This document shows positions 1 to 64,000 of a DNA stretch of 64,000 nucleotides, in pieces. Location: contig NZ_CP121017.1 of the NCBI RefSeq assembly GCF_041468085.1, positions 4,127,501 to 4,191,500 of the forward strand, in the 5' to 3' direction. A model generated the notes under the pieces. That model was not told the origin of the DNA. It did no database searches and saw only the letters and a program-made list of their open reading frames with translations. Each line of letters starts with the position of its first letter. The first letter of the stretch is position 1. A program made the translations under genes and the position numbers. Source of the DNA: Tistrella mobilis. Lineage in GTDB: Bacteria > Pseudomonadota > Alphaproteobacteria > Tistrellales > Tistrellaceae.

Positions 1-63
1 CGCAGCGCCTCGGCCACCCTGGCCAGCACCACCACCTCGACGCCGGGGCGCTCCACCGAGTGA
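1..63 (+). CDS. Possible 3' end of a gene cut by the left edge
   Basis: Twenty codons, Ser/Thr/Ala-rich, all ending in G or C, run from the window edge to a TGA at 61-63, 40 bases before a strong symmetrical hairpin that also lies behind clpB. A shared bidirectional terminator between convergent genes would explain this. The minus strand of the same stretch is also open with G/C third positions and reads a plausible peptide, so strand and reality are uncertain. No function can be given. Confidence 0.25.
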   Translation, partial: RSASATLASTTTSTPGRSTE

Positions 64-102
64 GCCGGCCGCTCCTCGCGGAACCATCCCGGACAGACGA
101 GA

Positions 103-136
103 AAAGCCCCCGCCTGATCACTCAGGCGGGGGCTTT
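103..136 (-). terminator. Rho-independent terminator behind clpB
   Basis: A perfect 15-bp stem (103-117 with 122-136) closes on the 4-base loop TCAC. Arms begin AAAGCCCCCGC and end GCGGGGGCTTT, so either strand gives a hairpin flanked by A and T runs. It lies 30 bases after the clpB stop and could also serve a gene entering from the left edge. Confidence 0.85.
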
Positions 137-165
137 CTTAATCCGCAGGTCGGGTCGGATGCCGG

Positions 166-2763
<2,598 letters not shown>

Positions 2764-2880
2764 GCCGTGGCGTCCCTCGACGATCGTCCGATGGAATGGC
2801 GCACGTCCCTGCATTCGTGGCGACGGCACCGACCGACCTGACCCGGCGATCCTCCGCTGCTGCGGCCGGCCGCCGGGCGG

Positions 2881-2934
2881 GCCGGTTGCCCCCGGCCCAC
2901 ATCCCATGTGGTGAACCGGCAACAGTCGTGCAAG
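2881..2934 (-). promoter_or_regulatory. Candidate clpB heat-shock promoter within nested inverted repeats
   Basis: Read on the minus strand, CTTGCA (2929-2934) and CCACAT (2906-2911) lie 17 bases apart, loosely like a sigma-32 promoter. The same segment holds an inner inverted repeat CCACAT/ATGTGG (2897-2902, 2906-2911) inside an outer one GCCGGTT/AACCGGC (2881-2887, 2914-2920). The match to heat-shock consensus is partial, so this is a candidate only. Confidence 0.3.
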
Positions 2935-3002
2935 ATCGCCTCGCACCATCTTCACGCATCGCTATGATGCGGATCTGACCTGCCCTTCCAGGAGACCGAG
3001 GG

Positions 3003-3773
3003 ATGGCCGACGGCGCCTTGATCGACATCAACCGCTTCCCCGTGAAGAGCCTGTCGGTGGACCGGCTGGCGGAAGCCCGGCTGGAGACCGGTGCCGGCCT
3101 GCCCGCCGACCGCCGCTTTGCCTTTGCGAAGATCGGCACCCAGCCCAACCCCTTCCAGCCCGAATGGCGGCCGAAAGCCGCCTTCCATGTGATGGTGACC
3201 GAAGCGCGCATGGCGGCGATCGCCTGCCGCTACGACACCGCGACCGATCGCCTGGTGCTGACCCTGCCGGATGGCGAGGCGATCGCCGGACAGGGTGATG
3301 ATCCGGATTTCGCGATCCGTGCCGGCCAGCTGGTCGCGCGCCATCTGGAACTGGCCCCGGCGAAGGCGCCGATGCTGGTGAAGGCCCGGGCGGGCTCGTT
3401 CACCGACAAGGAACGCCAGATGCTTTCGATCACCAATCTGGCAAGCGGCCGGGCACTGGCCCATGCCATGGAACTTGCACCCGACGCCCTGGATCCGCTG
3501 CGCTTCCGCAACAACCTGGTCGCCGATTTCGGCGAGCCCTGGATCGAACGCGACCTGATCGGCCGCACGATCGACATCGGCGAGGTGGCTGTCGAGGTGG
3601 TGGCGCCGGTCATCCGCTGTGCCGCCACTCATGTCCGCCCTGGCACCGCCATCCGGGATCTGGAGGTCCTGCCGGCTCTCTCTGCCACTCAGGGTCACAA
3701 GGAGTTCGGCGTCTTCACCGTGGTGACCCGGCCGGGCACGATTCGCGCCGGCGATGCGATCACGATCCGCTGA
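3003..3773 (+). CDS. MOSC domain-containing molybdenum cofactor sulfurase-like protein
   Basis: A 256-residue protein with an N-terminal MOSC_N beta-barrel (about 5-115) and a C-terminal MOSC domain (about 120-255). The family conserved cysteine appears near residue 203 in the string VIRCAATHVRPGT. MOSC proteins bind or transfer the molybdenum cofactor or its sulfur; YcbX-like members help reduce N-hydroxylated compounds. The specific substrate cannot be read from sequence. ATG at 3003 follows an AGGAGACCGAGGG ribosome-binding stretch. It is divergent from clpB and convergent with the DUF4167 gene. An inverted repeat GCATC/GATGC (2956-2960, 2966-2970) lies just upstream. Confidence 0.85.
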   Translation: MADGALIDINRFPVKSLSVDRLAEARLETGAGLPADRRFAFAKIGTQPNPFQPEWRPKAAFHVMVTEARMAAIACRYDTATDRLVLTLPDGEAIAGQGDDPDFAIRAGQLVARHLELAPAKAPMLVKARAGSFTDKERQMLSITNLASGRALAHAMELAPDALDPLRFRNNLVADFGEPWIERDLIGRTIDIGEVAVEVVAPVIRCAATHVRPGTAIRDLEVLPALSATQGHKEFGVFTVVTRPGTIRAGDAITIR

Positions 3774-3803
3774 GCCTTCCCCGGCAACAACCCGCCCCGA
3801 AAC

Positions 3804-3842
3804 ACGAACGCCGCCGTCGGGACAACCGACGGCGGCGTTCGT
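3804..3842. terminator. Bidirectional terminator between MOSC and DUF4167 genes
   Basis: A perfect 17-bp inverted repeat (3804-3820 with 3826-3842) around the loop GACAA sits between two convergent genes. T-tracts are short on both sides, so it is a strong hairpin rather than a textbook intrinsic terminator. Confidence 0.75.
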
Positions 3843-3872
3843 TCAGGCGACAATGACAGCAGACCAGGCTCG

Positions 3873-5135
3873 TCAGCCGGCCTCACCCTCATCCGCATCG
3901 GTCGCCTTGCGGCGGGTGCGGGTGGTGGTGGTCGCACGCTTGCGGACCGGCTTCTCGGCCACCGCGGCACCCTCGGCGGCCGCTGCTTCCGCGGCCGCTG
4001 CCATCTCCGCCTTGGTACGGCGGGTACGGCGCGGCTTGGGCGCCTCTGCCTCGCCGGCATCTGCCGGCGCGGCCTCGGCGGTCCTGGTGCTCCGGCGACG
4101 CGGCGCGGGAGCCGGCTCGGCCGGCTGATCGGCCGCCGGTGCCGAAGCGGCAGGGGCTGACGCCGCGGGGGCCGGGGTCACGGGTGCCGGGGCGACGGGC
4201 GCAGGGGCGACGGGCGCCGGAGCAGCAGGCGCCGGAGCGACCGGCGCAGCGGCAGGCTTTTCAACCGGCATCGGCTTCTCGACCACCGGAGCCGGCGCGG
4301 GCTGCTCGACAACCGGCTGCGGTGCCGGCACCGGGGGCAGGTCACCCGCCGGGCGCCGCTCACGCAGCTGCTCGCCACCGAACAGGTCGCTCTCTCCGCC
4401 CCGCTCGGTCTCGCGATCCTCGCGGCCCTCGCCACGATTGCCACGACGACCACGACGGCGACGACCGCCACGCTCGTCATCCCGATCACTACGGTCCGGC
4501 CGATCACTCCGTTCAGGCCGATCACCACGGTCGCCGCGCTCGGGACGGTCACCGCGCTCGGGCCGGTCGCCACGCTCAGGGCGGTCGCCGCGCTCGGGAC
4601 GGTCGGCACGCTCAGGGCGCTCACCGCGTTCGGTGCGGTCGCCACGATCGAAACGGTTGCCACGTTCGAAACGGTCACCGCGCTCACGATCACCGCGGTC
4701 GAAGCGGTCACCCCGGGCCTGGCGCTCCACCGGTTCCACGGCCTCGTCGTCACCCTCGGCGTCGCCGCTCTCGGTGTCGTCTTCGTCGGACTCGGTTTCC
4801 GTTCCCGGACGCGAGAACCGATCCTGGACCGGGATCCGGTCGGTACGGTTTTCGTCCTGGGTGCCGTTCATCAGGCGCAGATAGTGTTCGGCATGCTGCA
4901 GGCAGCTTTCCGCCAGCACCCGGTCGCCCGAACTCGACGCATCACGGGCTGCGGCAAGATAGCGGTCGATGACCTGGGACAGGTTGCCCTTGATCTTGCC
5001 GGCGGGGCCGTTGCTCTCAAAGATCCGGTTGCGGTTGACCGGCTGCTGCGGCCGGGGGCGGCCGCCGCCGCCACCACCGCCGCCACCCTGCTGCCGTCCC
5101 ATGCGCGTCCGCTTGGAATTCGGGCCGTTCCTCAT
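3873..5135 (-). CDS. DUF4167 protein with Arg/Asp-rich repeats
   Basis: A 420-residue protein whose N-terminal ~95 residues form the alphaproteobacterial DUF4167 domain, including a Gly run and the segment RNRIFESNGPAGKIKGN. After it come an acidic stretch, a long hydrophilic region built on the hexapeptide RGDRPE (about residues 135-230), an Arg/Gly tract, a Pro/Ala-rich linker, and a Lys/Arg-rich C-terminus. The charge pattern suggests nucleic-acid or ribosome binding, but the domain function is unknown to me. It follows prmC in the same direction, consistent with the common clpB/DUF4167/prmC/prfA neighbourhood in alphaproteobacteria. Confidence 0.85.
   Translation of the reverse strand: MRNGPNSKRTRMGRQQGGGGGGGGGRPRPQQPVNRNRIFESNGPAGKIKGNLSQVIDRYLAAARDASSSGDRVLAESCLQHAEHYLRLMNGTQDENRTDRIPVQDRFSRPGTETESDEDDTESGDAEGDDEAVEPVERQARGDRFDRGDRERGDRFERGNRFDRGDRTERGERPERADRPERGDRPERGDRPERGDRPERGDRGDRPERSDRPDRSDRDDERGGRRRRGRRGNRGEGREDRETERGGESDLFGGEQLRERRPAGDLPPVPAPQPVVEQPAPAPVVEKPMPVEKPAAAPVAPAPAAPAPVAPAPVAPAPVTPAPAASAPAASAPAADQPAEPAPAPRRRSTRTAEAAPADAGEAEAPKPRRTRRTKAEMAAAAEAAAAEGAAVAEKPVRKRATTTTRTRRKATDADEGEAG
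4480..4715 (-). repeat. 18-base tandem repeats coding RGDRPE
   Basis: Within the DUF4167 gene the protein reads repeated RGDRPE and degenerate RGDRFE/RADRPE units. Several adjacent 18-base units are nearly identical at DNA level (about 4525-4620), and the flanks are more diverged. This invites slippage or recombination and copy number may vary between strains. Confidence 0.8.
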
Positions 5136-5298
5136 GTCAGTCCAAGCCGTCCTATCTGTTCTGTGTTACGGCCGAACGGGCCGTCGATGTGCCAGGTGGC
5201 AAATACTTTTGCGCCCTCTCCGCAGGGCTGTCATGACCGGGCCAGAGACCGGAAACCGCCGGCCGATCGCAGGCGACGCAGCCGAAGTCCCGTATCGC

Positions 5299-6195
5299 TC
5301 AGGGCGCCACCGCTGCGGCGTGCCGCGCAGTCACGCAGCGTCCGATGCGGCCCAGATCATTCCTGACGGATGTCGTCAATCCCAGGTCGCCGAAGAGGCG
5401 CTCCACATCCCGCGCCTGTCCTCGTCCGACTTCCACACATGCGAACCCGTCGGGGTGCAGCAGGCGTGCAATCACGGGCACCAGGGCCCGATATGCCTCA
5501 AGACCATCATCGCCGCCATCAAGGGCAAGATGTGGCTCGTGCCGCGCAACCTCCGGATCCAGGGTCCGGATTTCATTGGTAGGTATATAAGGCGGGTTCG
5601 AGACGATCAAGTCGAATACGTGGCCGGGAGCAGCCGAAAGCGCGGTTGCCCAGTCACCGACGATCACCGCCGCCCGGCCGGGCGCGATCCGCGCCAGATT
5701 GCCCTGCGCCACCCGCGCGGCCGCCTGGGAACGGTCGACCGCAACCGCGCGAGCCTCGGGCAGTTCGGTGAGCAGAGCCGCCGGCAGACAGCCCGAACCG
5801 GTGCCGAGATCCAGAATCCGCCAGGGATGACCACGTCCTCGACCATCGTCATCGACGAAATCCAGCACGGCTTCGATCAGCGTCTCGGTATCGGGCCGGG
5901 GGGTCAGCACATCGGCGGTGACATCGACGTCGATGGTCCAGAAGCCACGGGTGCCGAGGATCTGGGAGAGCGGTTCACGGGCGAGCCGGCGCGCAAGCAT
6001 CGCTTCGGCCGCGCTGCGCGCGCCCGGCGAAACCGGCAGATGGCCACGGGTCAGCAGGCCCGCCGCGTCCAGCCCCGTCACCCGCTCCACGATCAACCGC
6101 GCTTCAAGGCCGGCATCCGCGCCGGCGATGTCTGCCAGCCGGACCGTCAGCATCCGACGCAGGGCATCCGCGTCACCGCCGCCTGCCCCGTTCAT
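5299..6195 (-). CDS. prmC: Peptide chain release factor N5-glutamine methyltransferase PrmC
   Basis: Methylates the glutamine of the GGQ motif in RF1 and RF2 with S-adenosylmethionine, raising termination efficiency. The 298-residue product has the N-terminal helical PrmC domain and a Rossmann methyltransferase fold with the SAM loop [10 protein letters not shown] (about 127-136) and the catalytic NPPY tetrapeptide near 200. Its ATG overlaps the stop of prfA by four bases (ATGA, 6192-6195), so the enzyme is translationally coupled to its own substrate. Confidence 0.96.
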
Positions 6196-7280
6196 GCGCC
6201 GGTCTCGTCCAGGGCCGCCAGCCGGGCGGCCTGATCCTCGGTCACCAGTGCCTCGATCAGCTCGCCCAGCGCCTCACCCGCCACCACCTTGTCGAGCTTG
6301 TAGAGGGTGAGACCGATGCGGTGATCCGTCACCCGGTTCTGCGGGAAGTTGTAGGTTCGGATCCGCTCGGATCGATCGCCCGATCCGACCAGGCCGCGCC
6401 GCTCTGCCGCACGTGCCTCGGCCGCCGCATCTCGGGCCTGCTCGAACAGGCGCGCCCGCAGGATCTTGAGCGCCTTGGCCCGGTTCTTGTGCTGGGACCG
6501 CTCATCCTGCTGCACCACGACGATGCCGGTCGGCAAATGGGTGATGCGGACCGCGCTGTCGGTGGTGTTGACGTGCTGGCCGCCGGCACCGCTGGACCGG
6601 AAAACGTCGATCTTCAGATCCGCCGCGTCGATGGCGATGTCGACCTCTTCCGCCTCGGGAAGGACGGCGACCGTTGCCGCCGATGTGTGGATGCGGCCCT
6701 GGGCTTCGGTCTCGGGCACGCGCTGCACACGATGGACACCGCTCTCGAATTTCAGCCGGCCATAGACGCCTGCGCCCTCAATCTCCGCGACGACTTCCCG
6801 GAAGCCGCCCAGATCGCTCGCGGTCGCCTGCAGCAGCGAGACCCGCCAGCCGGCCTCCTGGGCGTAGCGCTGGTACATGCGGAAGAGGTCAGCCGCGAAC
6901 AGGGCCGCCTCCTCACCGCCGGTACCGGCCCGGATTTCAAGGATGGCGCTGCGGTCATCGGCCTCGTCGCGCGGCAGCAGCATCACCCGGACGGAGCGGT
7001 CGAGCGCCTGGCATTCGGCTTCCAGGCTGCGGCACTCCTCTTCGGCAAGCGCCCGCATCTCGGCATCGGCAGCCGGGTCGCCGGCCATCGCACGGGTTTC
7101 GGCCAGTTCGCGCTCGGCCTCACGCTGCCGGCGCACCGCCTGGGCCAGCTCATCCAGTCCGGCGAATTCACGCGACAGGCGCACATAGTCGCCCGACCCG
7201 GCAACGGCCGGGTCGGCGAGCCGCGCCGCCAGTTCCTCATGGCGGCGCAGAACCTGATCGAGCTTGGCCTGAAGCGACAT
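6192..7280 (-). CDS. prfA: Peptide chain release factor 1
   Basis: Recognises UAA and UAG stop codons and triggers peptide release. The start at 7280 gives 362 residues, beginning [17 protein letters not shown], the usual RF1 length; a longer in-frame reading to 7397 runs into hisS. The GGQ motif is seen as GAGGQHVN near 234. The codon-recognition tripeptide is P-E-T in RVPETE near 187, RF1 style (PxT) rather than RF2 (SPF). It follows hisS by ten bases and overlaps prmC by four, so hisS-prfA-prmC looks like one transcription unit. Confidence 0.97.
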
Positions 7281-7290
7281 GACCTGAAGG

Positions 7291-8535
7291 TCAGCCCCGG
7301 GCAGCGAGACGATCGACGAGATCGGCCAGCGCCACCTCGGTCTGCGCACCGTCGTCCAGGCTCTTGAGCTTTGCGGCCCCCCGGGCGAGTTCGTCATCGC
7401 CGAAGATCACGGCCCGCGCGGCACCGACCCGGTCTGCGCGCTTCATGCGCTTCTTCAGATTGCCGCCATAGCCGAGGTCGACCACGATACCCGCCTTGCG
7501 CAGGCGGCGGGCCAGAACCATGGCCTCCGCTTCGGCAGCGGGCCCCAGCGGCACCAGCGCCACCGGCCGGACGGTGGCGGCCGGCGGCTCTGCCAGCAGC
7601 GACAGCCGCTCGACGCCGGCCGCCCAGCCGACACCGGGGGTCTCGGCGCCGCCCATCTGGCCGATCAGGCCGTCATAGCGGCCGCCGGCCAGGACCGTGC
7701 CCTGGGCACCCAGCCGGTCGGTCACGAATTCAAAGGTTGTGTGGCAGTAATAGTCGAGCCCGCGCACCAGATAGACATTGCGGCGGTAGGGGATGCCCAG
7801 CCGGTCGAGCCCGGCCAGCACGGTTGCGAAGAAATCGGCCGCATGGGGCGTCAGATAGTCGTCGAAACGGGGGGCGTTCGCCACCACCTCGCGATCGCCG
7901 GCATCCTTGCTGTCCAGCACCCGCAGCGGATTGCGGTGCAGCCGCTCGCGGCTGTCGTCGGACAGGCGGTCGATATGGCCTTCCAGATAGGCGACCAGGG
8001 CGGTCCGATAGGCGTTGCGGCTCTCCATATCGCCGATCGTGTTGATCTCGAGCATGGTGTCGCCCAGCACGCCCAGCCGATCGAGGATGTCGGCACCAAG
8101 TGCGATGACCTCAATGTCGCCGGTCGGCTCCGGCACGCCCAACAGTTCGACGCCGATCTGGTGGAACTGGCGCATCCGGCCCTTCTGCGGGCGCTCGTAG
8201 CGGAACATCGGGCCGCGGTAGAAATATTTGAGCGGCACCTGCTGCAGCAATCCGCCCGAAATTGCCGCCCGGGCGACACCGGCCGTGCCTTCGGGACGAA
8301 GCGTCAGCCCCTCGCCGCCGCGATCGGCGAAGGTGTACATCTCCTTGGTCACGACGTCCGATGTGTCGCCCAGGGTACGTTTGAACACCTCGGTGAACTC
8401 GAAGATCGGGGTCGCGATCTCGCCATAGCCGTAGGTGGTGCCGACATCGGCCACCGCATCGAAGACGTTGCGATAGCGCGGCATCTCGTCGGGCAGGATG
8501 TCGTGGGTGCCGCGCACCGGCTGCAGCTTGGCCAA
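7291..8535 (-). CDS. hisS: Histidyl-tRNA synthetase
   Basis: Class II aminoacyl-tRNA synthetase charging tRNA-His in the cytosol. The 414-residue product opens with [14 protein letters not shown], contains class II motif 2 (around [16 protein letters not shown]), the HisRS signature [11 protein letters not shown] and AGGRYDGL, and ends in an anticodon-binding domain. Length and motif order are typical. It is followed after ten bases by prfA. The 95-base gap upstream, towards ispG, carries a short tandem repeat. Confidence 0.97.
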
Positions 8536-8599
8536 GGCTGGGGTCTCCGTCAGGCAGGTTCTGGACTGTCTTCGAGGGGAAGCGTCGCTTGAAGGGAAA

Positions 8600-8625
8600 G
8601 CGTCGGGCTTGGGCGTCGGGCTTGG
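8600..8625. repeat. Tandem 13-bp repeat between ispG and hisS
   Basis: The unit GCGTCGGGCTTGG occurs twice back to back (8600-8612 and 8613-8625), with a related GAAGCGTCGCTTG just before at 8579-8591. It lies across the 3' end of the ispG message, before hisS. No function is evident. Confidence 0.7.
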
Positions 8626-8630
8626 AAGGA

Positions 8631-9770
8631 TCAGCCTTCGGCTGCGACCTTGCGCTTCAGCGTGGTCATGGCGGTATCGCCGGCGGCAATCGCCTCGGCG
8701 CGGGCCTCGACCAGTTCGACGATATGATCGATCAGCCGGTCGTCATTGACCTTATGGTCGGGCGCGCCGTTGATGTAGACCAGATGATGGCCGCCACCGC
8801 CGGTGACACCGATCTCGGTCTCGCGCGCCTCTCCCGGTCCGTTGACCACACAGCCGATCACCGACAGCGAGATCGGCACGGTGATATGGCCAAGCCGCTC
8901 TTCCAGCTTCGCGACGGTATCGATGACCTGGAAACGCTGCCGGGCGCAGGAGGGACAGGAGACGATCGTCACCCCCCGCCGGCGCAGCCCCAGGCTCTTC
9001 AGGATGTCGTAGCCGACTTTCACCTCTTCGACCGGATCGGCCGACAGCGAAACCCGGATGGTGTCGCCGATACCCGACCAGAGCAGCATGCCGAGGCCGA
9101 TCGAGGATTTGACCGTCCCGGACCGCAACCCTCCCGCCTCGGTAATGCCCAGGTGCAGCGGGTAGTCGCAGGCCTCCGCCAACCCCTGATAGGCCGCAAC
9201 CGCCAGAAAGACGTCGGAGGCCTTCACGCTGATCTTGGTCTCGAAGAAATCGTTCTCTTCGAGGATGCGGATGTGGTTGAGCGCGCTCTCGACCATTGCC
9301 TCGGGGCAGGGCTCGCCATAGCGCTCCAGCAGCTCCCGCTCCAGGCTGCCGGCATTGACGCCGATGCGGATCGAGCAGCCGTGATCCTTCGCCGCCTTCA
9401 CCACCTCGCGCACGCGGCTGGCCGAGCCGATATTGCCGGGATTGATGCGCAGACAGGCCGCCCCCGCCTCGGCCGCCTCGATGGCGCGGCGGTAGTGAAA
9501 ATGGATATCGGCGACGATCGGAACCGGGCTGCCGGCCACGATCTGCTTCAGCGCCGCGGTCGAGTCCTCGTCAGGGCAGGACACCCGCACGATATCGGCG
9601 CCGGCCTCTGCCGCCCGACGGATCTGATCGAGCGTGCCGTCCACATCCGGGGTCTGGGTGTTGGTCATGGTCTGCACCGAAATCGGTGCATCGCCGCCGA
9701 CCTCGACCGGACCGACCCGGATCTTGCGGCTCTGGCGCCGCTCGATATGGCGATAGGCTCTGACGGTCAT
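8631..9770 (-). CDS. ispG: 4-hydroxy-3-methylbut-2-enyl diphosphate synthase IspG (GcpE)
   Basis: Iron-sulfur enzyme of the MEP pathway; it reductively dehydrates the cyclic diphosphate MEcPP to HMBPP for isoprenoid synthesis. The 379-residue product has the TIM-barrel half (starting [20 protein letters not shown]) and the C-terminal cluster-binding half. The three ligand cysteines are visible in SCPSCARQ near 271-275 and in [11 protein letters not shown] near 306, with the family glutamate just after. It lies downstream of the RodZ-like gene, a frequent pairing. Confidence 0.97.
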
Positions 9771-9929
9771 GATGGCTTCCGTCGCTGATCATGGCCCGCG
9801 GACGGCAGAGATGGCCGCGGATGCCGGACGTTGAAGGACTTATCAGCCGCAGCCATGCCCGGCAAGGCTCATGGACGTGAGGCCAGGGATGCAGGCCGCG
9901 GAGGCGGAGCCGACACGAGGACCGGCCGA

Positions 9930-11183
9930 TCAGCCCGCCGATGCCTGCAGCGCCTGCCGGTCCAGGACGATGTTGCGCTTCACCACGCCGGCCGCACCAA
10001 GCGGCGGCAGGGCACGGCCGTCGACCTGAATCTCGATGCCGCCGGCATTGCCGGTGATCATGCTGGCGCCCATTGCATCGGCCGGCAGGTCATAGGTCTC
10101 ACCGGCCCGCAGGATGCGGCTGAACACGGTGGCACCACCGGGTGCGCGAATCTGCAGCCAGCTGTCGGCGGTGGCAACGATCCGGATGCCGCTGCCTGAC
10201 GTCGGCGCGGCAGGCCCCGTGGCCGGCGCTGCGGGCGCAGGGGTGGCCTGGGCCGCAGGGGGCTGCGTCGCAGGCGACGGGGTGGAAGGCGGCTGGGCGG
10301 CGGAAGGCGACGAGGCCGTGGCAGTCGGCGCGGTCGGCGCAGCCGTGGCAGGCGCCGGGGTCTGGGCCGCAGGCGCCCGGCCAGCGGGTGCCTGCGGGGT
10401 CGGTGCCTGAGTGGTCGGTGCCTGAGTGGTCGGTGCCTGAGTGGTCGGTGCCTGAGTGGTCGATGTCCGGGCGGCGGACGGCGCCTGGGCCGCCGGAGAA
10501 GATGTCACCGGTGCCGATGCCGAGGGTGCCGCCTCGGTGGCTTCCGTCTCTTCGGTCTGACGATCGGTCACCTCGGCGGCGGCGCGGTCGTCGGCGGTGG
10601 TCGCCGTCTGACCTGCCGTCGTGCCGGCACCGACCTGGGCAGCGTCACGCCCTTCACCACCCGACTGGAGCAGATAGGCCGGAACCTCGGCGACGGTGTC
10701 GGCGATCTGGTTCGGGGTCTCGCCGAAATAGCGCCAGCCGCCATAGGCGATCACGGCCAGCACGACCGCGACCACGATCACCGTGAAGCGCGGCATCTGG
10801 CCTTCTTCGGCCGGCGTCGGAAAATCGAGCGTATTGGCCTGGGGCACATGCTGCCCTTCGGCCTTGTAGCGCCGCAGCAGCTCCGGCACATCCAGGCCGA
10901 GAAAGGCACCATAAGAGCGCAGGAAGCCCATCACATAGGCGGGCGCCGGCAGCTCGGCATAGCGCCCCTCTTCCAGTGCCTCCAGATAGAGACGGCGGAT
11001 GCGCAGCTGGTCTGCAACCTGAGCGATGTCGTGTCCCTGACGCAGGCGCTCGCGTTTCAACAGCGCGCCAACGCCGGCGTAATCGCCGGATCCGCCGGTG
11101 GGGCCACCACCGGACCCGCCGGCCTCTCCGGCGTTCACGTCGTAGAGGTGCAGGCGGCTGCTGTTGGACGTTTGGCGCGCCAT
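9930..11183 (-). CDS. RodZ-like HTH membrane protein with DUF4115 C-terminus
   Basis: RodZ proteins bridge cytoplasmic MreB to the periplasmic wall-synthesis machinery and set rod shape. Start at 11183 gives 417 residues. Order seen: a low-complexity Gly-rich leader, a Cro-like HTH_25 domain (about 37-105, [19 protein letters not shown]), one membrane span near 130-150 ([18 protein letters not shown]), a long Thr/Ala/Pro/Gln-rich periplasmic linker that includes four exact TTQAP-type repeats, and a C-terminal DUF4115 beta domain (about 335-417). It precedes ispG in the same direction. The assignment rests on domain order; the symbol is withheld because the linker is long and divergent. Confidence 0.85.
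10398..10457 (-). repeat. Four exact 15-base repeats in the RodZ-like linker
   Basis: The unit GGTCGGTGCCTGAGT (plus strand) occurs four times in tandem, encoding Thr-Thr-Gln-Ala-Pro steps in the periplasmic linker. A degenerate fifth copy follows at 10458. The unit is a multiple of three, so copy changes keep frame. Confidence 0.9.
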
Positions 11184-11453
11184 CGGCTGTCTCGATCGCT
11201 CCGGTCGCAGGGTCAGGATGCAGGCGGCACCCGCGCGAATTTCAAGGTGGGGCAGGGGCAGGCGGCCGTCAATGCGGACGTCATCGCCGCCGGCGCGGCC
11301 GGATGGCGGTGCGCAGCGGACGCACCCTCTGTTTTTGCGGTGCCGAATTGCGCAGACCCTACTCCCCGTCGCGCCCGAGCGCAAGGGGAGGCCTCGGATG
11401 CCGGGCCGGCTGCCCCGAAGCTCAAGCCTGGGATAAACCAGCGGAAACCGCTC

Positions 11454-13724
11454 TCAGATCGCGATACCGTGATCGTGGGCAAAAGCCATCAAGCGGTCGC
11501 GGACGGAGTGGTCGGGCAGATCGATCAGCGTATCCATATAGGATGCCAGCTGGCCACGGTCGAGGCTGCGGACCATCGCCTTCACCGGCCCGATCGCACC
11601 GGCCGGCATCGACATCCGGCGGAAGCCCAGGCCGATCAGCGCCATCGCCTCCAGCGGCCGGCTGGCCATTTCGCCGCAGAGCGACAGCTCCACATCGGCA
11701 CGGGCGCAGGCACCGACCAGATTGCGCAGGAAACCCAGCACCGCGGGTGAGAGCAGGTCGTAGCGATCGGCCAGTTCCGGATTGCCGCGGTCGCAGGCGA
11801 AGAAGAACTGGAGCAGGTCGTTGGAGCCCACAGAGATGAAGTCCACCCGCTCCAGCAGCGGCTTCAGCTGCCAGGCCAGGGCCGGCACTTCCAGCATGGT
11901 CCCCACACGCACCTGCGAGGGCAGGCGCTGGTGCTGGCGCCGGGCCCGCGCCACTTCCATCTGCACCAGCCGGCGGGCCGCATCGAATTCCGCCACCTCG
12001 GCCACCATCGGGAACATGATGTTCAGCTGCCGGCCGGCGCTCGCCATCAGCAGCGCCCGCACCTGGCGGCGCAGCATCGCCGGGCGATCGAGCGTCAGGC
12101 GCAGCGAGCGCCAGCCCATCGCCGGGTTCTCTTCCGGACGGTGGTTGAAATAGGGCAGCTGCTTGTCCGAGCCGACATCGAGGGTGCGGAAATAGACCGG
12201 CTTCTCCCCGGACTGGTCGAGCACGCGGGCGTAGAGATCCGCCTGTGCTGCGACATCGGGGATCTGCGATCGCACCATGAAGAACAATTCGGTGCGATAA
12301 AGGCCGATGCCTTCCGCCCCGCTTTCGGCCAGCATGCCCATATCGGCAAGCAGACCCGCATTCATCAGCAGGTTCACCCGCACATCGTCGCGGGTGATCG
12401 AAGGCATGTGGCGCAGGGCGGCGAAGGCAGCCTTCCGTTCCGCGCGGGCAGCCAGCGTCAGCTGCACCGCGTCGACCACATCCTCACCCGGCCGGATGAT
12501 CAGCTGGTTGTTGTCCGCATCGACGATCACCGGATCGCCGGGCGTGATCCGGCTGAGCGCCCCGTCGACCCGGCCAAGAACCGGGATGTCGAGCGCGCGG
12601 GCCACGATCGCGACATGGGCGGTGGCCGAGCCTTCCTCCAGCACCAGCCCGCGCAGACGGGTCCGGTCGTAGTCGAGCAGCTCCGCCGGCCCCATGGCGC
12701 GGGCCACGACCACCATGTCGTCGGGCAGCTGACGGGTCTGGGGCTCCGGCTCGCCATTCAGCAGGTTGAGCAGCCGGCCGGCAATGTCTTCCAGGTCCAG
12801 CACCCGCTCGCGCAGATAAGGATCGCCCGAGGCGTTCAGCCGGACACGCATGTCGTCGAGCGTGCGCTTGACCGCAGCCTCGGCAGTCAGGCCGTTGCGG
12901 ATCGCATCATTGATCTTCGAAATCCAGCCCCGGTCATGGGCGAACATCCGATAGGTCTCAAGCACCTCGCGATGCTCGCCGCCGATGGCGATATCCGGCC
13001 GCGCCAGCATGCGGTCGACCGAGGCTCTGAGCCGCTCCAGCGCATCGGCAAGACGCTCCGCCTCGACATCGGGGTCTTCGGCCACCAGCTGGCGGACCTC
13101 GATCGCCTGGCGATGCAGCACCGCGATGCCCATCGCAACACCATCGGCCAGCCGCACGCCTTCGGCGCGCTGCGGCAGGGTGGCATTGCCTTCAGCCTCC
13201 AGAAACTCGGATGGGTTGACCAGATCGCCGGCGCCGATGAGCTCGGCCAGGACCATGGCGACGGTCTGGAGGGCCTCAAGCTCCTCCTCGGCATAGTTGC
13301 GCCGGGTGCGGTTCTGGACCACCAGCACACCGACCACCCGCCCGGAGCGCAGGATCGGCACCCCCATCAGGGAGTGATAGATCTCTTCGCCGGTCTCGGG
13401 CCGGTAGGCGAAATCGGGATGGGACTGCGCGTCGGAGAGCGAAAGCGCGGTCGCCTGGGCGGCGATATGACCGACCAGGCCCTCGCCTACCCGCAGACGG
13501 GTCTTATGGACGGCTTCGGGATTGAGGCCTTCGGTCGCGAAGAGTTCGAGCACGTCGCCCGCGCGGCGGACGTAGATCGAGCACACTTCGGCAACCATGT
13601 CGGCGGCAATGACCAGCACGACCTGGTTCAGACGGGACTGCGCGGTCCCGGGCGCGGCCATGACGTCGCGCAGCCGCCTGAGCAGGCGGCGCGGTCCCGG
13701 GATGGCCGACGCCGGCGCGGTCAT
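11454..13724 (-). CDS. ptsP: Nitrogen-PTS enzyme I, PtsP (EI-Ntr)
   Basis: First phosphotransferase of the nitrogen-related PTS: it takes phosphate from phosphoenolpyruvate and passes it to NPr, sensing nitrogen through its GAF domain. Start at 13724 gives 756 residues. GAF domain spans about 20-160, the phosphohistidine swivel domain holds the active His near 370 (GSATAHVAIVARAL), and the PEP-binding TIM barrel fills the C-terminal half, with the signatures YRTELFFM, FRTLDVGSDKQLPYF and VDFISVGSNDLLQF. It lies behind lysC in the same direction, a common alphaproteobacterial order. No PtsN or NPr gene is in the window. Confidence 0.95.
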   Translation of the reverse strand: MTAPASAIPGPRRLLRRLRDVMAAPGTAQSRLNQVVLVIAADMVAEVCSIYVRRAGDVLELFATEGLNPEAVHKTRLRVGEGLVGHIAAQATALSLSDAQSHPDFAYRPETGEEIYHSLMGVPILRSGRVVGVLVVQNRTRRNYAEEELEALQTVAMVLAELIGAGDLVNPSEFLEAEGNATLPQRAEGVRLADGVAMGIAVLHRQAIEVRQLVAEDPDVEAERLADALERLRASVDRMLARPDIAIGGEHREVLETYRMFAHDRGWISKINDAIRNGLTAEAAVKRTLDDMRVRLNASGDPYLRERVLDLEDIAGRLLNLLNGEPEPQTRQLPDDMVVVARAMGPAELLDYDRTRLRGLVLEEGSATAHVAIVARALDIPVLGRVDGALSRITPGDPVIVDADNNQLIIRPGEDVVDAVQLTLAARAERKAAFAALRHMPSITRDDVRVNLLMNAGLLADMGMLAESGAEGIGLYRTELFFMVRSQIPDVAAQADLYARVLDQSGEKPVYFRTLDVGSDKQLPYFNHRPEENPAMGWRSLRLTLDRPAMLRRQVRALLMASAGRQLNIMFPMVAEVAEFDAARRLVQMEVARARRQHQRLPSQVRVGTMLEVPALAWQLKPLLERVDFISVGSNDLLQFFFACDRGNPELADRYDLLSPAVLGFLRNLVGACARADVELSLCGEMASRPLEAMALIGLGFRRMSMPAGAIGPVKAMVRSLDRGQLASYMDTLIDLPDHSVRDRLMAFAHDHGIAI

Positions 13725-13937
13725 GTTCCGTCCGCAAGTATCAGGCGGTCGCCGCCACGGGCAGCCAACCGACGTGCCGGCACCGGGAGGTGCACGGAAA
13801 TTTGCGACACGGCACCGAAGGCGCGCGCAGGGCACACCTTCCCGGACGCCGTGTCGCGGCGCCACATCTGGTCAAGCCTTGAGCGGCCCCGATTCTCGCC
13901 GCGGGTCATCTCCGCGTCGGGCCGCGCGGCCGGCCGA

Positions 13938-15158
13938 TCAGGCGGCATCCAGACCATACTCCGCATGCAGGGCGCGCACCGCCAGCTCGGTATACTCCTC
14001 GGCCACCAGCACGCTGATTTTGATCTCGGAGGTCGAGATCACCATGATGTTGATGCCCTTGCGCGCCAGCGCGTCGAACATCTGCGAGGCGATGCCGGCA
14101 TGGCTGCGCATGCCCACGCCGATGGCCGAGACCTTGGCGACGTTGGGGTCGCTGTCGATGCGCTCGCAGCCGATCTCGGCACGGGCGTCGTCCAGCACCT
14201 TCAGCGCCCGCTCCATATCGGCCTTGCCGACCGTGAAGGTCAGGTCGGTCGCACGGCCGTCTTCCGACACGTTCTGGACGATCATGTCGACATTGACGCC
14301 GGCTTTGGCAAGCGGGCCAAAAACATGCGCTGCAATGCCCGGATGGTCGGGCACACGCACCAGGGTGATCTTGGCCTCATCGCGGCTGTACGCGATGCCG
14401 CTCACCAGCTTCTGTTCCATGATCTCGTCCTCGTCAACGACCAGGGTGCCGGGCGCGTCCGAGAAGGTGGAGCGAACCTGTACGCGTACACCATGCTTCA
14501 TGGCCATCTCGACCGAGCGGGTCTGCAGGACCTTCGCTCCGAGAGAGGCCATCTCCAGCATTTCCTCGAACGTGATCTTATCAAGCTTCCGCGCCTTCGC
14601 AACGATGCGCGGATCAGTTGTGTAGACGCCGTCGACATCGGTGTAGATGTCGCAGCGGTCTGCCTTGAGGGCCGCAGCCAGCGCCACGGCCGACGTGTCG
14701 GAGCCGCCACGGCCGAGCGTGGTGATGCGGCCGGTGGGCGACACGCCCTGGAAACCGGCGACCACCGGCACCTCGCCGCGGCCCATGCGGGCGATCAGCT
14801 CGCCACCCTCGATCGCCTCGATCCGGGCGCGGCCATGGGCATCATCGGTGCGGATCGGGATCTGCCAGCCCAGCCACGACCGGGCATGGACGCCAATCGC
14901 CTGCAATGCGATCGACAGCAGGCCGACGGTCACCTGCTCGCCCGAGGCGACCACGGTGTCGTATTCGCGGGCATCGTGAACCAGATCGGCCTCACGGCAC
15001 CAGGCGACCAGCTGATTGGTCGTCCCGGCCATTGCCGAGACCACGACGGCCACCTCGTTGCCGGCATCGACCTCGGATTTGACGCGCCTGGCGACATTCT
15101 TGATCCGCTCGATGTCGCCGACCGAAGTGCCGCCGAACTTCATCACGATGCGCGCCAT
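13938..15158 (-). CDS. lysC: Aspartate kinase
   Basis: Phosphorylates aspartate, the committed step to lysine, threonine, methionine and diaminopimelate. The 406-residue product starts MARIVMKFGGTSVG, the kinase signature, and has the amino-acid kinase fold to about residue 245 followed by two ACT domains (about 265-405) expected to bind lysine and/or threonine for feedback control. Length matches class II aspartokinases. It is divergent from ubiG, and the 220-base gap between them carries three copies of GGGCCGTTT. Confidence 0.96.
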   Translation of the reverse strand: MARIVMKFGGTSVGDIERIKNVARRVKSEVDAGNEVAVVVSAMAGTTNQLVAWCREADLVHDAREYDTVVASGEQVTVGLLSIALQAIGVHARSWLGWQIPIRTDDAHGRARIEAIEGGELIARMGRGEVPVVAGFQGVSPTGRITTLGRGGSDTSAVALAAALKADRCDIYTDVDGVYTTDPRIVAKARKLDKITFEEMLEMASLGAKVLQTRSVEMAMKHGVRVQVRSTFSDAPGTLVVDEDEIMEQKLVSGIAYSRDEAKITLVRVPDHPGIAAHVFGPLAKAGVNVDMIVQNVSEDGRATDLTFTVGKADMERALKVLDDARAEIGCERIDSDPNVAKVSAIGVGMRSHAGIASQMFDALARKGINIMVISTSEIKISVLVAEEYTELAVRALHAEYGLDAA

Positions 15159-15210
15159 GTGGGTCCGCTCCGTCGTGTCGGCCGATCCCGCCGGGCAAGG
15201 CAGGAGATCA

Positions 15211-15252
15211 GGGCCGTTTTCTGGTGTGAGGGCCGTTTTTTCGGGCCGTTTC
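15211..15252. repeat. Three direct repeats GGGCCGTTT upstream of lysC
   Basis: GGGCCGTTTT at 15211-15220, GGGCCGTTTT at 15230-15239 and GGGCCGTTTC at 15243-15252, with start-to-start spacings of 19 and 13 bases. They lie 53-94 bases upstream of the lysC start codon and about 130 bases upstream of ubiG, within the shared promoter region. They may be protein-binding sites; none matches a regulator I can name. Confidence 0.65.
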
Positions 15253-15277
15253 CGCGAATGCCGCCGCCGTCAAGCCC

Positions 15278-15306
15278 TTGTCGCTTGCAGGGCGCATATT
15301 CATACT
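15278..15306 (+). promoter_or_regulatory. Possible ubiG promoter
   Basis: TTGTCG (15278-15283) and CATACT (15301-15306) are separated by 17 bases and lie about 70 bases before the ubiG ATG. Each box has four of six vegetative consensus bases. Weak evidence, given only because this is the AT-richest part of the gap. Confidence 0.3.
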
Positions 15307-15378
15307 CTCCCCTGCCGGGCCGTGCAAGGATGCGCACCGGTGATCCAGCCGATGCCGAGCCCGAGGAAAATTCAGGTC

Positions 15379-16131
15379 ATGACCTCTGCCCCCGCCGCCG
15401 GAACCGTCGACGCCCGCGAGATCGACACCTTCACCCGGATGGCCGAGGAATGGTGGGATCCGGCGGGTCCCTTCGCGCCGCTCCATGCGCTCAACCCCGC
15501 CCGGATCGGCTATATCCGGGACACGGTCTGCAAGGCGCTGAACCGGCCGGCCGACGGCATGCGCCCGCTCGACGGCCTCGCGATCATCGATATCGGCTGC
15601 GGCGGCGGTCTGGTTTCGGAACCCCTGGCACGGCTTGGAGCGACGATGACCGGCCTCGATGCCGGGGCGCGCAACATCGCCGTCGCCGCCGCACATGCAG
15701 CCGATGCGGGCCTCGCTATCAACTATCGTGCCGCGGCCGTCGAAGACCTGGTCGCCGCAGGCGAGACCGAAGCCTTCGACGTCGTGCTCACCCTCGAAAT
15801 CGTGGAGCATGTCGCCGATCCGGACCTCTTCCTCAACAGCGCCGCCCGCCTGCTCAAGCCCGGCGGCGTGCTGATCGCCTCGACGCTCAACCGCACGCCC
15901 AAAAGCTTCCTGGGGGCGATCGTGGCGGCGGAGTATGCGTTGCGCTGGGTGCCGCGCGGCACCCATGACTGGCGCAAATTCCTGCGCCCCTCGGAGCTCG
16001 CCCGTGGCCTGCGCAATGCCGGTCTCAGGCCGTTCGAGGCGGTGGGGCTGAATCGGGATCCAGTGGCAGGCTGGCGGACCGGCGGATCGCTCGGCATCAA
16101 CTACTTCATCGCCGCTCGCAAGCCGGGCTGA
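15379..16131 (+). CDS. ubiG: Ubiquinone biosynthesis O-methyltransferase UbiG
   Basis: SAM-dependent enzyme catalysing both O-methylations of the ubiquinone ring. From ATG at 15379 the product is 250 residues, beginning MTSAPAAGTVDAREIDTF with the UbiG helix continuing MAEEWWDPAGPFAPLH. The SAM loop reads IDIGCGGGLVSEPLARLG near 75-92, and motif post-I is LTLEIVEHV. An ATG at 15351 would add nine residues and cannot be excluded. It is divergent from lysC, a well-known alphaproteobacterial pairing. Confidence 0.94.
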   Translation: MTSAPAAGTVDAREIDTFTRMAEEWWDPAGPFAPLHALNPARIGYIRDTVCKALNRPADGMRPLDGLAIIDIGCGGGLVSEPLARLGATMTGLDAGARNIAVAAAHAADAGLAINYRAAAVEDLVAAGETEAFDVVLTLEIVEHVADPDLFLNSAARLLKPGGVLIASTLNRTPKSFLGAIVAAEYALRWVPRGTHDWRKFLRPSELARGLRNAGLRPFEAVGLNRDPVAGWRTGGSLGINYFIAARKPG

Positions 16132-16157
16132 ACGCCGGCGGCCCGTCACATCACGGA

Positions 16158-17258
16158 TCATGGCGCAGGCGGCACCCCCATCTCGACCATCGACCGGCTC
16201 CAGTCGCGGATGAAGCGGCGACGCTGCGCCGCATCCTGCACCGCAAGCAGGGCCGGACCGATCCGGATCGGCCGGGCAACGCCACCGTCGTCGAGCGCCC
16301 GCGGCCCGACGACGCCCTCGGGCATCGGCCCCGCCTCGGAGAAAAAGAAGGCTTCGTTCCGCACCACCTCCTGACCGCGGGCCGACAGCAGGTAGTCGAG
16401 GAAGCGCCGGGCGAGATCCGGCCGTGCGCCATGTGCGGGGATCAGGGCGCCGCGGGCCAGCACCAGCGCATAATCCGTCGGCACCACGACCCGGATCGAC
16501 GGATCGGCCCGGGCCGCGGCATAAGCGTAGGAGCCGAGCATGTTGTAGCCGATCAGCAGCCGGCCCGATGCCACCTCTCCCACCACCTCGGAGGTACAGC
16601 AGCGCACCACCGCAGAGGCCCGCCCCAGGCTTTCCAGCAGCCGGCCGAAGATTGTGGTGGTCTGTCGGGCATCGTTGAAGGCGAAGAGATAGCCGATGCC
16701 AGAGACCCGGATGTCATAGGTGCCGACACGGCCGGCATAGCGGTCGATCCGCCGGCGCAGAAGATCGGCCAGTTCGACATGGGTGTGCGGCACCTCGGCC
16801 TCGGGCACCAGCCGGGCGTTGTAGACGAAGACCGCAGGCTCGATCGAGAAGCCGAAGACCTCGTTGCGCCAGTTGGCCCAGTCGGGCACCCGCTCAGTCT
16901 CGGGCGAAAGATGGGCGAGCGCGCAGCCGTCATTGGCAAGCTTCAGCAACTGGTCGACCGAGGGTGAAATCAGCAGGTCGCCGAGTGGTTCACCGGCCGA
17001 ACAGGCTGCGATCGCCGCCGCCTGCAGATCATTGCTGACGTATTCGATATAGTCGACCGTGATGCCGGGATTGCGGGTCTGAAAATCCCGGATCAGCGGC
17101 GTCATCGCCGTCACATCCGTCGCGGCATGGATCACCAGCCGGTCGGTCTCAACCGTCGGGGCGGCAAAGACCACCGTCTCGCCTTCAAGGGCCGCCGCCG
17201 GCACAGCGGCGAGCAGAGCCCAGGCCAGTGCGGCAATCGCAGACGCCCGGCGGATCAT
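16158..17258 (-). CDS. Periplasmic type-2 binding protein linked to a TctDE-like two-component system
   Basis: A 366-residue exported solute-binding protein with a signal peptide (residues 1 to about 23, ending PAAALEG) and the fold of Fe3+/thiamine-like extracellular binding proteins (mature part starts TDRLVIHAATDVTAMTPLI). No permease or ATPase gene accompanies it. Instead its ATG overlaps the stop of the sensor kinase by four bases (17255-17258), making it the third gene of regulator-kinase-binding protein. I infer that it delivers ligand information to the kinase, as PgtC-type proteins do, rather than feeding an ABC importer; its ligand is unknown. Ends 26 bases from the convergent ubiG stop. 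Confidence 0.8.
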   Translation of the reverse strand: MIRRASAIAALAWALLAAVPAAALEGETVVFAAPTVETDRLVIHAATDVTAMTPLIRDFQTRNPGITVDYIEYVSNDLQAAAIAACSAGEPLGDLLISPSVDQLLKLANDGCALAHLSPETERVPDWANWRNEVFGFSIEPAVFVYNARLVPEAEVPHTHVELADLLRRRIDRYAGRVGTYDIRVSGIGYLFAFNDARQTTTIFGRLLESLGRASAVVRCCTSEVVGEVASGRLLIGYNMLGSYAYAAARADPSIRVVVPTDYALVLARGALIPAHGARPDLARRFLDYLLSARGQEVVRNEAFFFSEAGPMPEGVVGPRALDDGGVARPIRIGPALLAVQDAAQRRRFIRDWSRSMVEMGVPPAP

Positions 17259-18667
17259 GCCTGCCCTCCCTTGCCCGGCAGCAGCGGCAGGGCCGCGACC
17301 ACCACGAAACCGCCGGCCTCCACCCGGCGGAAACCAAGCTCTCCGCCATGGGCCGCCATCACCTCGGCGGCGATGGCAAAGCCGAGGCCGGTACCGCCAT
17401 CGCCGGCGCGGGTGGTGGCGAAGCGCTGGAGCATATGCGGCCAGTCCTCTTCCGGAATGCCCGGGCCGTCATCCTCGACCTCGATCATCGCCCGGCCGTC
17501 GCGGGCCACAACCCGCACCTCCAGCCGCGAGACCACGCCATGCGTCAATGCATTGTCGATGCAGTTGGCCACCGCCTCGCGCAGGCTGACCGGATCGCCC
17601 AGCACCATCACGGGCCCCTGGGGCGCATCGAAAGAGACGAGCGTGTCATGATCGATGGTGATCGGGATCGCCGAGCGGAAGGCGCGGCGGGCCACCTCGG
17701 CCAGATCCAGCGCCTTCAATTGCACCACGTCGGCACGATGAATGACCATGGCATGGCTGAGCAGCTGGTTGGTCAGCCGCGACAGCTCGCGCAGCCGGTC
17801 CTGCACCCGGGCGAGATGCCGGCGCCCGTCCTCTCCTGCGACCGCGGGCTCCAGCAGGTCCAGCTGCGCCGAGAGTGCCGTAAGGGGAGTGCGGATCTGA
17901 TGGGCGGCATCAGCGATGAAACGCTGCAAGCCGCCCACCCGCTGATCCAGCCGTCCCATGAAATGGTTGATCGATCCCACGAAGGGCGCAAGTTCGCGCG
18001 GCACCTCGGGCGAGAGCGGTGTCAGGTCATGGGGATCGCGCTGGCCCAGCGCCTCGCCCATGCCCCGCACGGGGCGGAGCGCATAGCGAATCGCCAGCAT
18101 GGTGGCCGCCACCGCCGCCACCGCCATCACCACCACCAGCCCGACCACCCGAAGCGTGAGTTCACGGGCGAGGTCCCGGCGGGCCCGCTCGGTCTGCGCC
18201 ACGACCACCCGCGCAGTGCCGCTGATGGCAGAATCGGTCAGGCGACGCACGGCCACCGCCATCCGCACCGCTTCCCCGCCATGGCGGCCGCCGGTGACCA
18301 GTGGCTGATCACCCGCGACCTCCGCGGCGGCGGGCGGCAGCGTCAGGTCGTCATAGCCGGTCAACGTGCGGCCGTCGGTATCGATCACCCGATAGAAGAT
18401 CCGGTCCTGGCCGGCCAGCCCCAGCAGTTCGAAGGCCGAAACCGGCAGGGAGACGGTAAGCTCGCCCTCTTCCACCGCAAGACTCTCGGTCATCTGCAAC
18501 ACGGCACCGACCAGCAGCCGGTCATAGGCGTCATCGGCCGCCGCGCGGGCATAGTACCAGGCGGCGGTGACCAGAATGACCGCGCCGGCCGCCAGCAGCA
18601 CGCCGATGCGCAGCATCAGTCTGGATGCGAGAGAGGGGCGCATCTCCCCCGTCTCAGACCTGGTCAT
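17255..18667 (-). CDS. TctE-like sensor histidine kinase
   Basis: A 470-residue inner-membrane kinase. N-terminal span about 18-40, periplasmic 2CSK_N-type sensor region (about 41-170), second span about 173-195, HAMP, then HisKA with phospho-acceptor His256 in ADAAHQIRTPLTAL, and a HATPase domain with N-box NCIDNALTHG, G1 DDGPGIP and G2 GTGLGFAIA. It overlaps the upstream response regulator by 14 bases and the downstream binding-protein gene by four, so the three are one unit. The closest known scheme is TctE, controlling tricarboxylate uptake, consistent with the divergent tctCBA. Confidence 0.9.
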   Translation of the reverse strand: MTRSETGEMRPSLASRLMLRIGVLLAAGAVILVTAAWYYARAAADDAYDRLLVGAVLQMTESLAVEEGELTVSLPVSAFELLGLAGQDRIFYRVIDTDGRTLTGYDDLTLPPAAAEVAGDQPLVTGGRHGGEAVRMAVAVRRLTDSAISGTARVVVAQTERARRDLARELTLRVVGLVVVMAVAAVAATMLAIRYALRPVRGMGEALGQRDPHDLTPLSPEVPRELAPFVGSINHFMGRLDQRVGGLQRFIADAAHQIRTPLTALSAQLDLLEPAVAGEDGRRHLARVQDRLRELSRLTNQLLSHAMVIHRADVVQLKALDLAEVARRAFRSAIPITIDHDTLVSFDAPQGPVMVLGDPVSLREAVANCIDNALTHGVVSRLEVRVVARDGRAMIEVEDDGPGIPEEDWPHMLQRFATTRAGDGGTGLGFAIAAEVMAAHGGELGFRRVEAGGFVVVAALPLLPGKGGQA

Positions 18668-19328
18668 CGGTCACCAGCTGATAGCCGGCCCCCCGCACGG
18701 TTACGATGCGCACCTTCGCCCCCTCCAGCTTCTTGCGCAGGCGGCCGACATACAGCTCGATGGCATTGGGGTTCGCCCCCTCGCCGAAGCCGAACAGCTG
18801 GTCGAGCAGTTCGTCCTTGCCGAAGACCCGTCCGGGCCGGGCGGCGAAGAGTTCGAGCAGGGTCATCTCCCGCCGTTTAAGGGGGATTTCGCGGGTGCCG
18901 AGCCGGACCTGCCGGGCGGCACGATCGATGATCACGTCGCCACAGGTGAGCAAATTCGTCGCCTCACCCGCCGTACGGCGCATCAGCACGCGGGCCCGGG
19001 CTTCGAGTTCGCGGAAATCGAACGGCTTCACCAGATAGTCGTCGGCGCCGAGATCGAGCCCGCCCACCCGGTCCTCCACCTCGGATCGCGCAGTCAGCAG
19101 CAGCACCGGCGTGGTGTTCCCGGCCCGCCGCAGCCGCCGCAGGATCTCGAAGCCGTCGAGCCCGGGCAGCATCACATCCAGGATCACCAGCGCATAGTCG
19201 GTGAAGTCCAGGATCTCGGCCGCCGCCGCACCATCGATCTCCCAGTCGACGCTGTGACCGATCGCTTCGAACCGCCGGCAGATCGCCTCGCCGACGTCGT
19301 GGGTGTCCTCCACCAACAGGATACGCAT
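18654..19328 (-). CDS. TctD-like OmpR-family response regulator
   Basis: A 224-residue regulator from ATG at 19328 (MRILLVEDTHDVGEAICRRF). Receiver domain carries the phospho-acceptor Asp51 in VILDVMLPG, the signalling Thr (LLLTA) and Lys (LVKPFD). The C-terminal winged helix (about 125-220) contains LKRREMTLLELFAARPG and ends in the DNA-recognition GAGYQLV segment. A longer in-frame reading to 19424 would run across palindromes in the regulatory gap. The first gene of the regulator-kinase-binding protein operon, divergent from tctC, and presumably acts on the palindromes between them. Confidence 0.92.
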   Translation of the reverse strand: MRILLVEDTHDVGEAICRRFEAIGHSVDWEIDGAAAAEILDFTDYALVILDVMLPGLDGFEILRRLRRAGNTTPVLLLTARSEVEDRVGGLDLGADDYLVKPFDFRELEARARVLMRRTAGEATNLLTCGDVIIDRAARQVRLGTREIPLKRREMTLLELFAARPGRVFGKDELLDQLFGFGEGANPNAIELYVGRLRKKLEGAKVRIVTVRGAGYQLVTDDQV

Positions 19329-19378
19329 CGCGCTCTCCCTTGCCGCGAGAAGCACTGACCTGCCTTGGCTATCTCCGG

Positions 19379-19612
19379 TGTCAGACAGGATCCTGACAGC
19401 TTCGCCCGCCATCATGCGGAACAATCCGCAGAGACGGATCCGTCAGAAGATGAAGGGGAGGATATCATGTTGCCCGACGCGGCAAATATCTAGTTTTCCG
19501 AAAAATCGCAAATCAAAGCACCTGAAGTCCTGTCATTTTCAGGACGGCATTTGCCTCGTCATGCCTCAATCTCTTCATAATCATGAAGAGAAACGGCTCC
19601 TTTTGGCCAAAA
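19379..19612. promoter_or_regulatory. Palindrome-rich switch region between tctD-like and tctC genes
   Basis: The 308-base gap (19329-19636) is much more AT-rich than its surroundings and holds at least six inverted repeats: TGTCAG/CTGACA (19379-19384, 19393-19398) with inner CAGGATCCTG (19386-19395); GCGGA/TCCGC around ACAA (near 19416-19429); GACGGATCCGTC (19433-19444); GTCCTG/CAGGAC (near 19531-19549); CTCTTCAT/ATGAAGAG around AATC (19571-19578, 19583-19590); and TTTTGGCCAAAA (19601-19612). Some are probably operators for the response regulator; the last lies only 25 bases before tctC. Confidence 0.6.
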
Positions 19613-19636
19613 ATCCGAATAATCGGAGACCGGAAG

Positions 19637-20638
19637 ATGCACCGCAACGCCCCGCGCCGCCAGATCACCACCCTGCTGTCCTCTCTTGGCCTCGGTCTCG
19701 CCATCGCCGCGACGACCATGCCCCTGCCGGCCATGGCCGCGCCCGACCGGCCGGAATGCCTGGCCGGCGCCAAACCGGGCGGCGGCTTCGATCTCACCTG
19801 CCGGCTGATCGCCAATGCGATGCTTCAGGCAAAGCTGATCTCCAAGCCGATGATCGTGACCTATATGGAAGGCGGCGTCGGTGCCGTGGCCTACAACCAC
19901 GTGATCGGCAAGCGCGCCACCGACGGCAACCTGGTTTCGGCCGCATCCTCGGGCTCGGCGCTGCTGCTTGCCCAGGGCAAGTTCGGTCGCTATGACGAAA
20001 CGGCGGTGCGGTGGGTGGGCGCGCTCGGTACCGATTACGGCGTCCTGGTGGTGACCGCCGACTCGCCCTACAAGACCCTGGCCGAACTGATCGCCGCCTA
20101 TGCCAAAGATCCGACGAAATTCCCGGTCGCGGGTGGCGGTGCCGTGGGCTCGCAGGACTGGATGAAGGGCGTGATGCTGGCCAAGGCGGCCGGCCATCCG
20201 GCCCGCGACATGCGCTATGTGGCGCTGGAAGGCGGCGGAGCGGTGCTCACGGCGCTTGAAGGCGGCCATGTCGCCATCGGTGCCGGCGATGCGGCCGAAA
20301 TGGCCCGTCATCACGCGGCGGGCAAGGTCCGCATCCTGGCGGTGATGGCACCGGAACGCCTGCCGGGGGAACTGGCCGGGGTGCCGACCGCACGCGAGCA
20401 GGGCATCGACATCGAATGGCCGGTCTGGCGCGGCTACTACATCGGCCATGATGTGTCCGAAGACGACTATCGCTGGTGGGTGGATCAGTTCGCGGCCCTG
20501 TCGAAGACCCCCGAATTCGAAGCGGAACGCACGGCCCGCGGGCTCTACCCCTTTACCCTGCTGGGCGCAGATTTCGAAAAGAAGGTTCAGGCCGACGTCG
20601 CCCGCTTCAAGCAGATCGCCGCTGAAGCCGGGATGTGA
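19637..20638 (+). CDS. tctC: Tripartite tricarboxylate transporter binding receptor TctC
   Basis: Periplasmic solute receptor for a TTT-family secondary transporter. ATG at 19637 is preferred because GGAGACCGGAAG precedes it and the product then starts MHRNAPRRQITTLLSSLG, a signal peptide ending at PAMAA near residue 33; an ATG at 19583 would add 18 residues and lies inside a palindrome. The 333-residue protein has the family opening PDRPECLAGAKPGGGFDLTCR. Substrate is probably a tri- or dicarboxylate, not defined by sequence. It leads the tctC-tctB-tctA operon, with tctB five bases downstream. Confidence 0.9.
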   Translation: MHRNAPRRQITTLLSSLGLGLAIAATTMPLPAMAAPDRPECLAGAKPGGGFDLTCRLIANAMLQAKLISKPMIVTYMEGGVGAVAYNHVIGKRATDGNLVSAASSGSALLLAQGKFGRYDETAVRWVGALGTDYGVLVVTADSPYKTLAELIAAYAKDPTKFPVAGGGAVGSQDWMKGVMLAKAAGHPARDMRYVALEGGGAVLTALEGGHVAIGAGDAAEMARHHAAGKVRILAVMAPERLPGELAGVPTAREQGIDIEWPVWRGYYIGHDVSEDDYRWWVDQFAALSKTPEFEAERTARGLYPFTLLGADFEKKVQADVARFKQIAAEAGM

Positions 20639-20642
20639 CGTC

Positions 20643-21110
20643 ATGAGCGGTGCAACCGGTTCCGGCCGCGGCCACCTGCCCACCGGCAGGGTCGCTGCGG
20701 CCTGCCTTTTCCTCCTGGCCATCGCCTATGGCCTGATCGGCGCGCGGATCGACTATGCCTTCGCCTCGGATCCACTGGGCCCCAGGGTCTTCCCCGTCGC
20801 GCTCGCCATCGCGCTTGCCGTGCTGGCCCTGCTGTTCGCACGCCGGCCTGAAGGCGCCGAGGACCTGCCGAAGGGGGCCCTGCTCGGCCGCACGCTCGCC
20901 ATCCCGATGCTGGCGGTTTCGGCCGTGCTGCTGATGGAGCCGCTGGGCTTCCCGGTCGCCATCTTCATTCTCACCACCGGCGTCGCCCGCGTCTTCGGCG
21001 CCGCATGGATCAGGGCGGCCTTCGGCGGCCTGCTGCATGCGGCCCTCTGGTGGGCGGTGTTTGTCGCGGCGCTCGAAGTCTATCTGCCGACCGGCACCAT
21101 CTTCGGCTGA
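20643..21110 (+). CDS. tctB: Tripartite tricarboxylate transporter small membrane subunit TctB
   Basis: A 155-residue membrane protein with four predicted spans (about 18-37, 48-66, 85-120, 125-145), typical for the small, poorly conserved TctB subunit. It sits exactly between tctC and tctA, five bases after the tctC stop and 15 before tctA. ATG at 20643 is used; an in-frame reading from 20448 would be internal to tctC. Identity rests mainly on size, topology and position. Confidence 0.88.
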   Translation: MSGATGSGRGHLPTGRVAAACLFLLAIAYGLIGARIDYAFASDPLGPRVFPVALAIALAVLALLFARRPEGAEDLPKGALLGRTLAIPMLAVSAVLLMEPLGFPVAIFILTTGVARVFGAAWIRAAFGGLLHAALWWAVFVAALEVYLPTGTIFG

Positions 21111-21125
21111 CGGGAGTTCGTCACC

Positions 21126-22667
21126 ATGTCCTTCGACTATCTCTGGGACGGGTTCTCGGTTGCGCTCAGCCTCCAGAACCTGCTGATCGGCCTGATCGGC
21201 TGCTTTCTCGGCACCATGATCGGCGCCCTGCCGGCGATCGGCCCGATCAACGGCATCGCCCTGCTGCTGCCCATCGCCTATACGATGGGCCTGCCGCCCG
21301 AGAGCACCATGATCCTGCTCGCGGCCATCTATTGCGGCGCCGAATACGGCGGACGGATCTCCTCGATCCTGCTCAACGTGCCGGGGGATGCCGGTGCGGT
21401 GATGACGGCGCTCGACGGCTATCCGATGGCCCGCCAGGGACGCGCCGGCGAAGCGCTGATGTTGAGCGGCCTCGCCTCCTTCACCGGCGGCATGATCGGC
21501 GCCACCGGCCTCGCCCTGTTTGCCCCGGTACTGGCCGGTCTCGCCACAGGCTTCGGCCCGGCGGAGTACTTCGTGCTGATGGTCTTCGCTTTTGCGACCC
21601 TGGGGTCGATGATGGGCGCCCGGCCGGTGAAGACCCTGATCGGCTGCGTGCTCGGCCTGATGCTGGCAACGATCGGGCTGGATGCCACTTCGGGCGCCTA
21701 TCGTTTCACCTTCGGCGAGCCGGAACTGGGTGACGGCATCGAATTCGTCGTGCTGGTGATCGGCCTGTTCTCGATCTCGGAAGCGCTGATCCTGCTGGAG
21801 AAGCAGGCGGCCGGGGCCGAGATCATCCGCAGCCTGGGGCGGATGACGGCGCGGCTTTCGGACATCCGTCGCAGCATTGGCACGGCGCTGCGCTCCAGCG
21901 GCATCGGCTTCGTGGTCGGCGTACTGCCGGGCACCGGTGCCTCGGTCTCAAGCGCCATCGCCTACATGACGGAGAAGCGGATCTCGGACCGCGAGGGCAG
22001 TTTCGGCAAGGGGGACCCGCGCGGGCTGGTGGCACCGGAAGCCGCCAACAACGCCACCTCCTGCGGCGCCTTCGTGCCCATGCTGACACTGGGTGTGCCG
22101 GGATCCGGCACCACGGCGGTGATGCTGGGGGCGCTCATGCTCTACAACATCCAGCCGGGCCCGACGCTGATGACCGACCGGCCGGAGATCGTCGGCGGGC
22201 TCATCGCCTCGCTCTTCATCGGCAACATCCTGCTGCTGGCGCTGAACCTGCCGCTGGTCCGGATCTTCACCCGCGTGCTGACGGTGCCCAACTGGGTGCT
22301 GGTACCGGGAATCCTGGTGCTGTCCATCGTGGGCGTCTACTCCACCCACGCCTCCGCCTTCTCGGTGCTGCTGATGCTGGGCATCGGCATGGTCGGCTGG
22401 CTGCTGCGCAAAACCGGCTTCGATATGGCGCCGATCATCCTGGGCTTCGTGCTCGGCCGGGTGATGGAGGTCAATCTGCGCAATGCGCTCGCCATCAGCG
22501 GCGGCGACCTCGGCATCCTGTTCGAGAGCACCATCTCGATCGTGCTCTGGATCGCGGCTGCCCTGGTCGCGGTACTGCCGCTGGTGCTGGGCCGACGGCT
22601 GAAACGGGCGACCGCCCCCAAAGCACCGGGAACGGACACACCGGCAACCGAGGGGCGGCCGGCCTGA
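21126..22667 (+). CDS. tctA: Tripartite tricarboxylate transporter large permease TctA
   Basis: A 513-residue inner-membrane permease with about 11-12 spans that moves the TctC-delivered substrate using the ion gradient. The two inverted-repeat halves each carry a Gly/Pro-rich family loop: FLGTMIGALPAIGPINGI near 33-50 and VVGVLPGTGASVSSAIAY near 265-282. The motif GVPGSGTTAVMLGAL follows in the second half. It ends the tctCBA operon; the stop is followed after 41 bases by the convergent DUF1178 gene. Confidence 0.95.
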   Translation: MSFDYLWDGFSVALSLQNLLIGLIGCFLGTMIGALPAIGPINGIALLLPIAYTMGLPPESTMILLAAIYCGAEYGGRISSILLNVPGDAGAVMTALDGYPMARQGRAGEALMLSGLASFTGGMIGATGLALFAPVLAGLATGFGPAEYFVLMVFAFATLGSMMGARPVKTLIGCVLGLMLATIGLDATSGAYRFTFGEPELGDGIEFVVLVIGLFSISEALILLEKQAAGAEIIRSLGRMTARLSDIRRSIGTALRSSGIGFVVGVLPGTGASVSSAIAYMTEKRISDREGSFGKGDPRGLVAPEAANNATSCGAFVPMLTLGVPGSGTTAVMLGALMLYNIQPGPTLMTDRPEIVGGLIASLFIGNILLLALNLPLVRIFTRVLTVPNWVLVPGILVLSIVGVYSTHASAFSVLLMLGIGMVGWLLRKTGFDMAPIILGFVLGRVMEVNLRNALAISGGDLGILFESTISIVLWIAAALVAVLPLVLGRRLKRATAPKAPGTDTPATEGRPA

Positions 22668-22707
22668 TATCACCAGACGAAAGCCTGAGATCACGAGACG
22701 GAAGCGG

Positions 22708-23208
22708 TCACCCGTCTTCGCGCGGCAGCCAGGGGATGGCGGCGAAGGGCACGCCATCCTCGCGCAGGCTTTCCGCTTCGGCCTCGGTGGTCTGGCCATA
22801 GATCGGACGGGCCGGGGTCTCGCCCAGATGCATGCTGCGGGCCTCTTCAGCAAAGCGGTCACCGACGAAGTCGCAATTCGCCTCCACCTCGCGGCGGATC
22901 TCGCGCAGCCGCTTCATCACTTCGCCCTGAACGGCCATCAGCCGCTCGGTGGCCGGATCGGCCGGCGCAGGCGGCTGCACGGGCGGCACCTCCGCAGCAG
23001 TCGTCGGCACGGGCGCAGGTGCGGCCTCGTCGCGGGCATGGGAACGCACATTGAGCCGGGGGGCCATCAATGCCTTCTCGACCTTCTGGTCACCGCAGAC
23101 CGGGCACGCGACCTCACCTGCCGCAGCCTGGGCCGTGAAGGTGTCGCTGTCCCTGAACCAGGCCTCGAAACGATGGCCCGCGCTGCACTTGAGGTCGAAG
23201 ACGATCAT
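22708..23208 (-). CDS. DUF1178 family protein
   Basis: A 166-residue soluble protein starting MIVFDLKCSAGHRFEAWFRD, the DUF1178 signature. Cys8 and the pair CPVC (about 36-39) suggest a small zinc ribbon. A Pro/Ala-rich linker separates it from a helical C-terminal half ending in IPWLPREDG. Function is unknown. In many alphaproteobacteria this gene adjoins the nitrilase, grxC and comF genes; here 3.5 kb of transporter and regulator genes separates them. Confidence 0.88.
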   Translation of the reverse strand: MIVFDLKCSAGHRFEAWFRDSDTFTAQAAAGEVACPVCGDQKVEKALMAPRLNVRSHARDEAAPAPVPTTAAEVPPVQPPAPADPATERLMAVQGEVMKRLREIRREVEANCDFVGDRFAEEARSMHLGETPARPIYGQTTEAEAESLREDGVPFAAIPWLPREDG

Positions 23209-23264
23209 GCCGCCGATCCGCTCTCCCGCTCTTCTTCTCCCACGGATTGTGGGACAGATGGGGT

Positions 23265-24458
23265 TTAGATGGCACGAGCGGGGTCTTCAGGCAAGAGCGG
23301 CATGCGATCCAGCCGATGTGACACCACCGCGAGCCCCATGCCGGCCGCAGCCAGCCCGACACCGATCCAGGGGATCTGAGCATAGGGCAGGCCGTGGGTG
23401 ATGGCGACACCGCCGGCCCAGGCGCCGATGGCATTGCCGAGATTGAAGGCGCCCTGGTTCAGGGTCGAGGCCAGGTTGGGGGCGCCGCGGGCCTCGTTGA
23501 CCACCCGCATCTGCAGCGGCGAGACCAGCGCGAAGGCCACCGCGCCCCAGAGGATCACGCAGATCACCGCCGGCACGACGGCATGGACGCCGATGGTGAA
23601 GGTGCCGAGCACCGCCATCACGGCGGCAAAGAGGCCGATCACCGCCGGCATCAGCCGCCAGTCACCCAGCCGGCCGCCGATCAGATTGCCGATGGTCAGC
23701 CCCACGCCCAGCAACAGCAGAACGATGGTGACCCGCGCCGGCGCGATGCCGGTCACATCCTGCAGCATGGGGACGATATAGGTAAAGACGCTGAACAGGC
23801 TGGCCGATGCAAGCACGCTGATCGCCATCGCCAGCAGCACCTGAGCACGCCCCAGGCTGCGCAGCTCCCCCAGGAAGCCGGCCGAGCCGGTGCGCAGCCC
23901 CTTGGGCAACCAGGCCCAAAGGCCTGCGGCCGCGAAGATGCCGATCGCGACCACCGCCCAGAAGGTCGCGCGCCAGCCCAGCGCCTGGCCGAGCGCCGTG
24001 CCGAAAGGCACACCCAGAACATTGGCGAGGGTGAGGCCCGAGAACATGATCGCGATCGCCTGCGCCCGCTTCTCGGGTGCGACCACCTGGGCCGCGACCA
24101 CGGCGCCGAGGCCGAAGAAGGCGCCATGGCAGAAGGCGGTGACCACCCGCGCCGCCATCAGCAGCGCATAATCGGGCGCGATCGCGCAGAGCAGATTGCC
24201 CAGGATGAAGATACCGATCAGCAGCAGCAGCGCCGTGCGCCGCTCCAGCCGCGCGGTCGAGATCGCCAGCACCGGCGCCCCGAAGGTCACCCCCAGGGCG
24301 TAACCGGTCACCAGCAGCCCGGCGGCCGGAATGTCGACCCCCAGATCACGGGCGACATCGGGCAACAGGCCCATGATGACGAATTCGGTGGTGCCGATGC
24401 CGAAGGAGGCGATCGCCAGCGCGATCAGGGGCAGCGGCAGGGACAGGCGGCGGGCCAT
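23265..24458 (-). CDS. MFS transporter of the AraJ/YdhP-like DHA1 family
   Basis: A 397-residue twelve-span major facilitator, from ATG at 24458 (MARRLSLPLPLIALAIASFG). The N-terminal half carries SFGIGTTEFVIMGLLPDVA and ARLERRTALLLL, characteristic of sugar/drug efflux permeases such as AraJ and YdhP, where the TTEF motif is conserved. Proton-driven export is likely; the substrate is unknown. It is transcribed in the same direction as, and 126 bases after, the LysR gene. Confidence 0.88.
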   Translation of the reverse strand: MARRLSLPLPLIALAIASFGIGTTEFVIMGLLPDVARDLGVDIPAAGLLVTGYALGVTFGAPVLAISTARLERRTALLLLIGIFILGNLLCAIAPDYALLMAARVVTAFCHGAFFGLGAVVAAQVVAPEKRAQAIAIMFSGLTLANVLGVPFGTALGQALGWRATFWAVVAIGIFAAAGLWAWLPKGLRTGSAGFLGELRSLGRAQVLLAMAISVLASASLFSVFTYIVPMLQDVTGIAPARVTIVLLLLGVGLTIGNLIGGRLGDWRLMPAVIGLFAAVMAVLGTFTIGVHAVVPAVICVILWGAVAFALVSPLQMRVVNEARGAPNLASTLNQGAFNLGNAIGAWAGGVAITHGLPYAQIPWIGVGLAAAGMGLAVVSHRLDRMPLLPEDPARAI

Positions 24459-24564
24459 AGGCTTTGGTCTTCCTGTGGGTCTGGGGCGGCTTGTCGCCTG
24501 CACCCTGGCCGTTCACAGTGCGCCGCAGCAAGTCCGGTTTAAAATGAATTGTTCGAATACGACC

Positions 24565-24581
24565 CATGCCCGGTGGGCATG
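24565..24581 (-). terminator. Hairpin just after the LysR gene
   Basis: Perfect inverted repeat CATGCCC/GGGCATG around GGT (24565-24571, 24575-24581), beginning four bases after the LysR stop. There is no T-run after it on the minus strand. It may instead be an operator for the MFS gene, whose start is about 110 bases further on. Confidence 0.4.
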
Positions 24582-24584
24582 CGG

Positions 24585-25469
24585 TCAGCCGTGTCCGTGA
24601 ACCTCGCGGGTCAGCGCCAGCCAGGCCCGCGCCGCATGGGAGAGATAGCCGCCGCGGCGCCAGATCAGCGCCATGTGCCACTGCGCTTCCGGATCGTCGA
24701 GCGGCACCAGGCGCACCGCCGCATGGCGGCGCTGCTCGGCGATCATCCGCGGCAGAAAGGCGATGCCGAGGCCGGCCGCGGCCAGTTCGACGATAAAATC
24801 GATCTGGCCGCTGCGTGCGGCGATGTTGGGACGGAAGCCGTGGCGCCGGCAGCCATCCAGGATGATCTTGTTCAGCGCAAAGCCGCTTTCGAACAGGATC
24901 AGCGGGTGCTCGGCCAGCATGGACAGGTCGATCCTGGGTGCCTCGGCCAGCGGATGGTCGAGGGCGAGCAGCGCCGTAAGGGGTTCGGCGCGGATGGCCT
25001 GCCAGTCGAATTCTTCCGAGACCGGCAGCAGGGACGCAGCCATGTCGACCTCACCCGCCAGCAGCACCTCTTCCAGCCGCTTGCTGCCATGTTCCACAAG
25101 CCCGATGTCGATACCCGGATAACGGCTGCGGAAGATTGCGAAGAGCGGTGCGAAGAGGGTCGCGGAGCCGAGCGGCGGCAGGCCAAGACGGAGCGTGCCG
25201 CGCTTCAGCCCGCGCAGCTCATCCAGTTCAGCGATCATGTCGTCGCGTTCGGCGAGCATCGACAGGGCCCGGCGATAGACGATCCGCCCCGCCTCGGTCA
25301 GCTCGCTGCGATGACCGACCCGGTCGAGCAGCGGCGTGCCCAGATCGTCCTCCAGCTGCTTCACCGCCTTACTGATGGTCGGCTGGGTGGTGTTCACGAC
25401 CTTGGCCGCCTGGGAGAAGCCTCCCTGGCGGACCACCTCGACAAATGCTCTGAGCGTGCGCAGTTCCAT
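24585..25469 (-). CDS. LysR-family regulator divergent from lrgAB
   Basis: A 294-residue LTTR. The N-terminal winged HTH reads LRTLRAFVEVVRQGGFSQAA and PTISKAVKQLEDDLG; the C-terminal domain (about 90-290) is the LysR substrate-binding fold. ATG at 25469 is chosen because AAGGA lies six bases before it; an ATG two codons upstream at 25475 would leave no spacing. Placement opposite lrgA recalls CidR, which controls cidABC in Gram-positives, so control of lrgAB is a reasonable inference. It could also control the MFS gene that follows. Confidence 0.9.
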   Translation of the reverse strand: MELRTLRAFVEVVRQGGFSQAAKVVNTTQPTISKAVKQLEDDLGTPLLDRVGHRSELTEAGRIVYRRALSMLAERDDMIAELDELRGLKRGTLRLGLPPLGSATLFAPLFAIFRSRYPGIDIGLVEHGSKRLEEVLLAGEVDMAASLLPVSEEFDWQAIRAEPLTALLALDHPLAEAPRIDLSMLAEHPLILFESGFALNKIILDGCRRHGFRPNIAARSGQIDFIVELAAAGLGIAFLPRMIAEQRRHAAVRLVPLDDPEAQWHMALIWRRGGYLSHAARAWLALTREVHGHG

Positions 25470-25484
25470 GGGCATTCCTTATAC

Positions 25485-25499
25485 GCATCCTTAGGATGC
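25485..25499. promoter_or_regulatory. Inverted repeat in the lysR-lrgA intergenic region
   Basis: GCATCC/GGATGC around TTA (25485-25490, 25494-25499), perfect arms, 16 bases upstream of the LysR start and 72 before lrgA. The position fits an autoregulatory LTTR operator controlling both directions. The classical T-N11-A pattern is not exact. Confidence 0.5.
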
Positions 25500-25570
25500 A
25501 ATCAATTCATTTTCGCCATGCCGCAATGCAGCATAGACTGTCCCTCGTAAACCCATGGAGGGTCCGTCCC

Positions 25571-25978
25571 ATGCGTCGCCAGCGTCTCGCCGCCGCCATC
25601 CGCCTCACGCTCCACCGCAACCGCCTGGTGCAGATCGCGCTGCTGGCCGGTTTCTGGGCCATGGGCGAGACTGCGGTGCGCCAACTGGCGCTGCCGGTGC
25701 CGGGCGGCATTCTGGGCATGGCCGCGGTACTGGTTCTGCTGGCGACCCACCGCATCCGGCCCGACAGCCTGGGCCGGGGCGCGAAATGGCTGCTGGCCGA
25801 GATGCTGCTGTTCTTCGTGCCTGCGGTGATGGCCGTGCTCGACCATCACGAGTTCCTGGGCACGCTGGGCCTGAAGCTGCTGGCCGTGATCATGACCGGC
25901 ACGCTGATGGTGATGGTCTCGACGGCACTGACCGTCGAACTCTTCTTTCGGATGAGGACGCGCCATGACCCTGCCTGA
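25571..25978 (+). CDS. lrgA: LrgA/CidA family holin-like membrane protein
   Basis: A 135-residue inner-membrane protein with four predicted spans, including ALPVPGGILGMAAVLVLLAT, the family signature. ATG at 25571 has GGAGGG eight bases upstream; an open reading upstream to 25496 crosses the promoter. LrgA and CidA are proposed holin-like or metabolite (pyruvate) carriers linked to LrgB. Its end overlaps lrgB by 14 bases, so the two are translationally coupled. Confidence 0.88.
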   Translation: MRRQRLAAAIRLTLHRNRLVQIALLAGFWAMGETAVRQLALPVPGGILGMAAVLVLLATHRIRPDSLGRGAKWLLAEMLLFFVPAVMAVLDHHEFLGTLGLKLLAVIMTGTLMVMVSTALTVELFFRMRTRHDPA

Positions 25979-26666
25979 GGATCCGGCGACCCTGCTCTTC
26001 TGGCCGGCAGCCACCGTCGCCTTTTATATCGGCGCCCGCGCCCTGAACCGCATCCGGCCGCGCTGGTGGAGTTCGCCACTGCTGGTCACCCCCGCCCTGC
26101 TGATCCTGCTCGCCACCATCATGCAGGCGGGATATGGCGACTACAACCGCGGCAGCCACTGGCTGACCCTGATGATCGGTCCCGCCACGGTCGCCTTCGC
26201 CCTGCCGATCTGGGAACGGCGGGCAGTGATCCGCCGCTATTGGCCGATCCTGACGCTGGGTGTGGTGATCGGCAGCGCGATCGCCATGGCCAGTGCCTGG
26301 GGCATGGCCCATCTGCTGGGCCTGTCGGACCAGCTGGCGCGCAGCCTGATGCCGCGCTCGGTGACCATGCCCTTCGCCATGGCGGTCTCGGGCGATATCG
26401 GCGGCCTGCCCGATCTGACGGCGGTGTTCGTGATCCTGACCGGCGTCTGCGGTGCCGCGATCGGCGAGATCATGCTGACCTGGCTGCCGCTCCGCTCCAG
26501 TCTTGCCCGCGGCGCGCTGTTCGGCATGGGCGCCCATGGCGCCGGCGTCGCCAAGGCGCACCAGATCGGCACCGAGGAAGGCTCGATCGCCGGCCTGGTG
26601 ATGGTGCTGGCAGGATTGTTCAACGTGCTGATGGCGCCGGTGCTGGCGGTGATGCTCGCCGCCTGA
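25965..26666 (+). CDS. lrgB: LrgB/CidB family membrane protein
   Basis: A 233-residue membrane protein with about seven spans and the LrgB signatures LARSLMPRSVTMPFAMAVSG and GAHGAGVAKAHQIGTEEG. It is the partner of LrgA; the pair is associated with control of murein hydrolase activity or with pyruvate and related metabolite movement. It overlaps lrgA and ends 27 bases before the convergent nitrilase gene. Confidence 0.92.
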   Translation: MTLPEDPATLLFWPAATVAFYIGARALNRIRPRWWSSPLLVTPALLILLATIMQAGYGDYNRGSHWLTLMIGPATVAFALPIWERRAVIRRYWPILTLGVVIGSAIAMASAWGMAHLLGLSDQLARSLMPRSVTMPFAMAVSGDIGGLPDLTAVFVILTGVCGAAIGEIMLTWLPLRSSLARGALFGMGAHGAGVAKAHQIGTEEGSIAGLVMVLAGLFNVLMAPVLAVMLAA

Positions 26667-26693
26667 CTGTCCGCACAGCCGCCTTGCCTTGGG

Positions 26694-27524
26694 TCAGGGG
26701 CCGGTGAAGCGGCGCCGGTTAGCGAGCGAGGGCACCTTGCTGCGCGCCGCCGTTACCGCATCGGTATCCAGCTCGGCCAGGATCACGCCTTCGCTCTCCC
26801 CATCGGCCTCTGCCACCACCTCGCCCCAGGGCGAGACGATCAGGCTGTGGCCATAGGTGCGGCGGCCGGGATAATGCTCGCCGGCCTGGGCAGGGGCCAT
26901 CACCCAGCAGCCGGTCTCGATCGCCCGTGCCCGCATCAGCGCATGCCAATGGGCCCGGCCGGTCGGCACGGTGAAGGCGGCAGGAATGGCGAGCACGCTT
27001 GCCCCGGCATCGGCCAGCGCCTGATAGAGATGGGGAAAGCGCAGATCATAGCAGATGCTGAGCCCCATCCGGCCGGTAGGGGTGTCGATCACCCTGGCCT
27101 GATCGCCCGGACGATAGCGGTCGCTTTCGCGATAGCTCTGGCCGTCGGCCAGATCGCCGACGTCAAAGAGGTGGATCTTGTCATAGCGGGCGACGATCGC
27201 CCCGGTCTGGTCGAAAACCAGCGTCCGGTTGGCGAGCCGGTCATCGCCTGCGGCCGGTGCGCCGACCGCGATCGATCCGCAATGCAGCCAGATCCCCGCC
27301 TCTCGTGCCATGCGCGCAAAGGCCGCTACCGCCGGATGCTCCGCTTCGGCCAGGGCGGCCGCGCGTTGTTCGGGGCCGGGGGCCAGCATCGCCGACATTT
27401 CGGGCAGCATCACCAGCCGGGCGCCCTGGCCTGCCGCATCGGCCACGAAGCCGGCGATCCGGTCGAGCCCCGCCGCCATGTCGGGCGTTGCCGTGGTCTG
27501 GATGCAGGCGACGCGGGTGATCAC
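26694..27524 (-). CDS. Nitrilase-superfamily carbon-nitrogen hydrolase (Nit1/deaminated glutathione amidase-like)
   Basis: A 276-residue cytosolic amidase with the Glu-Lys-Cys triad: Glu near 41 (VMLPEMS), Lys near 115 (YDKIHLFD) and Cys near 157 (SICYDLRFP). The Nit1-like motifs CYDLRFPHLY and QAGEHYPGRRTYGHS point to deaminated glutathione amidase, which clears a transaminase by-product of glutathione. The start is GTG at 27524, overlapping the grxC stop by four bases (GTGA). Linkage to glutaredoxin 3 supports a glutathione-related role. Confidence 0.88.
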   Translation of the reverse strand: MITRVACIQTTATPDMAAGLDRIAGFVADAAGQGARLVMLPEMSAMLAPGPEQRAAALAEAEHPAVAAFARMAREAGIWLHCGSIAVGAPAAGDDRLANRTLVFDQTGAIVARYDKIHLFDVGDLADGQSYRESDRYRPGDQARVIDTPTGRMGLSICYDLRFPHLYQALADAGASVLAIPAAFTVPTGRAHWHALMRARAIETGCWVMAPAQAGEHYPGRRTYGHSLIVSPWGEVVAEADGESEGVILAELDTDAVTAARSKVPSLANRRRFTGP

Positions 27525-27781
27525 GCCGCCCCCAGCATCGGATCCAGCTTGCCGGCACGCTCCAGCGCATAAAGATCGTCACAGCCGCCGACATGGGCGC
27601 CGTCGATGAAGATCTGCGGCACGCTGGTCCGCCCGCCGGCCTTCTCGGTCATTTCCGCACGGAGCGACCGGTCGCCATAGACGTCGATATCGGTGTAGCT
27701 CACGCCCTTCCGCTCCAGCAGCGCCTTGGCGCGTGCGCAATAGGGGCAGATCGGCGTCGAATAGATAATGACCTCGGCCAC
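27521..27781 (-). CDS. grxC: Glutaredoxin 3
   Basis: An 86-residue dithiol glutaredoxin, from a GTG start at 27781 with GAGG six bases upstream. Longer readings run to 28009 but the family begins at AEVIIYSTPICPYCARAK. The active site is CPYC (Cys12, Cys15); the cis-Pro loop is TSVPQIFIDG and the glutathione-binding end is VGGCDDLYALE. It reduces disulfides with glutathione. It is coupled by overlap to the downstream nitrilase gene and preceded by a striking palindrome at 27844-27862. Confidence 0.95.
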   Translation of the reverse strand: MAEVIIYSTPICPYCARAKALLERKGVSYTDIDVYGDRSLRAEMTEKAGGRTSVPQIFIDGAHVGGCDDLYALERAGKLDPMLGAA

Positions 27782-27843
27782 GATGAACCTCGGATCCCTT
27801 CGGCAGATGGACGGGAAGCCGCACGCGCAGCAGCGCCCGCGAC

Positions 27844-27862
27844 CATTGGAAACGTTCCAATG
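27844..27862. promoter_or_regulatory. Inverted repeat upstream of grxC
   Basis: CATTGGAA and TTCCAATG form perfect 8-base arms around ACG (27844-27851, 27855-27862), 63 bases before the grxC start and 22 bases after the comF stop. It could be an operator for grxC-nit. There is no T-run that would make it a terminator. Confidence 0.5.
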
Positions 27863-27884
27863 ATATAGGGATGATCGCGCCGTC

Positions 27885-28742
27885 TCAAAGCCTCTCGGAT
27901 GCCTCTCCCTCGGCCGACAGCGTTGCAGGATCCACCATGTGGCGGATCCCGTCGCCGGGGGCCGGCACCCGGGCCGCGGCGATGACCACCACACCGGCGG
28001 CGCCGGCACGGATCAGGGCACGGCTGCAGGCATCCGCCGTGGCGCCCGTGGTGAGCACGTCGTCGACCAGCAGCACCCGCGCACCCGCCAGCCGCGCCCG
28101 CAACGCCCTTCCCGTCGGCACCCGCATGGCGCCGGCGACATTGCGGGCCCGCGCCTCGCGGCCCTTGTTGCCCTGGGATGTGGTGAAGCGCGCCCGTCGC
28201 AGCAGCCGGGGTTCGTGGGCCAGCCCCAACTCACCCGCCAGCGCCCGGGCCAGTACGGCCGCCTGATTGTCTCGACGCTTCAACCGCCGCCGCCAGTGCA
28301 GGGGCACCGGCACCACCAGATCAACCGCCCCCAGCCCCCGCGCCGACGGTGCCATCAGCCGGCCGAGCATCGGCGCCAGATGCCCGGCATCTCCATGCTT
28401 CAGCGCCAGCACCAGCCGCTTCGAGGTTCCCTCGTAGATCAGCGGCGCCCGGGCCATGGCAAAGGCCGGCGGTTTCGCCGCACAGCCGCCGCAGACGGCC
28501 GGGCCACCCGGATCCGACGGCAACGGCACGCCGCATCTTTCGCAGACCGGGCCGGTGACGAAGACCAGTCCGGACCAGCAGGCGCCGCACAACCCCGGAC
28601 GATCGACGGGTGCGCGGCACAACCCGCAGAGCGGCGGCAGGGCCGCATCCAGCAACACCCGCCCCACCCCGGCGAGCAGGCCGACCATCCGGCGGGCCAG
28701 AGCCGTGGCCCGCGTGCCGTCACCGACCGCCTCCTCAACCAC
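27885..28742 (-). CDS. comF: ComF family amidophosphoribosyltransferase-like protein
   Basis: A 285-residue cytosolic protein with an N-terminal zinc finger of CxxC pairs (LCGLC, LCGAC, VCERCG, VCGGC) and a phosphoribosyltransferase-fold C-terminus with VLLVDDVLTTGATADAC. ComF is needed for handling imported single-stranded DNA in competent bacteria; in non-competent lineages its role is unclear. A GTG at 28742 is chosen because GAGGGAGG lies seven bases upstream; ATG codons at 28775 and 28688 are alternatives. The gene is divergent from the methyltransferase at 28863 and followed by grxC. Confidence 0.88.
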   Translation of the reverse strand: MVEEAVGDGTRATALARRMVGLLAGVGRVLLDAALPPLCGLCRAPVDRPGLCGACWSGLVFVTGPVCERCGVPLPSDPGGPAVCGGCAAKPPAFAMARAPLIYEGTSKRLVLALKHGDAGHLAPMLGRLMAPSARGLGAVDLVVPVPLHWRRRLKRRDNQAAVLARALAGELGLAHEPRLLRRARFTTSQGNKGREARARNVAGAMRVPTGRALRARLAGARVLLVDDVLTTGATADACSRALIRAGAAGVVVIAAARVPAPGDGIRHMVDPATLSAEGEASERL

Positions 28743-28862
28743 GGCATCACCTCCCTCAAGGATATTTATCGCCATGCGATCATGATGCCCGGCACATGCG
28801 CGCGCAAGTCTCATCCCGCACCGGCTGTTGCCGCCGCCGGCCGGCCATGCCATATAGCGGCC

Positions 28863-29774
28863 ATGACCGATCCCATCCGCCTGTTCGACCGTGCGCTCCT
28901 GCGCCGCCGGCGCGACCGCGCCGCCCGCGCCGGCGGTGATCACGGCTTCCTTGTTCGTGAAGTCGCCGAACGTCTGGCCGAACGGCTGGACGATGTGCTG
29001 CGGGATTTCCCCCGGGCGCTGATGATCGGCTCACGCGATGGCGCAAGCCGCGACGTTTTTCAGGGGCGGCGGGGCATCGAGACCCTGATCGGGCTGGACC
29101 TCTCCCCAGCCATGGCTGCCGCCGACCCGGGACCGGTCGTCGTGGCCGATGAAGAGCTGCTCCCCGTTGCCGACGGCTCGATGGACCTGGTGCTCGGCCT
29201 GTTTTCGCTGCACTGGACCAACGACCTGCCGGGCGCGCTGATCCAGATCGAACGCGCCTTGAAGCCCGACGGACTGTTCCTGGGCGCCATCGCCGGCGGC
29301 TCCAGCCTCAAGGAACTGCGCGAGGCGCTGACCATGGCCGAGATCGAGATCGACGGCGGGCTCTCGCCCCGCGTCTCGCCCTTCGCCGAACTGCGGGATG
29401 CAGCCGGGCTGATGCAGCGGGCGGGCTTTCAGCTGCCGGTGGTCGATGTCGACACCATCACGCTGACCTATGCCCATCCGCTGAAGCTTCTGACAGAGCT
29501 GCGGATGATCGGCGCCACCAACGTGCTGCACGATCGACGCCGGGCGCCGATGAAACGCGCCACCCTGATGCGGGCGATGGAGATCTATGTGGAGCGTTTT
29601 GCCCGCCCCGACGGTCGGGTGCCGGCAACGCTGGATCTGATTCACCTGGCCGGCTGGAAGAAGGCCGCCGGCCAGCCCCAGCCGCGCCGCCGCGGAACAG
29701 CCGATACGGCCATGAGCGACATGCTGGCACGGCTCAGGGCAGAGCTGCCCGGCGCAGACGGCAAGACAGGCTGA
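28863..29774 (+). CDS. SAM-dependent methyltransferase-domain protein (BioC/NDUFAF5-like)
   Basis: A 303-residue protein starting MTDPIRLFDRALLRRRRDRA, the pattern of alphaproteobacterial relatives of mitochondrial NDUFAF5, an arginine hydroxylase that modifies a complex I subunit. The methyltransferase core is present (LIGLDLSPAMAAA, then ADEELLPVADGSMDLVLGLFSLHW). The C-terminal part carries MIGATNVLHDRRRAPMKR. Biotin synthesis (BioC) is less likely since no other bio gene is near. It is convergent with the Nudix gene, four bases apart. Confidence 0.82.
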   Translation: MTDPIRLFDRALLRRRRDRAARAGGDHGFLVREVAERLAERLDDVLRDFPRALMIGSRDGASRDVFQGRRGIETLIGLDLSPAMAAADPGPVVVADEELLPVADGSMDLVLGLFSLHWTNDLPGALIQIERALKPDGLFLGAIAGGSSLKELREALTMAEIEIDGGLSPRVSPFAELRDAAGLMQRAGFQLPVVDVDTITLTYAHPLKLLTELRMIGATNVLHDRRRAPMKRATLMRAMEIYVERFARPDGRVPATLDLIHLAGWKKAAGQPQPRRRGTADTAMSDMLARLRAELPGADGKTG

Positions 29775-29778
29775 GAGA

Positions 29779-30258
29779 TCAGCCGCCGATCATGTCGCGG
29801 AGCATCGCGATCAGCGGCAGATCGGCCGGCGGCATCGGATAGTCGCGCAGCTTCGAGATCCGCACCCAGGCGAGTTCCTGCCCTTCACGCGGGATGGGCG
29901 TACCGCGCCATTGCCGGCAGACATAAACCGGCATCAGCAGGTGGAAATCCGGATAGGCATGGCTCGCGAAGGTGGCCGGCGCCAGACACGAGGTGCTGGT
30001 GTCGATGCCCAGCTCCTCGTGCAGCTCGCGCACCAGCGCCGCCTCGGGGCGCTCGCCCGGTGCCACCTTGCCACCGGGGAACTCCCACAGCCCGGCCATC
30101 GCCTTGCCTTCCGGGCGTTTGGCGATCAGCACCCGGTTGTCGGCATCGAGAAGTGCGACCGCAACCACCAGAAGCAGCTTTGCCGGACCGGCCGGCAGAG
30201 CCGGTGCCGCGGCACAGCCGTAGAGCTCTTCATCGCCGGCAGGTTCGGTCGCCGCCAT
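29779..30258 (-). CDS. MutT-type Nudix hydrolase
   Basis: A 159-residue Nudix protein. The Nudix box is complete: GGKVAPGERPEAALVREL followed by HEELG, fitting GX5EX7REUXEEXGU (about residues 62-84). The C-terminal half resembles MutT, which hydrolyses 8-oxo-dGTP to keep it out of DNA; other nucleoside diphosphate substrates are possible. It starts five bases after the argJ stop, so is probably co-transcribed with argJ. Confidence 0.88.
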   Translation of the reverse strand: MAATEPAGDEELYGCAAAPALPAGPAKLLLVVAVALLDADNRVLIAKRPEGKAMAGLWEFPGGKVAPGERPEAALVRELHEELGIDTSTSCLAPATFASHAYPDFHLLMPVYVCRQWRGTPIPREGQELAWVRISKLRDYPMPPADLPLIAMLRDMIGG

Positions 30259-30263
30259 GCCGC

Positions 30264-31502
30264 TCAGCTCCGGTAGTCGGCGTTGATGTCGATATAGCCG
30301 TGGGTCAGGTCGCAGGTCCAGACCGTGGCCACGCCCTCGCCGATACCGACATCGACCGCAATGTCGATCTCCTGTCCCTTCATATAGCCGGCGACATAGG
30401 CCTTCTCGTCATAGTCGGGATGAACCGCGCCGTTCTCGGCGACCAGCACGCCGCCGATATGAATGCGCAGCCGGTCCTCGGCCACCCGCTCGCCCGATCG
30501 GCCGAGGGCTGCCACGATGCGGCCCCAATTGGCGTCGGAACCGGCGATGGCGGTCTTCACCAGGGGCGAGTTGGCGACAGTCAGGCCGATGCGGCGGGCG
30601 GCGCCGTCATCCTCGGCGCCGGTGATCTTCAGGGTGACGAATTTGGTCGCCCCTTCGCCATCGCGCACCACCTGGCGGGCGAGGTCCGAGAGCACGGCCT
30701 CCAGCGCCTCGGCGAAGGCCGCGCCGTCCGCATCCTCTTCGGCCAGCACCGGATTGCCGGCGGCACCGGTCGCGAACAGCATGACGCAGTCATTGGTCGA
30801 GGTATCGCCATCGACCGTGATGGCGTTGAACGAGCGATCGACACCGCGGGCGAGCAGGCGCTGCGCCAGCGTCGCGCCGATCGCGGCATCGGTGAAGACG
30901 AACCCCAGCATGGTCGCCATGTTCGGTGCGATCATGCCGGACCCCTTGGCGAAGCCCACCACCGTGACGCTGCGGCCGCCGATGGTCACGGTGGCGGCCG
31001 CGCCCTTCGGGAAGGTGTCGGTGGTCATGATCGACTTCGCGGCCGGCGCCCAGGCATCGGCCGCATCGCTGGCGCGGCCCGACAGATCGGCCATCATATC
31101 GACGATCGGCTTCGGATCGAGCGGCACGCCGATCACGCCGGTCGAGGCCACGAAGACCTCTTCGCGGGCGCAACCCAGCACGGCCGCGGCACCATCGACT
31201 TCGGCTGCAACCGCACGGGCGCCGGTCGGCCCGGTGAAGGCGTTGGCGTTGCCGGCATTCACCACCAGCGCCCGGGCACGACCACCCGCGAGTGCGGTCT
31301 CGCACCAACGCACCGGCGCGGCACGGGTCGACGAGGTGGTGAAGCACCCGGCCACGACCGTGCCGGGGGCGAATTCCGCCCAAAGCAGGTCGTCGCGGCC
31401 CTTGTAGCGCAGACCGGTCATGCCGGTGGCGAGACGGACCCCCGCAACCTGGGGCAGATCGGGGAAGGCGGCAGGGGCCAGCGGCGACGTCTTGGCGCTC
31501 AT
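30264..31502 (-). CDS. argJ: Bifunctional ornithine acetyltransferase/N-acetylglutamate synthase
   Basis: Transfers acetyl from N-acetylornithine to glutamate, closing the acetyl cycle of arginine synthesis. Start at 31502 (ATG, GGAGA seven bases upstream) gives 412 residues. The self-cleavage site lies in PNMATML, with the nucleophilic Thr near 197. Other family strings are KGSGMIAPNMATM and ITVDGDTSTNDCV. The precursor is expected to split into alpha and beta chains. A TTG two codons upstream (31508) is not favoured. Confidence 0.96.
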   Translation of the reverse strand: MSAKTSPLAPAAFPDLPQVAGVRLATGMTGLRYKGRDDLLWAEFAPGTVVAGCFTTSSTRAAPVRWCETALAGGRARALVVNAGNANAFTGPTGARAVAAEVDGAAAVLGCAREEVFVASTGVIGVPLDPKPIVDMMADLSGRASDAADAWAPAAKSIMTTDTFPKGAAATVTIGGRSVTVVGFAKGSGMIAPNMATMLGFVFTDAAIGATLAQRLLARGVDRSFNAITVDGDTSTNDCVMLFATGAAGNPVLAEEDADGAAFAEALEAVLSDLARQVVRDGEGATKFVTLKITGAEDDGAARRIGLTVANSPLVKTAIAGSDANWGRIVAALGRSGERVAEDRLRIHIGGVLVAENGAVHPDYDEKAYVAGYMKGQEIDIAVDVGIGEGVATVWTCDLTHGYIDINADYRS

Positions 31503-31584
31503 GGGCAATCTCTCCGGACGGTATGACGGCGGAGGATGATGTCATCCCCCGCCGTGTGGATCGGCAGACTGAAGATGGCGCGCG

Positions 31585-32511
31585 TCAGCCCTGGGGCTTC
31601 GCGGCCGGGGTCTGGGCGGCGGGCGCCTCGGATGCGGGCGCTCCGGCGGCAGGGGCGGCAGCCGCGGGGGCCGCCTCCTCGACACGCTCGATCTTCGCAT
31701 CCTTGCGCAGCGCCTCAAGCGTCTGATCGACGGTCTTGCGCTGCAGCTCCATCTCCAGCTCCTGCTTCTTCTCGTCGAAGGAGGGGACCGGCTGCTTGCG
31801 GCGCTCTTCCAGCTTGATCAGATGCCAGCCGAACTGGGTCTGGACGGGGCCGGAAACCTCGCCCGGCTTCATCGCGAAGGCGGCATCGGCGAAGGGCTTC
31901 ACCATCCGGTCGGCGGTGAAGAAGCCGAGATCGCCGCCATTGGCCGCTCCGGGGTCGGTCGACTTCTCCGACGCGAGCTTGGCGAAATCCGCCCCCTTGT
32001 CGAGTTCGGCCTTGATCGCCTTGGCCTCGTCCTCGCTCGCCACCAGGATATGGCGGGCATGAACCTCGTCCTCGGGCTGGAAATCCTTCTTGAAGGCTTC
32101 GTATTCGGCCTTCAGCGCATCCTCGGTGACCGCATCATCGATCAGCTTCGTCAGATACGACTCGGTCAGCACCCGGTCGGCGGCGCGCTGGATGCGGGTC
32201 TTGATCTCCGCATCCTCTTCCAGACCCTGCTTGCGGGCGGCTTCGACCATCAGCCGGCTGCTGATCACATTGTCGAGCAGCGTATCATAAAGCTGCGCGA
32301 AGGGCAGCGAACGATAGGGCGGCGGCAGGGTTTCGTACGCCGCGACCACGTCCGAGCGATGGATCTCGGCGCCGTCGACGCGGGCAACCACCGGATCGTC
32401 GGCTGCGGGCTTCGCCTCGTCGGCGCGCAGCGCCGGGACATGGGTGACCGAGGCGAGAAGCAGGGCGGCGAGGGCGGCAGTGATCGGCCGGCGCGCGCTG
32501 CGGATGAGCAT
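31585..32511 (-). CDS. Periplasmic parvulin-type peptidyl-prolyl isomerase
   Basis: A 308-residue exported foldase. Signal peptide residues 1-29 (cleavage near ALRA), SurA/PrsA-like N-terminal helices (about 40-145), one PpiC rotamase domain (about 148-245) with ARHILVASEDEA and GGDLGFFTADRMVKPF, and an Ala/Pro-rich tail from about 280. It probably helps outer-membrane proteins fold. It sits between secA (divergent) and argJ; no lipobox cysteine follows the signal peptide. Confidence 0.88.
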   Translation of the reverse strand: MLIRSARRPITAALAALLLASVTHVPALRADEAKPAADDPVVARVDGAEIHRSDVVAAYETLPPPYRSLPFAQLYDTLLDNVISSRLMVEAARKQGLEEDAEIKTRIQRAADRVLTESYLTKLIDDAVTEDALKAEYEAFKKDFQPEDEVHARHILVASEDEAKAIKAELDKGADFAKLASEKSTDPGAANGGDLGFFTADRMVKPFADAAFAMKPGEVSGPVQTQFGWHLIKLEERRKQPVPSFDEKKQELEMELQRKTVDQTLEALRKDAKIERVEEAAPAAAAPAAGAPASEAPAAQTPAAKPQG

Positions 32512-32878
32512 GCGGACAGTCTCCCTAAGGGTCGGTCGGGGCGCGGGGATCGGGCAGAGGTCGCCGGCCCGTCAGGACGCCTGCCGACGACTTCGCCGCC
32601 AGCAGATCAGGACGCTCATGATGCACAGGCCAACGCTGATCACAAGTGCCGAAAACCCATGACCTTGCAAGCGTGCAGCGCCATCGGCGACGAAGCGCCG
32701 GCCGCACCCCCCGCGTGATTGACAGGGCACCCACGACCCCTTATTTGAGGAACGTTCGTGGAGGCGGGTTCCGCTCGCATCCATGTTCAGTCGCGCGCAT
32801 GATGACGTCGCCGTCCGCACCCCGCATGCTCCGGTCCGGACGGTCTCGCGTGTTTCGTGGAGCAGGTCAGGGGATTAC
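32512..32878. other. Divergent intergenic region before secA
   Basis: 367 bases between the parvulin gene and secA. The right part carries a good sigma-70-like promoter for secA (separate entry). The left part, minus strand, has a short open frame ending at 32572 whose last ~25 residues look like one membrane span followed by RRSRRQAS; it has no clear ribosome-binding site and I do not call it. I see no repeats or strong hairpin. Confidence 0.6.
32719..32747 (+). promoter_or_regulatory. Probable secA promoter
   Basis: A perfect -35 box TTGACA (32719-32724) is followed after 17 bases by TATTTG (32742-32747). The predicted start lies about 125 bases before the secA ATG, leaving a leader of that length. 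Confidence 0.5.
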
Positions 32879-35554
32879 ATGTTCGGCGCTCTTGCCCGGC
32901 GGGTTTTCGGAACCGCCAACGATCGGACGGTGAAGTCGCTCCAGCGGGCGGTGCAGGCCATCAACGCCAAGGAGCCCGAGGTTCAGGCCCTCGACGATGC
33001 GGCGCTGCGCGCGCGCACCGACCAGTTCCGCGAGCGTCTCGCCAAAGGTGAGACGCCCGACTCCATTCTGGTGGATGCCTTCGCAACCGTGCGCGAGGCC
33101 GCGCGACGGGTACTGGGCCAGCGGCATTTCGACGTCCAGCTGATCGGCGGCATGGTTCTGCACCAGGGCAAGATCGCCGAGATGAAGACCGGCGAAGGCA
33201 AGACCCTGGTTTCGACGCTTGCCGCCTACCTCAATGCGATTGAGGGCAAGGGCGTGCATGTCGTGACGGTGAACGATTATCTGGCCCGGCGCGACTCGCA
33301 CTGGATGGGTCAGGTCCATCGCTTCCTGGGCCTGACGGTCGGCGTGATCCTGCCCGGCATGGACGACCATTCCCGCCGGCTCGCCTATGCCGCCGACATC
33401 ACCTACGGCACCAATAACGAGTTCGGCTTCGACTATCTGCGCGACAACATGAAGTACGGTCTGGACCAGATGGTCCAGAGGCCGTTCAACTTCGCCGTCG
33501 TCGACGAGGTCGACAGTATTCTGATCGACGAGGCACGCACGCCGCTGATCATCTCGGGGCCGACCGAGGACAATTCCGACCTGTACCGTCTGGTCGACAC
33601 CTTCATTCCCGGCCTGGGCGATGAGGATTTCGAAAAGGACGAGAAGCAGCGCACGGTGATCCTGACCGAGGCCGGCCAGGAGCGGATCGAGACCGGGCTG
33701 CGCGAGGCCGGTCTGATCCAGGGCGGGCTCTACGACGTCGAGAACGTCGCCATCGTCCATCACGTGAACCAGGCGCTGCGCGCCCACAAGCTGTTCACCC
33801 GCGACGTGGACTACATCGTCAAGGATGACAAGGTCATCATCATCGACGAGTTCACCGGCCGCATGATGGACGGACGCCGCTATTCCGAGGGCCTGCACCA
33901 GGCTCTGGAAGCCAAGGAGCGGGTGACGATCCAGAACGAGAACCAGACGCTGGCCTCGATCACCTTCCAGAACTATTTCCGCCTCTATCCGAAGCTGTCG
34001 GGCATGACCGGCACGGCGCTGACCGAGGCGGGCGAGTTCGGCGAGATCTACAAGCTTGAAGTCGTCGCCATCCCGACCAACCGGCCGGTGCAGCGCAAGG
34101 ATGCCGATGACGAGGTCTACCGGACCGAGCGCGAGAAGATCCAGGCGATCGTCGCCGAGGTGAAGCAGGCCTCGGCCAAGGGCCAGCCGGTGCTGATCGG
34201 CACGGTCTCGATCGAAAAGTCGGAACTGATCTCGCGGCTGTTCACCGAGGCCGGCGTGCCCCATCAGGTGCTGAACGCCCGCTATCACGAGCAGGAAGCC
34301 CAGATCGTCGCCCAGGCCGGCCGCCCGGGTGCCGTGACCATCGCGACCAATATGGCCGGCCGCGGTACCGACATCCAGCTCGGCGGCAATCTTCAGATGC
34401 GGGTCGAGGTCGAACTGGCCGACGTCACCGACGAGGCGGAGCGCACCCGCCGCACCGCCGAAATCGCAGCCCAGCTCGAAGAGGCCAAGGCGAAGGTGAT
34501 GGCGGCCGGCGGCCTCTACGTCATCGGCTCGGAACGCCATGAAAGCCGGCGCATCGACAACCAGCTCCGCGGCCGGTCGGGCCGTCAGGGCGATCCCGGT
34601 GCGTCGAAATTCTTCGTCTCGCTCGAAGACGACCTGATGCGCATCTTCGGCTCGGAGCGCATCGACGGGATGCTGAAGCGGCTGGGTCTGGAAGAGGGTG
34701 AGGCGATCACCCATCCCTGGATCAACAAGGCGCTGGAAAAGGCCCAGCAGAAAGTCGAAGCCCGCAACTTCGACATCCGCAAGAACCTGCTGCGCTATGA
34801 CGACGTGATGAACGACCAGCGCAAGGTCGTCTACGAACAGCGCCGCGAGATGATGAATGCCGAGCGCGTCGACGACACCGTGCTGTCGATGCGCCACGAG
34901 GTCATCGGTGAGATCGTCTCGGAATACGCCCCCGAGAAGTCTTACCCCGAGCAGTGGAAGGTCGACGATCTGACCGAGCGCTGCCGCAAGGTGCTGGCGG
35001 TCGACCTGCCGATCAAGGACTGGGCGGCAGAGGAAGGCATCGATCCCGACATCCTGCGCGAGCGGATCACCCAGGCATCCGATGCCGTGATGGCGCAGAA
35101 GATCGAGGCCTATGGTGCCGAGACCATGCACCGGGTCGAGAAGAGCCTGCTGCTTCAGATCATCGACCACCATTGGAAGGAGCATCTGCTCCAGCTGGAC
35201 TATCTCCGCCAGGGCATCGTGCTGCGCGCCTATGCGCAGAAGGATCCGCTGAACGAGTACAAGCGCGAGGCCTTCTCGCTGTTCGAGGCGATGCTGGATC
35301 GCATGCGCGAGACCGTGACCCAGGTGCTGTCGCATCTGGAGATCCGCATGGCCGGCGCCCAGCCGCAGGAAGCGGAACGGCCGATGCAGCCGACCGCCGA
35401 AAGCCTGCCCGGCCCGGCGGCCGTGACCGATGCCCCGGGCGAGGATGCCCCGCCGGAGGCCCTGCCCGCCGGCTGGGAGCGCACGCCCCGCAACAGCAAC
35501 TGCCCCTGCGGTTCCGGCAAGAAGTTCAAGCACTGCCACGGCCGGCTGGTCTGA
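32879..35554 (+). CDS. secA: Protein translocase ATPase SecA
   Basis: Motor ATPase that threads preproteins through SecYEG. ATG at 32879 with AGGGG six bases upstream gives 891 residues starting [16 protein letters not shown]; an in-frame ATG at 32783 would add 32 residues of non-family sequence. Seen: Walker [11 protein letters not shown] near 102, Walker [17 protein letters not shown] near 207, preprotein cross-linking domain, second nucleotide-binding domain with [11 protein letters not shown] and [13 protein letters not shown], helical scaffold, and a C-terminal zinc-binding SecB site ([14 protein letters not shown]). Confidence 0.97.
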
Positions 35555-35576
35555 GACGGATCCGCTGCAGACGACG

Positions 35577-35617
35577 CGCAAACGCCCGCGGCATCATGGA
35601 TGTCGCGGGCGTTTGCG
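35577..35617 (+). terminator. Hairpin terminator after secA
   Basis: Fourteen-base perfect arms (35577-35590 and 35604-35617) extend inward across GCATC/GATGT to a three-base loop. It lies 22 bases after the secA stop. Few T residues follow, so it may need Rho or act as mRNA 3' protection. Confidence 0.65.
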
Positions 35618-35803
35618 TTGGAAGAGCCGCCCGTCCACCGTGGCGAGGGTGAGCAGCAGTGCCCAGGCCCTGCCATCGAGTGCGGGGGGAGCGGAAGACA
35701 TGGGGCGCGCGCACCTCGGCGATGGTTGAAACCACCACAAGCTGTCACCCGAAACCGTGGATCCCGCCATCCGCGGGCGGACGGCACATCCGGCGGATCC
35801 GGA

Positions 35804-36640
35804 TCAGGCGTCGAAACGCCAGACCGCGTCCGCCGCGCCAGGGGCCAGGGCAAACGGGTCTTCTGCAGAACCGGTCATCAGAACCGCGGTGTCATGGATG
35901 CCCAGATCGGCCAGCTGGTGGGGCGTGCCGTTGCCGAAGGCGAGATGGCCGCGACCGATGATGCCCAGCACCACCGCCGGCGGCTCCGCATCCCTCAGCG
36001 CCCGGGCGATATTGCAGGCGAAGGCCCGATCCCAGACCTGCTGAGCCATGACGAAGCGATCAAAACGCCGGGCAGCTTCGGGATCAGCTGCCGGATCGGC
36101 CATGACACGGCCGGTCATGGCGGCAAGCTGGCGCCGGTAGGGATCAGAGGCGGGCGCCGGACGGGAAATGCCCTCGGCCGCAGCAAATCCTGCGGCGGCA
36201 TCCCACCCCTCGCGCCCCACCTGCCGCACCAGATCGCGCGGACAGTTGAGCGCCAGCATCCTGACACCCGGCCTGCGGCAGAAGCGGATCAGCGGCCGAT
36301 AGAGTTCCGGATCGAACCCCCAGACCGCCTTCCAGTCCACTTCCTCAAGAAAAGCTTCGAAGCTGGGGATCGCCCCGCGCGTCCAGGCATCGAGCACGGG
36401 CTGGACGCGGGTCGGAAACATCTCAAAGCCCACCGCCATCCGGCCCGCACGATCACAGCCGTGGCGGTCGTACAGCAGATGGCCGAGATAGGCCTGCCAG
36501 TGATGAATGGCGGCATCGTCATGGCGCTCTCCGGCGAGCACCACCCTGGCCCGCCCGATCCGGTCGAGCAGGGTGGCTTCGCCCAGCGGCGCACCGGTCG
36601 CGGGATCGACCCAGTCGCCGGGAACCAGCCGCGTACTCAA
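35804..36640 (-). CDS. ChaN family (heme/iron-uptake-like) protein
   Basis: A 278-residue protein of the ChaN/Tiki superfamily (EreA/ChaN fold). Family motifs: [16 protein letters not shown] near 35-50, AVGFEMFP, and a late [13 protein letters not shown]. ChaN of Campylobacter binds paired hemes; whether this protein does is unknown. No signal peptide or lipobox is seen. The start appears to be TTG at 36640, overlapping the accA stop TGA; no better start fits before the conserved part, and no strong ribosome-binding site is visible, so translation coupled to accA is likely. Confidence 0.75.
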
Positions 36641-37590
36641 TCGAGATCGCGGCCCATGGCGATGAACTTGTCGCGGCGCAGATTGCGCAGCTCGTCGCCA
36701 CTCTTCGTTTCCAGATCGGCCAGCGCCGCCTCGATCGCGCGACCGACGGACGCCATGGCGGCGGCCGGGTCGCGATGGGCGCCGCCCATCGGCTCGTCGA
36801 TGATCTGGTCGATCAGCTTCAGGCGGAACAGGTCCTGCGCGGTCAGCTTCAGCGCCTCGGCGGCATCCCTGGCATTCTCGCCCGAGCGCCAGAGGATCGA
36901 GGCGCAGCCCTCGGGGCTGATCACCGAATAGATCGAGTGCTCCAGCATCATGACCTTGTTGGCGGCCGCAAGCGCGATCGCGCCACCGCTGCCGCCCTCG
37001 CCGATCACGACCGCAATCGCCGGCACCCGCAGGTCCAGGCCGACCTCGATCGAACGCGCGATCGCCTCTGCCTGGCCGCGCTCTTCGGCGCCGACACCCG
37101 GATAGGCACCGGCGGTGTCGACGAAGGTCACCACCGGCAGGCCGAAGCGGTCGGCCATGCGCATCAGGCGCTGGGCCTTGCGGTAGCCTTCCGGACGGGC
37201 CATACCGAAATTGTGGCGCACCCGGCTCTCGACGTCATGGCCCTTCTCCTGGCCGATGACCATCACCGCCCGCTCGCCGATCCGGCCGAGGCCGCCGATC
37301 ACCGCCTGGTCCTCGCCGAAAACCCGGTCACCCGCAAGCGGGGTGAAATCCGTCACCAGCGCCTGGAGGTAGTGGCTGAAATGCGGCCGTTCCGGGTGAC
37401 GGGCGACCTGGGTCTTCTGCCAGGGGGAGAGCTTGGCGTAGATCTGGCGCAGCAGCCGGTCGACCTTGGTCTCGAGCTTGCCGACCTCCTCGACGATGTT
37501 GACCCCGGTCTCGCCCGACAGATGGCGAAGTTCCTTGATCTTCCCTTCGAGCTCCGCGATCGGCTTCTCGAAATCCAGGAAATGGTTCAT
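36637..37590 (-). CDS. accA: Acetyl-CoA carboxylase carboxyltransferase subunit alpha
   Basis: Alpha subunit of the carboxyltransferase that moves the carboxyl from biotin to acetyl-CoA, the first step of fatty acid synthesis. ATG at 37590 gives 317 residues beginning [18 protein letters not shown]. Family strings [29 protein letters not shown] and [15 protein letters not shown] are complete. The partner accD is not in the window. The ChaN-like gene overlaps its 3' end. Confidence 0.97.
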
Positions 37591-37710
37591 GGAGGGCTCT
37601 CGGCTGGTGGCTGGGACGTCGCGGCCATACATGCCCCCTCAAAACGGGAGCGACAAGGGTTGAGACGGCCGGAAACGACGGTTTCCCGATGTCGGGCGGC
37701 ACCTTAGCCC

Positions 37711-37744
37711 AAAAAAAACGGCGGTGCCAGATCCGGCACCGCCG
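37711..37744 (-). terminator. Rho-independent terminator of mclA
   Basis: On the minus strand a 10-bp stem CGGCGGTGCC/GGCACCGCCG with loop GGATCT is followed directly by eight T residues. It starts 30 bases after the mclA stop. The strongest textbook intrinsic terminator in the window. Confidence 0.92.
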
Positions 37745-37774
37745 CAGAAGCCTGCCCCCGGGGCCGGCAGGGGC

Positions 37775-38758
37775 TCAGCGCCCGGCGATCTGATCAGCCT
37801 TGGCGACGATACCCTGGGCCTGACGGATCGAAGCGATGTCGATCAGCTTGCCGTCGAGGGTAACCGCACCGCGGCCTTCCTTCTGGGCCTGCTCCATCGC
37901 TTCCAGGATACGGCGGGCCTTGGTGACGTCCTTCTCCGACGGCGACATCACCTCGTTGGCGATATCGACCTGCGACGGATGGATCGCCCATTTGCCCTCG
38001 CAGCCGAGCGCCGCCGAACGCAGCGCCTGGGCGCGATAGCCGTCCGGGTCCGAGATGTCGCCGAACGGGCCGTCGATCGGGCGCAGACCGTTGGCGCGGG
38101 CGGCAACCACCATGCGCGAGATGGCATAATGCCACTGATCGCCCCAGTGATAATCGCGCTTGCCCGAAGCGTCGGCCTCCGTCAGCACACCGTATTCGGC
38201 ATTGGCACCGCCGATATTGGTGGTACGGGCACGGGTAGAGGCGGAGTAGTCGGCCACGCCGAAATGCAGCGACTCAAGACGCGGGCTGGCCTTGGCGATC
38301 TCGTTGATGTTGGCCATGCCGAGCGCGGTCTCGATGATCAGCTCAAAACCGATGCGGTGCTTGATGCCCTTGGCCTGCTCGATCTGGGTAACCAGCATGT
38401 CCAGCGCATAGACGTCGCCGGCGGTGCCGATCTTCGGGATCATGATCAGGTCGAGGTTGTGGCCGGCCTGCTCCACCACATCGACGACGTCACGATACAT
38501 GTAATGCGTATCGAGGCCGTTGATGCGCACGCTCATCGTCTTGCCGTTGCCGCGCCAGTCGATGTCATTCAGGGCCTGGATGACGTTCTTGCGGGCCTGC
38601 TCCTTGTCGTCCGGCGCCACGGCATCTTCAAGGTCCAGGAAGATCACATCCGACGGGCCCTTGGCCGCCTTCTCGAAGAATTTCGGGCTCGAACCCGGCA
38701 CGGCGAGTTCGCTGCGGTTGAGGCGCGGGGTCGCCTCCTTGACGATCGTGAAGCTCAT
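37775..38758 (-). CDS. mclA: Malyl-CoA/beta-methylmalyl-CoA lyase (HpcH/CitE family)
   Basis: Cleaves malyl-CoA to acetyl-CoA and glyoxylate (and often beta-methylmalyl-CoA), used in the serine cycle or the ethylmalonyl-CoA pathway. The 327-residue product begins MSFTIVKEATPRLNRSELAV and follows Methylobacterium MclA closely as I recall it: FLDLEDAVAPDDKEQARKN, MSVRINGLDTHYMYRD, GFELIIETALGMANINEI, FGVADYSASTRARTTNIG, and GLRPIDGPFGDISDPDGY. The catalytic Arg and Mg-binding Glu/Asp residues sit in these strings. It is divergent from an iclR-family gene and ends at a strong terminator. Confidence 0.9.
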   Translation of the reverse strand: MSFTIVKEATPRLNRSELAVPGSSPKFFEKAAKGPSDVIFLDLEDAVAPDDKEQARKNVIQALNDIDWRGNGKTMSVRINGLDTHYMYRDVVDVVEQAGHNLDLIMIPKIGTAGDVYALDMLVTQIEQAKGIKHRIGFELIIETALGMANINEIAKASPRLESLHFGVADYSASTRARTTNIGGANAEYGVLTEADASGKRDYHWGDQWHYAISRMVVAARANGLRPIDGPFGDISDPDGYRAQALRSAALGCEGKWAIHPSQVDIANEVMSPSEKDVTKARRILEAMEQAQKEGRGAVTLDGKLIDIASIRQAQGIVAKADQIAGR

Positions 38759-38870
38759 GGGTCTCGCTCTCCGGATGTTCGTGTCCGGGCGCCCGGCAAG
38801 TGAGAGGGGAGAAACGCCGCGCCCGTTGTCGCGGTGCACCATAACAAAGCCCCTGCGCCCCTGCAAGAAA

Positions 38871-38897
38871 ATGGAAGGCCTTTCCATTCTATGGAAA
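38871..38897. promoter_or_regulatory. Triple phased half-sites, probable IclR operator
   Basis: ATGGAA at 38871, TTTCCAT at 38881 and ATGGAAA at 38891 lie at exact 10-base steps, so two overlapping palindromes share the central half-site. The right-hand pair has perfect 7-base arms around TCT. TGGAAA/TTTCCA arms are the usual IclR-family pattern. The array ends 19 bases before the iclR start and lies 113 bases from mclA. Confidence 0.65.
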
Positions 38898-38915
38898 ACA
38901 CGGCAAGGACGTGCT

Positions 38916-39701
38916 ATGGCTTGGAGCATGACCACGCCCCCTTCTCTCACCTCCGCCGCAGATGCGCCTTCGGCGCCGGGTCCTGACGGGGCCGGCACTG
39001 CCGGCGGCGTGCAGGCCGTGCTGCGCGCGCTCGACCTGATGGCGGTACTGACGGCCATGCCGGACGGCATCGGCCTGTCCGATGCCGCGCGCCGCGCGGG
39101 TCTTGCCGCCTCCACCGCGCATCGACTGCTGAACACGCTGGCCAATCGCGGCTGGGCGCGGTTCGACAGCGGCTCCGGCCTCTGGCAGGTCGGCCCCGAA
39201 GCCTTCGTCACCGGCCAGGCCTTCGATCCGGCCCGCCATCTGGTCCAGACCGCCCGGCCGGTGATGCAGCGGCTGATGGAACGATCCGGCGAAACCGTGA
39301 ACCTCGCGATCCGCGCCGACGACCGGATGCTCTATCTGGCCCAGGTTGAATGCGCGGAGATGATGCGTGCCTTCGCCCGCCCGGGCGCGCGGGTACCGAT
39401 GGTCTCGACCGGGGTCGGCAAGGCCCTGCTCGCGGCCGGCTCCCTTCCCACCCCCGCCGGCGCAGATGCGATCGGCACCGAGCTGGATCTGATCCGCCGC
39501 CGGGGCTGGGCCCTCGACGACGAAGAGCAATCGGTGGGCCTGCGCTGCGTGGCGGCGGCCATCCCCGCCGGCCGTGCCGGCGGCACGCCCAAAGCCGCGA
39601 TCTCGATCAGCGGCCCGACGGCACGGATTTCGGATGACCGGCTGGATCTGCTGGGGCGCATGGTCGGCGACGCGGCAGCAGAGATCGGGCGGGCGCTCTA
39701 G
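38916..39701 (+). CDS. IclR-family transcriptional regulator
   Basis: A 261-residue regulator. The N-terminal winged HTH (about 30-90) reads GLSDAARRAGLAASTAHRLL and the effector domain spans about 100-258 (VSTGVGKALLA, DDEEQSVGLRCVAA). ATG at 38916 is chosen because AAGGA lies six bases upstream; an ATG four codons later (38928) also reads well. It is divergent from mclA and likely controls it, perhaps in response to glyoxylate or an acyl-CoA-derived metabolite, as IclR does. Its TAG stop overlaps the xerD stop. Confidence 0.9.
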   Translation: MAWSMTTPPSLTSAADAPSAPGPDGAGTAGGVQAVLRALDLMAVLTAMPDGIGLSDAARRAGLAASTAHRLLNTLANRGWARFDSGSGLWQVGPEAFVTGQAFDPARHLVQTARPVMQRLMERSGETVNLAIRADDRMLYLAQVECAEMMRAFARPGARVPMVSTGVGKALLAAGSLPTPAGADAIGTELDLIRRRGWALDDEEQSVGLRCVAAAIPAGRAGGTPKAAISISGPTARISDDRLDLLGRMVGDAAAEIGRAL

Positions 39702-40645
39702 CTTTCCAGGTCACCCGTCGCAAGCGGATGCGCCCGCTCGATCGCCCGGCGCAGATCTGCATCCAGCACATGGGTATAGATCTGGGTGGTGGTGATGTCG
39801 GCATGGCCGAGCAGCTGCTGCACCACTCTGAGATCGGCTCCACCCGACAGCAGGTGGCTGGCGAAAGCGTGGCGAAGCACATGGGGCGAGACCCGGGCCG
39901 GGTCCAGCCCGGCCCCCAGCGCCAGCAGTTTAAGCAGCTGGCCCACCCGCTGACGTGTCAGATGACCTTCCGCCGCGCGCGATGGGAAAAGAAAGGCCTG
40001 TGCCGTGCGGTCCGGCGGCAGGAAGCCGCCCCGCACCTCAAGATAGGCACGTGCCGCCGCCCTGGCCGGCGCGCCAAGCGGCACCAGCCGGTCGCGGCCG
40101 CCCTTGCCCCGCACCATCAGCACCTGCGGATCGCGGGCAAGGGCCGCCGCCGGCAGGGTGACCAGTTCCGTCACCCGCAGACCCGAGGCATAGAGCAGTT
40201 CGACGATCGCCGCCAGCCGCCGGCCTTCCGGCCCGGGCATGGCATGAGCGGCCGCGATCAGCCGGTCGACCTCATCTTCAGACAGCAGCTTGGGCAGCGG
40301 CCGGCGCCGGCGCGGTGCGTCCAGACGATCGGTCGGCTGATCGGGACGGCGGCCCTCGCTCGCCAGGAACCGGAAAAAGCGGCGCAGGGCCGACAGCCGC
40401 CGCGCCTGGGTCTCGGCCGTCAGCCCGCGCGCCTCCAGCACCGCCAGATAGCGGGCAAGCGCATCGGCCGCGGCGGCGACCAGCCCGCCATCCGCACTCA
40501 AAACCCGGGCGGCATCGTCCAGGTCCGTGGCATAGGCGATGAGGGTGTTGTCGGCAAGCCCGCCCTCGGCACCCAGCATCTCAAGGAAGGCCTCGATCGC
40601 GCGACGGTCAACCGGCAGCGGCTCCCGCGGCGGCACTGCCGGCAT
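39698..40645 (-). CDS. xerD: Tyrosine recombinase XerD
   Basis: Resolves chromosome dimers at dif with XerC. Start at 40645 gives 315 residues: SAM-like N-terminal domain (about 12-100) then the catalytic domain with Arg (LLYASGLRVTELV), Lys (VRGKGGRDR), His-x-x-Arg (SPHVLRHAFASHL), His (QQLLGHADITTTQ) and Tyr in IYTHV. The last string is XerD style. The ATG starts one base after the stop of the polyproline protein. Its TAG stop shares the palindrome CTAG with the iclR stop (39698-39701). Confidence 0.93.
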   Translation of the reverse strand: MPAVPPREPLPVDRRAIEAFLEMLGAEGGLADNTLIAYATDLDDAARVLSADGGLVAAAADALARYLAVLEARGLTAETQARRLSALRRFFRFLASEGRRPDQPTDRLDAPRRRRPLPKLLSEDEVDRLIAAAHAMPGPEGRRLAAIVELLYASGLRVTELVTLPAAALARDPQVLMVRGKGGRDRLVPLGAPARAAARAYLEVRGGFLPPDRTAQAFLFPSRAAEGHLTRQRVGQLLKLLALGAGLDPARVSPHVLRHAFASHLLSGGADLRVVQQLLGHADITTTQIYTHVLDADLRRAIERAHPLATGDLES

Positions 40646-40646
40646 A

Positions 40647-42596
40647 TCAGACACCCGGCGCCAGCCCCGAAACCACGCCGGCCGCAATCATCATCTCGAC
40701 CGCAAGCCGGCGGGACTCGTCGTCGAAGCCTGCAAGACGGAAGCCTTCCAGTGCCGTGGCCAGACCGATCGCACCGATCTCGGGCCGGGCTTCCAGCAGC
40801 ACCAGCGACAGCGCGGCCGTCTCGCCCAGCCTGCCGGCATCGGCCGCCGCCCTGAGCGCGAACCAGACGGCGGGTATGGGCGCAACCGCATCCTCCACGG
40901 CCGGCGCCGCCGGATCCGGGGACGGCAGGGCTTCGGGCGAAAACAGGCCGATCGCAGCGGTCGCCACCTCCCGCGCCGGCCCCGCCAGACCGGCAAGCCA
41001 GCTGCTGATGTCGACCGTCCGCAGATCACGTCCCAGCACCGCCGACGGTTCCTGAAACGCGACCAGAGACAGGGCAGTCAGCTCAGGATCGGCTGCGATC
41101 GCGGTGCTCAGCACGTCCGGACGGTTCTCCGGGATCCCCAGCATCGCGGCAGCGGCATCGACAGCCCCGCCGGCGATGGCGATCCGTGCCGCCATGATCC
41201 GACTGTCCGGGTCCAGCCCGCGAATGGCGGCCGGTTCCAGGAGCGGCGCCGCGGCAGCCGCCGCGGTCGCGGTCAGCAACGGATCGGCCTCCGCCGCCGC
41301 CTTGACCAGCGTAGCGATGCCGTAGAGCCGTGCCCCCGGGTTGCGCTCGGCCGCAGCGGTCGCAAACAGCCGTGCCCGCCGCCGCTCGGGCCGGGATTCG
41401 CCGGCCGGGCCGTGGCCCGAGAGGGCGGCACTGCGTTCGGCCGCCGCTGCGGCCAGCCAGGCCCCGGCCAGGCGTTCGCCGGCAAGCAGGCCGCGGGTGG
41501 CAGCCGCTTCGGCCAGGACCAGGCGATGGAAAGGCGTGATCGCGCCGCTCATCACCAGCCGCGACAACCCGGCATCGCCGAGACCGGCGGCAAATTCCGT
41601 AACCGTATCGGCTGTGGCCTCGGACTGAATGCCGCGCCACGCCAGCACCGCCAGATCCGCCGGGGTCAGCACTGCCGGATCAAGGCCGTCAATCGCGATC
41701 GGCCCGGGCGTGGCCGCCGCACGGGCAATCGCACCGGCGACCGGCTGTCCGGCCGACACCAGCTCGGCCGCGGCGGTCCCGTCGGCGGCCGCAAACAGGC
41801 GGCAGGCCAGGACATCCGGGGCAGCAGCTGCCTCACCTGCCGGAATGGCGGCACCCGACACCCCGGGAAGGACCGCGGCACAGGCACGCTGCTCCTCCCC
41901 GGCCAGGAACAGGGCCCCGGCAGGTGGCGGACGACCGGCATCGTCGGCCACATCGACCGCGGCCGCCGGATCGCCCAGCATCAGCAGCGCCTTCGCCCGA
42001 CGATCGGCAAAGACATCGGCGTCCTCTCCCGCCGGCGCCGGTCCGTCGGTTGCGAGCAGATCCCGCAGCATCTCGCGCGCCGTGGGCCAGGGCGCAGTGC
42101 CGCCGAGGGCCGCCAGCGCCCCATCGATCCGCGCCGCCGTGCTGCCCTGCCAGAGATCCGCCGGCACATCCTCTGCATCCACTGCCGCCGGCTCATCATC
42201 CGTCGTCTGAGGCGGCAGAGGGGTGGGCGGCGGCGGCGGAGGGGGCGGAGGCGGCGGGGGCGGAGGCGGAGGGGGCGGAGGTGGAGGCACCGGCCGCAGC
42301 TGGTCGGGTGTCGCCTGGATCCGCGGCGCCGTCGGCGGGGGTGGGGGCGGGGTCAGGTGCGGCGCCGGCTGGACGGGCGGGCGGACCTGCACCCCCGGCG
42401 CCGGAACAACCGGGCGCGGGCGCGTCTCTTCGGCCTGCGGCTCGTCGGGCACCAGCCTCAAGGGCTGCGCCACGGCCGAAGGGGATACCGCCGCCAGGAC
42501 CAGCGCGAGCACGACACCGAGCGATCGCCCGGCCGATGCGCTCACCGGCGGGCGTCCCCCTGTCTGGTCGCCGGGCTCAGCGGAGCAGTTTGTCAT
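40647..42596 (-). CDS. Exported Ala/Pro-rich protein with a 21-proline run; unknown function
   Basis: A 649-residue protein with a signal peptide-like segment (about 24-44, LGVVLALVLAAVSPSAVAQ), a Pro-rich linker with 21 consecutive prolines encoded at 42225-42287, and an Ala-rich, helical region from about 140 to the end (residues such as ARLYGIATLVKAAAEADPLL) that looks like degenerate helical repeats. I do not recognise a catalytic motif. Related proteins near aroK in alphaproteobacteria are often labelled antifreeze glycopeptide polyprotein, a misleading name from composition. It overlaps the small membrane gene upstream by 20 bases and abuts xerD, so a three-gene unit is likely. Confidence 0.8.
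   Translation of the reverse strand: MTNCSAEPGDQTGGRPPVSASAGRSLGVVLALVLAAVSPSAVAQPLRLVPDEPQAEETRPRPVVPAPGVQVRPPVQPAPHLTPPPPPPTAPRIQATPDQLRPVPPPPPPPPPPPPPPPPPPPPPTPLPPQTTDDEPAAVDAEDVPADLWQGSTAARIDGALAALGGTAPWPTAREMLRDLLATDGPAPAGEDADVFADRRAKALLMLGDPAAAVDVADDAGRPPPAGALFLAGEEQRACAAVLPGVSGAAIPAGEAAAAPDVLACRLFAAADGTAAAELVSAGQPVAGAIARAAATPGPIAIDGLDPAVLTPADLAVLAWRGIQSEATADTVTEFAAGLGDAGLSRLVMSGAITPFHRLVLAEAAATRGLLAGERLAGAWLAAAAAERSAALSGHGPAGESRPERRRARLFATAAAERNPGARLYGIATLVKAAAEADPLLTATAAAAAAPLLEPAAIRGLDPDSRIMAARIAIAGGAVDAAAAMLGIPENRPDVLSTAIAADPELTALSLVAFQEPSAVLGRDLRTVDISSWLAGLAGPAREVATAAIGLFSPEALPSPDPAAPAVEDAVAPIPAVWFALRAAADAGRLGETAALSLVLLEARPEIGAIGLATALEGFRLAGFDDESRRLAVEMMIAAGVVSGLAPGV
42225..42287 (-). 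repeat. 21-codon proline tract
   Basis: Twenty-one uninterrupted proline codons using all four CCN codons, so this is not a pure mononucleotide or trinucleotide repeat. Translation through such runs requires elongation factor P in known bacteria. The tract separates the signal peptide from the Ala-rich body. Confidence 0.9.
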
Positions 42597-42726
42597 TGGG
42601 CACGACCTTCTCCACCGTGCGCACCGGCGCCGGCATGTCGAAGGTCATGAGGAAGGCCCCGCCGCCCAGAACGGCAACGAGGAGAATGATCAGGATGAAG
42701 CGGATCAGCACGCCTGCGCCTCGCAT
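42577..42726 (-). CDS. Small single-span membrane protein (49 aa)
   Basis: Forty-nine codons from ATG at 42726 to TGA at 42577-42579. Sequence pattern: MRGAGVLIR, a 20-residue hydrophobic segment (ILIILLVAVLGGGAF), then a soluble tail MPAPVRTVEKVVPND ending KLLR. Codon third positions are G/C-biased. It overlaps the start of the 649-residue protein by 20 bases, which suggests coupled expression. Similar short proteins of the form span-then-PAP-VEKVIPND lie near aroK in other alphaproteobacteria, as far as I recall. Function unknown. Confidence 0.75.
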   Translation of the reverse strand: MRGAGVLIRFILIILLVAVLGGGAFLMTFDMPAPVRTVEKVVPNDKLLR

Positions 42727-43081
42727 CGGGGGTTCGCAACTGCCGGGAAGATCGATGGTCCTCCGGCCTGCACGATTGCCGCGACTGCCGGACCTGTGCT
42801 TTATTTCTGGCCGGGTCGGGCGCCGTCGCCCGAAGCCTATCGGTTCGGTGGGATGGTTTCAACGGTTGCGCACCGCACCATCCGCCGCACGCCGGTCTGC
42901 CGCTCCCATTCCAGGGGCTGCGGCACCGGGCCCGCATCCGGGGGACGGCCCCGCCACAAGAGTCCGGTTCACCGCTTTGACCGACGACGACGACCAGCCA
43001 TCCACCATCGAACACGCGAGTTCGGCAGACGATACCGCCGGCGATGACGCGACAGGTGCCGCCCCCGCCTTCGATCGGCGG
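42727..43081. other. Divergent region before aroK
   Basis: 355 bases between the small membrane gene and the conserved start of aroK. The right third (42977-43081) is open in the aroK frame from a TTG, reads an acidic segment (TDDDDQPSTIEHASSADD) and shows G/C-biased third positions, so aroK may really start there. A weak TTGCCG/CTTTAT promoter-like pair occurs near 42777-42805. Confidence 0.5.
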
Positions 43082-43636
43082 ATGATCGACCGCTCCATCG
43101 TCCTGGTCGGGTTGATGGGCGTGGGCAAGAGCAGTGTCGGCCGCAGGCTCGCCCAGCGTCTCGGCATCGATTTCGTCGACGCCGATACCGAGATCGAGAA
43201 GGCAGCCGGCCTGCCCGTCCCCGAAATCTTCCGCCTGTATGGCGAGGCCGAATTCCGCCGCGGGGAACGCCGGGTGCTCGCCCGCCTGCTGGAAGAGCGC
43301 CCGCGGGTGATTGCAACCGGTGGCGGCGCCTTCATGGACCCGGAAACCCGTGCCGCCATTGCCCGCGACGGCATTTCAGTCTGGCTGAAGGCCGAACTGC
43401 CGGTGATCGCCCGCCGTGTGCTGAAGCGCCGTCACACCCGGCCGCTGATCGCCGAGGGCGACGCCATGGCAACACTGGAACGGCTGATTGCCGAGCGCCA
43501 CCCGGTCTATGCCGAAGCCGATCTGACGGTGGAAAGCACCGAGGCCCCGCATGAAGTGGCCGTGAATGCGATCATCTCGGCCCTCGCTGCCGAATGGCCG
43601 GGCCTTACCGCCACCCGCCCACGCCGTTCCGCATGA
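43082..43636 (+). CDS. aroK: Shikimate kinase
   Basis: Phosphorylates shikimate in aromatic amino acid synthesis. From ATG at 43082 the product is 184 residues: Walker A GLMGVGKSS near 10-18, shikimate-binding DADTEIEKAAG and RRGERRVLARLL, the GGGAF motif near 82, and the lid RRHTRPLI. Alphaproteobacterial relatives often carry an acidic N-terminal extension, so a TTG start at 42977 (219 residues) is a real alternative. No strong ribosome-binding site supports either. aroB follows at 65 bases. Confidence 0.93.
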   Translation: MIDRSIVLVGLMGVGKSSVGRRLAQRLGIDFVDADTEIEKAAGLPVPEIFRLYGEAEFRRGERRVLARLLEERPRVIATGGGAFMDPETRAAIARDGISVWLKAELPVIARRVLKRRHTRPLIAEGDAMATLERLIAERHPVYAEADLTVESTEAPHEVAVNAIISALAAEWPGLTATRPRRSA

Positions 43637-43700
43637 CGCAGGCCCCTCCGTCACCCGCCAGAATCATCCCCCCGTGCCCCGCTCCGGAGCCCGTCAGCCG

Positions 43701-44930
43701 ATGACCGCCCAGACCGCCACGCCCCTTTCCGACACCAGACCCCGACTGTCCGACGACGGCGAACTGGTGACCCTGCCCGGCGTCGCGGCCCCCGCGCGGC
43801 GGGTCCGGGTGCCACTGGATGATCGCGCCTACGATATTCTGGTCGGGGACGGCCTGCTGCCGGTGACCGGCCGGCTGATCCGCGAGACCATGGGTGCCCG
43901 CCGGGCAGCGGTGGTGACGGACGAGACCGTGGCCGGCCATCACCTGGCCGTGCTGTCCCGCGCGCTCGATGATGCCGGGATCGCCCATGGCACCATCATC
44001 CTGCCGCCGGGCGAAGGGACGAAACGCTTCGGGTCGCTCGAAACCCTTCTCGACGGATTGCTCGCCTCGGGTATCGAACGCGGACAGCCGGTGATCGCGC
44101 TCGGCGGCGGCGTCGTCGGCGATCTCGCCGGCTTCGCGGCCGCCGTGCTGCGGCGTGGCACCCGCTTCGTTCAGGTGCCGACCACCCTGCTCGCCCAGGT
44201 CGACAGCTCGGTCGGCGGCAAGACCGGCATCAATACCAGCCATGGCAAGAATCTGGTCGGTGCCTTCCACCAGCCCGGGCTGGTGGTCGCCGATACCGGC
44301 CTGCTTTCAACCCTGCCACGGCGCGAACTGCTTGCAGGCTATGCCGAGGTGGTGAAATACGGCGCCATCGACGATGCCCCGTTCTTCGACTGGCTGGAAC
44401 AGCGCGGGGCCGAGGTGATCGCAGGCTCCGGCCCGGCACGCGACCAGGCCGTGGCACGCTCCTGCGCCGCCAAAGCGCGGATCGTCGCCGCCGATGAAAC
44501 CGAGACCGGCCAGCGCGCATTGCTCAACCTGGGCCACACCTTCGGCCATGCCTTCGAAGCAATGGCCGGCTATGACGGTCGCCTGCTTCATGGCGAGGGG
44601 GTTGCGATCGGCATGGTCGCCGCCTTCAGGCTGTCGGTGCGCCGCGGGCTCTGCCCCATGGCCGATCTGGAACGGCTGACCATCCATCTGGCCTCGGTCG
44701 GCCTGCCGACCCGTCCACAGGATGTGGCTGAGGTCGACTGGACGGTCGACGGGCTGATGGCACCGATCGCCCAGGACAAGAAGGCCCGCGAAGGTCGGGT
44801 ACGCTACATCCTGGCACGCGGCATCGGCCGCTCGTTCATTGCCGACGACGTCGCACCCGATGAAGTGGCCGCCCTGCTCGACGACATCCTGGCCGACCGC
44901 CCCGAGGGCCCGGCCATCCCTGCCGGGTGA
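43701..44930 (+). CDS. aroB: 3-dehydroquinate synthase
   Basis: NAD- and metal-dependent conversion of DAHP to 3-dehydroquinate, second step of the shikimate pathway. The 409-residue product from ATG 43701 is somewhat longer than usual due to an N-terminal ~40-residue extension. NAD-binding GGGVVGDLAGF and the signature VPTTLLAQVDSSVGGKTGIN, plus NLGHTFGHAFEA with metal-binding His, are intact. It forms aroK-aroB, and a CBS/CNNM transporter gene follows 40 bases later. Confidence 0.96.
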   Translation: MTAQTATPLSDTRPRLSDDGELVTLPGVAAPARRVRVPLDDRAYDILVGDGLLPVTGRLIRETMGARRAAVVTDETVAGHHLAVLSRALDDAGIAHGTIILPPGEGTKRFGSLETLLDGLLASGIERGQPVIALGGGVVGDLAGFAAAVLRRGTRFVQVPTTLLAQVDSSVGGKTGINTSHGKNLVGAFHQPGLVVADTGLLSTLPRRELLAGYAEVVKYGAIDDAPFFDWLEQRGAEVIAGSGPARDQAVARSCAAKARIVAADETETGQRALLNLGHTFGHAFEAMAGYDGRLLHGEGVAIGMVAAFRLSVRRGLCPMADLERLTIHLASVGLPTRPQDVAEVDWTVDGLMAPIAQDKKAREGRVRYILARGIGRSFIADDVAPDEVAALLDDILADRPEGPAIPAG

Positions 44931-44969
44931 TACCCGCCCGATCCGACCAGGAGAGAGACCCACCCGCCG

Positions 44970-46283
44970 ATGCCTGCCGAACTCTGGCTGTCACTTCTTG
45001 CCATCATCGTCCTGATCGCCGCATCTGCCTTCTTTTCCGGCAGTGAAACGGCCTTGACCGCCGCCTCCCGCACACGCATGCATCAGCGTGCATCCGAAGG
45101 CGATATCCGGGCGCTGAGGGTAGAAAAGCTCACGGCCGATCGCGAGCGATTGATCGGTTCGATCCTGCTCGGCAACAATGCGGTCAACATCCTCTCCTCG
45201 TCGATCGCCACCAGCGTGCTGATCGGGCTGTTCGGTGATGCCGGCGTCGCGATGGCGACACTCGGCATGACCCTGCTGCTGCTGATCTTTGCGGAGATCC
45301 TGCCCAAGACGGTCGCCCTGCATCAGCCGGACCGGATGGCGCTTGTCCTTTCGGGCCCGCTCTCAGTGGTCGTGCGGATCCTCAGCCCGTTCTCCAGGGT
45401 GATCGGGTTCATCGTACGCGGCGTGGCGCGGGTCATCGGGATCAGGCTCGAAGGCGATCGGCTGATGGTTTCGGCCGATGACCTGCGCGGGGCGATCCGG
45501 CTCTATGACGACCCCGAAGCAACGGCGGCGGAAACCCGCAACGAGAAGGAGATGCTGGCGAGCATCCTGGATCTCGGCGATCTGACGGTGGGCGAGATCA
45601 TGATCCACCGCCGGCAGATGACCACCATCGACGCCGACCAGCCCCCCGCCGCGATCCTGGCTCAGGTCACCACCAGCCCGCACACCCGGCTGCCGATGTG
45701 GCAGGGCGATCCCGACAACGTCATCGGCGTGCTTCATGCCAAGGATATGTTGCGGGCATTGACCGAGGCCGGCGGCGATGTGGCCAGGATCGACGTGCCG
45801 GCACTTGCGCGCACGCCGTGGTTCATCCCCGACAGCACCACGCTGCACGACCAGCTGCATGCCTTCCGGCAGCGCCATGCCCATTTTGCCCTGGTGATCG
45901 ACGAATACGGCACCATCCAGGGGCTGGTGACGCTGGAGGACATTCTTGAAGAAATCGTCGGCGAGATCGTGGATGAACACGATATCGCGGTCGAAGGGCT
46001 GGAGCGTCAGGCCGATGGCGGGGTTCTGGCCGACGGCACCGTCACCATCCGCGACATCAACCGCGAGACCGGCTGGCGCCTGCCGGACGACGAAGCGACC
46101 ACCATCGCCGGTCTCGTCATCCACGAAGCCAAGGCCATCCCCGAGGTCGGCCAACGCTTCCGCATCGCCGGCATAGAGGCCGAGGTGCTCCGCCGTCACC
46201 GCAACCGGGTGACCAAGCTGCGCCTCTCACCTGTCGGGGGCCGCCCCCCCACAGGTGCCGTCCACGATACCGGTCGGCCATGA
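44970..46283 (+). CDS. CNNM/CorC (HlyC/CorC family) membrane transporter
   Basis: A 437-residue protein: CNNM (DUF21) domain with about four spans (residues 1-175; FFSGSETALTAASR and GNNAVNILSSS), a pair of CBS domains (about 210-335; RLPMWQGDPDNVIGVLHAKD and FALVIDEYGTIQGLVTLEDI) and a CorC_HlyC C-terminal domain (about 345-425). E. coli CorB/YfjD has this order; members transport or sense Mg2+ or Co2+. It is 40 bases behind aroB and overlaps the AEC gene by four bases. Confidence 0.9.
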   Translation: MPAELWLSLLAIIVLIAASAFFSGSETALTAASRTRMHQRASEGDIRALRVEKLTADRERLIGSILLGNNAVNILSSSIATSVLIGLFGDAGVAMATLGMTLLLLIFAEILPKTVALHQPDRMALVLSGPLSVVVRILSPFSRVIGFIVRGVARVIGIRLEGDRLMVSADDLRGAIRLYDDPEATAAETRNEKEMLASILDLGDLTVGEIMIHRRQMTTIDADQPPAAILAQVTTSPHTRLPMWQGDPDNVIGVLHAKDMLRALTEAGGDVARIDVPALARTPWFIPDSTTLHDQLHAFRQRHAHFALVIDEYGTIQGLVTLEDILEEIVGEIVDEHDIAVEGLERQADGGVLADGTVTIRDINRETGWRLPDDEATTIAGLVIHEAKAIPEVGQRFRIAGIEAEVLRRHRNRVTKLRLSPVGGRPPTGAVHDTGRP

Positions 46284-47179
46284 TCGGCGAGCTGATCACC
46301 ATCATTGCCCCGATCCTGGTCTGTGCCGCGATCGGCTTTTCCTGGATCCGGGTATTCCGGCAGCCCTATGACACCGGCATGATCACCAATCTGGTGACCA
46401 ATATCGGCGTCCCCTGCCTGATCTTCTCCAATCTGACCAATGGCCAGGTGGCGCCTGGCGCCTTCGGCGAATTCGCGCTCGCCGCCGCCTCGACCATGGT
46501 GATGATGGGGTTCATCGCCTGGCCGATCCTGCGGGCGGCCGGCCTGCCCTGGCGGACCTGGCTGACGCCGATCATCTACGGCAATGCCGGCAATATGGGC
46601 CTGCCGCTCTGCCTCTTCGCCTTCGGACCCGAGGGGCTGGGCTATGCCATCGGCTATTTCGCGGTCTCAGCCGTCAGCCAGTTCACGATTGGCGCCTGGG
46701 TGCTGTCAGGCGAGCCGGCCGGGCGCTTCATCCTGCGCCAGCCCGCCCCCTGGTCGGTGGTGGCGGCGCTGATCTTCGTGCTTGGCGGGATCCCGGTTCC
46801 GAAGTTCCTGAGCAATACCACCCATCTCATCGGCGGTTTCACCATTCCGCTGATGCTGATCACGCTGGGCGTAAGTCTGGCCCGGATGAAGGCGGTACGG
46901 CCGCTCGGCACGCTGGGTCTGGCCCTGTTGCGCAGCCTGGGTGGCTTCGTGGTCGCGCTCTTCCTCGGCATGGTGGTCTTCCGTTTCGAAGGTGTGGAAC
47001 TGGGCGTTCTGCTGGTCGAGGCCTCGATGCCGGTCGCCGTGTTCAACTATCTCTTCGCCCAGCGCTACGACCGTTCCCCGGCCGAGGTGGCGTCGCTGGT
47101 GGTGACGTCCACCCTGCTGGTCTTCCTGCTGCTGCCCGGGCTGCTCTGGGTCGCACTGCATCTGGCAGGCATGAACTGA
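46280..47179 (+). CDS. AEC family (auxin efflux carrier-like) transporter
   Basis: A 299-residue membrane protein with about ten predicted spans, of the AEC/bile-acid-Na symporter-like fold. Family elements include VTNIGVPCLIFSNLT in the first half and PLMLITLGVSLARMK in the second. AEC members move malonate, auxin or amino acids; the substrate here is unknown. Its ATG overlaps the stop of the CNNM gene (ATGA, 46280-46283), so they are translated together. Confidence 0.88.
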   Translation: MIGELITIIAPILVCAAIGFSWIRVFRQPYDTGMITNLVTNIGVPCLIFSNLTNGQVAPGAFGEFALAAASTMVMMGFIAWPILRAAGLPWRTWLTPIIYGNAGNMGLPLCLFAFGPEGLGYAIGYFAVSAVSQFTIGAWVLSGEPAGRFILRQPAPWSVVAALIFVLGGIPVPKFLSNTTHLIGGFTIPLMLITLGVSLARMKAVRPLGTLGLALLRSLGGFVVALFLGMVVFRFEGVELGVLLVEASMPVAVFNYLFAQRYDRSPAEVASLVVTSTLLVFLLLPGLLWVALHLAGMN

Positions 47180-47341
47180 GCGGGCGGGGCCCTGCGCCCG
47201 TCGGCCCATACGGCACCGCAGATGACGAACGCGTGGTCGCCGCGTATAGTGGCGGCATCGAAATTGGATCGAACGTTCGTCTCAGATGCGAGGCACGGCC
47301 CTGGTCATGCGCCGCGGCCGTACCGAGGAGAAGCCCGCCCA

Positions 47342-47977
47342 ATGCCCCTGTCCCAGCCCGTGAACCGCCGCCACATCCACACCCGCCAGATCGATCTCCG
47401 CGGCTATGAGCGCGAAGACGGGCTCTGGGACATCGAGGCACATCTGACCGACGTGAAGACCTATCCGATCGACAACCGCTGGCGCGGCCAGATCGACCCG
47501 GGCACGCCGATCCACGATATGTGGATCCGGCTGACCATCGATATCGGCTTCGAGATCAAGGCGATCGAGGCAGTGATGGATCACACGCCCTATTCGATCT
47601 GCGGGGATGTCGCCATCAATTTTCAGCGTCTGGTCGGGCTGAAGATCGCCCCGGGCTGGACCAAGGCGATCCGCCAGCGGGTCGGCGGCGTGCATGGCTG
47701 CACGCATCTGGTCGAGATGATGCGCCCACTGGGCACCGTCGCGTTTCAGACGCTCTATCCGGCACTGGAACGCCGCCGTCGCGAGGCCAATGACCGCGTC
47801 GCGGCCATGGCCCATACCGAGACCGTGGCCCGTACCGGAACAGACGATACGGCGCCGGCCGCCCTGCCGCCACGACCGGCACCGAAACCGCCTGCTCACC
47901 TGAATACCTGTCACGCCCTGGCAGCGGACGGAGAGGTTGTCAGGCAGCATTATCCTGAGTGGTATACGGGCGGCTGA
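47342..47977 (+). CDS. DUF2889 family protein
   Basis: A 211-residue soluble protein. ATG at 47342 is preceded by GAGGAG. The domain spans about 8-195, with RRHIHTRQIDLRGYEREDGL, GTPIHDMWIRLTIDIGFEI and GLKIAPGWTKAI, and conserved Cys/His in GGVHGCTHLVEMM. Function unknown to me; the His/Cys content hints at metal binding. Its 3' end overlaps the convergent ribbon-helix-helix gene by 38 bases. Confidence 0.86.
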   Translation: MPLSQPVNRRHIHTRQIDLRGYEREDGLWDIEAHLTDVKTYPIDNRWRGQIDPGTPIHDMWIRLTIDIGFEIKAIEAVMDHTPYSICGDVAINFQRLVGLKIAPGWTKAIRQRVGGVHGCTHLVEMMRPLGTVAFQTLYPALERRRREANDRVAAMAHTETVARTGTDDTAPAALPPRPAPKPPAHLNTCHALAADGEVVRQHYPEWYTGG

Positions 47978-48326
47978 CCGGCGCCATCGGCCGTCCGTCA
48001 CCGCCGCGCGCAGCCGCCAGACGCTCCAGACGCCGCTGCACCGCCGTCCGATCCGCCCGCCCCGGCCGCATCGCCTTGCCGTGACCCGCACGCGCATGCC
48101 CCTGCTCGGTCGATGCCGCCCGGTAGTAGTTCATGATGAACACCCGGATCGCCGCCGTCAGGGTCGATTCGCGCCGGGTCGAGTTGACCATGGTGGCCAG
48201 CTCGTGGATCCGGCAGCCCTCACGCTGGCAGATCTCGGTCAGCGCGTCCCACATATCCGCCTCAAGACGGATGCTGGTACGGCGCCCTTCGACGACGACG
48301 TTGCGGTTGATAAGTGAACTGGACAT
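47940..48326 (-). CDS. Ribbon-helix-helix (RHH_4-type) DNA-binding protein
   Basis: A 128-residue protein with an N-terminal RHH domain (residues about 5-70: NVVVEGRRTSIRLEADMWD then EICQREGCRIHELATMV) and a hydrophilic tail. This small family is widespread in alphaproteobacteria; its targets are unknown to me. The first strand carries NVVVEGRRTSIRL, which contacts DNA in related proteins. Convergent overlap with DUF2889 (47940-47977). An inverted repeat GGTTGT/ACAACC lies about 95 bases upstream. Confidence 0.86.
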   Translation of the reverse strand: MSSSLINRNVVVEGRRTSIRLEADMWDALTEICQREGCRIHELATMVNSTRRESTLTAAIRVFIMNYYRAASTEQGHARAGHGKAMRPGRADRTAVQRRLERLAAARGGDGRPMAPVSRPYTTQDNAA

Positions 48327-48420
48327 CGTGCCTATCGCCCCCCTTAAGTCCCCGGCCCCTCCGGCCGGATGTCTCCCCGACGACACCTTTACGCGAAAAT
48401 TGGTCGATCTTTTTATTTAA

Positions 48421-48438
48421 GGTTGTATTAGCACAACC
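48421..48438. promoter_or_regulatory. Inverted repeat upstream of the RHH gene
   Basis: GGTTGT (48421-48426) and ACAACC (48433-48438), perfect, around ATTAGC, in an AT-rich stretch (48391-48435) inside the 164-base gap between the RHH gene and bolA. A candidate RHH autoregulatory site and part of its promoter. Confidence 0.4.
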
Positions 48439-48490
48439 GCGACGCGTTTCAAAGGGCAATCGCATGCCGGTTGCATCCGGCAGCGGTTGC

Positions 48491-48772
48491 CTATCTGCTC
48501 TGCCCGGCCTCAGCCGGCGTGCGGGTGACGAGCGCCAAAGCGTGAACCCGCTCCGCCAATTCCTCGGCCAGAACCTCGTAGACCCGGCGCTGACGCATCA
48601 CGCGGGTCAGACCATCAAAGGCCACGGTCACGATCTCGACCCGGAAATGTGTTTCGCCGCCGGGCTGATGGCCCGCATGGCCGGCATGGCGGTCACTCTC
48701 ATCGGTGATCACCAGCCGCTCAGGCGCAAAGGCGGCCGTCAGCTTGGTCTCGATCCGCTCCCTGATGGTCAT
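48491..48772 (-). CDS. bolA: BolA family protein
   Basis: A 93-residue BolA-like protein from ATG at 48772 (MTIRERIETKLTAAFAPERL). The BolA fold is visible: LVITDESDRHAGHAGHQPGG with the conserved His pair, ETHFRVEIVTVAFDGLTRV and RRVYEVLAEEL. BolA proteins work with monothiol glutaredoxins in iron-sulfur and stress pathways. It is the usual gene beside the J-domain/cobS/cobT cluster in alphaproteobacteria, though here an HTH gene intervenes. Confidence 0.92.
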   Translation of the reverse strand: MTIRERIETKLTAAFAPERLVITDESDRHAGHAGHQPGGETHFRVEIVTVAFDGLTRVMRQRRVYEVLAEELAERVHALALVTRTPAEAGQSR

Positions 48773-49180
48773 GTCGGCACAGGCCTCCGCATTCTCAAGG
48801 TCATATCCCGATGATACTGCAATTCCCGTCGCCGCGCGCGGCCCAGGCGATGTATCAAGCCTGATGCGCGCACCGGGGCCGGGTCGCCTCACGTATAAGT
48901 ATCATACCGGGACAATCTGTCTCATTTTGGCACAAGCGTTTCACGATCAAACAGGGACAGGAACACAGCCGCACAGCGAATGCCTCGGCGAAGCACAGGA
49001 TGGGAAACCCTTTTCTCCCGAAGTGGACATCCGGGGAACCCGATCCACCGGCAAACGTTAAGCGCACATTAACCGCAGCCCTGATGATCCTGGCGCGCGC
49101 GCCGGAAAATCGGTCCCGAACGCGCGTTTCCAGTCGCACATCATACCACTGGAACGCAAGCAGGTCTTGCGCAGGGGTTT

Positions 49181-49197
49181 TTGGCACACCCTTTGCT
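49181..49197 (+). promoter_or_regulatory. Sigma-54 promoter of the HTH regulator
   Basis: TTGGCACACCCTTTGCTT matches the consensus YTGGCACR-N4-TTGCW at every conserved position: the GG (49183-49184) and GC (49195-49196) are exactly ten bases apart, as sigma-54 requires. Transcription would begin near 49208, about 130 bases before the ATG at 49340. No IHF site or enhancer-binding-protein site can be named from sequence alone. Confidence 0.75.
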
Positions 49198-49324
49198 TGT
49201 AAACCGGCGGAGCAGGGGCGACCAGCCGGGAACACGGAACCGCACCCAGGCCGACACTACGGACGAATTGCGGACGAGGCGGAACGCTCCCCACGTCAAT
49301 CTCTCAACCAACACCCTGATCAAA

Positions 49325-49336
49325 GAGGGATCCCTC
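49325..49336 (+). promoter_or_regulatory. Palindrome over the ribosome-binding site of the HTH gene
   Basis: GAGGGATCCCTC, a perfect 12-base palindrome (49325-49336), includes the only good Shine-Dalgarno-like sequence and ends three bases before the ATG at 49340. In RNA it could pair with itself; in DNA it could bind the dimeric HTH product. Confidence 0.55.
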
Positions 49337-49339
49337 CCC

Positions 49340-49708
49340 ATGAAGACCACCAAGAGCCGGGCCCAGGAAGTCGATCGTTACGTCGGTGCGCGGATCCGCG
49401 AGCGCCGCATCATGCTGGGCCTGACCCAGCAGCAGCTGGCTGACATGATCGGCGTGACCTACCAGCAGGCCCACAAGTACGAGCGCGGCATCAACCGCAT
49501 CGCCGCCGGTCGTCTCTACGACATCGCGCAGGCCCTGGGCGTCACCATCTCCTACTTCTTCGAGGGTCTGGAGCAGGGCGGTCAGGTTGAGATGACCCCG
49601 CGTCAGCGCATGTGCCTGGAACTGGCCCGCAACTTCTCGATGATCCAGAACGGCAAGCATCAGGAAGCGCTGAGCACTCTTGCCCGCAGCCTGGCCGACG
49701 CCTCCTGA
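49340..49708 (+). CDS. Small Cro/CI-type HTH transcriptional regulator
   Basis: A 122-residue protein whose residues about 14-75 form a Xre/SinR-like HTH: YVGARIRERRIMLGLTQQQL, then VTYQQAHKYERGINRI. A conserved C-terminal extension ends in LARSLADAS. This compact regulator is common in alphaproteobacteria, but I cannot name its targets. Its gene follows a sigma-54 promoter, unusual for this family, and has a palindrome over its RBS. It sits inside the bolA-dnaJ-cobS-cobT neighbourhood. Confidence 0.9.
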   Translation: MKTTKSRAQEVDRYVGARIRERRIMLGLTQQQLADMIGVTYQQAHKYERGINRIAAGRLYDIAQALGVTISYFFEGLEQGGQVEMTPRQRMCLELARNFSMIQNGKHQEALSTLARSLADAS

Positions 49709-49755
49709 TTCCACGCACGACCGACACGGGCGCCGCGGCGCCCGGTGCAGATCCG

Positions 49756-49799
49756 GAACGCCCGCGTGACCGCCCGAACGGCCGGTCGCGCGGGCGTTC
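49756..49799 (+). terminator. Terminator-like hairpin after the HTH gene
   Basis: An 11-base perfect stem (49756-49766 with 49789-49799) extends inward with one wobble pair to about 17 pairs. It lies 48 bases after the HTH gene stop and before the J-domain gene. Its core ACGCCCGCG matches the secA hairpin. There is no T-run. Confidence 0.6.
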
Positions 49800-49892
49800 G
49801 GCGTCTGGATGGATCGCTTGCGCATTTTTCCCGACGGCCGGCATTGTCCGGGCACTTGCCGCACCGCACCCCGTGACGCATATTTTGCCGTC

Positions 49893-50504
49893 ATGGCGAT
49901 CGACCTCTTCAGCATCCGGCGCACCGCCGCCTACGCTCCCGACGGAACCCGGCTCTGCGATTGCGAGGGCTGCGGAGAGGAAGGTGCGTTCCGCGCGCCC
50001 AAATCACGTGACCGGCTGCGGGACTACTACTTTTTTTGCCTGGAGCATGTCCGCGCCTACAACAAGGGCTGGGACTACTTCAAGGGATTGAGTTCGGCCG
50101 AGATCGACCGTCACCTGCATGACGACATGACCTGGCACCGTCCGTCCTGGCCCTTCGCCAGCGCCGATCGCGACCAGGCCGACGAGATTGCCCGTGCGGC
50201 GGCCCAGATGTTCCGTGAAGGCCGGACCAGTGACCCCTTCGGCATGTTCGGTGCTGCCGGTCGCGCGGCCGAGCGCGTGCGCGCCGCCGCCGAAGCGCGC
50301 TTCACGCCCGATGAGCGCCAGGCCTTCAAGACACTGGGCATCGACCCGACCCGCGATCTGCCGCAGATCAAGGACCACTACAAGAAACTCGCCAAACGGC
50401 TGCACCCCGACGTCACCGGCGGCGACGCCGCGTCGGAGGAACGCATGAAATCGGTGAACCAGGCCTATTCCTTTTTGATGCACCGCGCGTCAGACTGGAC
50501 CTGA
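49893..50504 (+). CDS. J-domain protein with N-terminal Cys/His cluster
   Basis: A 203-residue protein with the J domain at its C-terminus (about 140-203; [20 protein letters not shown], then [13 protein letters not shown] with the essential HPD). The N-terminus carries DCEGCG and, after a spacer, [11 protein letters not shown]: a CxxC...CxxH pattern that suggests a treble-clef zinc site. It would recruit DnaK to a client; placement in front of cobS-cobT suggests the client could be the cobaltochelatase, which I infer only from position. Confidence 0.88.
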
Positions 50505-50668
50505 ACCGGTGCCGTTCCCCGACCGGATGGGGATACGCGTGCCGAGATCAGGAGTTGCCCGCCGACGGCCCTGTCGGCCGCGGCCTTCACCTGCACCTCC
50601 CCGTGCGGGGCCGGCCGTGTCGTCCATCCGTTTCGTCCCCGCCTTCCCCAGTGGAGATCCTCTTCATC

Positions 50669-51658
50669 ATGGCTTCCGAGACCCTGGCCGCCCCGACCCC
50701 GAACACGCCGGATATCAAGGTGTCTGTGCGACAGGTCTTCGGCATCGACAGCGACATGGAGGTGCCGGCATTCAGCGACCGCAGCGAGCATGTGCCCGAT
50801 CTGGATCAGACCTACCGCTTCCAGCCCGACGTCACCCTCGCCATTCTTGCGGGTTTCGCCTTTAACCGCCGCGTGATGATCCAGGGCTATCACGGCACCG
50901 GCAAGTCGACCCATATCGAGCAGGTCGCGGCCCGGCTGAACTGGCCCTGTGTGCGCGTCAACCTCGACAGCCATATCAGCCGCATCGACCTGATCGGCAA
51001 GGACGCCATCGTGCTGCGCGACGGCAAGCAGGTGACCGAATACAAGGAGGGCATCCTGCCCTTCTGCCTGCAGCGTCCGACCGCGCTGGTCTTCGACGAA
51101 TATGATGCCGGTCGCGCCGATGTGATGTTCGTGATCCAGCGCATTCTGGAAAATGAGGGCAAGCTGACCCTGGTTGAACAGAACAAGGTCATCCGCCCGC
51201 ATCCCTATTTCCGGATCTTCGCCACCGCCAATACGGTGGGCCTGGGTGATACGACCGGCCTCTATCACGGCACCCAGCAGATCAACCAGGGCCAGATGGA
51301 CCGCTGGAACGTGGTGGTCACGCTGAACTATCTGGCGCCCGACGAAGAGAGCGCGATCGTGCTCTCCAAGCTGCCGGAATTCGACAATGCCGACGGCCAC
51401 AAGACCGTGCGGTCGATGGTCGCCCTGGCCGACCTTACCCGCAGCGCCTTCATCAATGGCGACATCTCGACCGTCATGTCGCCGCGCACCGTGCTGACCT
51501 GGGCCGAGAACTACCGGATCTTCAAGGATCTGCAGCTCGCCTTCCGCTTCACCTTCCTCAACAAGTGTGACGAAGTGGAGCGCCCGCTGATCGCCGAGTA
51601 CTACCAGCGCTGCTTCGGCACCGAGCTGCACGTCCCCGGCATCCGCCACATGGGTTGA
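50669..51658 (+). CDS. cobS: Aerobic cobaltochelatase subunit CobS
   Basis: AAA+ ATPase subunit of the oxygen-dependent cobalt chelatase CobNST, which inserts Co2+ into hydrogenobyrinic acid a,c-diamide. The 329-residue protein carries Walker [10 protein letters not shown] near 75, Walker [11 protein letters not shown] near 143 and the family-specific [16 protein letters not shown]. It starts 164 bases after the J-domain gene; cobT follows five bases later. cobN is not in the window. Confidence 0.96.
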
Positions 51659-51663
51659 GGGAT

Positions 51664-53544
51664 ATGCGCAAGCGCAACGATCCGCAATCCGTCGAGCAGT
51701 TCAAACGTGCCCTGACCAGCACCGTGAAGGCGATGGCCGGCACGCCTCAGCTCGAAGTCGCCTTCACCTTCGAACCGCCGCGGCTGCGTGGCGATCGGGT
51801 GAACCTGCGCGCGCCGATGCGTAACCTGCCGGAACAGCAGGTCGCCCGCATCCGCGGCGAGGCCGACCAGATCGCGCTGCGCGTGCGCCATCACGATGCC
51901 CGCATCCACATGGCCCGCCAACCCCAGGGCGAGCTGTCACGCCGGCTCTATGAAAGCTGTGAACAGCTGCGCATCGAGGCCCTGGGCGGGCGCAACATGA
52001 CGGGCGTGCGCGGCAATCTGGCCCGTTTGCAGGAAGACCAGCTTCGCGAGCAGCCGCAGCGCCTCGCCGTCGACGGCAGCCCGGAATCGCTTTGCGAAGC
52101 GGCTCTGCTGCTGCTGCGCGAGCGCCTGACCGGGGTCCCGACGCCGGAGATCGCCCAGGAACTGGTCGAACACTGGCGCCCGGTGATCGAGAGCAAGGCC
52201 GGCGACGACCTGGCCCGCCTGCCCGAGATCATGGCCGACCAGAAGCGCTTTTCCGAAGGGGTACGCGACCTGCTGTCGGACCTCGACATCGAGGCCGAGA
52301 CCGAAGGCGAGCTCGATGAGGATCGCGAGCCCGACGAGGCCGATGACCAGGCCGAAGCGGAAGCTCAGGAACAGCCCGACGGCGAAGGCGGTGAGCAGTC
52401 GCAGGACGGCGACGACAGTGGCCAGTCGAGCGAGGGGGCACCCGAGACCGGCGACGGCGAGGCCGATGCCGACATGGCGGCCAGCGACCCCGACTCCGAA
52501 AGCGGCGCCGGTGGCGAGGACAGCTCGTCCCGGGTCCGCCCCTGGATGCCGCCCGGATCCAACGAGAACGAAACGGCAGCGGACGTCTATCATCCCTACA
52601 CCACCGAATTCGACGAGGTGGTGGAGGCAAGCGAGCTTGCGACCGAAGACGAGTTGAACCGGCTGCGCGGTCTGCTCGACCAGCAGATGACCAATCTGCA
52701 TGGCGTGATCACCAAGCTCGCCAACCGCCTGCAACGCCGCCTGCTGGCCAAGCAGTCGCGCGGCTGGGAGTTCGATCTCGACGAAGGCCTGCTCGACAGC
52801 TCCAAGCTTGCCCGCGTCGTTGTCCAGCCGCTCTACAGCCAGACCTACAAGCGCGAGCGCGACACCGACTTCCGCGACACGGTGGTCACGCTGCTGATCG
52901 ACAATTCGGGCTCGATGCGCGGCCGGCCGATCTCGGTGGCGGCGATGAGCGCCGACATTCTTGCCCGCACGCTGGAGCGCTGCGGCGTGAAGGTCGAAAT
53001 CCTGGGCTTCACCACCCGGGACTGGAAGGGCGGCCAGTCGCGCAAGAAGTGGCTCGACGGCGGCAAGCCGCAGACGCCGGGCCGGCTCAACGACCTGCGC
53101 CACATCGTCTACAAATCGGCCGACTGGCCGTGGCGGCGGGCGCGGAAGAATCTGGGCCTGATGCTGCGCGAAGGCCTGCTCAAGGAGAATATCGACGGCG
53201 AAGCGATCCTCTGGGCCCATAACCGCCTGCTGGCCCGGCCCGAGAACCGCCGGATCCTGATGGTGATCTCCGATGGTGCGCCGGTCGACGACAGCACCCT
53301 GTCGGTCAACAGTTCGAACTATCTGGACCGCCATCTGCGCCAGGTGATCGAGTGGATCGAGAGCCGTTCGCCGGTCGATCTGGTGGCGATCGGCATCGGC
53401 CACGACGTCACCCGCTACTACAAGCGCGCGGTAACCATCGTCGATGCCGAACAGCTGGGCGGCACGGTGATGAACCAGCTGGCCGAGCTCTTCGACGAAG
53501 ACCAGGGCGGCCGCAGCAGCCGCCCCACCCGCCTCAGACACTGA
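51664..53544 (+). CDS. cobT: Aerobic cobaltochelatase subunit CobT
   Basis: Chelatase partner of CobS, 626 residues from ATG at 51664. Conserved N-terminal half, then a long acidic linker (about 210-300; many Glu/Asp/Gln, e.g. [16 protein letters not shown]) and a C-terminal von Willebrand A domain with the MIDAS motif [13 protein letters not shown] near 415 and [15 protein letters not shown] at 51655 is an alternative start three codons upstream. Followed by a symmetrical hairpin terminator. Confidence 0.96.
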
Positions 53545-53570
53545 CCGGCCGTCACCGGCAGGACGACGGA

Positions 53571-53600
53571 AAGGGCGGGCCTCTGTGGAGGCCCGCCCTT
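53571..53600. terminator. Terminator between cobT and the amidohydrolase gene
   Basis: Twelve-base perfect arms (53571-53582 with 53589-53600), AAGGGCGGGCCT and its complement, around CTGTGG. A short pyrimidine run CTTCCTT follows on the plus strand. It lies 26 bases after the cobT stop and 26 before the convergent amidohydrolase stop, so may serve both. Confidence 0.75.
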
Positions 53601-53626
53601 CTTCCTTCAGGCACTGTCGAAGCCGC

Positions 53627-54886
53627 TTACCGCGCCACCAGCACCCGCCCTTCCTTCATCACCAGCCGGATGGTCTCGTCGGGTCGCGACCAGGGCGCGA
53701 TATCGTGAAGGACGTCGCCATCGACCACGATCAGGTCGGCGAGCAGGCCCGGTTCGACCCGGCCGATGCGGTCGGCCATGCGGAACAGATCAGCGGCAAT
53801 TGTGGTTGCCGAGCGGATCACGTCGATCGGCGCCTGGACCTGGGCTCGCAGGGCGAATTCGGTCAGCTGGCGGCGATGCATGATACCGAGCAGATCGGTT
53901 CCGAAGGCAATCTTGACCCCGCCCGCATGGGCAAGGCGCAGCGCCTCACGGCCGGCATCCAGCACGTCATAAACCTTGCGATGCAGATCGGCCGGCATGC
54001 CTGCCGCCAGCCCCTCCTCGGCCAGGGCCGAATAGGTCGCGAGCGTCGGCACCAGCCAGCGGCCCTTCTCCACGAACAGCCGCACCGAGCTTTCGTCGAG
54101 CAGATTGCCGTGCTCGATCGAGGTGATGCCCGCCTCCAGCGCCCGGTTGATTGCGCGGGCGGTATAGGCATGCCCCATGACCGGAATGTTGGCGGCCTCG
54201 GCCTCTTCCACCGCCGCGTAGAGTTCTTCCATCGCGAACTGGGTGCTGTCGATCCGGTCGGTCGGCGAGGCGACGCCGCCCGAGACCATCAGCTTGATAT
54301 GGGTGGCGCCGGTGCGGATCAGATCACGGCAGGCCCGGCGCATCTCGGGCACGCCGTCGCAGACCCGGCCGAGACCTGCACAGCAGAAGCACTCGCCCAG
54401 TTCCTGCTGGCCGGGCCCGCGCATGTCGGCATGACCGCCGGTCTGCGAGAGCGCCTTGCCGCAATAGAGCAGCCGCGGACCGGGCAGCGCGCCTTCCGCC
54501 ACCGCCCTGGCCAGCCCCCAATCGGCGCCACCGGCATCTCGCACGGTGGTAAAGCCGCGCTCCAGCATGCCCTTCAACACATCGGCGGTGTGGACCGTGA
54601 CGTAGAAGGGCGACATCCGGCCGAGTTCGGCGAAGTTGGGCGTGATCGCCGTGACATGGACATGAGCGTCGCACAGGCCCGGCATCAGCACCTTGCCACC
54701 AAGGTCGATCACCTCGGCATCGGCGGCGGCCATGCGGTCGGCATCGGGGGCGACGGCGCGGATCACGCCCCCCTCGACCCAGACCGACTGACCGTCGAGA
54801 TAGCGGCCGGCAACCACATCAAGTACCCGGGCATTCCGGAAGACTGTACCGGCCCGCCGGGGCTCGGTCTTCAAGGCGGAGGTCAT
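53627..54886 (-). CDS. Metal-dependent amidohydrolase
   Basis: A 419-residue member of the amidohydrolase superfamily, from ATG at 54886. Metal-site motifs: DAHVHV near 75-80, HIKLMVSGG (the bridging Lys) near 200, VMGHAYT, SIEHGNL and an Asp in AFGTDLLGI. The overall pattern fits the prolidase/imidazolonepropionase-like group of peptide- and amide-hydrolases. The gene is last in the tetR-livJHMGF unit, 13 bases after livF, so it probably processes what that transporter imports. Substrate not assignable. Confidence 0.86.
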   Translation of the reverse strand: MTSALKTEPRRAGTVFRNARVLDVVAGRYLDGQSVWVEGGVIRAVAPDADRMAAADAEVIDLGGKVLMPGLCDAHVHVTAITPNFAELGRMSPFYVTVHTADVLKGMLERGFTTVRDAGGADWGLARAVAEGALPGPRLLYCGKALSQTGGHADMRGPGQQELGECFCCAGLGRVCDGVPEMRRACRDLIRTGATHIKLMVSGGVASPTDRIDSTQFAMEELYAAVEEAEAANIPVMGHAYTARAINRALEAGITSIEHGNLLDESSVRLFVEKGRWLVPTLATYSALAEEGLAAGMPADLHRKVYDVLDAGREALRLAHAGGVKIAFGTDLLGIMHRRQLTEFALRAQVQAPIDVIRSATTIAADLFRMADRIGRVEPGLLADLIVVDGDVLHDIAPWSRPDETIRLVMKEGRVLVAR

Positions 54887-54899
54887 GAATGGATCATCC

Positions 54900-55604
54900 T
54901 CAATGGGTGCCGAGATAGAGATCGGCCATACGTTCATCGGCAAGCAGGCGTTCGGCGGTGTCGTGGATCACCACCCGTCCGGTATCCAGGATGTAGCCGC
55001 GATCGCTGATCGCGAGCGCCTGACGCGCGCGCTGTTCGACCAGCAGCGCCGAGACCCCCAGCCCCGGCAGGCCGCGGATCAGCTCCAGCACCTCGTGGAC
55101 CAGGGCGGGCGACAGCGCCGCCGTCGGCTCGTCCAGGATCATCAGCTTCGGTGCCGGCATCAGGGCCCGGGCGAAGGCCAGCTGCTGACGTTCGCCGCCC
55201 GACAGGGCGCCCGCGCGGGTGCGGCGGCGTTCGGCCAGGGCGGGGAAGCGGTCGAACATTTCCCCGATCCGGCGGCGACGATCGGCCACGCCCTCCACCA
55301 CCTGGAGGTTCTCGGTGACGGTCAGGGTCGGGAACACGTTCTCAACCTGCGGCACATAGACCACCCCCAGATCGATACGCTTCTCGGCCGGGACACCCAG
55401 AAGCGGCACATCACCCAGGCGCATCTCGCCGCGCACCCGGGTGAGCAGCCCCATCAGCGCCTTGACCAGGGTCGACTTGCCCGAACCGTTGGTGCCGGCA
55501 ATGGTTACGATCTCCAGAGCATCGACATGGAGCGAGATGCCCGAGACGATGTCGACCTCGCCATAGCCGGCGGCCAGATCCGAGACGGTGAGCAGCCGGC
55601 TCAT
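54900..55604 (-). CDS. livF: Branched-chain amino acid-type ABC transporter ATPase LivF
   Basis: A 234-residue ABC ATPase. Walker A GTNGSGKST, signature LSGGERQQLAFARALM and Walker B LMILDEPTAALSP are intact; the sequence starts MSRLLTVSDLAAGYGEVDIV as LivF proteins do. Its start overlaps the stop of livG by four bases. Pairs with LivG on the cytoplasmic face of LivHM. Confidence 0.95.
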   Translation of the reverse strand: MSRLLTVSDLAAGYGEVDIVSGISLHVDALEIVTIAGTNGSGKSTLVKALMGLLTRVRGEMRLGDVPLLGVPAEKRIDLGVVYVPQVENVFPTLTVTENLQVVEGVADRRRRIGEMFDRFPALAERRRTRAGALSGGERQQLAFARALMPAPKLMILDEPTAALSPALVHEVLELIRGLPGLGVSALLVEQRARQALAISDRGYILDTGRVVIHDTAERLLADERMADLYLGTH

Positions 55605-56410
55605 ACCGCACCCCCCATATAGGCTTCGCGCACCCGGGCATCCGCCAGCACCGCCTGGGGCGTGCCCTGGGCCAGCAGACGGCCACGGTCGATCACGATC
55701 ATCCGCTCGACCAGAGCGGAGAGCGAGGGCAGGTTGTGTTCGACGATCAGGAAGCCGATCCCGCCGCTGCCGTCGACGCCGGTCTCGCGGATCGCCCGGA
55801 TCCGGTCGGCGATCTCGTCGATCAGCACCGGGTTGACGCCGGCGAACGGCTCGTCGAGCAGGATCATCTTCGGCCGGACCATCAGGGCGCGCCCCAGTTC
55901 CAGCAGCTTGCGCTGACCGCCCGACAAGCCGCCGGCCGGCTTATCCGCCACCCGGGTAAGGTTCAGGAAGGCCAGGATGCCCTCGGCGCGCCCGGCGATC
56001 TCCGCCTCCTGCCAACGGATGCGGGCGCCGCGGAAGAACACGCCTGCCAGCGTCTCACCCGCCTGCCCCGGCGCCGCCGCCGCCAGATTCTGGCGCACGC
56101 TCAGGCTGGCGAAGACCCGTGGCACCTGGAAGGTGCGGCCAAGGCCGGCACGCACCCGCTCCACCGGCCCCATCCGGCTGAGATCGCGGCCGGCGAAGCT
56201 CACCCGGCCGGCATCGCCGGGCTGGAAGCCGCTGATCACCGAGAACAGCGTGCTCTTGCCGGCACCATTGGGGCCGATCAGCCCCGAAAGCCCCGAGACC
56301 GGCACCGAGAAACCGACATCGGTCAGCACCTGCACGCCGCCGAAGCTTTTGGAGATATCCTCGACCGTCAACTGGTGATCGGCCGGGGAGATGGTATCAG
56401 GATGGCCCAT
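55601..56410 (-). CDS. livG: Branched-chain amino acid-type ABC transporter ATPase LivG
   Basis: A 269-residue ATPase with Walker A GPNGAGKST, signature LSGGQRKLLELGRALM and Walker B MILLDEPFAGVNP. Begins after LivG-type leader (LTVEDISKSFGGVQVLTDV). It lies three bases after livM and overlaps livF by four. The cargo is not defined by the ATPase. Confidence 0.95.
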   Translation of the reverse strand: MGHPDTISPADHQLTVEDISKSFGGVQVLTDVGFSVPVSGLSGLIGPNGAGKSTLFSVISGFQPGDAGRVSFAGRDLSRMGPVERVRAGLGRTFQVPRVFASLSVRQNLAAAAPGQAGETLAGVFFRGARIRWQEAEIAGRAEGILAFLNLTRVADKPAGGLSGGQRKLLELGRALMVRPKMILLDEPFAGVNPVLIDEIADRIRAIRETGVDGSGGIGFLIVEHNLPSLSALVERMIVIDRGRLLAQGTPQAVLADARVREAYMGGAV

Positions 56411-56413
56411 CGC

Positions 56414-57319
56414 TCAGCCCTCCTTCTTCGTACCGGCAGAGGGCGCGCCAAGGATGCCGTCCGGACGGAAGCGCATCAGCAGCATCAGAGCGACACCGAC
56501 CACGCCCAGCCTGAGGCTCGCCATTTCAACCTCAGACACACCCGGCAGGGCATCTCGCAAAAAGCGCGAACCTTCCAGGAAGCCGATCAGCACCACCGTG
56601 CCGATCGCAGCCCCGCCGACCCGGCCGGCGCCGCCAAAGATCATCGCCACCCAGACATAGAAGGTGAGCAGGGGCACGAACTGTTCCGGCGTCACGAAGG
56701 TGACGTAATGGGCGTAGAAGGCACCGGCGAGGCCGGTAAAGGCGCTGCCGACCATGAACACCGTCACCTTGAACCGGCCGGGATGCTTGCCCAGCGACCG
56801 CACCGCCTCTTCATCGTCGCGGATCGCCTGAATCATCCGGCCGAAGGGGCTGTGCACCAGCCGCCAGTTGACCGCCAGCACCAGGATCACCGCGACGACG
56901 AGCAGGATCAGGGTCAGCAGATTACCGTCAATCCCCTCCACACCCAGCGCCTGGGCCACAGAGGGAATGCCGGGAATGCCCTGAACCCCGCCGGTCAGCG
57001 CACGCTCATTGGTGATCACCAGGCGCACGGTCTCGGAAAAGCCGAGCATGACAATGGCGAAATATTCGATTCTAAGGCGCAGGGACAGAAGCGCCACCGG
57101 CCAGGCGGCGAGGGCTGCAAGCAGGGCCGCCGCGGCGAAGCCCGGCAGCAGGGGCCAGCCCGCCATCACCAGCAGGGCGCTGGTATAGGCGCCGATGGCG
57201 AAGAAGCCGACCAGGCCGAAATTGATCAGGCCGGTGAAGCCGTATTGCAGGTTCAGGCCGAAGGTCATCAGCATGTAGATCGCCGTGACCACTGCAACCG
57301 CGACCAGATAGCTTTCCAT
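56414..57319 (-). CDS. livM: Branched-chain amino acid-type ABC transporter permease LivM
   Basis: A 301-residue inner-membrane permease with about eight to ten spans and the LivM loop YFAIVMLGFSETVRLVI, plus NWRLVHSPFGRMIQAIRDDE, the coupling region that meets the ATPases. The 3' end lies three bases before livG; livH precedes it with 12 bases between. Confidence 0.94.
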   Translation of the reverse strand: MESYLVAVAVVTAIYMLMTFGLNLQYGFTGLINFGLVGFFAIGAYTSALLVMAGWPLLPGFAAAALLAALAAWPVALLSLRLRIEYFAIVMLGFSETVRLVITNERALTGGVQGIPGIPSVAQALGVEGIDGNLLTLILLVVAVILVLAVNWRLVHSPFGRMIQAIRDDEEAVRSLGKHPGRFKVTVFMVGSAFTGLAGAFYAHYVTFVTPEQFVPLLTFYVWVAMIFGGAGRVGGAAIGTVVLIGFLEGSRFLRDALPGVSEVEMASLRLGVVGVALMLLMRFRPDGILGAPSAGTKKEG

Positions 57320-57331
57320 GGGCGGCCTTCC

Positions 57332-58204
57332 TCAGCGAACCAGGGCGTTGCGGGCGAACAGCCCCTGCGGCCGGATCATCAGCATCAGCAGCAGCACCGC
57401 GAAGCCCATGCCGATCTTGTAGGTGAAGCCGACGAAGGGGGTGGACAGCTCCTGTACCAGGCCGATCAGCAGCCCGCCCAGAACGGCGCCGATCGGGTTG
57501 CCGATGGTGCCGAGGATGGTGGCGGCAAAGGCCGGCAGCAGCAGGTCCCAGCCCATTTCGGAGGTCACCACGGTTTTGGCGCCCAGCAGAACGCCGCCGA
57601 GCCCGGCCAGCCCGCCCGCCATCAGCCACATCACCGCCATCACCCGCCCGGCATTGATGCCCGAAGCCCTGGCGAGATCGGGATTGTCGGCCACCGCCCG
57701 CATCCTGCGGCCGATCGGGGTCAGATGCAGCACGGCAAAGACCACGGCCAGTGCCGCCGCCGCCGCCCCCATCACCTGCAGATCGGTCGGCTGCACCCGG
57801 ATCGGCCCGAACAGGACCGCACGGGTCAGCGGCAGGTCGTAGACCCGCTGATCATGGCCGAAGATGAAGGAGAGTGCCGACCGCAGGAAAAAGGCGAGAC
57901 CGATCGACGCGATCATCGAGGCCACCGCCGAGCGCCGGGCCAGATTGCGGAACAGCAGGAAATGGAAGGCGAGCGCCACCGCGGCCGAGACGCCCACTCC
58001 GGCGATCGCCGCCCCCAGAAGCCCGCCACCGGCCAGCGTGCCGGCAAGGCCGCCGAAGGCGCCGACCGTCATCAGGTCGCCGGTGGAGGCATTGGGAAAG
58101 CGGGCGATGCCGAAAACCAGCGTGATCGCCAGCGCGCCGAGGGCATAGATCGAGCCCTCGACCAGGCCGTTGAAGGCCAGGTTGAGATAATAGGCGGTAT
58201 CCAT
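57332..58204 (-). CDS. livH: Branched-chain amino acid-type ABC transporter permease LivH
   Basis: A 290-residue permease, from ATG at 58204 (MDTAYYLNLAFNGLVEGSIY; an upstream reading adds 25 unsupported residues). About eight spans, with the coupling loop PIGRRMRAVADNPDLARASG and the Gly-rich GGVLLGAKTVVTSEMGWDLL. Partner of LivM. Confidence 0.94.
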   Translation of the reverse strand: MDTAYYLNLAFNGLVEGSIYALGALAITLVFGIARFPNASTGDLMTVGAFGGLAGTLAGGGLLGAAIAGVGVSAAVALAFHFLLFRNLARRSAVASMIASIGLAFFLRSALSFIFGHDQRVYDLPLTRAVLFGPIRVQPTDLQVMGAAAAALAVVFAVLHLTPIGRRMRAVADNPDLARASGINAGRVMAVMWLMAGGLAGLGGVLLGAKTVVTSEMGWDLLLPAFAATILGTIGNPIGAVLGGLLIGLVQELSTPFVGFTYKIGMGFAVLLLMLMIRPQGLFARNALVR

Positions 58205-58291
58205 GGGGACCCCGGAACGGGAGGCCGGAACGAGGCGGCCGACCCGCCCGGTACGCCGAAGCGTCGCCCGGGCGGGCACGGCCGATCCGGA

Positions 58292-59530
58292 TCAGAACGA
58301 GACCACGCCCTTGCGGACGAAGGCACCGCCATCGATCTCCGACAGGCTGAAATCGGGCGTCACGTCGCCATACTCGTCGAAGGAGAGGCGGCTGGAGGCG
58401 CCTTCATAGTTCACCTTGCGGCCGGCCTCGATCGCGGCCTTGCCCTCGGCGAAGGTGTAGACCGGCGCGCCGTCGGCGGTATCGATTGCCCGGATGCTGC
58501 CGTTCACCGCCGCGGTGGCCGTGTCGGGGCAGGCCTGCTGCATCGCCAGACCCCAGGCGATCACCATGTCATAGGTCATCGCCGCATAGACATTGGCCGG
58601 CGCGTCTGCCCCCATCGCCTTCTTGTAGGCTGCCTCGAAATGGGCGTAGGACGGCGCGCTCTCATTGCTGATGCTGTCGACTGCGATCACATTGGCGAGC
58701 ACATCGGGGCCCAGCGCATCGATCAGCTGCTGATTGGCGGCCCAGCCCGGAATGATCCACTTCACATCCGGGTTCTGGCCGCTCTGATACCATTCGCGCA
58801 GGATGACGGTGGTGTCCTGAAGATAGGACCCCATGACGATCACGTCGGGGTTCGCCGCCAGGATCTGCTGCAGTTCGGACCGGTAGCTCGGCCGCTTGGG
58901 CTCGTAGACGACGCTGGAGACGACCTCGCCGCCGGCGGCCGTCCAGGCCCTGGTGAAGCCCTCGGTATTGCCGATGCCGGAGGCGTTGTTATAGGCCATG
59001 GTCGCCGGGCGCTTGAAGCCGCGCTCGGTGGCGATCCTGGCGAAGGCCTGGCCGAAGCGGTCATTGGTCGCCTGGAAGCGCCAGACCAGATCGGCCTTGT
59101 CCTCGGTTGAGATCGCCGGCGCGCCCGAGGTGTTCAGCAGCGACAGCCCGGCCTGGGTGGTGATCGGCATGACCGCAAGCGTGACGCCCGAGGACCAGGT
59201 GCCCATCACCGCATCGACCTTGTTGACCTCGATCAGCTTCTTCACCGCCAGCACGGCAGCTTCGGGCGAGGTCTGGGTATCTTCGGCCGAGACTTCCAGC
59301 TTGCGGCCGCAGGCGCCACCCGCGGCGTTCACCTCGTCCGCCGCCAGGATGATCGCCTTCTGCATGCCGGGACCATAGGGGCTGCCGGCGCCGGTGACCG
59401 GGTTCAGTGCCCCGATCCTGAAGGGCGCGGTCTCCGCCTGCGCCGCACCGCCGAGCGCGAGGGACATCACCGCGAGCGAAACCCCTGCCGTCACGGCCCG
59501 GCGCATGCGGGCCTCAATCCGTCCTGCCAT
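58292..59530 (-). CDS. Branched-chain amino acid-type ABC substrate-binding protein (LivJ-like)
   Basis: A 412-residue periplasmic receptor. Start ATG at 59530 with a GAGAAGACAGGG ribosome-binding stretch. Signal peptide 1-32 (MRRAVTAGVSLAVMSLALGG, cleavage near AQA). Type I periplasmic-binding fold beginning TAPFRIGALNPVTGAGSPYG, with VMGTWSSGVTLAVMPITT. This subgroup binds amino acids, amides or small peptides; the cargo is not readable. It lies between tetR (95 bases) and livH. Confidence 0.92.
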   Translation of the reverse strand: MAGRIEARMRRAVTAGVSLAVMSLALGGAAQAETAPFRIGALNPVTGAGSPYGPGMQKAIILAADEVNAAGGACGRKLEVSAEDTQTSPEAAVLAVKKLIEVNKVDAVMGTWSSGVTLAVMPITTQAGLSLLNTSGAPAISTEDKADLVWRFQATNDRFGQAFARIATERGFKRPATMAYNNASGIGNTEGFTRAWTAAGGEVVSSVVYEPKRPSYRSELQQILAANPDVIVMGSYLQDTTVILREWYQSGQNPDVKWIIPGWAANQQLIDALGPDVLANVIAVDSISNESAPSYAHFEAAYKKAMGADAPANVYAAMTYDMVIAWGLAMQQACPDTATAAVNGSIRAIDTADGAPVYTFAEGKAAIEAGRKVNYEGASSRLSFDEYGDVTPDFSLSEIDGGAFVRKGVVSF

Positions 59531-59625
59531 CCCTGTCTTCTCCTTGCCATCCCGAGAACCCGCCGCCCCGCCGGGGAGCTGCCGCCGGCCCTTCTTGAGA
59601 GGCCGATCGGTTTTGCGGGTGGATT

Positions 59626-60273
59626 TCACACGCCGACGCTCCCCGCCAGCGTGCCGCCTGAGCCCCGCCCCTCCACGAGGGTTGCGAGGATCGTCTTCCA
59701 GGCCCTGAGCAGGTCCTGGTAATAATCCGGATCCGGTTTCAGCACCGTCTGGGCGCCCATGCCGCGCAGCAGGCAGAGCGTCAGATTGAGCACGGTGGTC
59801 GTGGCCCGGTCGGCCGTGCCGCGGGCCTCGAAAAACTCGGTCCACATGTCGTCGAGCGCGACATGGAAACGCTTCACCACCGGCAGCAGCGCGTCGCGCA
59901 GATCGTCATCGGTCCGGGCAGCGGTGATGTGTTCCAGCGTGATGTAGAACAGCCGGCCCGAGAAGCGCCGCCACAGATCGTCCACGAAAGCATCCAGGCC
60001 GATCGCACCCGAACGCACCGAGGCGGCCATGCCGCGCATCTCGACGATCTCGTCGTCGAGCAGACGCTCGATCGCCGCCACCAGCAGATCGCTGCGGGTG
60101 GGATAGTGGTGCAGCATTGCCCCGCGTGACACGCCAGCACGTTCACAGACCGCCTGGGTGGCCAGCCGGGCGTGGCCGGCTTCCATCAGCACGTCGAGCG
60201 TCGCATAGAGCAGCTTGTCGCGGGTTTCGGCGCTCCGCTCCTCCTGCGTGCGCCGCACCTTCGCACCGGTCAT
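59626..60273 (-). CDS. TetR-family transcriptional regulator
   Basis: A 215-residue regulator. ATG at 60273 is chosen for a GGAG six bases upstream; ATG at 60300 would add nine residues. The HTH (about 15-60) reads RDKLLYATLDVLMEAGHARL, then VCERAGVSRGAMLHHYPTRS. C-terminal ligand domain about 75-210. It is the first gene of the co-directional tetR-livJHMGF-amidohydrolase group and probably represses it. A perfect 18-base palindrome lies 53-70 bases upstream. Confidence 0.9.
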   Translation of the reverse strand: MTGAKVRRTQEERSAETRDKLLYATLDVLMEAGHARLATQAVCERAGVSRGAMLHHYPTRSDLLVAAIERLLDDEIVEMRGMAASVRSGAIGLDAFVDDLWRRFSGRLFYITLEHITAARTDDDLRDALLPVVKRFHVALDDMWTEFFEARGTADRATTTVLNLTLCLLRGMGAQTVLKPDPDYYQDLLRAWKTILATLVEGRGSGGTLAGSVGV

Positions 60274-60325
60274 CTCCCTCTCCCCGGCCGGTCGCGCCAT
60301 GTTTCAAGACTGCGACTCTATAAAA

Positions 60326-60343
60326 AAACAGTCAAGACTGTTT
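60326..60343. promoter_or_regulatory. TetR operator palindrome
   Basis: AAACAGTC/GACTGTTT, perfect 8-base arms (60326-60333, 60336-60343) around AA, in an AT-rich promoter segment (60315-60352). ACAGTC half-sites of this shape are common in TetR-family targets. A related CAAGACTG recurs at 60304-60311. Confidence 0.7.
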
Positions 60344-60363
60344 GTTTTTATCCACAAGGTTGA

Positions 60364-60391
60364 CGGGTGCCGCGATCCCTCGCGGCACCCG
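60364..60391 (-). terminator. Hairpin after cynS
   Basis: Perfect 12-base stem (60364-60375 with 60380-60391) around TCCC, 40 bases after the cynS stop. Few T residues follow on the minus strand. It separates the cyn operon from the tetR promoter. Confidence 0.7.
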
Positions 60392-60431
60392 CCTCGAAAC
60401 GTCATGCGATGGAATGCGTCCGGGTATCGAG

Positions 60432-60905
60432 TCACCATGCCTTGTAGGGCAGGAACTTGCCATTCATGGTGATCTTCACCCGGTCGCCCTTGGGATCCTC
60501 GATCTTGTCGACATGCATGGTGAAGTCGATCGCGCTCATGATGCCGTCGCCGAACTTCTCCTGGATGATCTCCTTCAGGGTCTCGCCATAGACGCCCACG
60601 ATCTCGTAGAGGCGATAGATCGCGGGATCGGTCGGCACGGCCTGGTCCCAGATCTTGGTCGGGAATGCGACCAGAGCCGGCACCACGGCCGCAGGCAGGT
60701 CGAGCAGGGTCACCAGCGCCTGCGCCTTCTCGGGCGGCATGCTGTTCATGCCCAGCGCCGCCGAAGTGGTCCAGACCGGCGACATGCCGATGCCCTCGGC
60801 GATCGCCTCCCAGGTCAAGCCATGCGCCGCCTTGGCGGCCAGGATCAGCGCCGTGGCATCGGCCTTGGACAGCGGCGCATCGGTGGAGGTCTTGGTCATG
60901 TTCAT
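60432..60905 (-). CDS. cynS: Cyanase (cyanate hydratase)
   Basis: Converts cyanate and bicarbonate to ammonia and CO2. The 157-residue product has an N-terminal HTH-like domain (LSKADATALILAAKAAHGLT, then WEAIAEGIGMSPVW) and the catalytic C-terminal domain with IYRLYEIVGVYGETLKEII (Arg and Glu), then EKFGDGIMSAIDF (Ser), all three catalytic residues present. ATG at 60905 has AGGA seven bases upstream. It is the last gene of a cynA-B-D-S unit. Confidence 0.96.
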   Translation of the reverse strand: MNMTKTSTDAPLSKADATALILAAKAAHGLTWEAIAEGIGMSPVWTTSAALGMNSMPPEKAQALVTLLDLPAAVVPALVAFPTKIWDQAVPTDPAIYRLYEIVGVYGETLKEIIQEKFGDGIMSAIDFTMHVDKIEDPKGDRVKITMNGKFLPYKAW

Positions 60906-60978
60906 GAGGGGTCCTCGCTGCGGGTCGTGATGAACGGGTGCGACGAAACGGGGTGCGACGAAACGGATCAGGCGCAGA

Positions 60979-61887
60979 TCAACGGGCGGCGCGATGGAGG
61001 GGCACGACATCGACGCCCTGGGCACTGCCGTCGCGGCCGAAGCGCACGGTGCGCGGAGCACCGGTGCCGGTGCCGCCGCCGCCCCCCGCGGCCAGCTCCC
61101 GCGAGCGCCGGGTCAGGAATTCGACCAGATGGTTGCGGATGGCATAGAAGGCCGGGTCGTGCAGGATGGTGTCCCGGGCCCGCGGCCGCGGGATATCGAT
61201 GACCACGCTTTCCGCGATGCGCGCCCGCGGGCCGTTGGTCATCAGCAGGATCCGGTCGGCAAGCAGGATCGCCTCGTCGACGTCATGGGTGATCATGAAC
61301 ACGCTCTGGTCGGTATCGGACCAGATGCGGATCAGCTCGTCCTGGATGGTGCCGCGGGTGAGCGCATCCAGCGCACCGAAGGGCTCGTCGAGCAGCAGCA
61401 GCCGGGGCTCGATCGCAAAGGCCCGGGCGATGCTGACCCGCTGCCGCATGCCGCCCGAGAGTTCGGCCGGCTTGCGGTGCTCCGCCCCGCCGGACAGCCC
61501 GACCTTGGCCAGATGGCTGAGCGCATGCGCGCGGATCTGCTGCCGCGACCAGTCGCGATGCCGGGCGCGGATGGCGAAGACCACGTTTTCGAGCGCCGTC
61601 GCCCAGGGCAGCAGGCTGTAATTCTGGAACACCACGCCGCGGTCGAGACCGGGGCCCGAGATTTCCCGGCCGTCCATGACCACCGCCCCCGAGGAGGCGC
61701 TGTCGAGCCCGGCCAGGATGTTGAGGATGGTGGATTTGCCGCAGCCGGAATGGCCGATCACGCAGACGAATTCGCCACGATCCATGGTGAAGTCGACCTG
61801 CTCGAAAACCGTGGTCTCGCCGCCGCCCCGGGCGGGGAAGCGTTTTGCCAGGCCCGAGACGTCGAGAAAGGGGCGTGCGCTCGTCAT
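60979..61887 (-). CDS. cynD: ABC transporter ATPase of the nitrate/cyanate type
   Basis: A 302-residue ATPase from ATG 61887. Walker A GHSGCGKST near 46, signature LSGGMRQRVSIARAFA, Walker B LLLLDEPFGALD and the D/H-loop SVFMITHDVDEAILLADR follow NrtD/SsuB/TauB style. The C-terminal tail is Gly-rich. It lies 73 bases before cynS and 20 after the permease. Named for context: cyanase in the same operon. Confidence 0.88.
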   Translation of the reverse strand: MTSARPFLDVSGLAKRFPARGGGETTVFEQVDFTMDRGEFVCVIGHSGCGKSTILNILAGLDSASSGAVVMDGREISGPGLDRGVVFQNYSLLPWATALENVVFAIRARHRDWSRQQIRAHALSHLAKVGLSGGAEHRKPAELSGGMRQRVSIARAFAIEPRLLLLDEPFGALDALTRGTIQDELIRIWSDTDQSVFMITHDVDEAILLADRILLMTNGPRARIAESVVIDIPRPRARDTILHDPAFYAIRNHLVEFLTRRSRELAAGGGGGTGTGAPRTVRFGRDGSAQGVDVVPLHRAAR

Positions 61888-61907
61888 GGGATACCTCTCT
61901 CTCCGCC

Positions 61908-62738
61908 TCAATCGGCATAGGCCACGGCGCGGGCGAGCGCGCCGAGCAGCGCATCCAGCGCCATGCCGACCAGACCGATCATCAGGATGGAGAACACCAC
62001 GCTGGTGAGATCGAGATTGTTCCACTCGTTCCAGACGTAGTAGCCGATGCCGGTGCCGCCGACGAGCATCTCCGCCGCCACGATCACCAGCCAGGCGATG
62101 CCGATCGAGATCCGCATCCCCGTCACGATGGTGGGTGCCGCGGCCGGCAGGATGACCCTGAGGGCGGTCGAGACCGGCCCGAGTTCGTGGGTGCGGGCCA
62201 CATTCACCCAGTCCCGCCGGACATTGGCGACACCCAAGGCGGTGTTGAGCAGCATCGGCCAGATCGAGCAGATGAAGATCACGAAGATCGCCGACATCTG
62301 GCTGTCCTTGATGACGAACAGCGCGAGCGGCATCCAGGCGAGCGGCGAGATCGGCCGCAGTACCTGGATGAACGGGTCGAGCGCCCGATAGGCCAGCGGC
62401 GACATGCCGATCAGGAAGCCGAGCGGCAGGGCGATGGCGGCCGCGGCCAGATAGCCCGCCGCCACCCGGTAGAGCGAATAGCCGATCTGGATGCCGATGC
62501 CCTTGTCATTGGGGCCGGCGTCATAGAAGGGATCCGATATCTCTTCCCAGGCGCGCATCAGGATGTCGGAGGGGGCCGGCAGGCGGGCCTGGGTGTCGGC
62601 ACCGCCCATCAGCCGGGCATATTCGTCCTGCGCCGCCGAGGCGGCGGGCGCCGTGCCGGAGAGTTCCCAGACCCCCAGCAGCAGGGCCAGCACCGCGACC
62701 GACAGGATCGCGGCACGGATGCGGAGCGACGGCATCAT
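61908..62738 (-). CDS. cynB: ABC transporter permease of the nitrate/cyanate type
   Basis: A 276-residue permease with about six to seven spans and the family EAA-like loop NVARTHELGPVSTALRVILP, plus NEWNNLDLTSVVFSILMIGL. N-terminal extension AQDEYARLMGGADTQARLPAP is typical of NrtB. GGGAGA lies six bases before the ATG. Together with the ATPase and binding protein it forms a NrtABD-class importer; cynS linkage suggests cyanate. Confidence 0.88.
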   Translation of the reverse strand: MMPSLRIRAAILSVAVLALLLGVWELSGTAPAASAAQDEYARLMGGADTQARLPAPSDILMRAWEEISDPFYDAGPNDKGIGIQIGYSLYRVAAGYLAAAAIALPLGFLIGMSPLAYRALDPFIQVLRPISPLAWMPLALFVIKDSQMSAIFVIFICSIWPMLLNTALGVANVRRDWVNVARTHELGPVSTALRVILPAAAPTIVTGMRISIGIAWLVIVAAEMLVGGTGIGYYVWNEWNNLDLTSVVFSILMIGLVGMALDALLGALARAVAYAD

Positions 62739-62762
62739 TCCGGGTCTCCCAGTGTGGCAGGC

Positions 62763-63980
62763 TCAGCTGCGCCGGATGGCGAAGGAGGCGAGATAGCCTT
62801 CGGGATCCGCCGGATCGAAGGTCTTGCCCATGATGGTGTGGGGCTCGTAAGTGACCTCGGGCGGGGTCAGGCCCAGCTCCTTCATCCGGGCACCGGTCTC
62901 GGCGGCGAGATAGACCTGTTCGGCGATGCCGCGATAGTCGATCTCGCCCGAGATGTAGCCCCAGCGCTTCATCTGGGTCAGGATCCACACCCCCATCGAA
63001 TGCCAGGGGAAGGGATCGAAATCGATCCGGTCGGGCACGTCCTGCACCTGGCCCAGCCCGTCGGCGAAGCGGCCGGTCAGCACCTGTTCGATCACCGGCA
63101 CGGGCTGGTTCAGATAATTGGCGGGCGCGATCGCGGCCGAGATCTCCTTGCGATTGGCCGGATCGGCGGCATAGGCGGTCGCCTCCAGCAGGGCCATGAC
63201 CAGGGCGCCATAGGTGTTGGGCATCTCTTCGGCGAAGGCCTTGGAACAGGCGAAGGCGCAGCAGGGATGGCCTTCCCAGATGTCCTTGGTCAGCAGATGG
63301 ATGAAGCCGACCTTTTCCCAGACGGCACGCTGGTTGAACGGATCCGGCGACAGGTAGCCGTCCAGATTTCCGGCACGCAGATTGGCGACCATCTCGGGCG
63401 GCGGCACGACCCGGATCTGGATATCCTTGTCGGGGTCGAGCCCATGCTCGGCGACGTAATAACGCAGCAGGAAATTGTGCATCGAGTATTCGAAGGGAAC
63501 GCCGAAGCGGAAGCCCTTCCAGTCCCTGGGGTCGCGCTTGTCCTTGTGATCGACATGCAGCACGATCGCCTGACCGTTGATGTTCTCCACCGCCGGCATC
63601 AGGAAGGGCTGGGCGGTGGAGCCCGCCCCCATGGTGATCGCCAGCGGCATCGGCGTCAGCATGTGCGAGGCGTCGTATTCCTTGTTGAGCGACTTGTCGC
63701 GGGCGACCGCCCAGCCGGCGGTCTTGATCACCTGCACATCCAGGCCCCGGCGTTCATAGAAACCCATGGGATGGGCCATGATGATCGGGGTGGCGCAGGT
63801 GATCGGCACGAAGCCGATGTTCAGTTTCGTCTTCTCCAGCGGGCCACCGCCGGTCATGCCGTCCTTGACCGCCGCCTTGACCCGGTCGAGCGGCAGAACC
63901 GAGGCCAGCGCCGCCGCAAAGGCCCCCGCCCCCACGGTCTTCAGAAACGACCGCCGGGCGATCTCGTTGCCGCCGAACAT
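62763..63980 (-). CDS. cynA: Tat-exported ABC substrate-binding protein of the nitrate/cyanate type
   Basis: A 405-residue periplasmic receptor of the NrtA/CynA group. A twin-arginine signal (NEIARRSFLKTVGAGAFAAA) sits at residues 5-24, so export is in folded form, as known for NrtA. Family strings: LNIGFVPITCATPIIMAHPM, VPPPEMVANLRAGNLDGYLSP and a late DFDPFPWHSMGVWILTQM. The frame stays open upstream to the window edge, so the true start could lie beyond 64000, though the Tat signal favours 63980. Ligand cyanate or nitrate; cyanase makes cyanate the better guess. Confidence 0.87.
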   Translation of the reverse strand: MFGGNEIARRSFLKTVGAGAFAAALASVLPLDRVKAAVKDGMTGGGPLEKTKLNIGFVPITCATPIIMAHPMGFYERRGLDVQVIKTAGWAVARDKSLNKEYDASHMLTPMPLAITMGAGSTAQPFLMPAVENINGQAIVLHVDHKDKRDPRDWKGFRFGVPFEYSMHNFLLRYYVAEHGLDPDKDIQIRVVPPPEMVANLRAGNLDGYLSPDPFNQRAVWEKVGFIHLLTKDIWEGHPCCAFACSKAFAEEMPNTYGALVMALLEATAYAADPANRKEISAAIAPANYLNQPVPVIEQVLTGRFADGLGQVQDVPDRIDFDPFPWHSMGVWILTQMKRWGYISGEIDYRGIAEQVYLAAETGARMKELGLTPPEVTYEPHTIMGKTFDPADPEGYLASFAIRRS

Positions 63981-64000
63981 GGAGCGGACGACCGCGTTCT

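Follow-up and report, generated by a model that had tools for sequence, protein, structure and literature searches.

According to the literature, the 120- to 140-aa XRE proteins of Alphaproteobacteria include the PhrR/PraR/CdxA regulators and XrpA. Regulators of the PhrR/PraR/CdxA type control biofilm, adhesins, R-bodies, and stress survival, and the inputs that they receive are said to be species variable and poorly defined. Inducers of phrR in S. medicae are acid, metals, ethanol, and H2O2 (PMC10688885), and the phrR gene of R. etli is (p)ppGpp dependent and needed for survival of H2O2 and heat (PMC3188799). The consensus site of PraR is CAAC-N5-GTTG (PMC5527310). In Cereibacter sphaeroides, ctrA and chpT are repressed by XrpA, an XRE protein of 120 aa that depends on RpoN3 and on an activator, AprX (PMC11999139).

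A gene of this size class lies in the window, i.e., the whole 64-kb stretch of Tistrella mobilis DNA that was analyzed. A 567-bp gap separates it from a divergent bolA-like gene, and the locus comprises the following features:

48491..48772, minus strand: bolA-like gene, divergent (PF01722, 1.3e-28)
48927..48943, plus strand: second, imperfect sigma-54-like site, TTGGCACA-AGCG-TTTCA, with one mismatch (TC for GC)
49035..49059, plus strand: EcfG-type (general stress) promoter-like motif, GGAAC-N16-CGTT
49058..49072, plus strand: perfect CtrA box, TTAA-N7-TTAA, the sole one in 64 kb, invariant in three species
49155..49171, plus strand: perfect dyad, CGCAAG-N5-CTTGCG, with 9 bp between it and the sigma-54 element
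49181..49197, plus strand: sigma-54 (-24/-12) promoter element TTGGCACACCCTTTGCT, that is, TTGGCACA-CCCT-TTGCT, exact consensus, in three Tistrella genomes
49208..49339, plus strand: predicted 5′ leader of the XRE gene, from sigma-54 promoter geometry
49340..49708, plus strand: gene of an XRE/Cro-C1 HTH regulator, 122 aa (PF01381, E=3.9e-16; PF12844; PF13560)
49893..50504, plus strand: DnaJ-domain protein gene, downstream (PF00226)
50669..53544, plus strand: cobS and cobT (CobT by PF06213/PF11775; cobS by position and sequence)

The XRE gene starts with the ATG at 49340 and encodes a protein with HTH_3 at residues 19 to 73 and a conserved C-terminal segment. This protein is 100% identical to its counterpart in Tistrella mobilis KA081020-065, 70 to 76% identical to many Rhodospirillales proteins, and ~41 to 56% identical to many unnamed XRE proteins of rhizobial plasmids. 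A sequence-only reading of this DNA had called it Xre/SinR-like; SinR-like is loose, and the 120- to 140-aa alphaproteobacterial XRE proteins are the better comparison. Two strong GC-rich hairpins (49727 to 49800; fold z, -3.65) separate the gene from dnaJ, so it is probably monocistronic; a search of the same gap for a T-run terminator found none. With bolA divergent and strong hairpins before dnaJ, the relay to neighboring genes (bolA, the dnaJ-like gene, and cobST) that the same reading had envisaged found no support. Close to the bolA start, a GTATGATAC-type repeat occupies positions 48885 to 48915, and the similar GGGTATGATACTT was found 5′ of the XRE homologue in L031.

Comparison of TTGGCACACCCTTTGCT with YTGGCACR-N4-TTGCW revealed zero mismatches at 49181 to 49197 of the plus strand, and the spacing from GG (49183 to 49184) to GC (49195 to 49196) is ten bases, as required, which confirms the exact match first noticed in the letters. 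The 64-kb window contains this single exact match, compared with none in 100 of 100 dinucleotide shuffles. Located 143 bp 5′ of the XRE gene, the element also has the right place and orientation for a promoter ahead of a small HTH regulator, as had been claimed, the downstream product being a 122-aa Cro/C1 HTH protein. Extrapolation from the -12 position would set the transcription start at ~49208 and the leader length at ~132 nt. The leader has an ordinary fold (z, -0.01) and gave no match in an Rfam search. A 12-bp palindrome, GAGGGATCCCTC (49325..49336, plus strand), covers the likely Shine-Dalgarno sequence of the XRE gene and is invariant in three species; translational control at this palindrome is possible. 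Scanning of the upstream region for a sigma-70-like promoter of the XRE gene detected none, and such a promoter was dropped as a candidate. TTGCTTG, as at the conserved -12, which might be the remnant of a housekeeping -35, occurs in 10 of 93 upstream regions of homologues, but in a different setting. The imperfect site at 48927 to 48943 lies 254 bp 5′ of the main site in the same orientation, within a 61-bp block (48922 to 48982) identical in three species, and is unlikely to be active because the GC of its -12 is lost.

Genome-wide, the Tistrella genome (6.3 Mb) contains five exact matches to the sigma-54 pattern, compared with one match to the reversed pattern, and two further Tistrella genomes contain four each, compared with none for this control. 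Allowing one mismatch raised the genome-wide count to 39, barely above the 34 of the control, so only perfect matches are informative and one-mismatch sites were ignored. All three Tistrella genomes retain four of the five exact sites, that of the XRE gene included. The others include sites before flagellar fliK and before the gene of an ABC transporter substrate-binding protein (both kept in the three genomes), as well as one before an alcohol dehydrogenase (adh) gene, whose divergent neighbor encodes an AcoR-like sigma-54 activator. Judged by gene context, these remaining exact sites look like genuine sigma-54 promoters. The genome carries rpoN (PF04552, E=4.4e-67). The last of the five exact sites, G000:C4:3898419-3898435 (1501 to 1517 in L004, L122, and L123), is conserved in the three genomes and lies ~650 bp 5′ of a gene for a mipZ-like ATPase. 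The intervening stretch shows no clear conserved ORF and no Rfam family above cut-off; the DNA behind this site is a candidate for a sigma-54-driven noncoding RNA.

The 13 constrained sigma-54 positions at the XRE gene are unchanged in the three Tistrella genomes, and variation is confined to the N4 spacer (CCCT, CCGC, or CCGT). This is the pattern expected of a promoter, though not significant alone, since 89% of the bolA/XRE gap is invariant across these genomes (Fisher p=0.38 for the element). A 52-bp block at 49206 to 49257 is likewise identical across the three Tistrella species. The absence of the motif in close relatives had been named as a possible refutation; it is present in all three Tistrella genomes. 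Outside this genus, it is absent from ~100 XRE homologues, some of which have the same bolA/dnaJ neighbors, with one exception. This distribution points to a lineage-specific input. The exception is a distant, 91% complete MAG of a different family (G021), in which TGGCACACTTCTTGCT provides a perfect core 73 bp 5′ of an XRE gene whose product is 64 to 67% identical to the Tistrella protein. No perfect core arose in 50 shuffles for each of 110 upstream regions, and rpoN was found in the MAG and in the Tistrella genomes. This second case lends good but not clean support, because the site overlaps a sigma-70-like TTGATT-N18-GATAAT.

Sigma-54 is not the sole plausible input to the XRE gene: farther upstream are a putative EcfG-like site and a CtrA box. 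These two motifs overlap, and their P values (0.001 for the CtrA box in shuffles of the bolA/XRE gap and 0.006 for the EcfG-type motif in shuffles) are somewhat optimistic, several site types having been scanned. The CGCAAG-N5-CTTGCG dyad is present in one copy per genome, and its arms are invariant in the three Tistrella species while its center varies. Because 16% of shuffled regions contain a chance dyad with 6-bp arms and N5 spacing, this one is no more than a candidate for an operator through which the XRE protein may act on its own gene. The PraR consensus CAAC-N5-GTTG was found 5′ of none of 80 XRE homologues, and the promoter of the XRE gene itself has CAAG-N5-CTTG instead.

The best explanation of these findings, and one that we hold with reasonable confidence, is that positions 49181 to 49197 are a real, probably functional sigma-54 promoter of a small XRE-type repressor gene. 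Unlikely, though worth serious thought, is the view of a mainly general-stress gene that starts from the EcfG-type promoter at 49035 to 49059, the sigma-54-like site being minor or inactive. GGAAC-N16-CGTT occurs 5′ of 5 of 93 dereplicated XRE homologues, compared with 0.22 expected (a level reached in 0 of 400 shuffles), and this enrichment is specific to spacer 16 and to the coding strand (e.g., L014, L019, L022, L045, and L010, across Alphaproteobacteria). It agrees with the reported stress-inducible phrR genes (PMC3188799, PMC10688885), and by analogy the stress induction in S. medicae and the R. etli data would favor an EcfG-type start. Within Tistrella, however, the motif is intact in two of three genomes and reads GGGAC in the third, a search of the Tistrella genome for the anti-sigma factor NepR detected none, and the leader would be ~270 nt long. 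We consider it more doubtful still that the match arose by chance in a conserved intergenic region and that the real promoter is CtrA dependent or housekeeping. By our own estimate, base composition would yield about one exact match in each genome (reversed control, 1, 0, and 0), the adjacent DNA is equally conserved, and nearly all homologues outside Tistrella lack the motif. What speaks against chance is the excess of exact matches over the control (five to one), the retention of four of them in all three genomes, mostly 5′ of genes, and the further case in the MAG.

The least probable of the alternatives is, in our view, a real sigma-54 promoter that answers to the nitrogen activator NtrC or NifA. 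Tistrella does have NtrC/NtrX-type activators, at the adjacent loci L158 and L169 (assigned by position and sequence), but scanning of the whole 567-bp gap revealed neither an NtrC-like (GCAC-N7/9-GTGC) nor a NifA-like (TGT-N10-ACA) site. Furthermore, the MAG has the promoter and, within the limits of its 91% completeness, no GAFTGA-bearing NtrC or NifA. It encodes two proteins of the sigma-54-activator type: FlbD, between fliN and flhA, which carries GSFTGA, and NtrX, beside NtrY, which is devoid of the sigma-54-contact motif. FlbD is the sole GAFTGA/GSFTGA activator found there and, if the MAG is representative, would be the activator of its XRE promoter. The Tistrella genome encodes 12 enhancer-binding activators, namely FlbD and eleven others; its FlbD, 61% identical to that of the MAG and encoded next to motA, is the most likely of these candidates to act on the XRE promoter. 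From the letters alone, an activator switch relaying nitrogen or surface status had been suggested; its nitrogen half is unsupported, whereas surface status signaled via FlbD is possible and is the version that we prefer. The hexamer CGGCAA at 49049 was considered as a FlbD site and set aside as uninformative (0.7 occurrences per 380 bp); no FlbD site is demonstrable in the gap, CGGCAA being too common.

In the preferred reading, RNA polymerase with RpoN would occupy the -24/-12 element at 49181 to 49197, and transcription from ~49208 would be triggered by an enhancer-binding activator, for which FlbD is the likeliest candidate. The 567-bp control region probably also receives CtrA and a stress sigma factor, which would make sigma-54 one of several inputs, and the XRE repressor may limit its own synthesis via the CGCAAG-N5-CTTGCG dyad just 5′ of the -24. 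A wider and quite speculative proposal, to which we give little weight, is that FlbD and sigma-54 drive the XRE repressor not just in Tistrella but in one or more unrelated lineages of Alphaproteobacteria, and that the CtrA and EcfG-type inputs (in Tistrella) make it a node joining flagellar assembly, the CtrA cell cycle pathway, and general stress, with a possible feedback of the repressor on ctrA, as for XrpA. For regulators of this kind, one genus now offers concrete candidate inputs (sigma-54, CtrA, and EcfG-like), and the enrichment of GGAAC-N16-CGTT 5′ of homologues is a simple explanation on offer for the reported stress induction. If the preferred reading is true, sigma-54 control of small XRE repressors extends past the Rhodobacterales.

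Among known systems, Caulobacter has class III-IV flagellar promoters served by FlbD and sigma-54, which likewise have a perfect -24/-12 element; in Tistrella, flbD adjoins motA and a perfect sigma-54 site precedes fliK. Unlike those promoters, however, the Tistrella element is predicted to drive a regulator gene outside the flagellar cluster and has no demonstrated FlbD site. The XRE protein resembles PhrR/PraR/CdxA (PMC4149787, PMC5527310, PMC10688885, PMC3188799) in size, HTH type, and wide alphaproteobacterial spread, and its gene in having a candidate operator with N5 spacing and a stress-type promoter motif. Its identities reach the 70s only with Rhodospirillales homologues. The half-site in the Tistrella dyad is CAAG, whereas that of PraR is CAAC, the N5 spacing being common to both, and in the PhrR/PraR/CdxA literature we found no sigma-54 control of these regulators, unlike what is proposed for the Tistrella gene. 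The closest precedent is XrpA, likewise an XRE protein of ~120 aa with an N-terminal Cro/C1 HTH, from a probably monocistronic gene with a consensus sigma-54 promoter in an alphaproteobacterium. The neighbors differ (bolA/dnaJ/cobST in Tistrella; hisN and a divergent quinone oxidoreductase at xrpA), the -12 element of xrpA stands just 46 bp before the start codon compared with the predicted ~132-nt leader in Tistrella, and the CtrA box and dyad upstream set the Tistrella gene apart. The likely activator in Tistrella is FlbD, which is absent from those Rhodobacteraceae (PMC6180460). Because the neighbors differ, we do not file the Tistrella gene as XrpA; alike in outline, it is likely a second example of the recently described type of circuit that XrpA represents.
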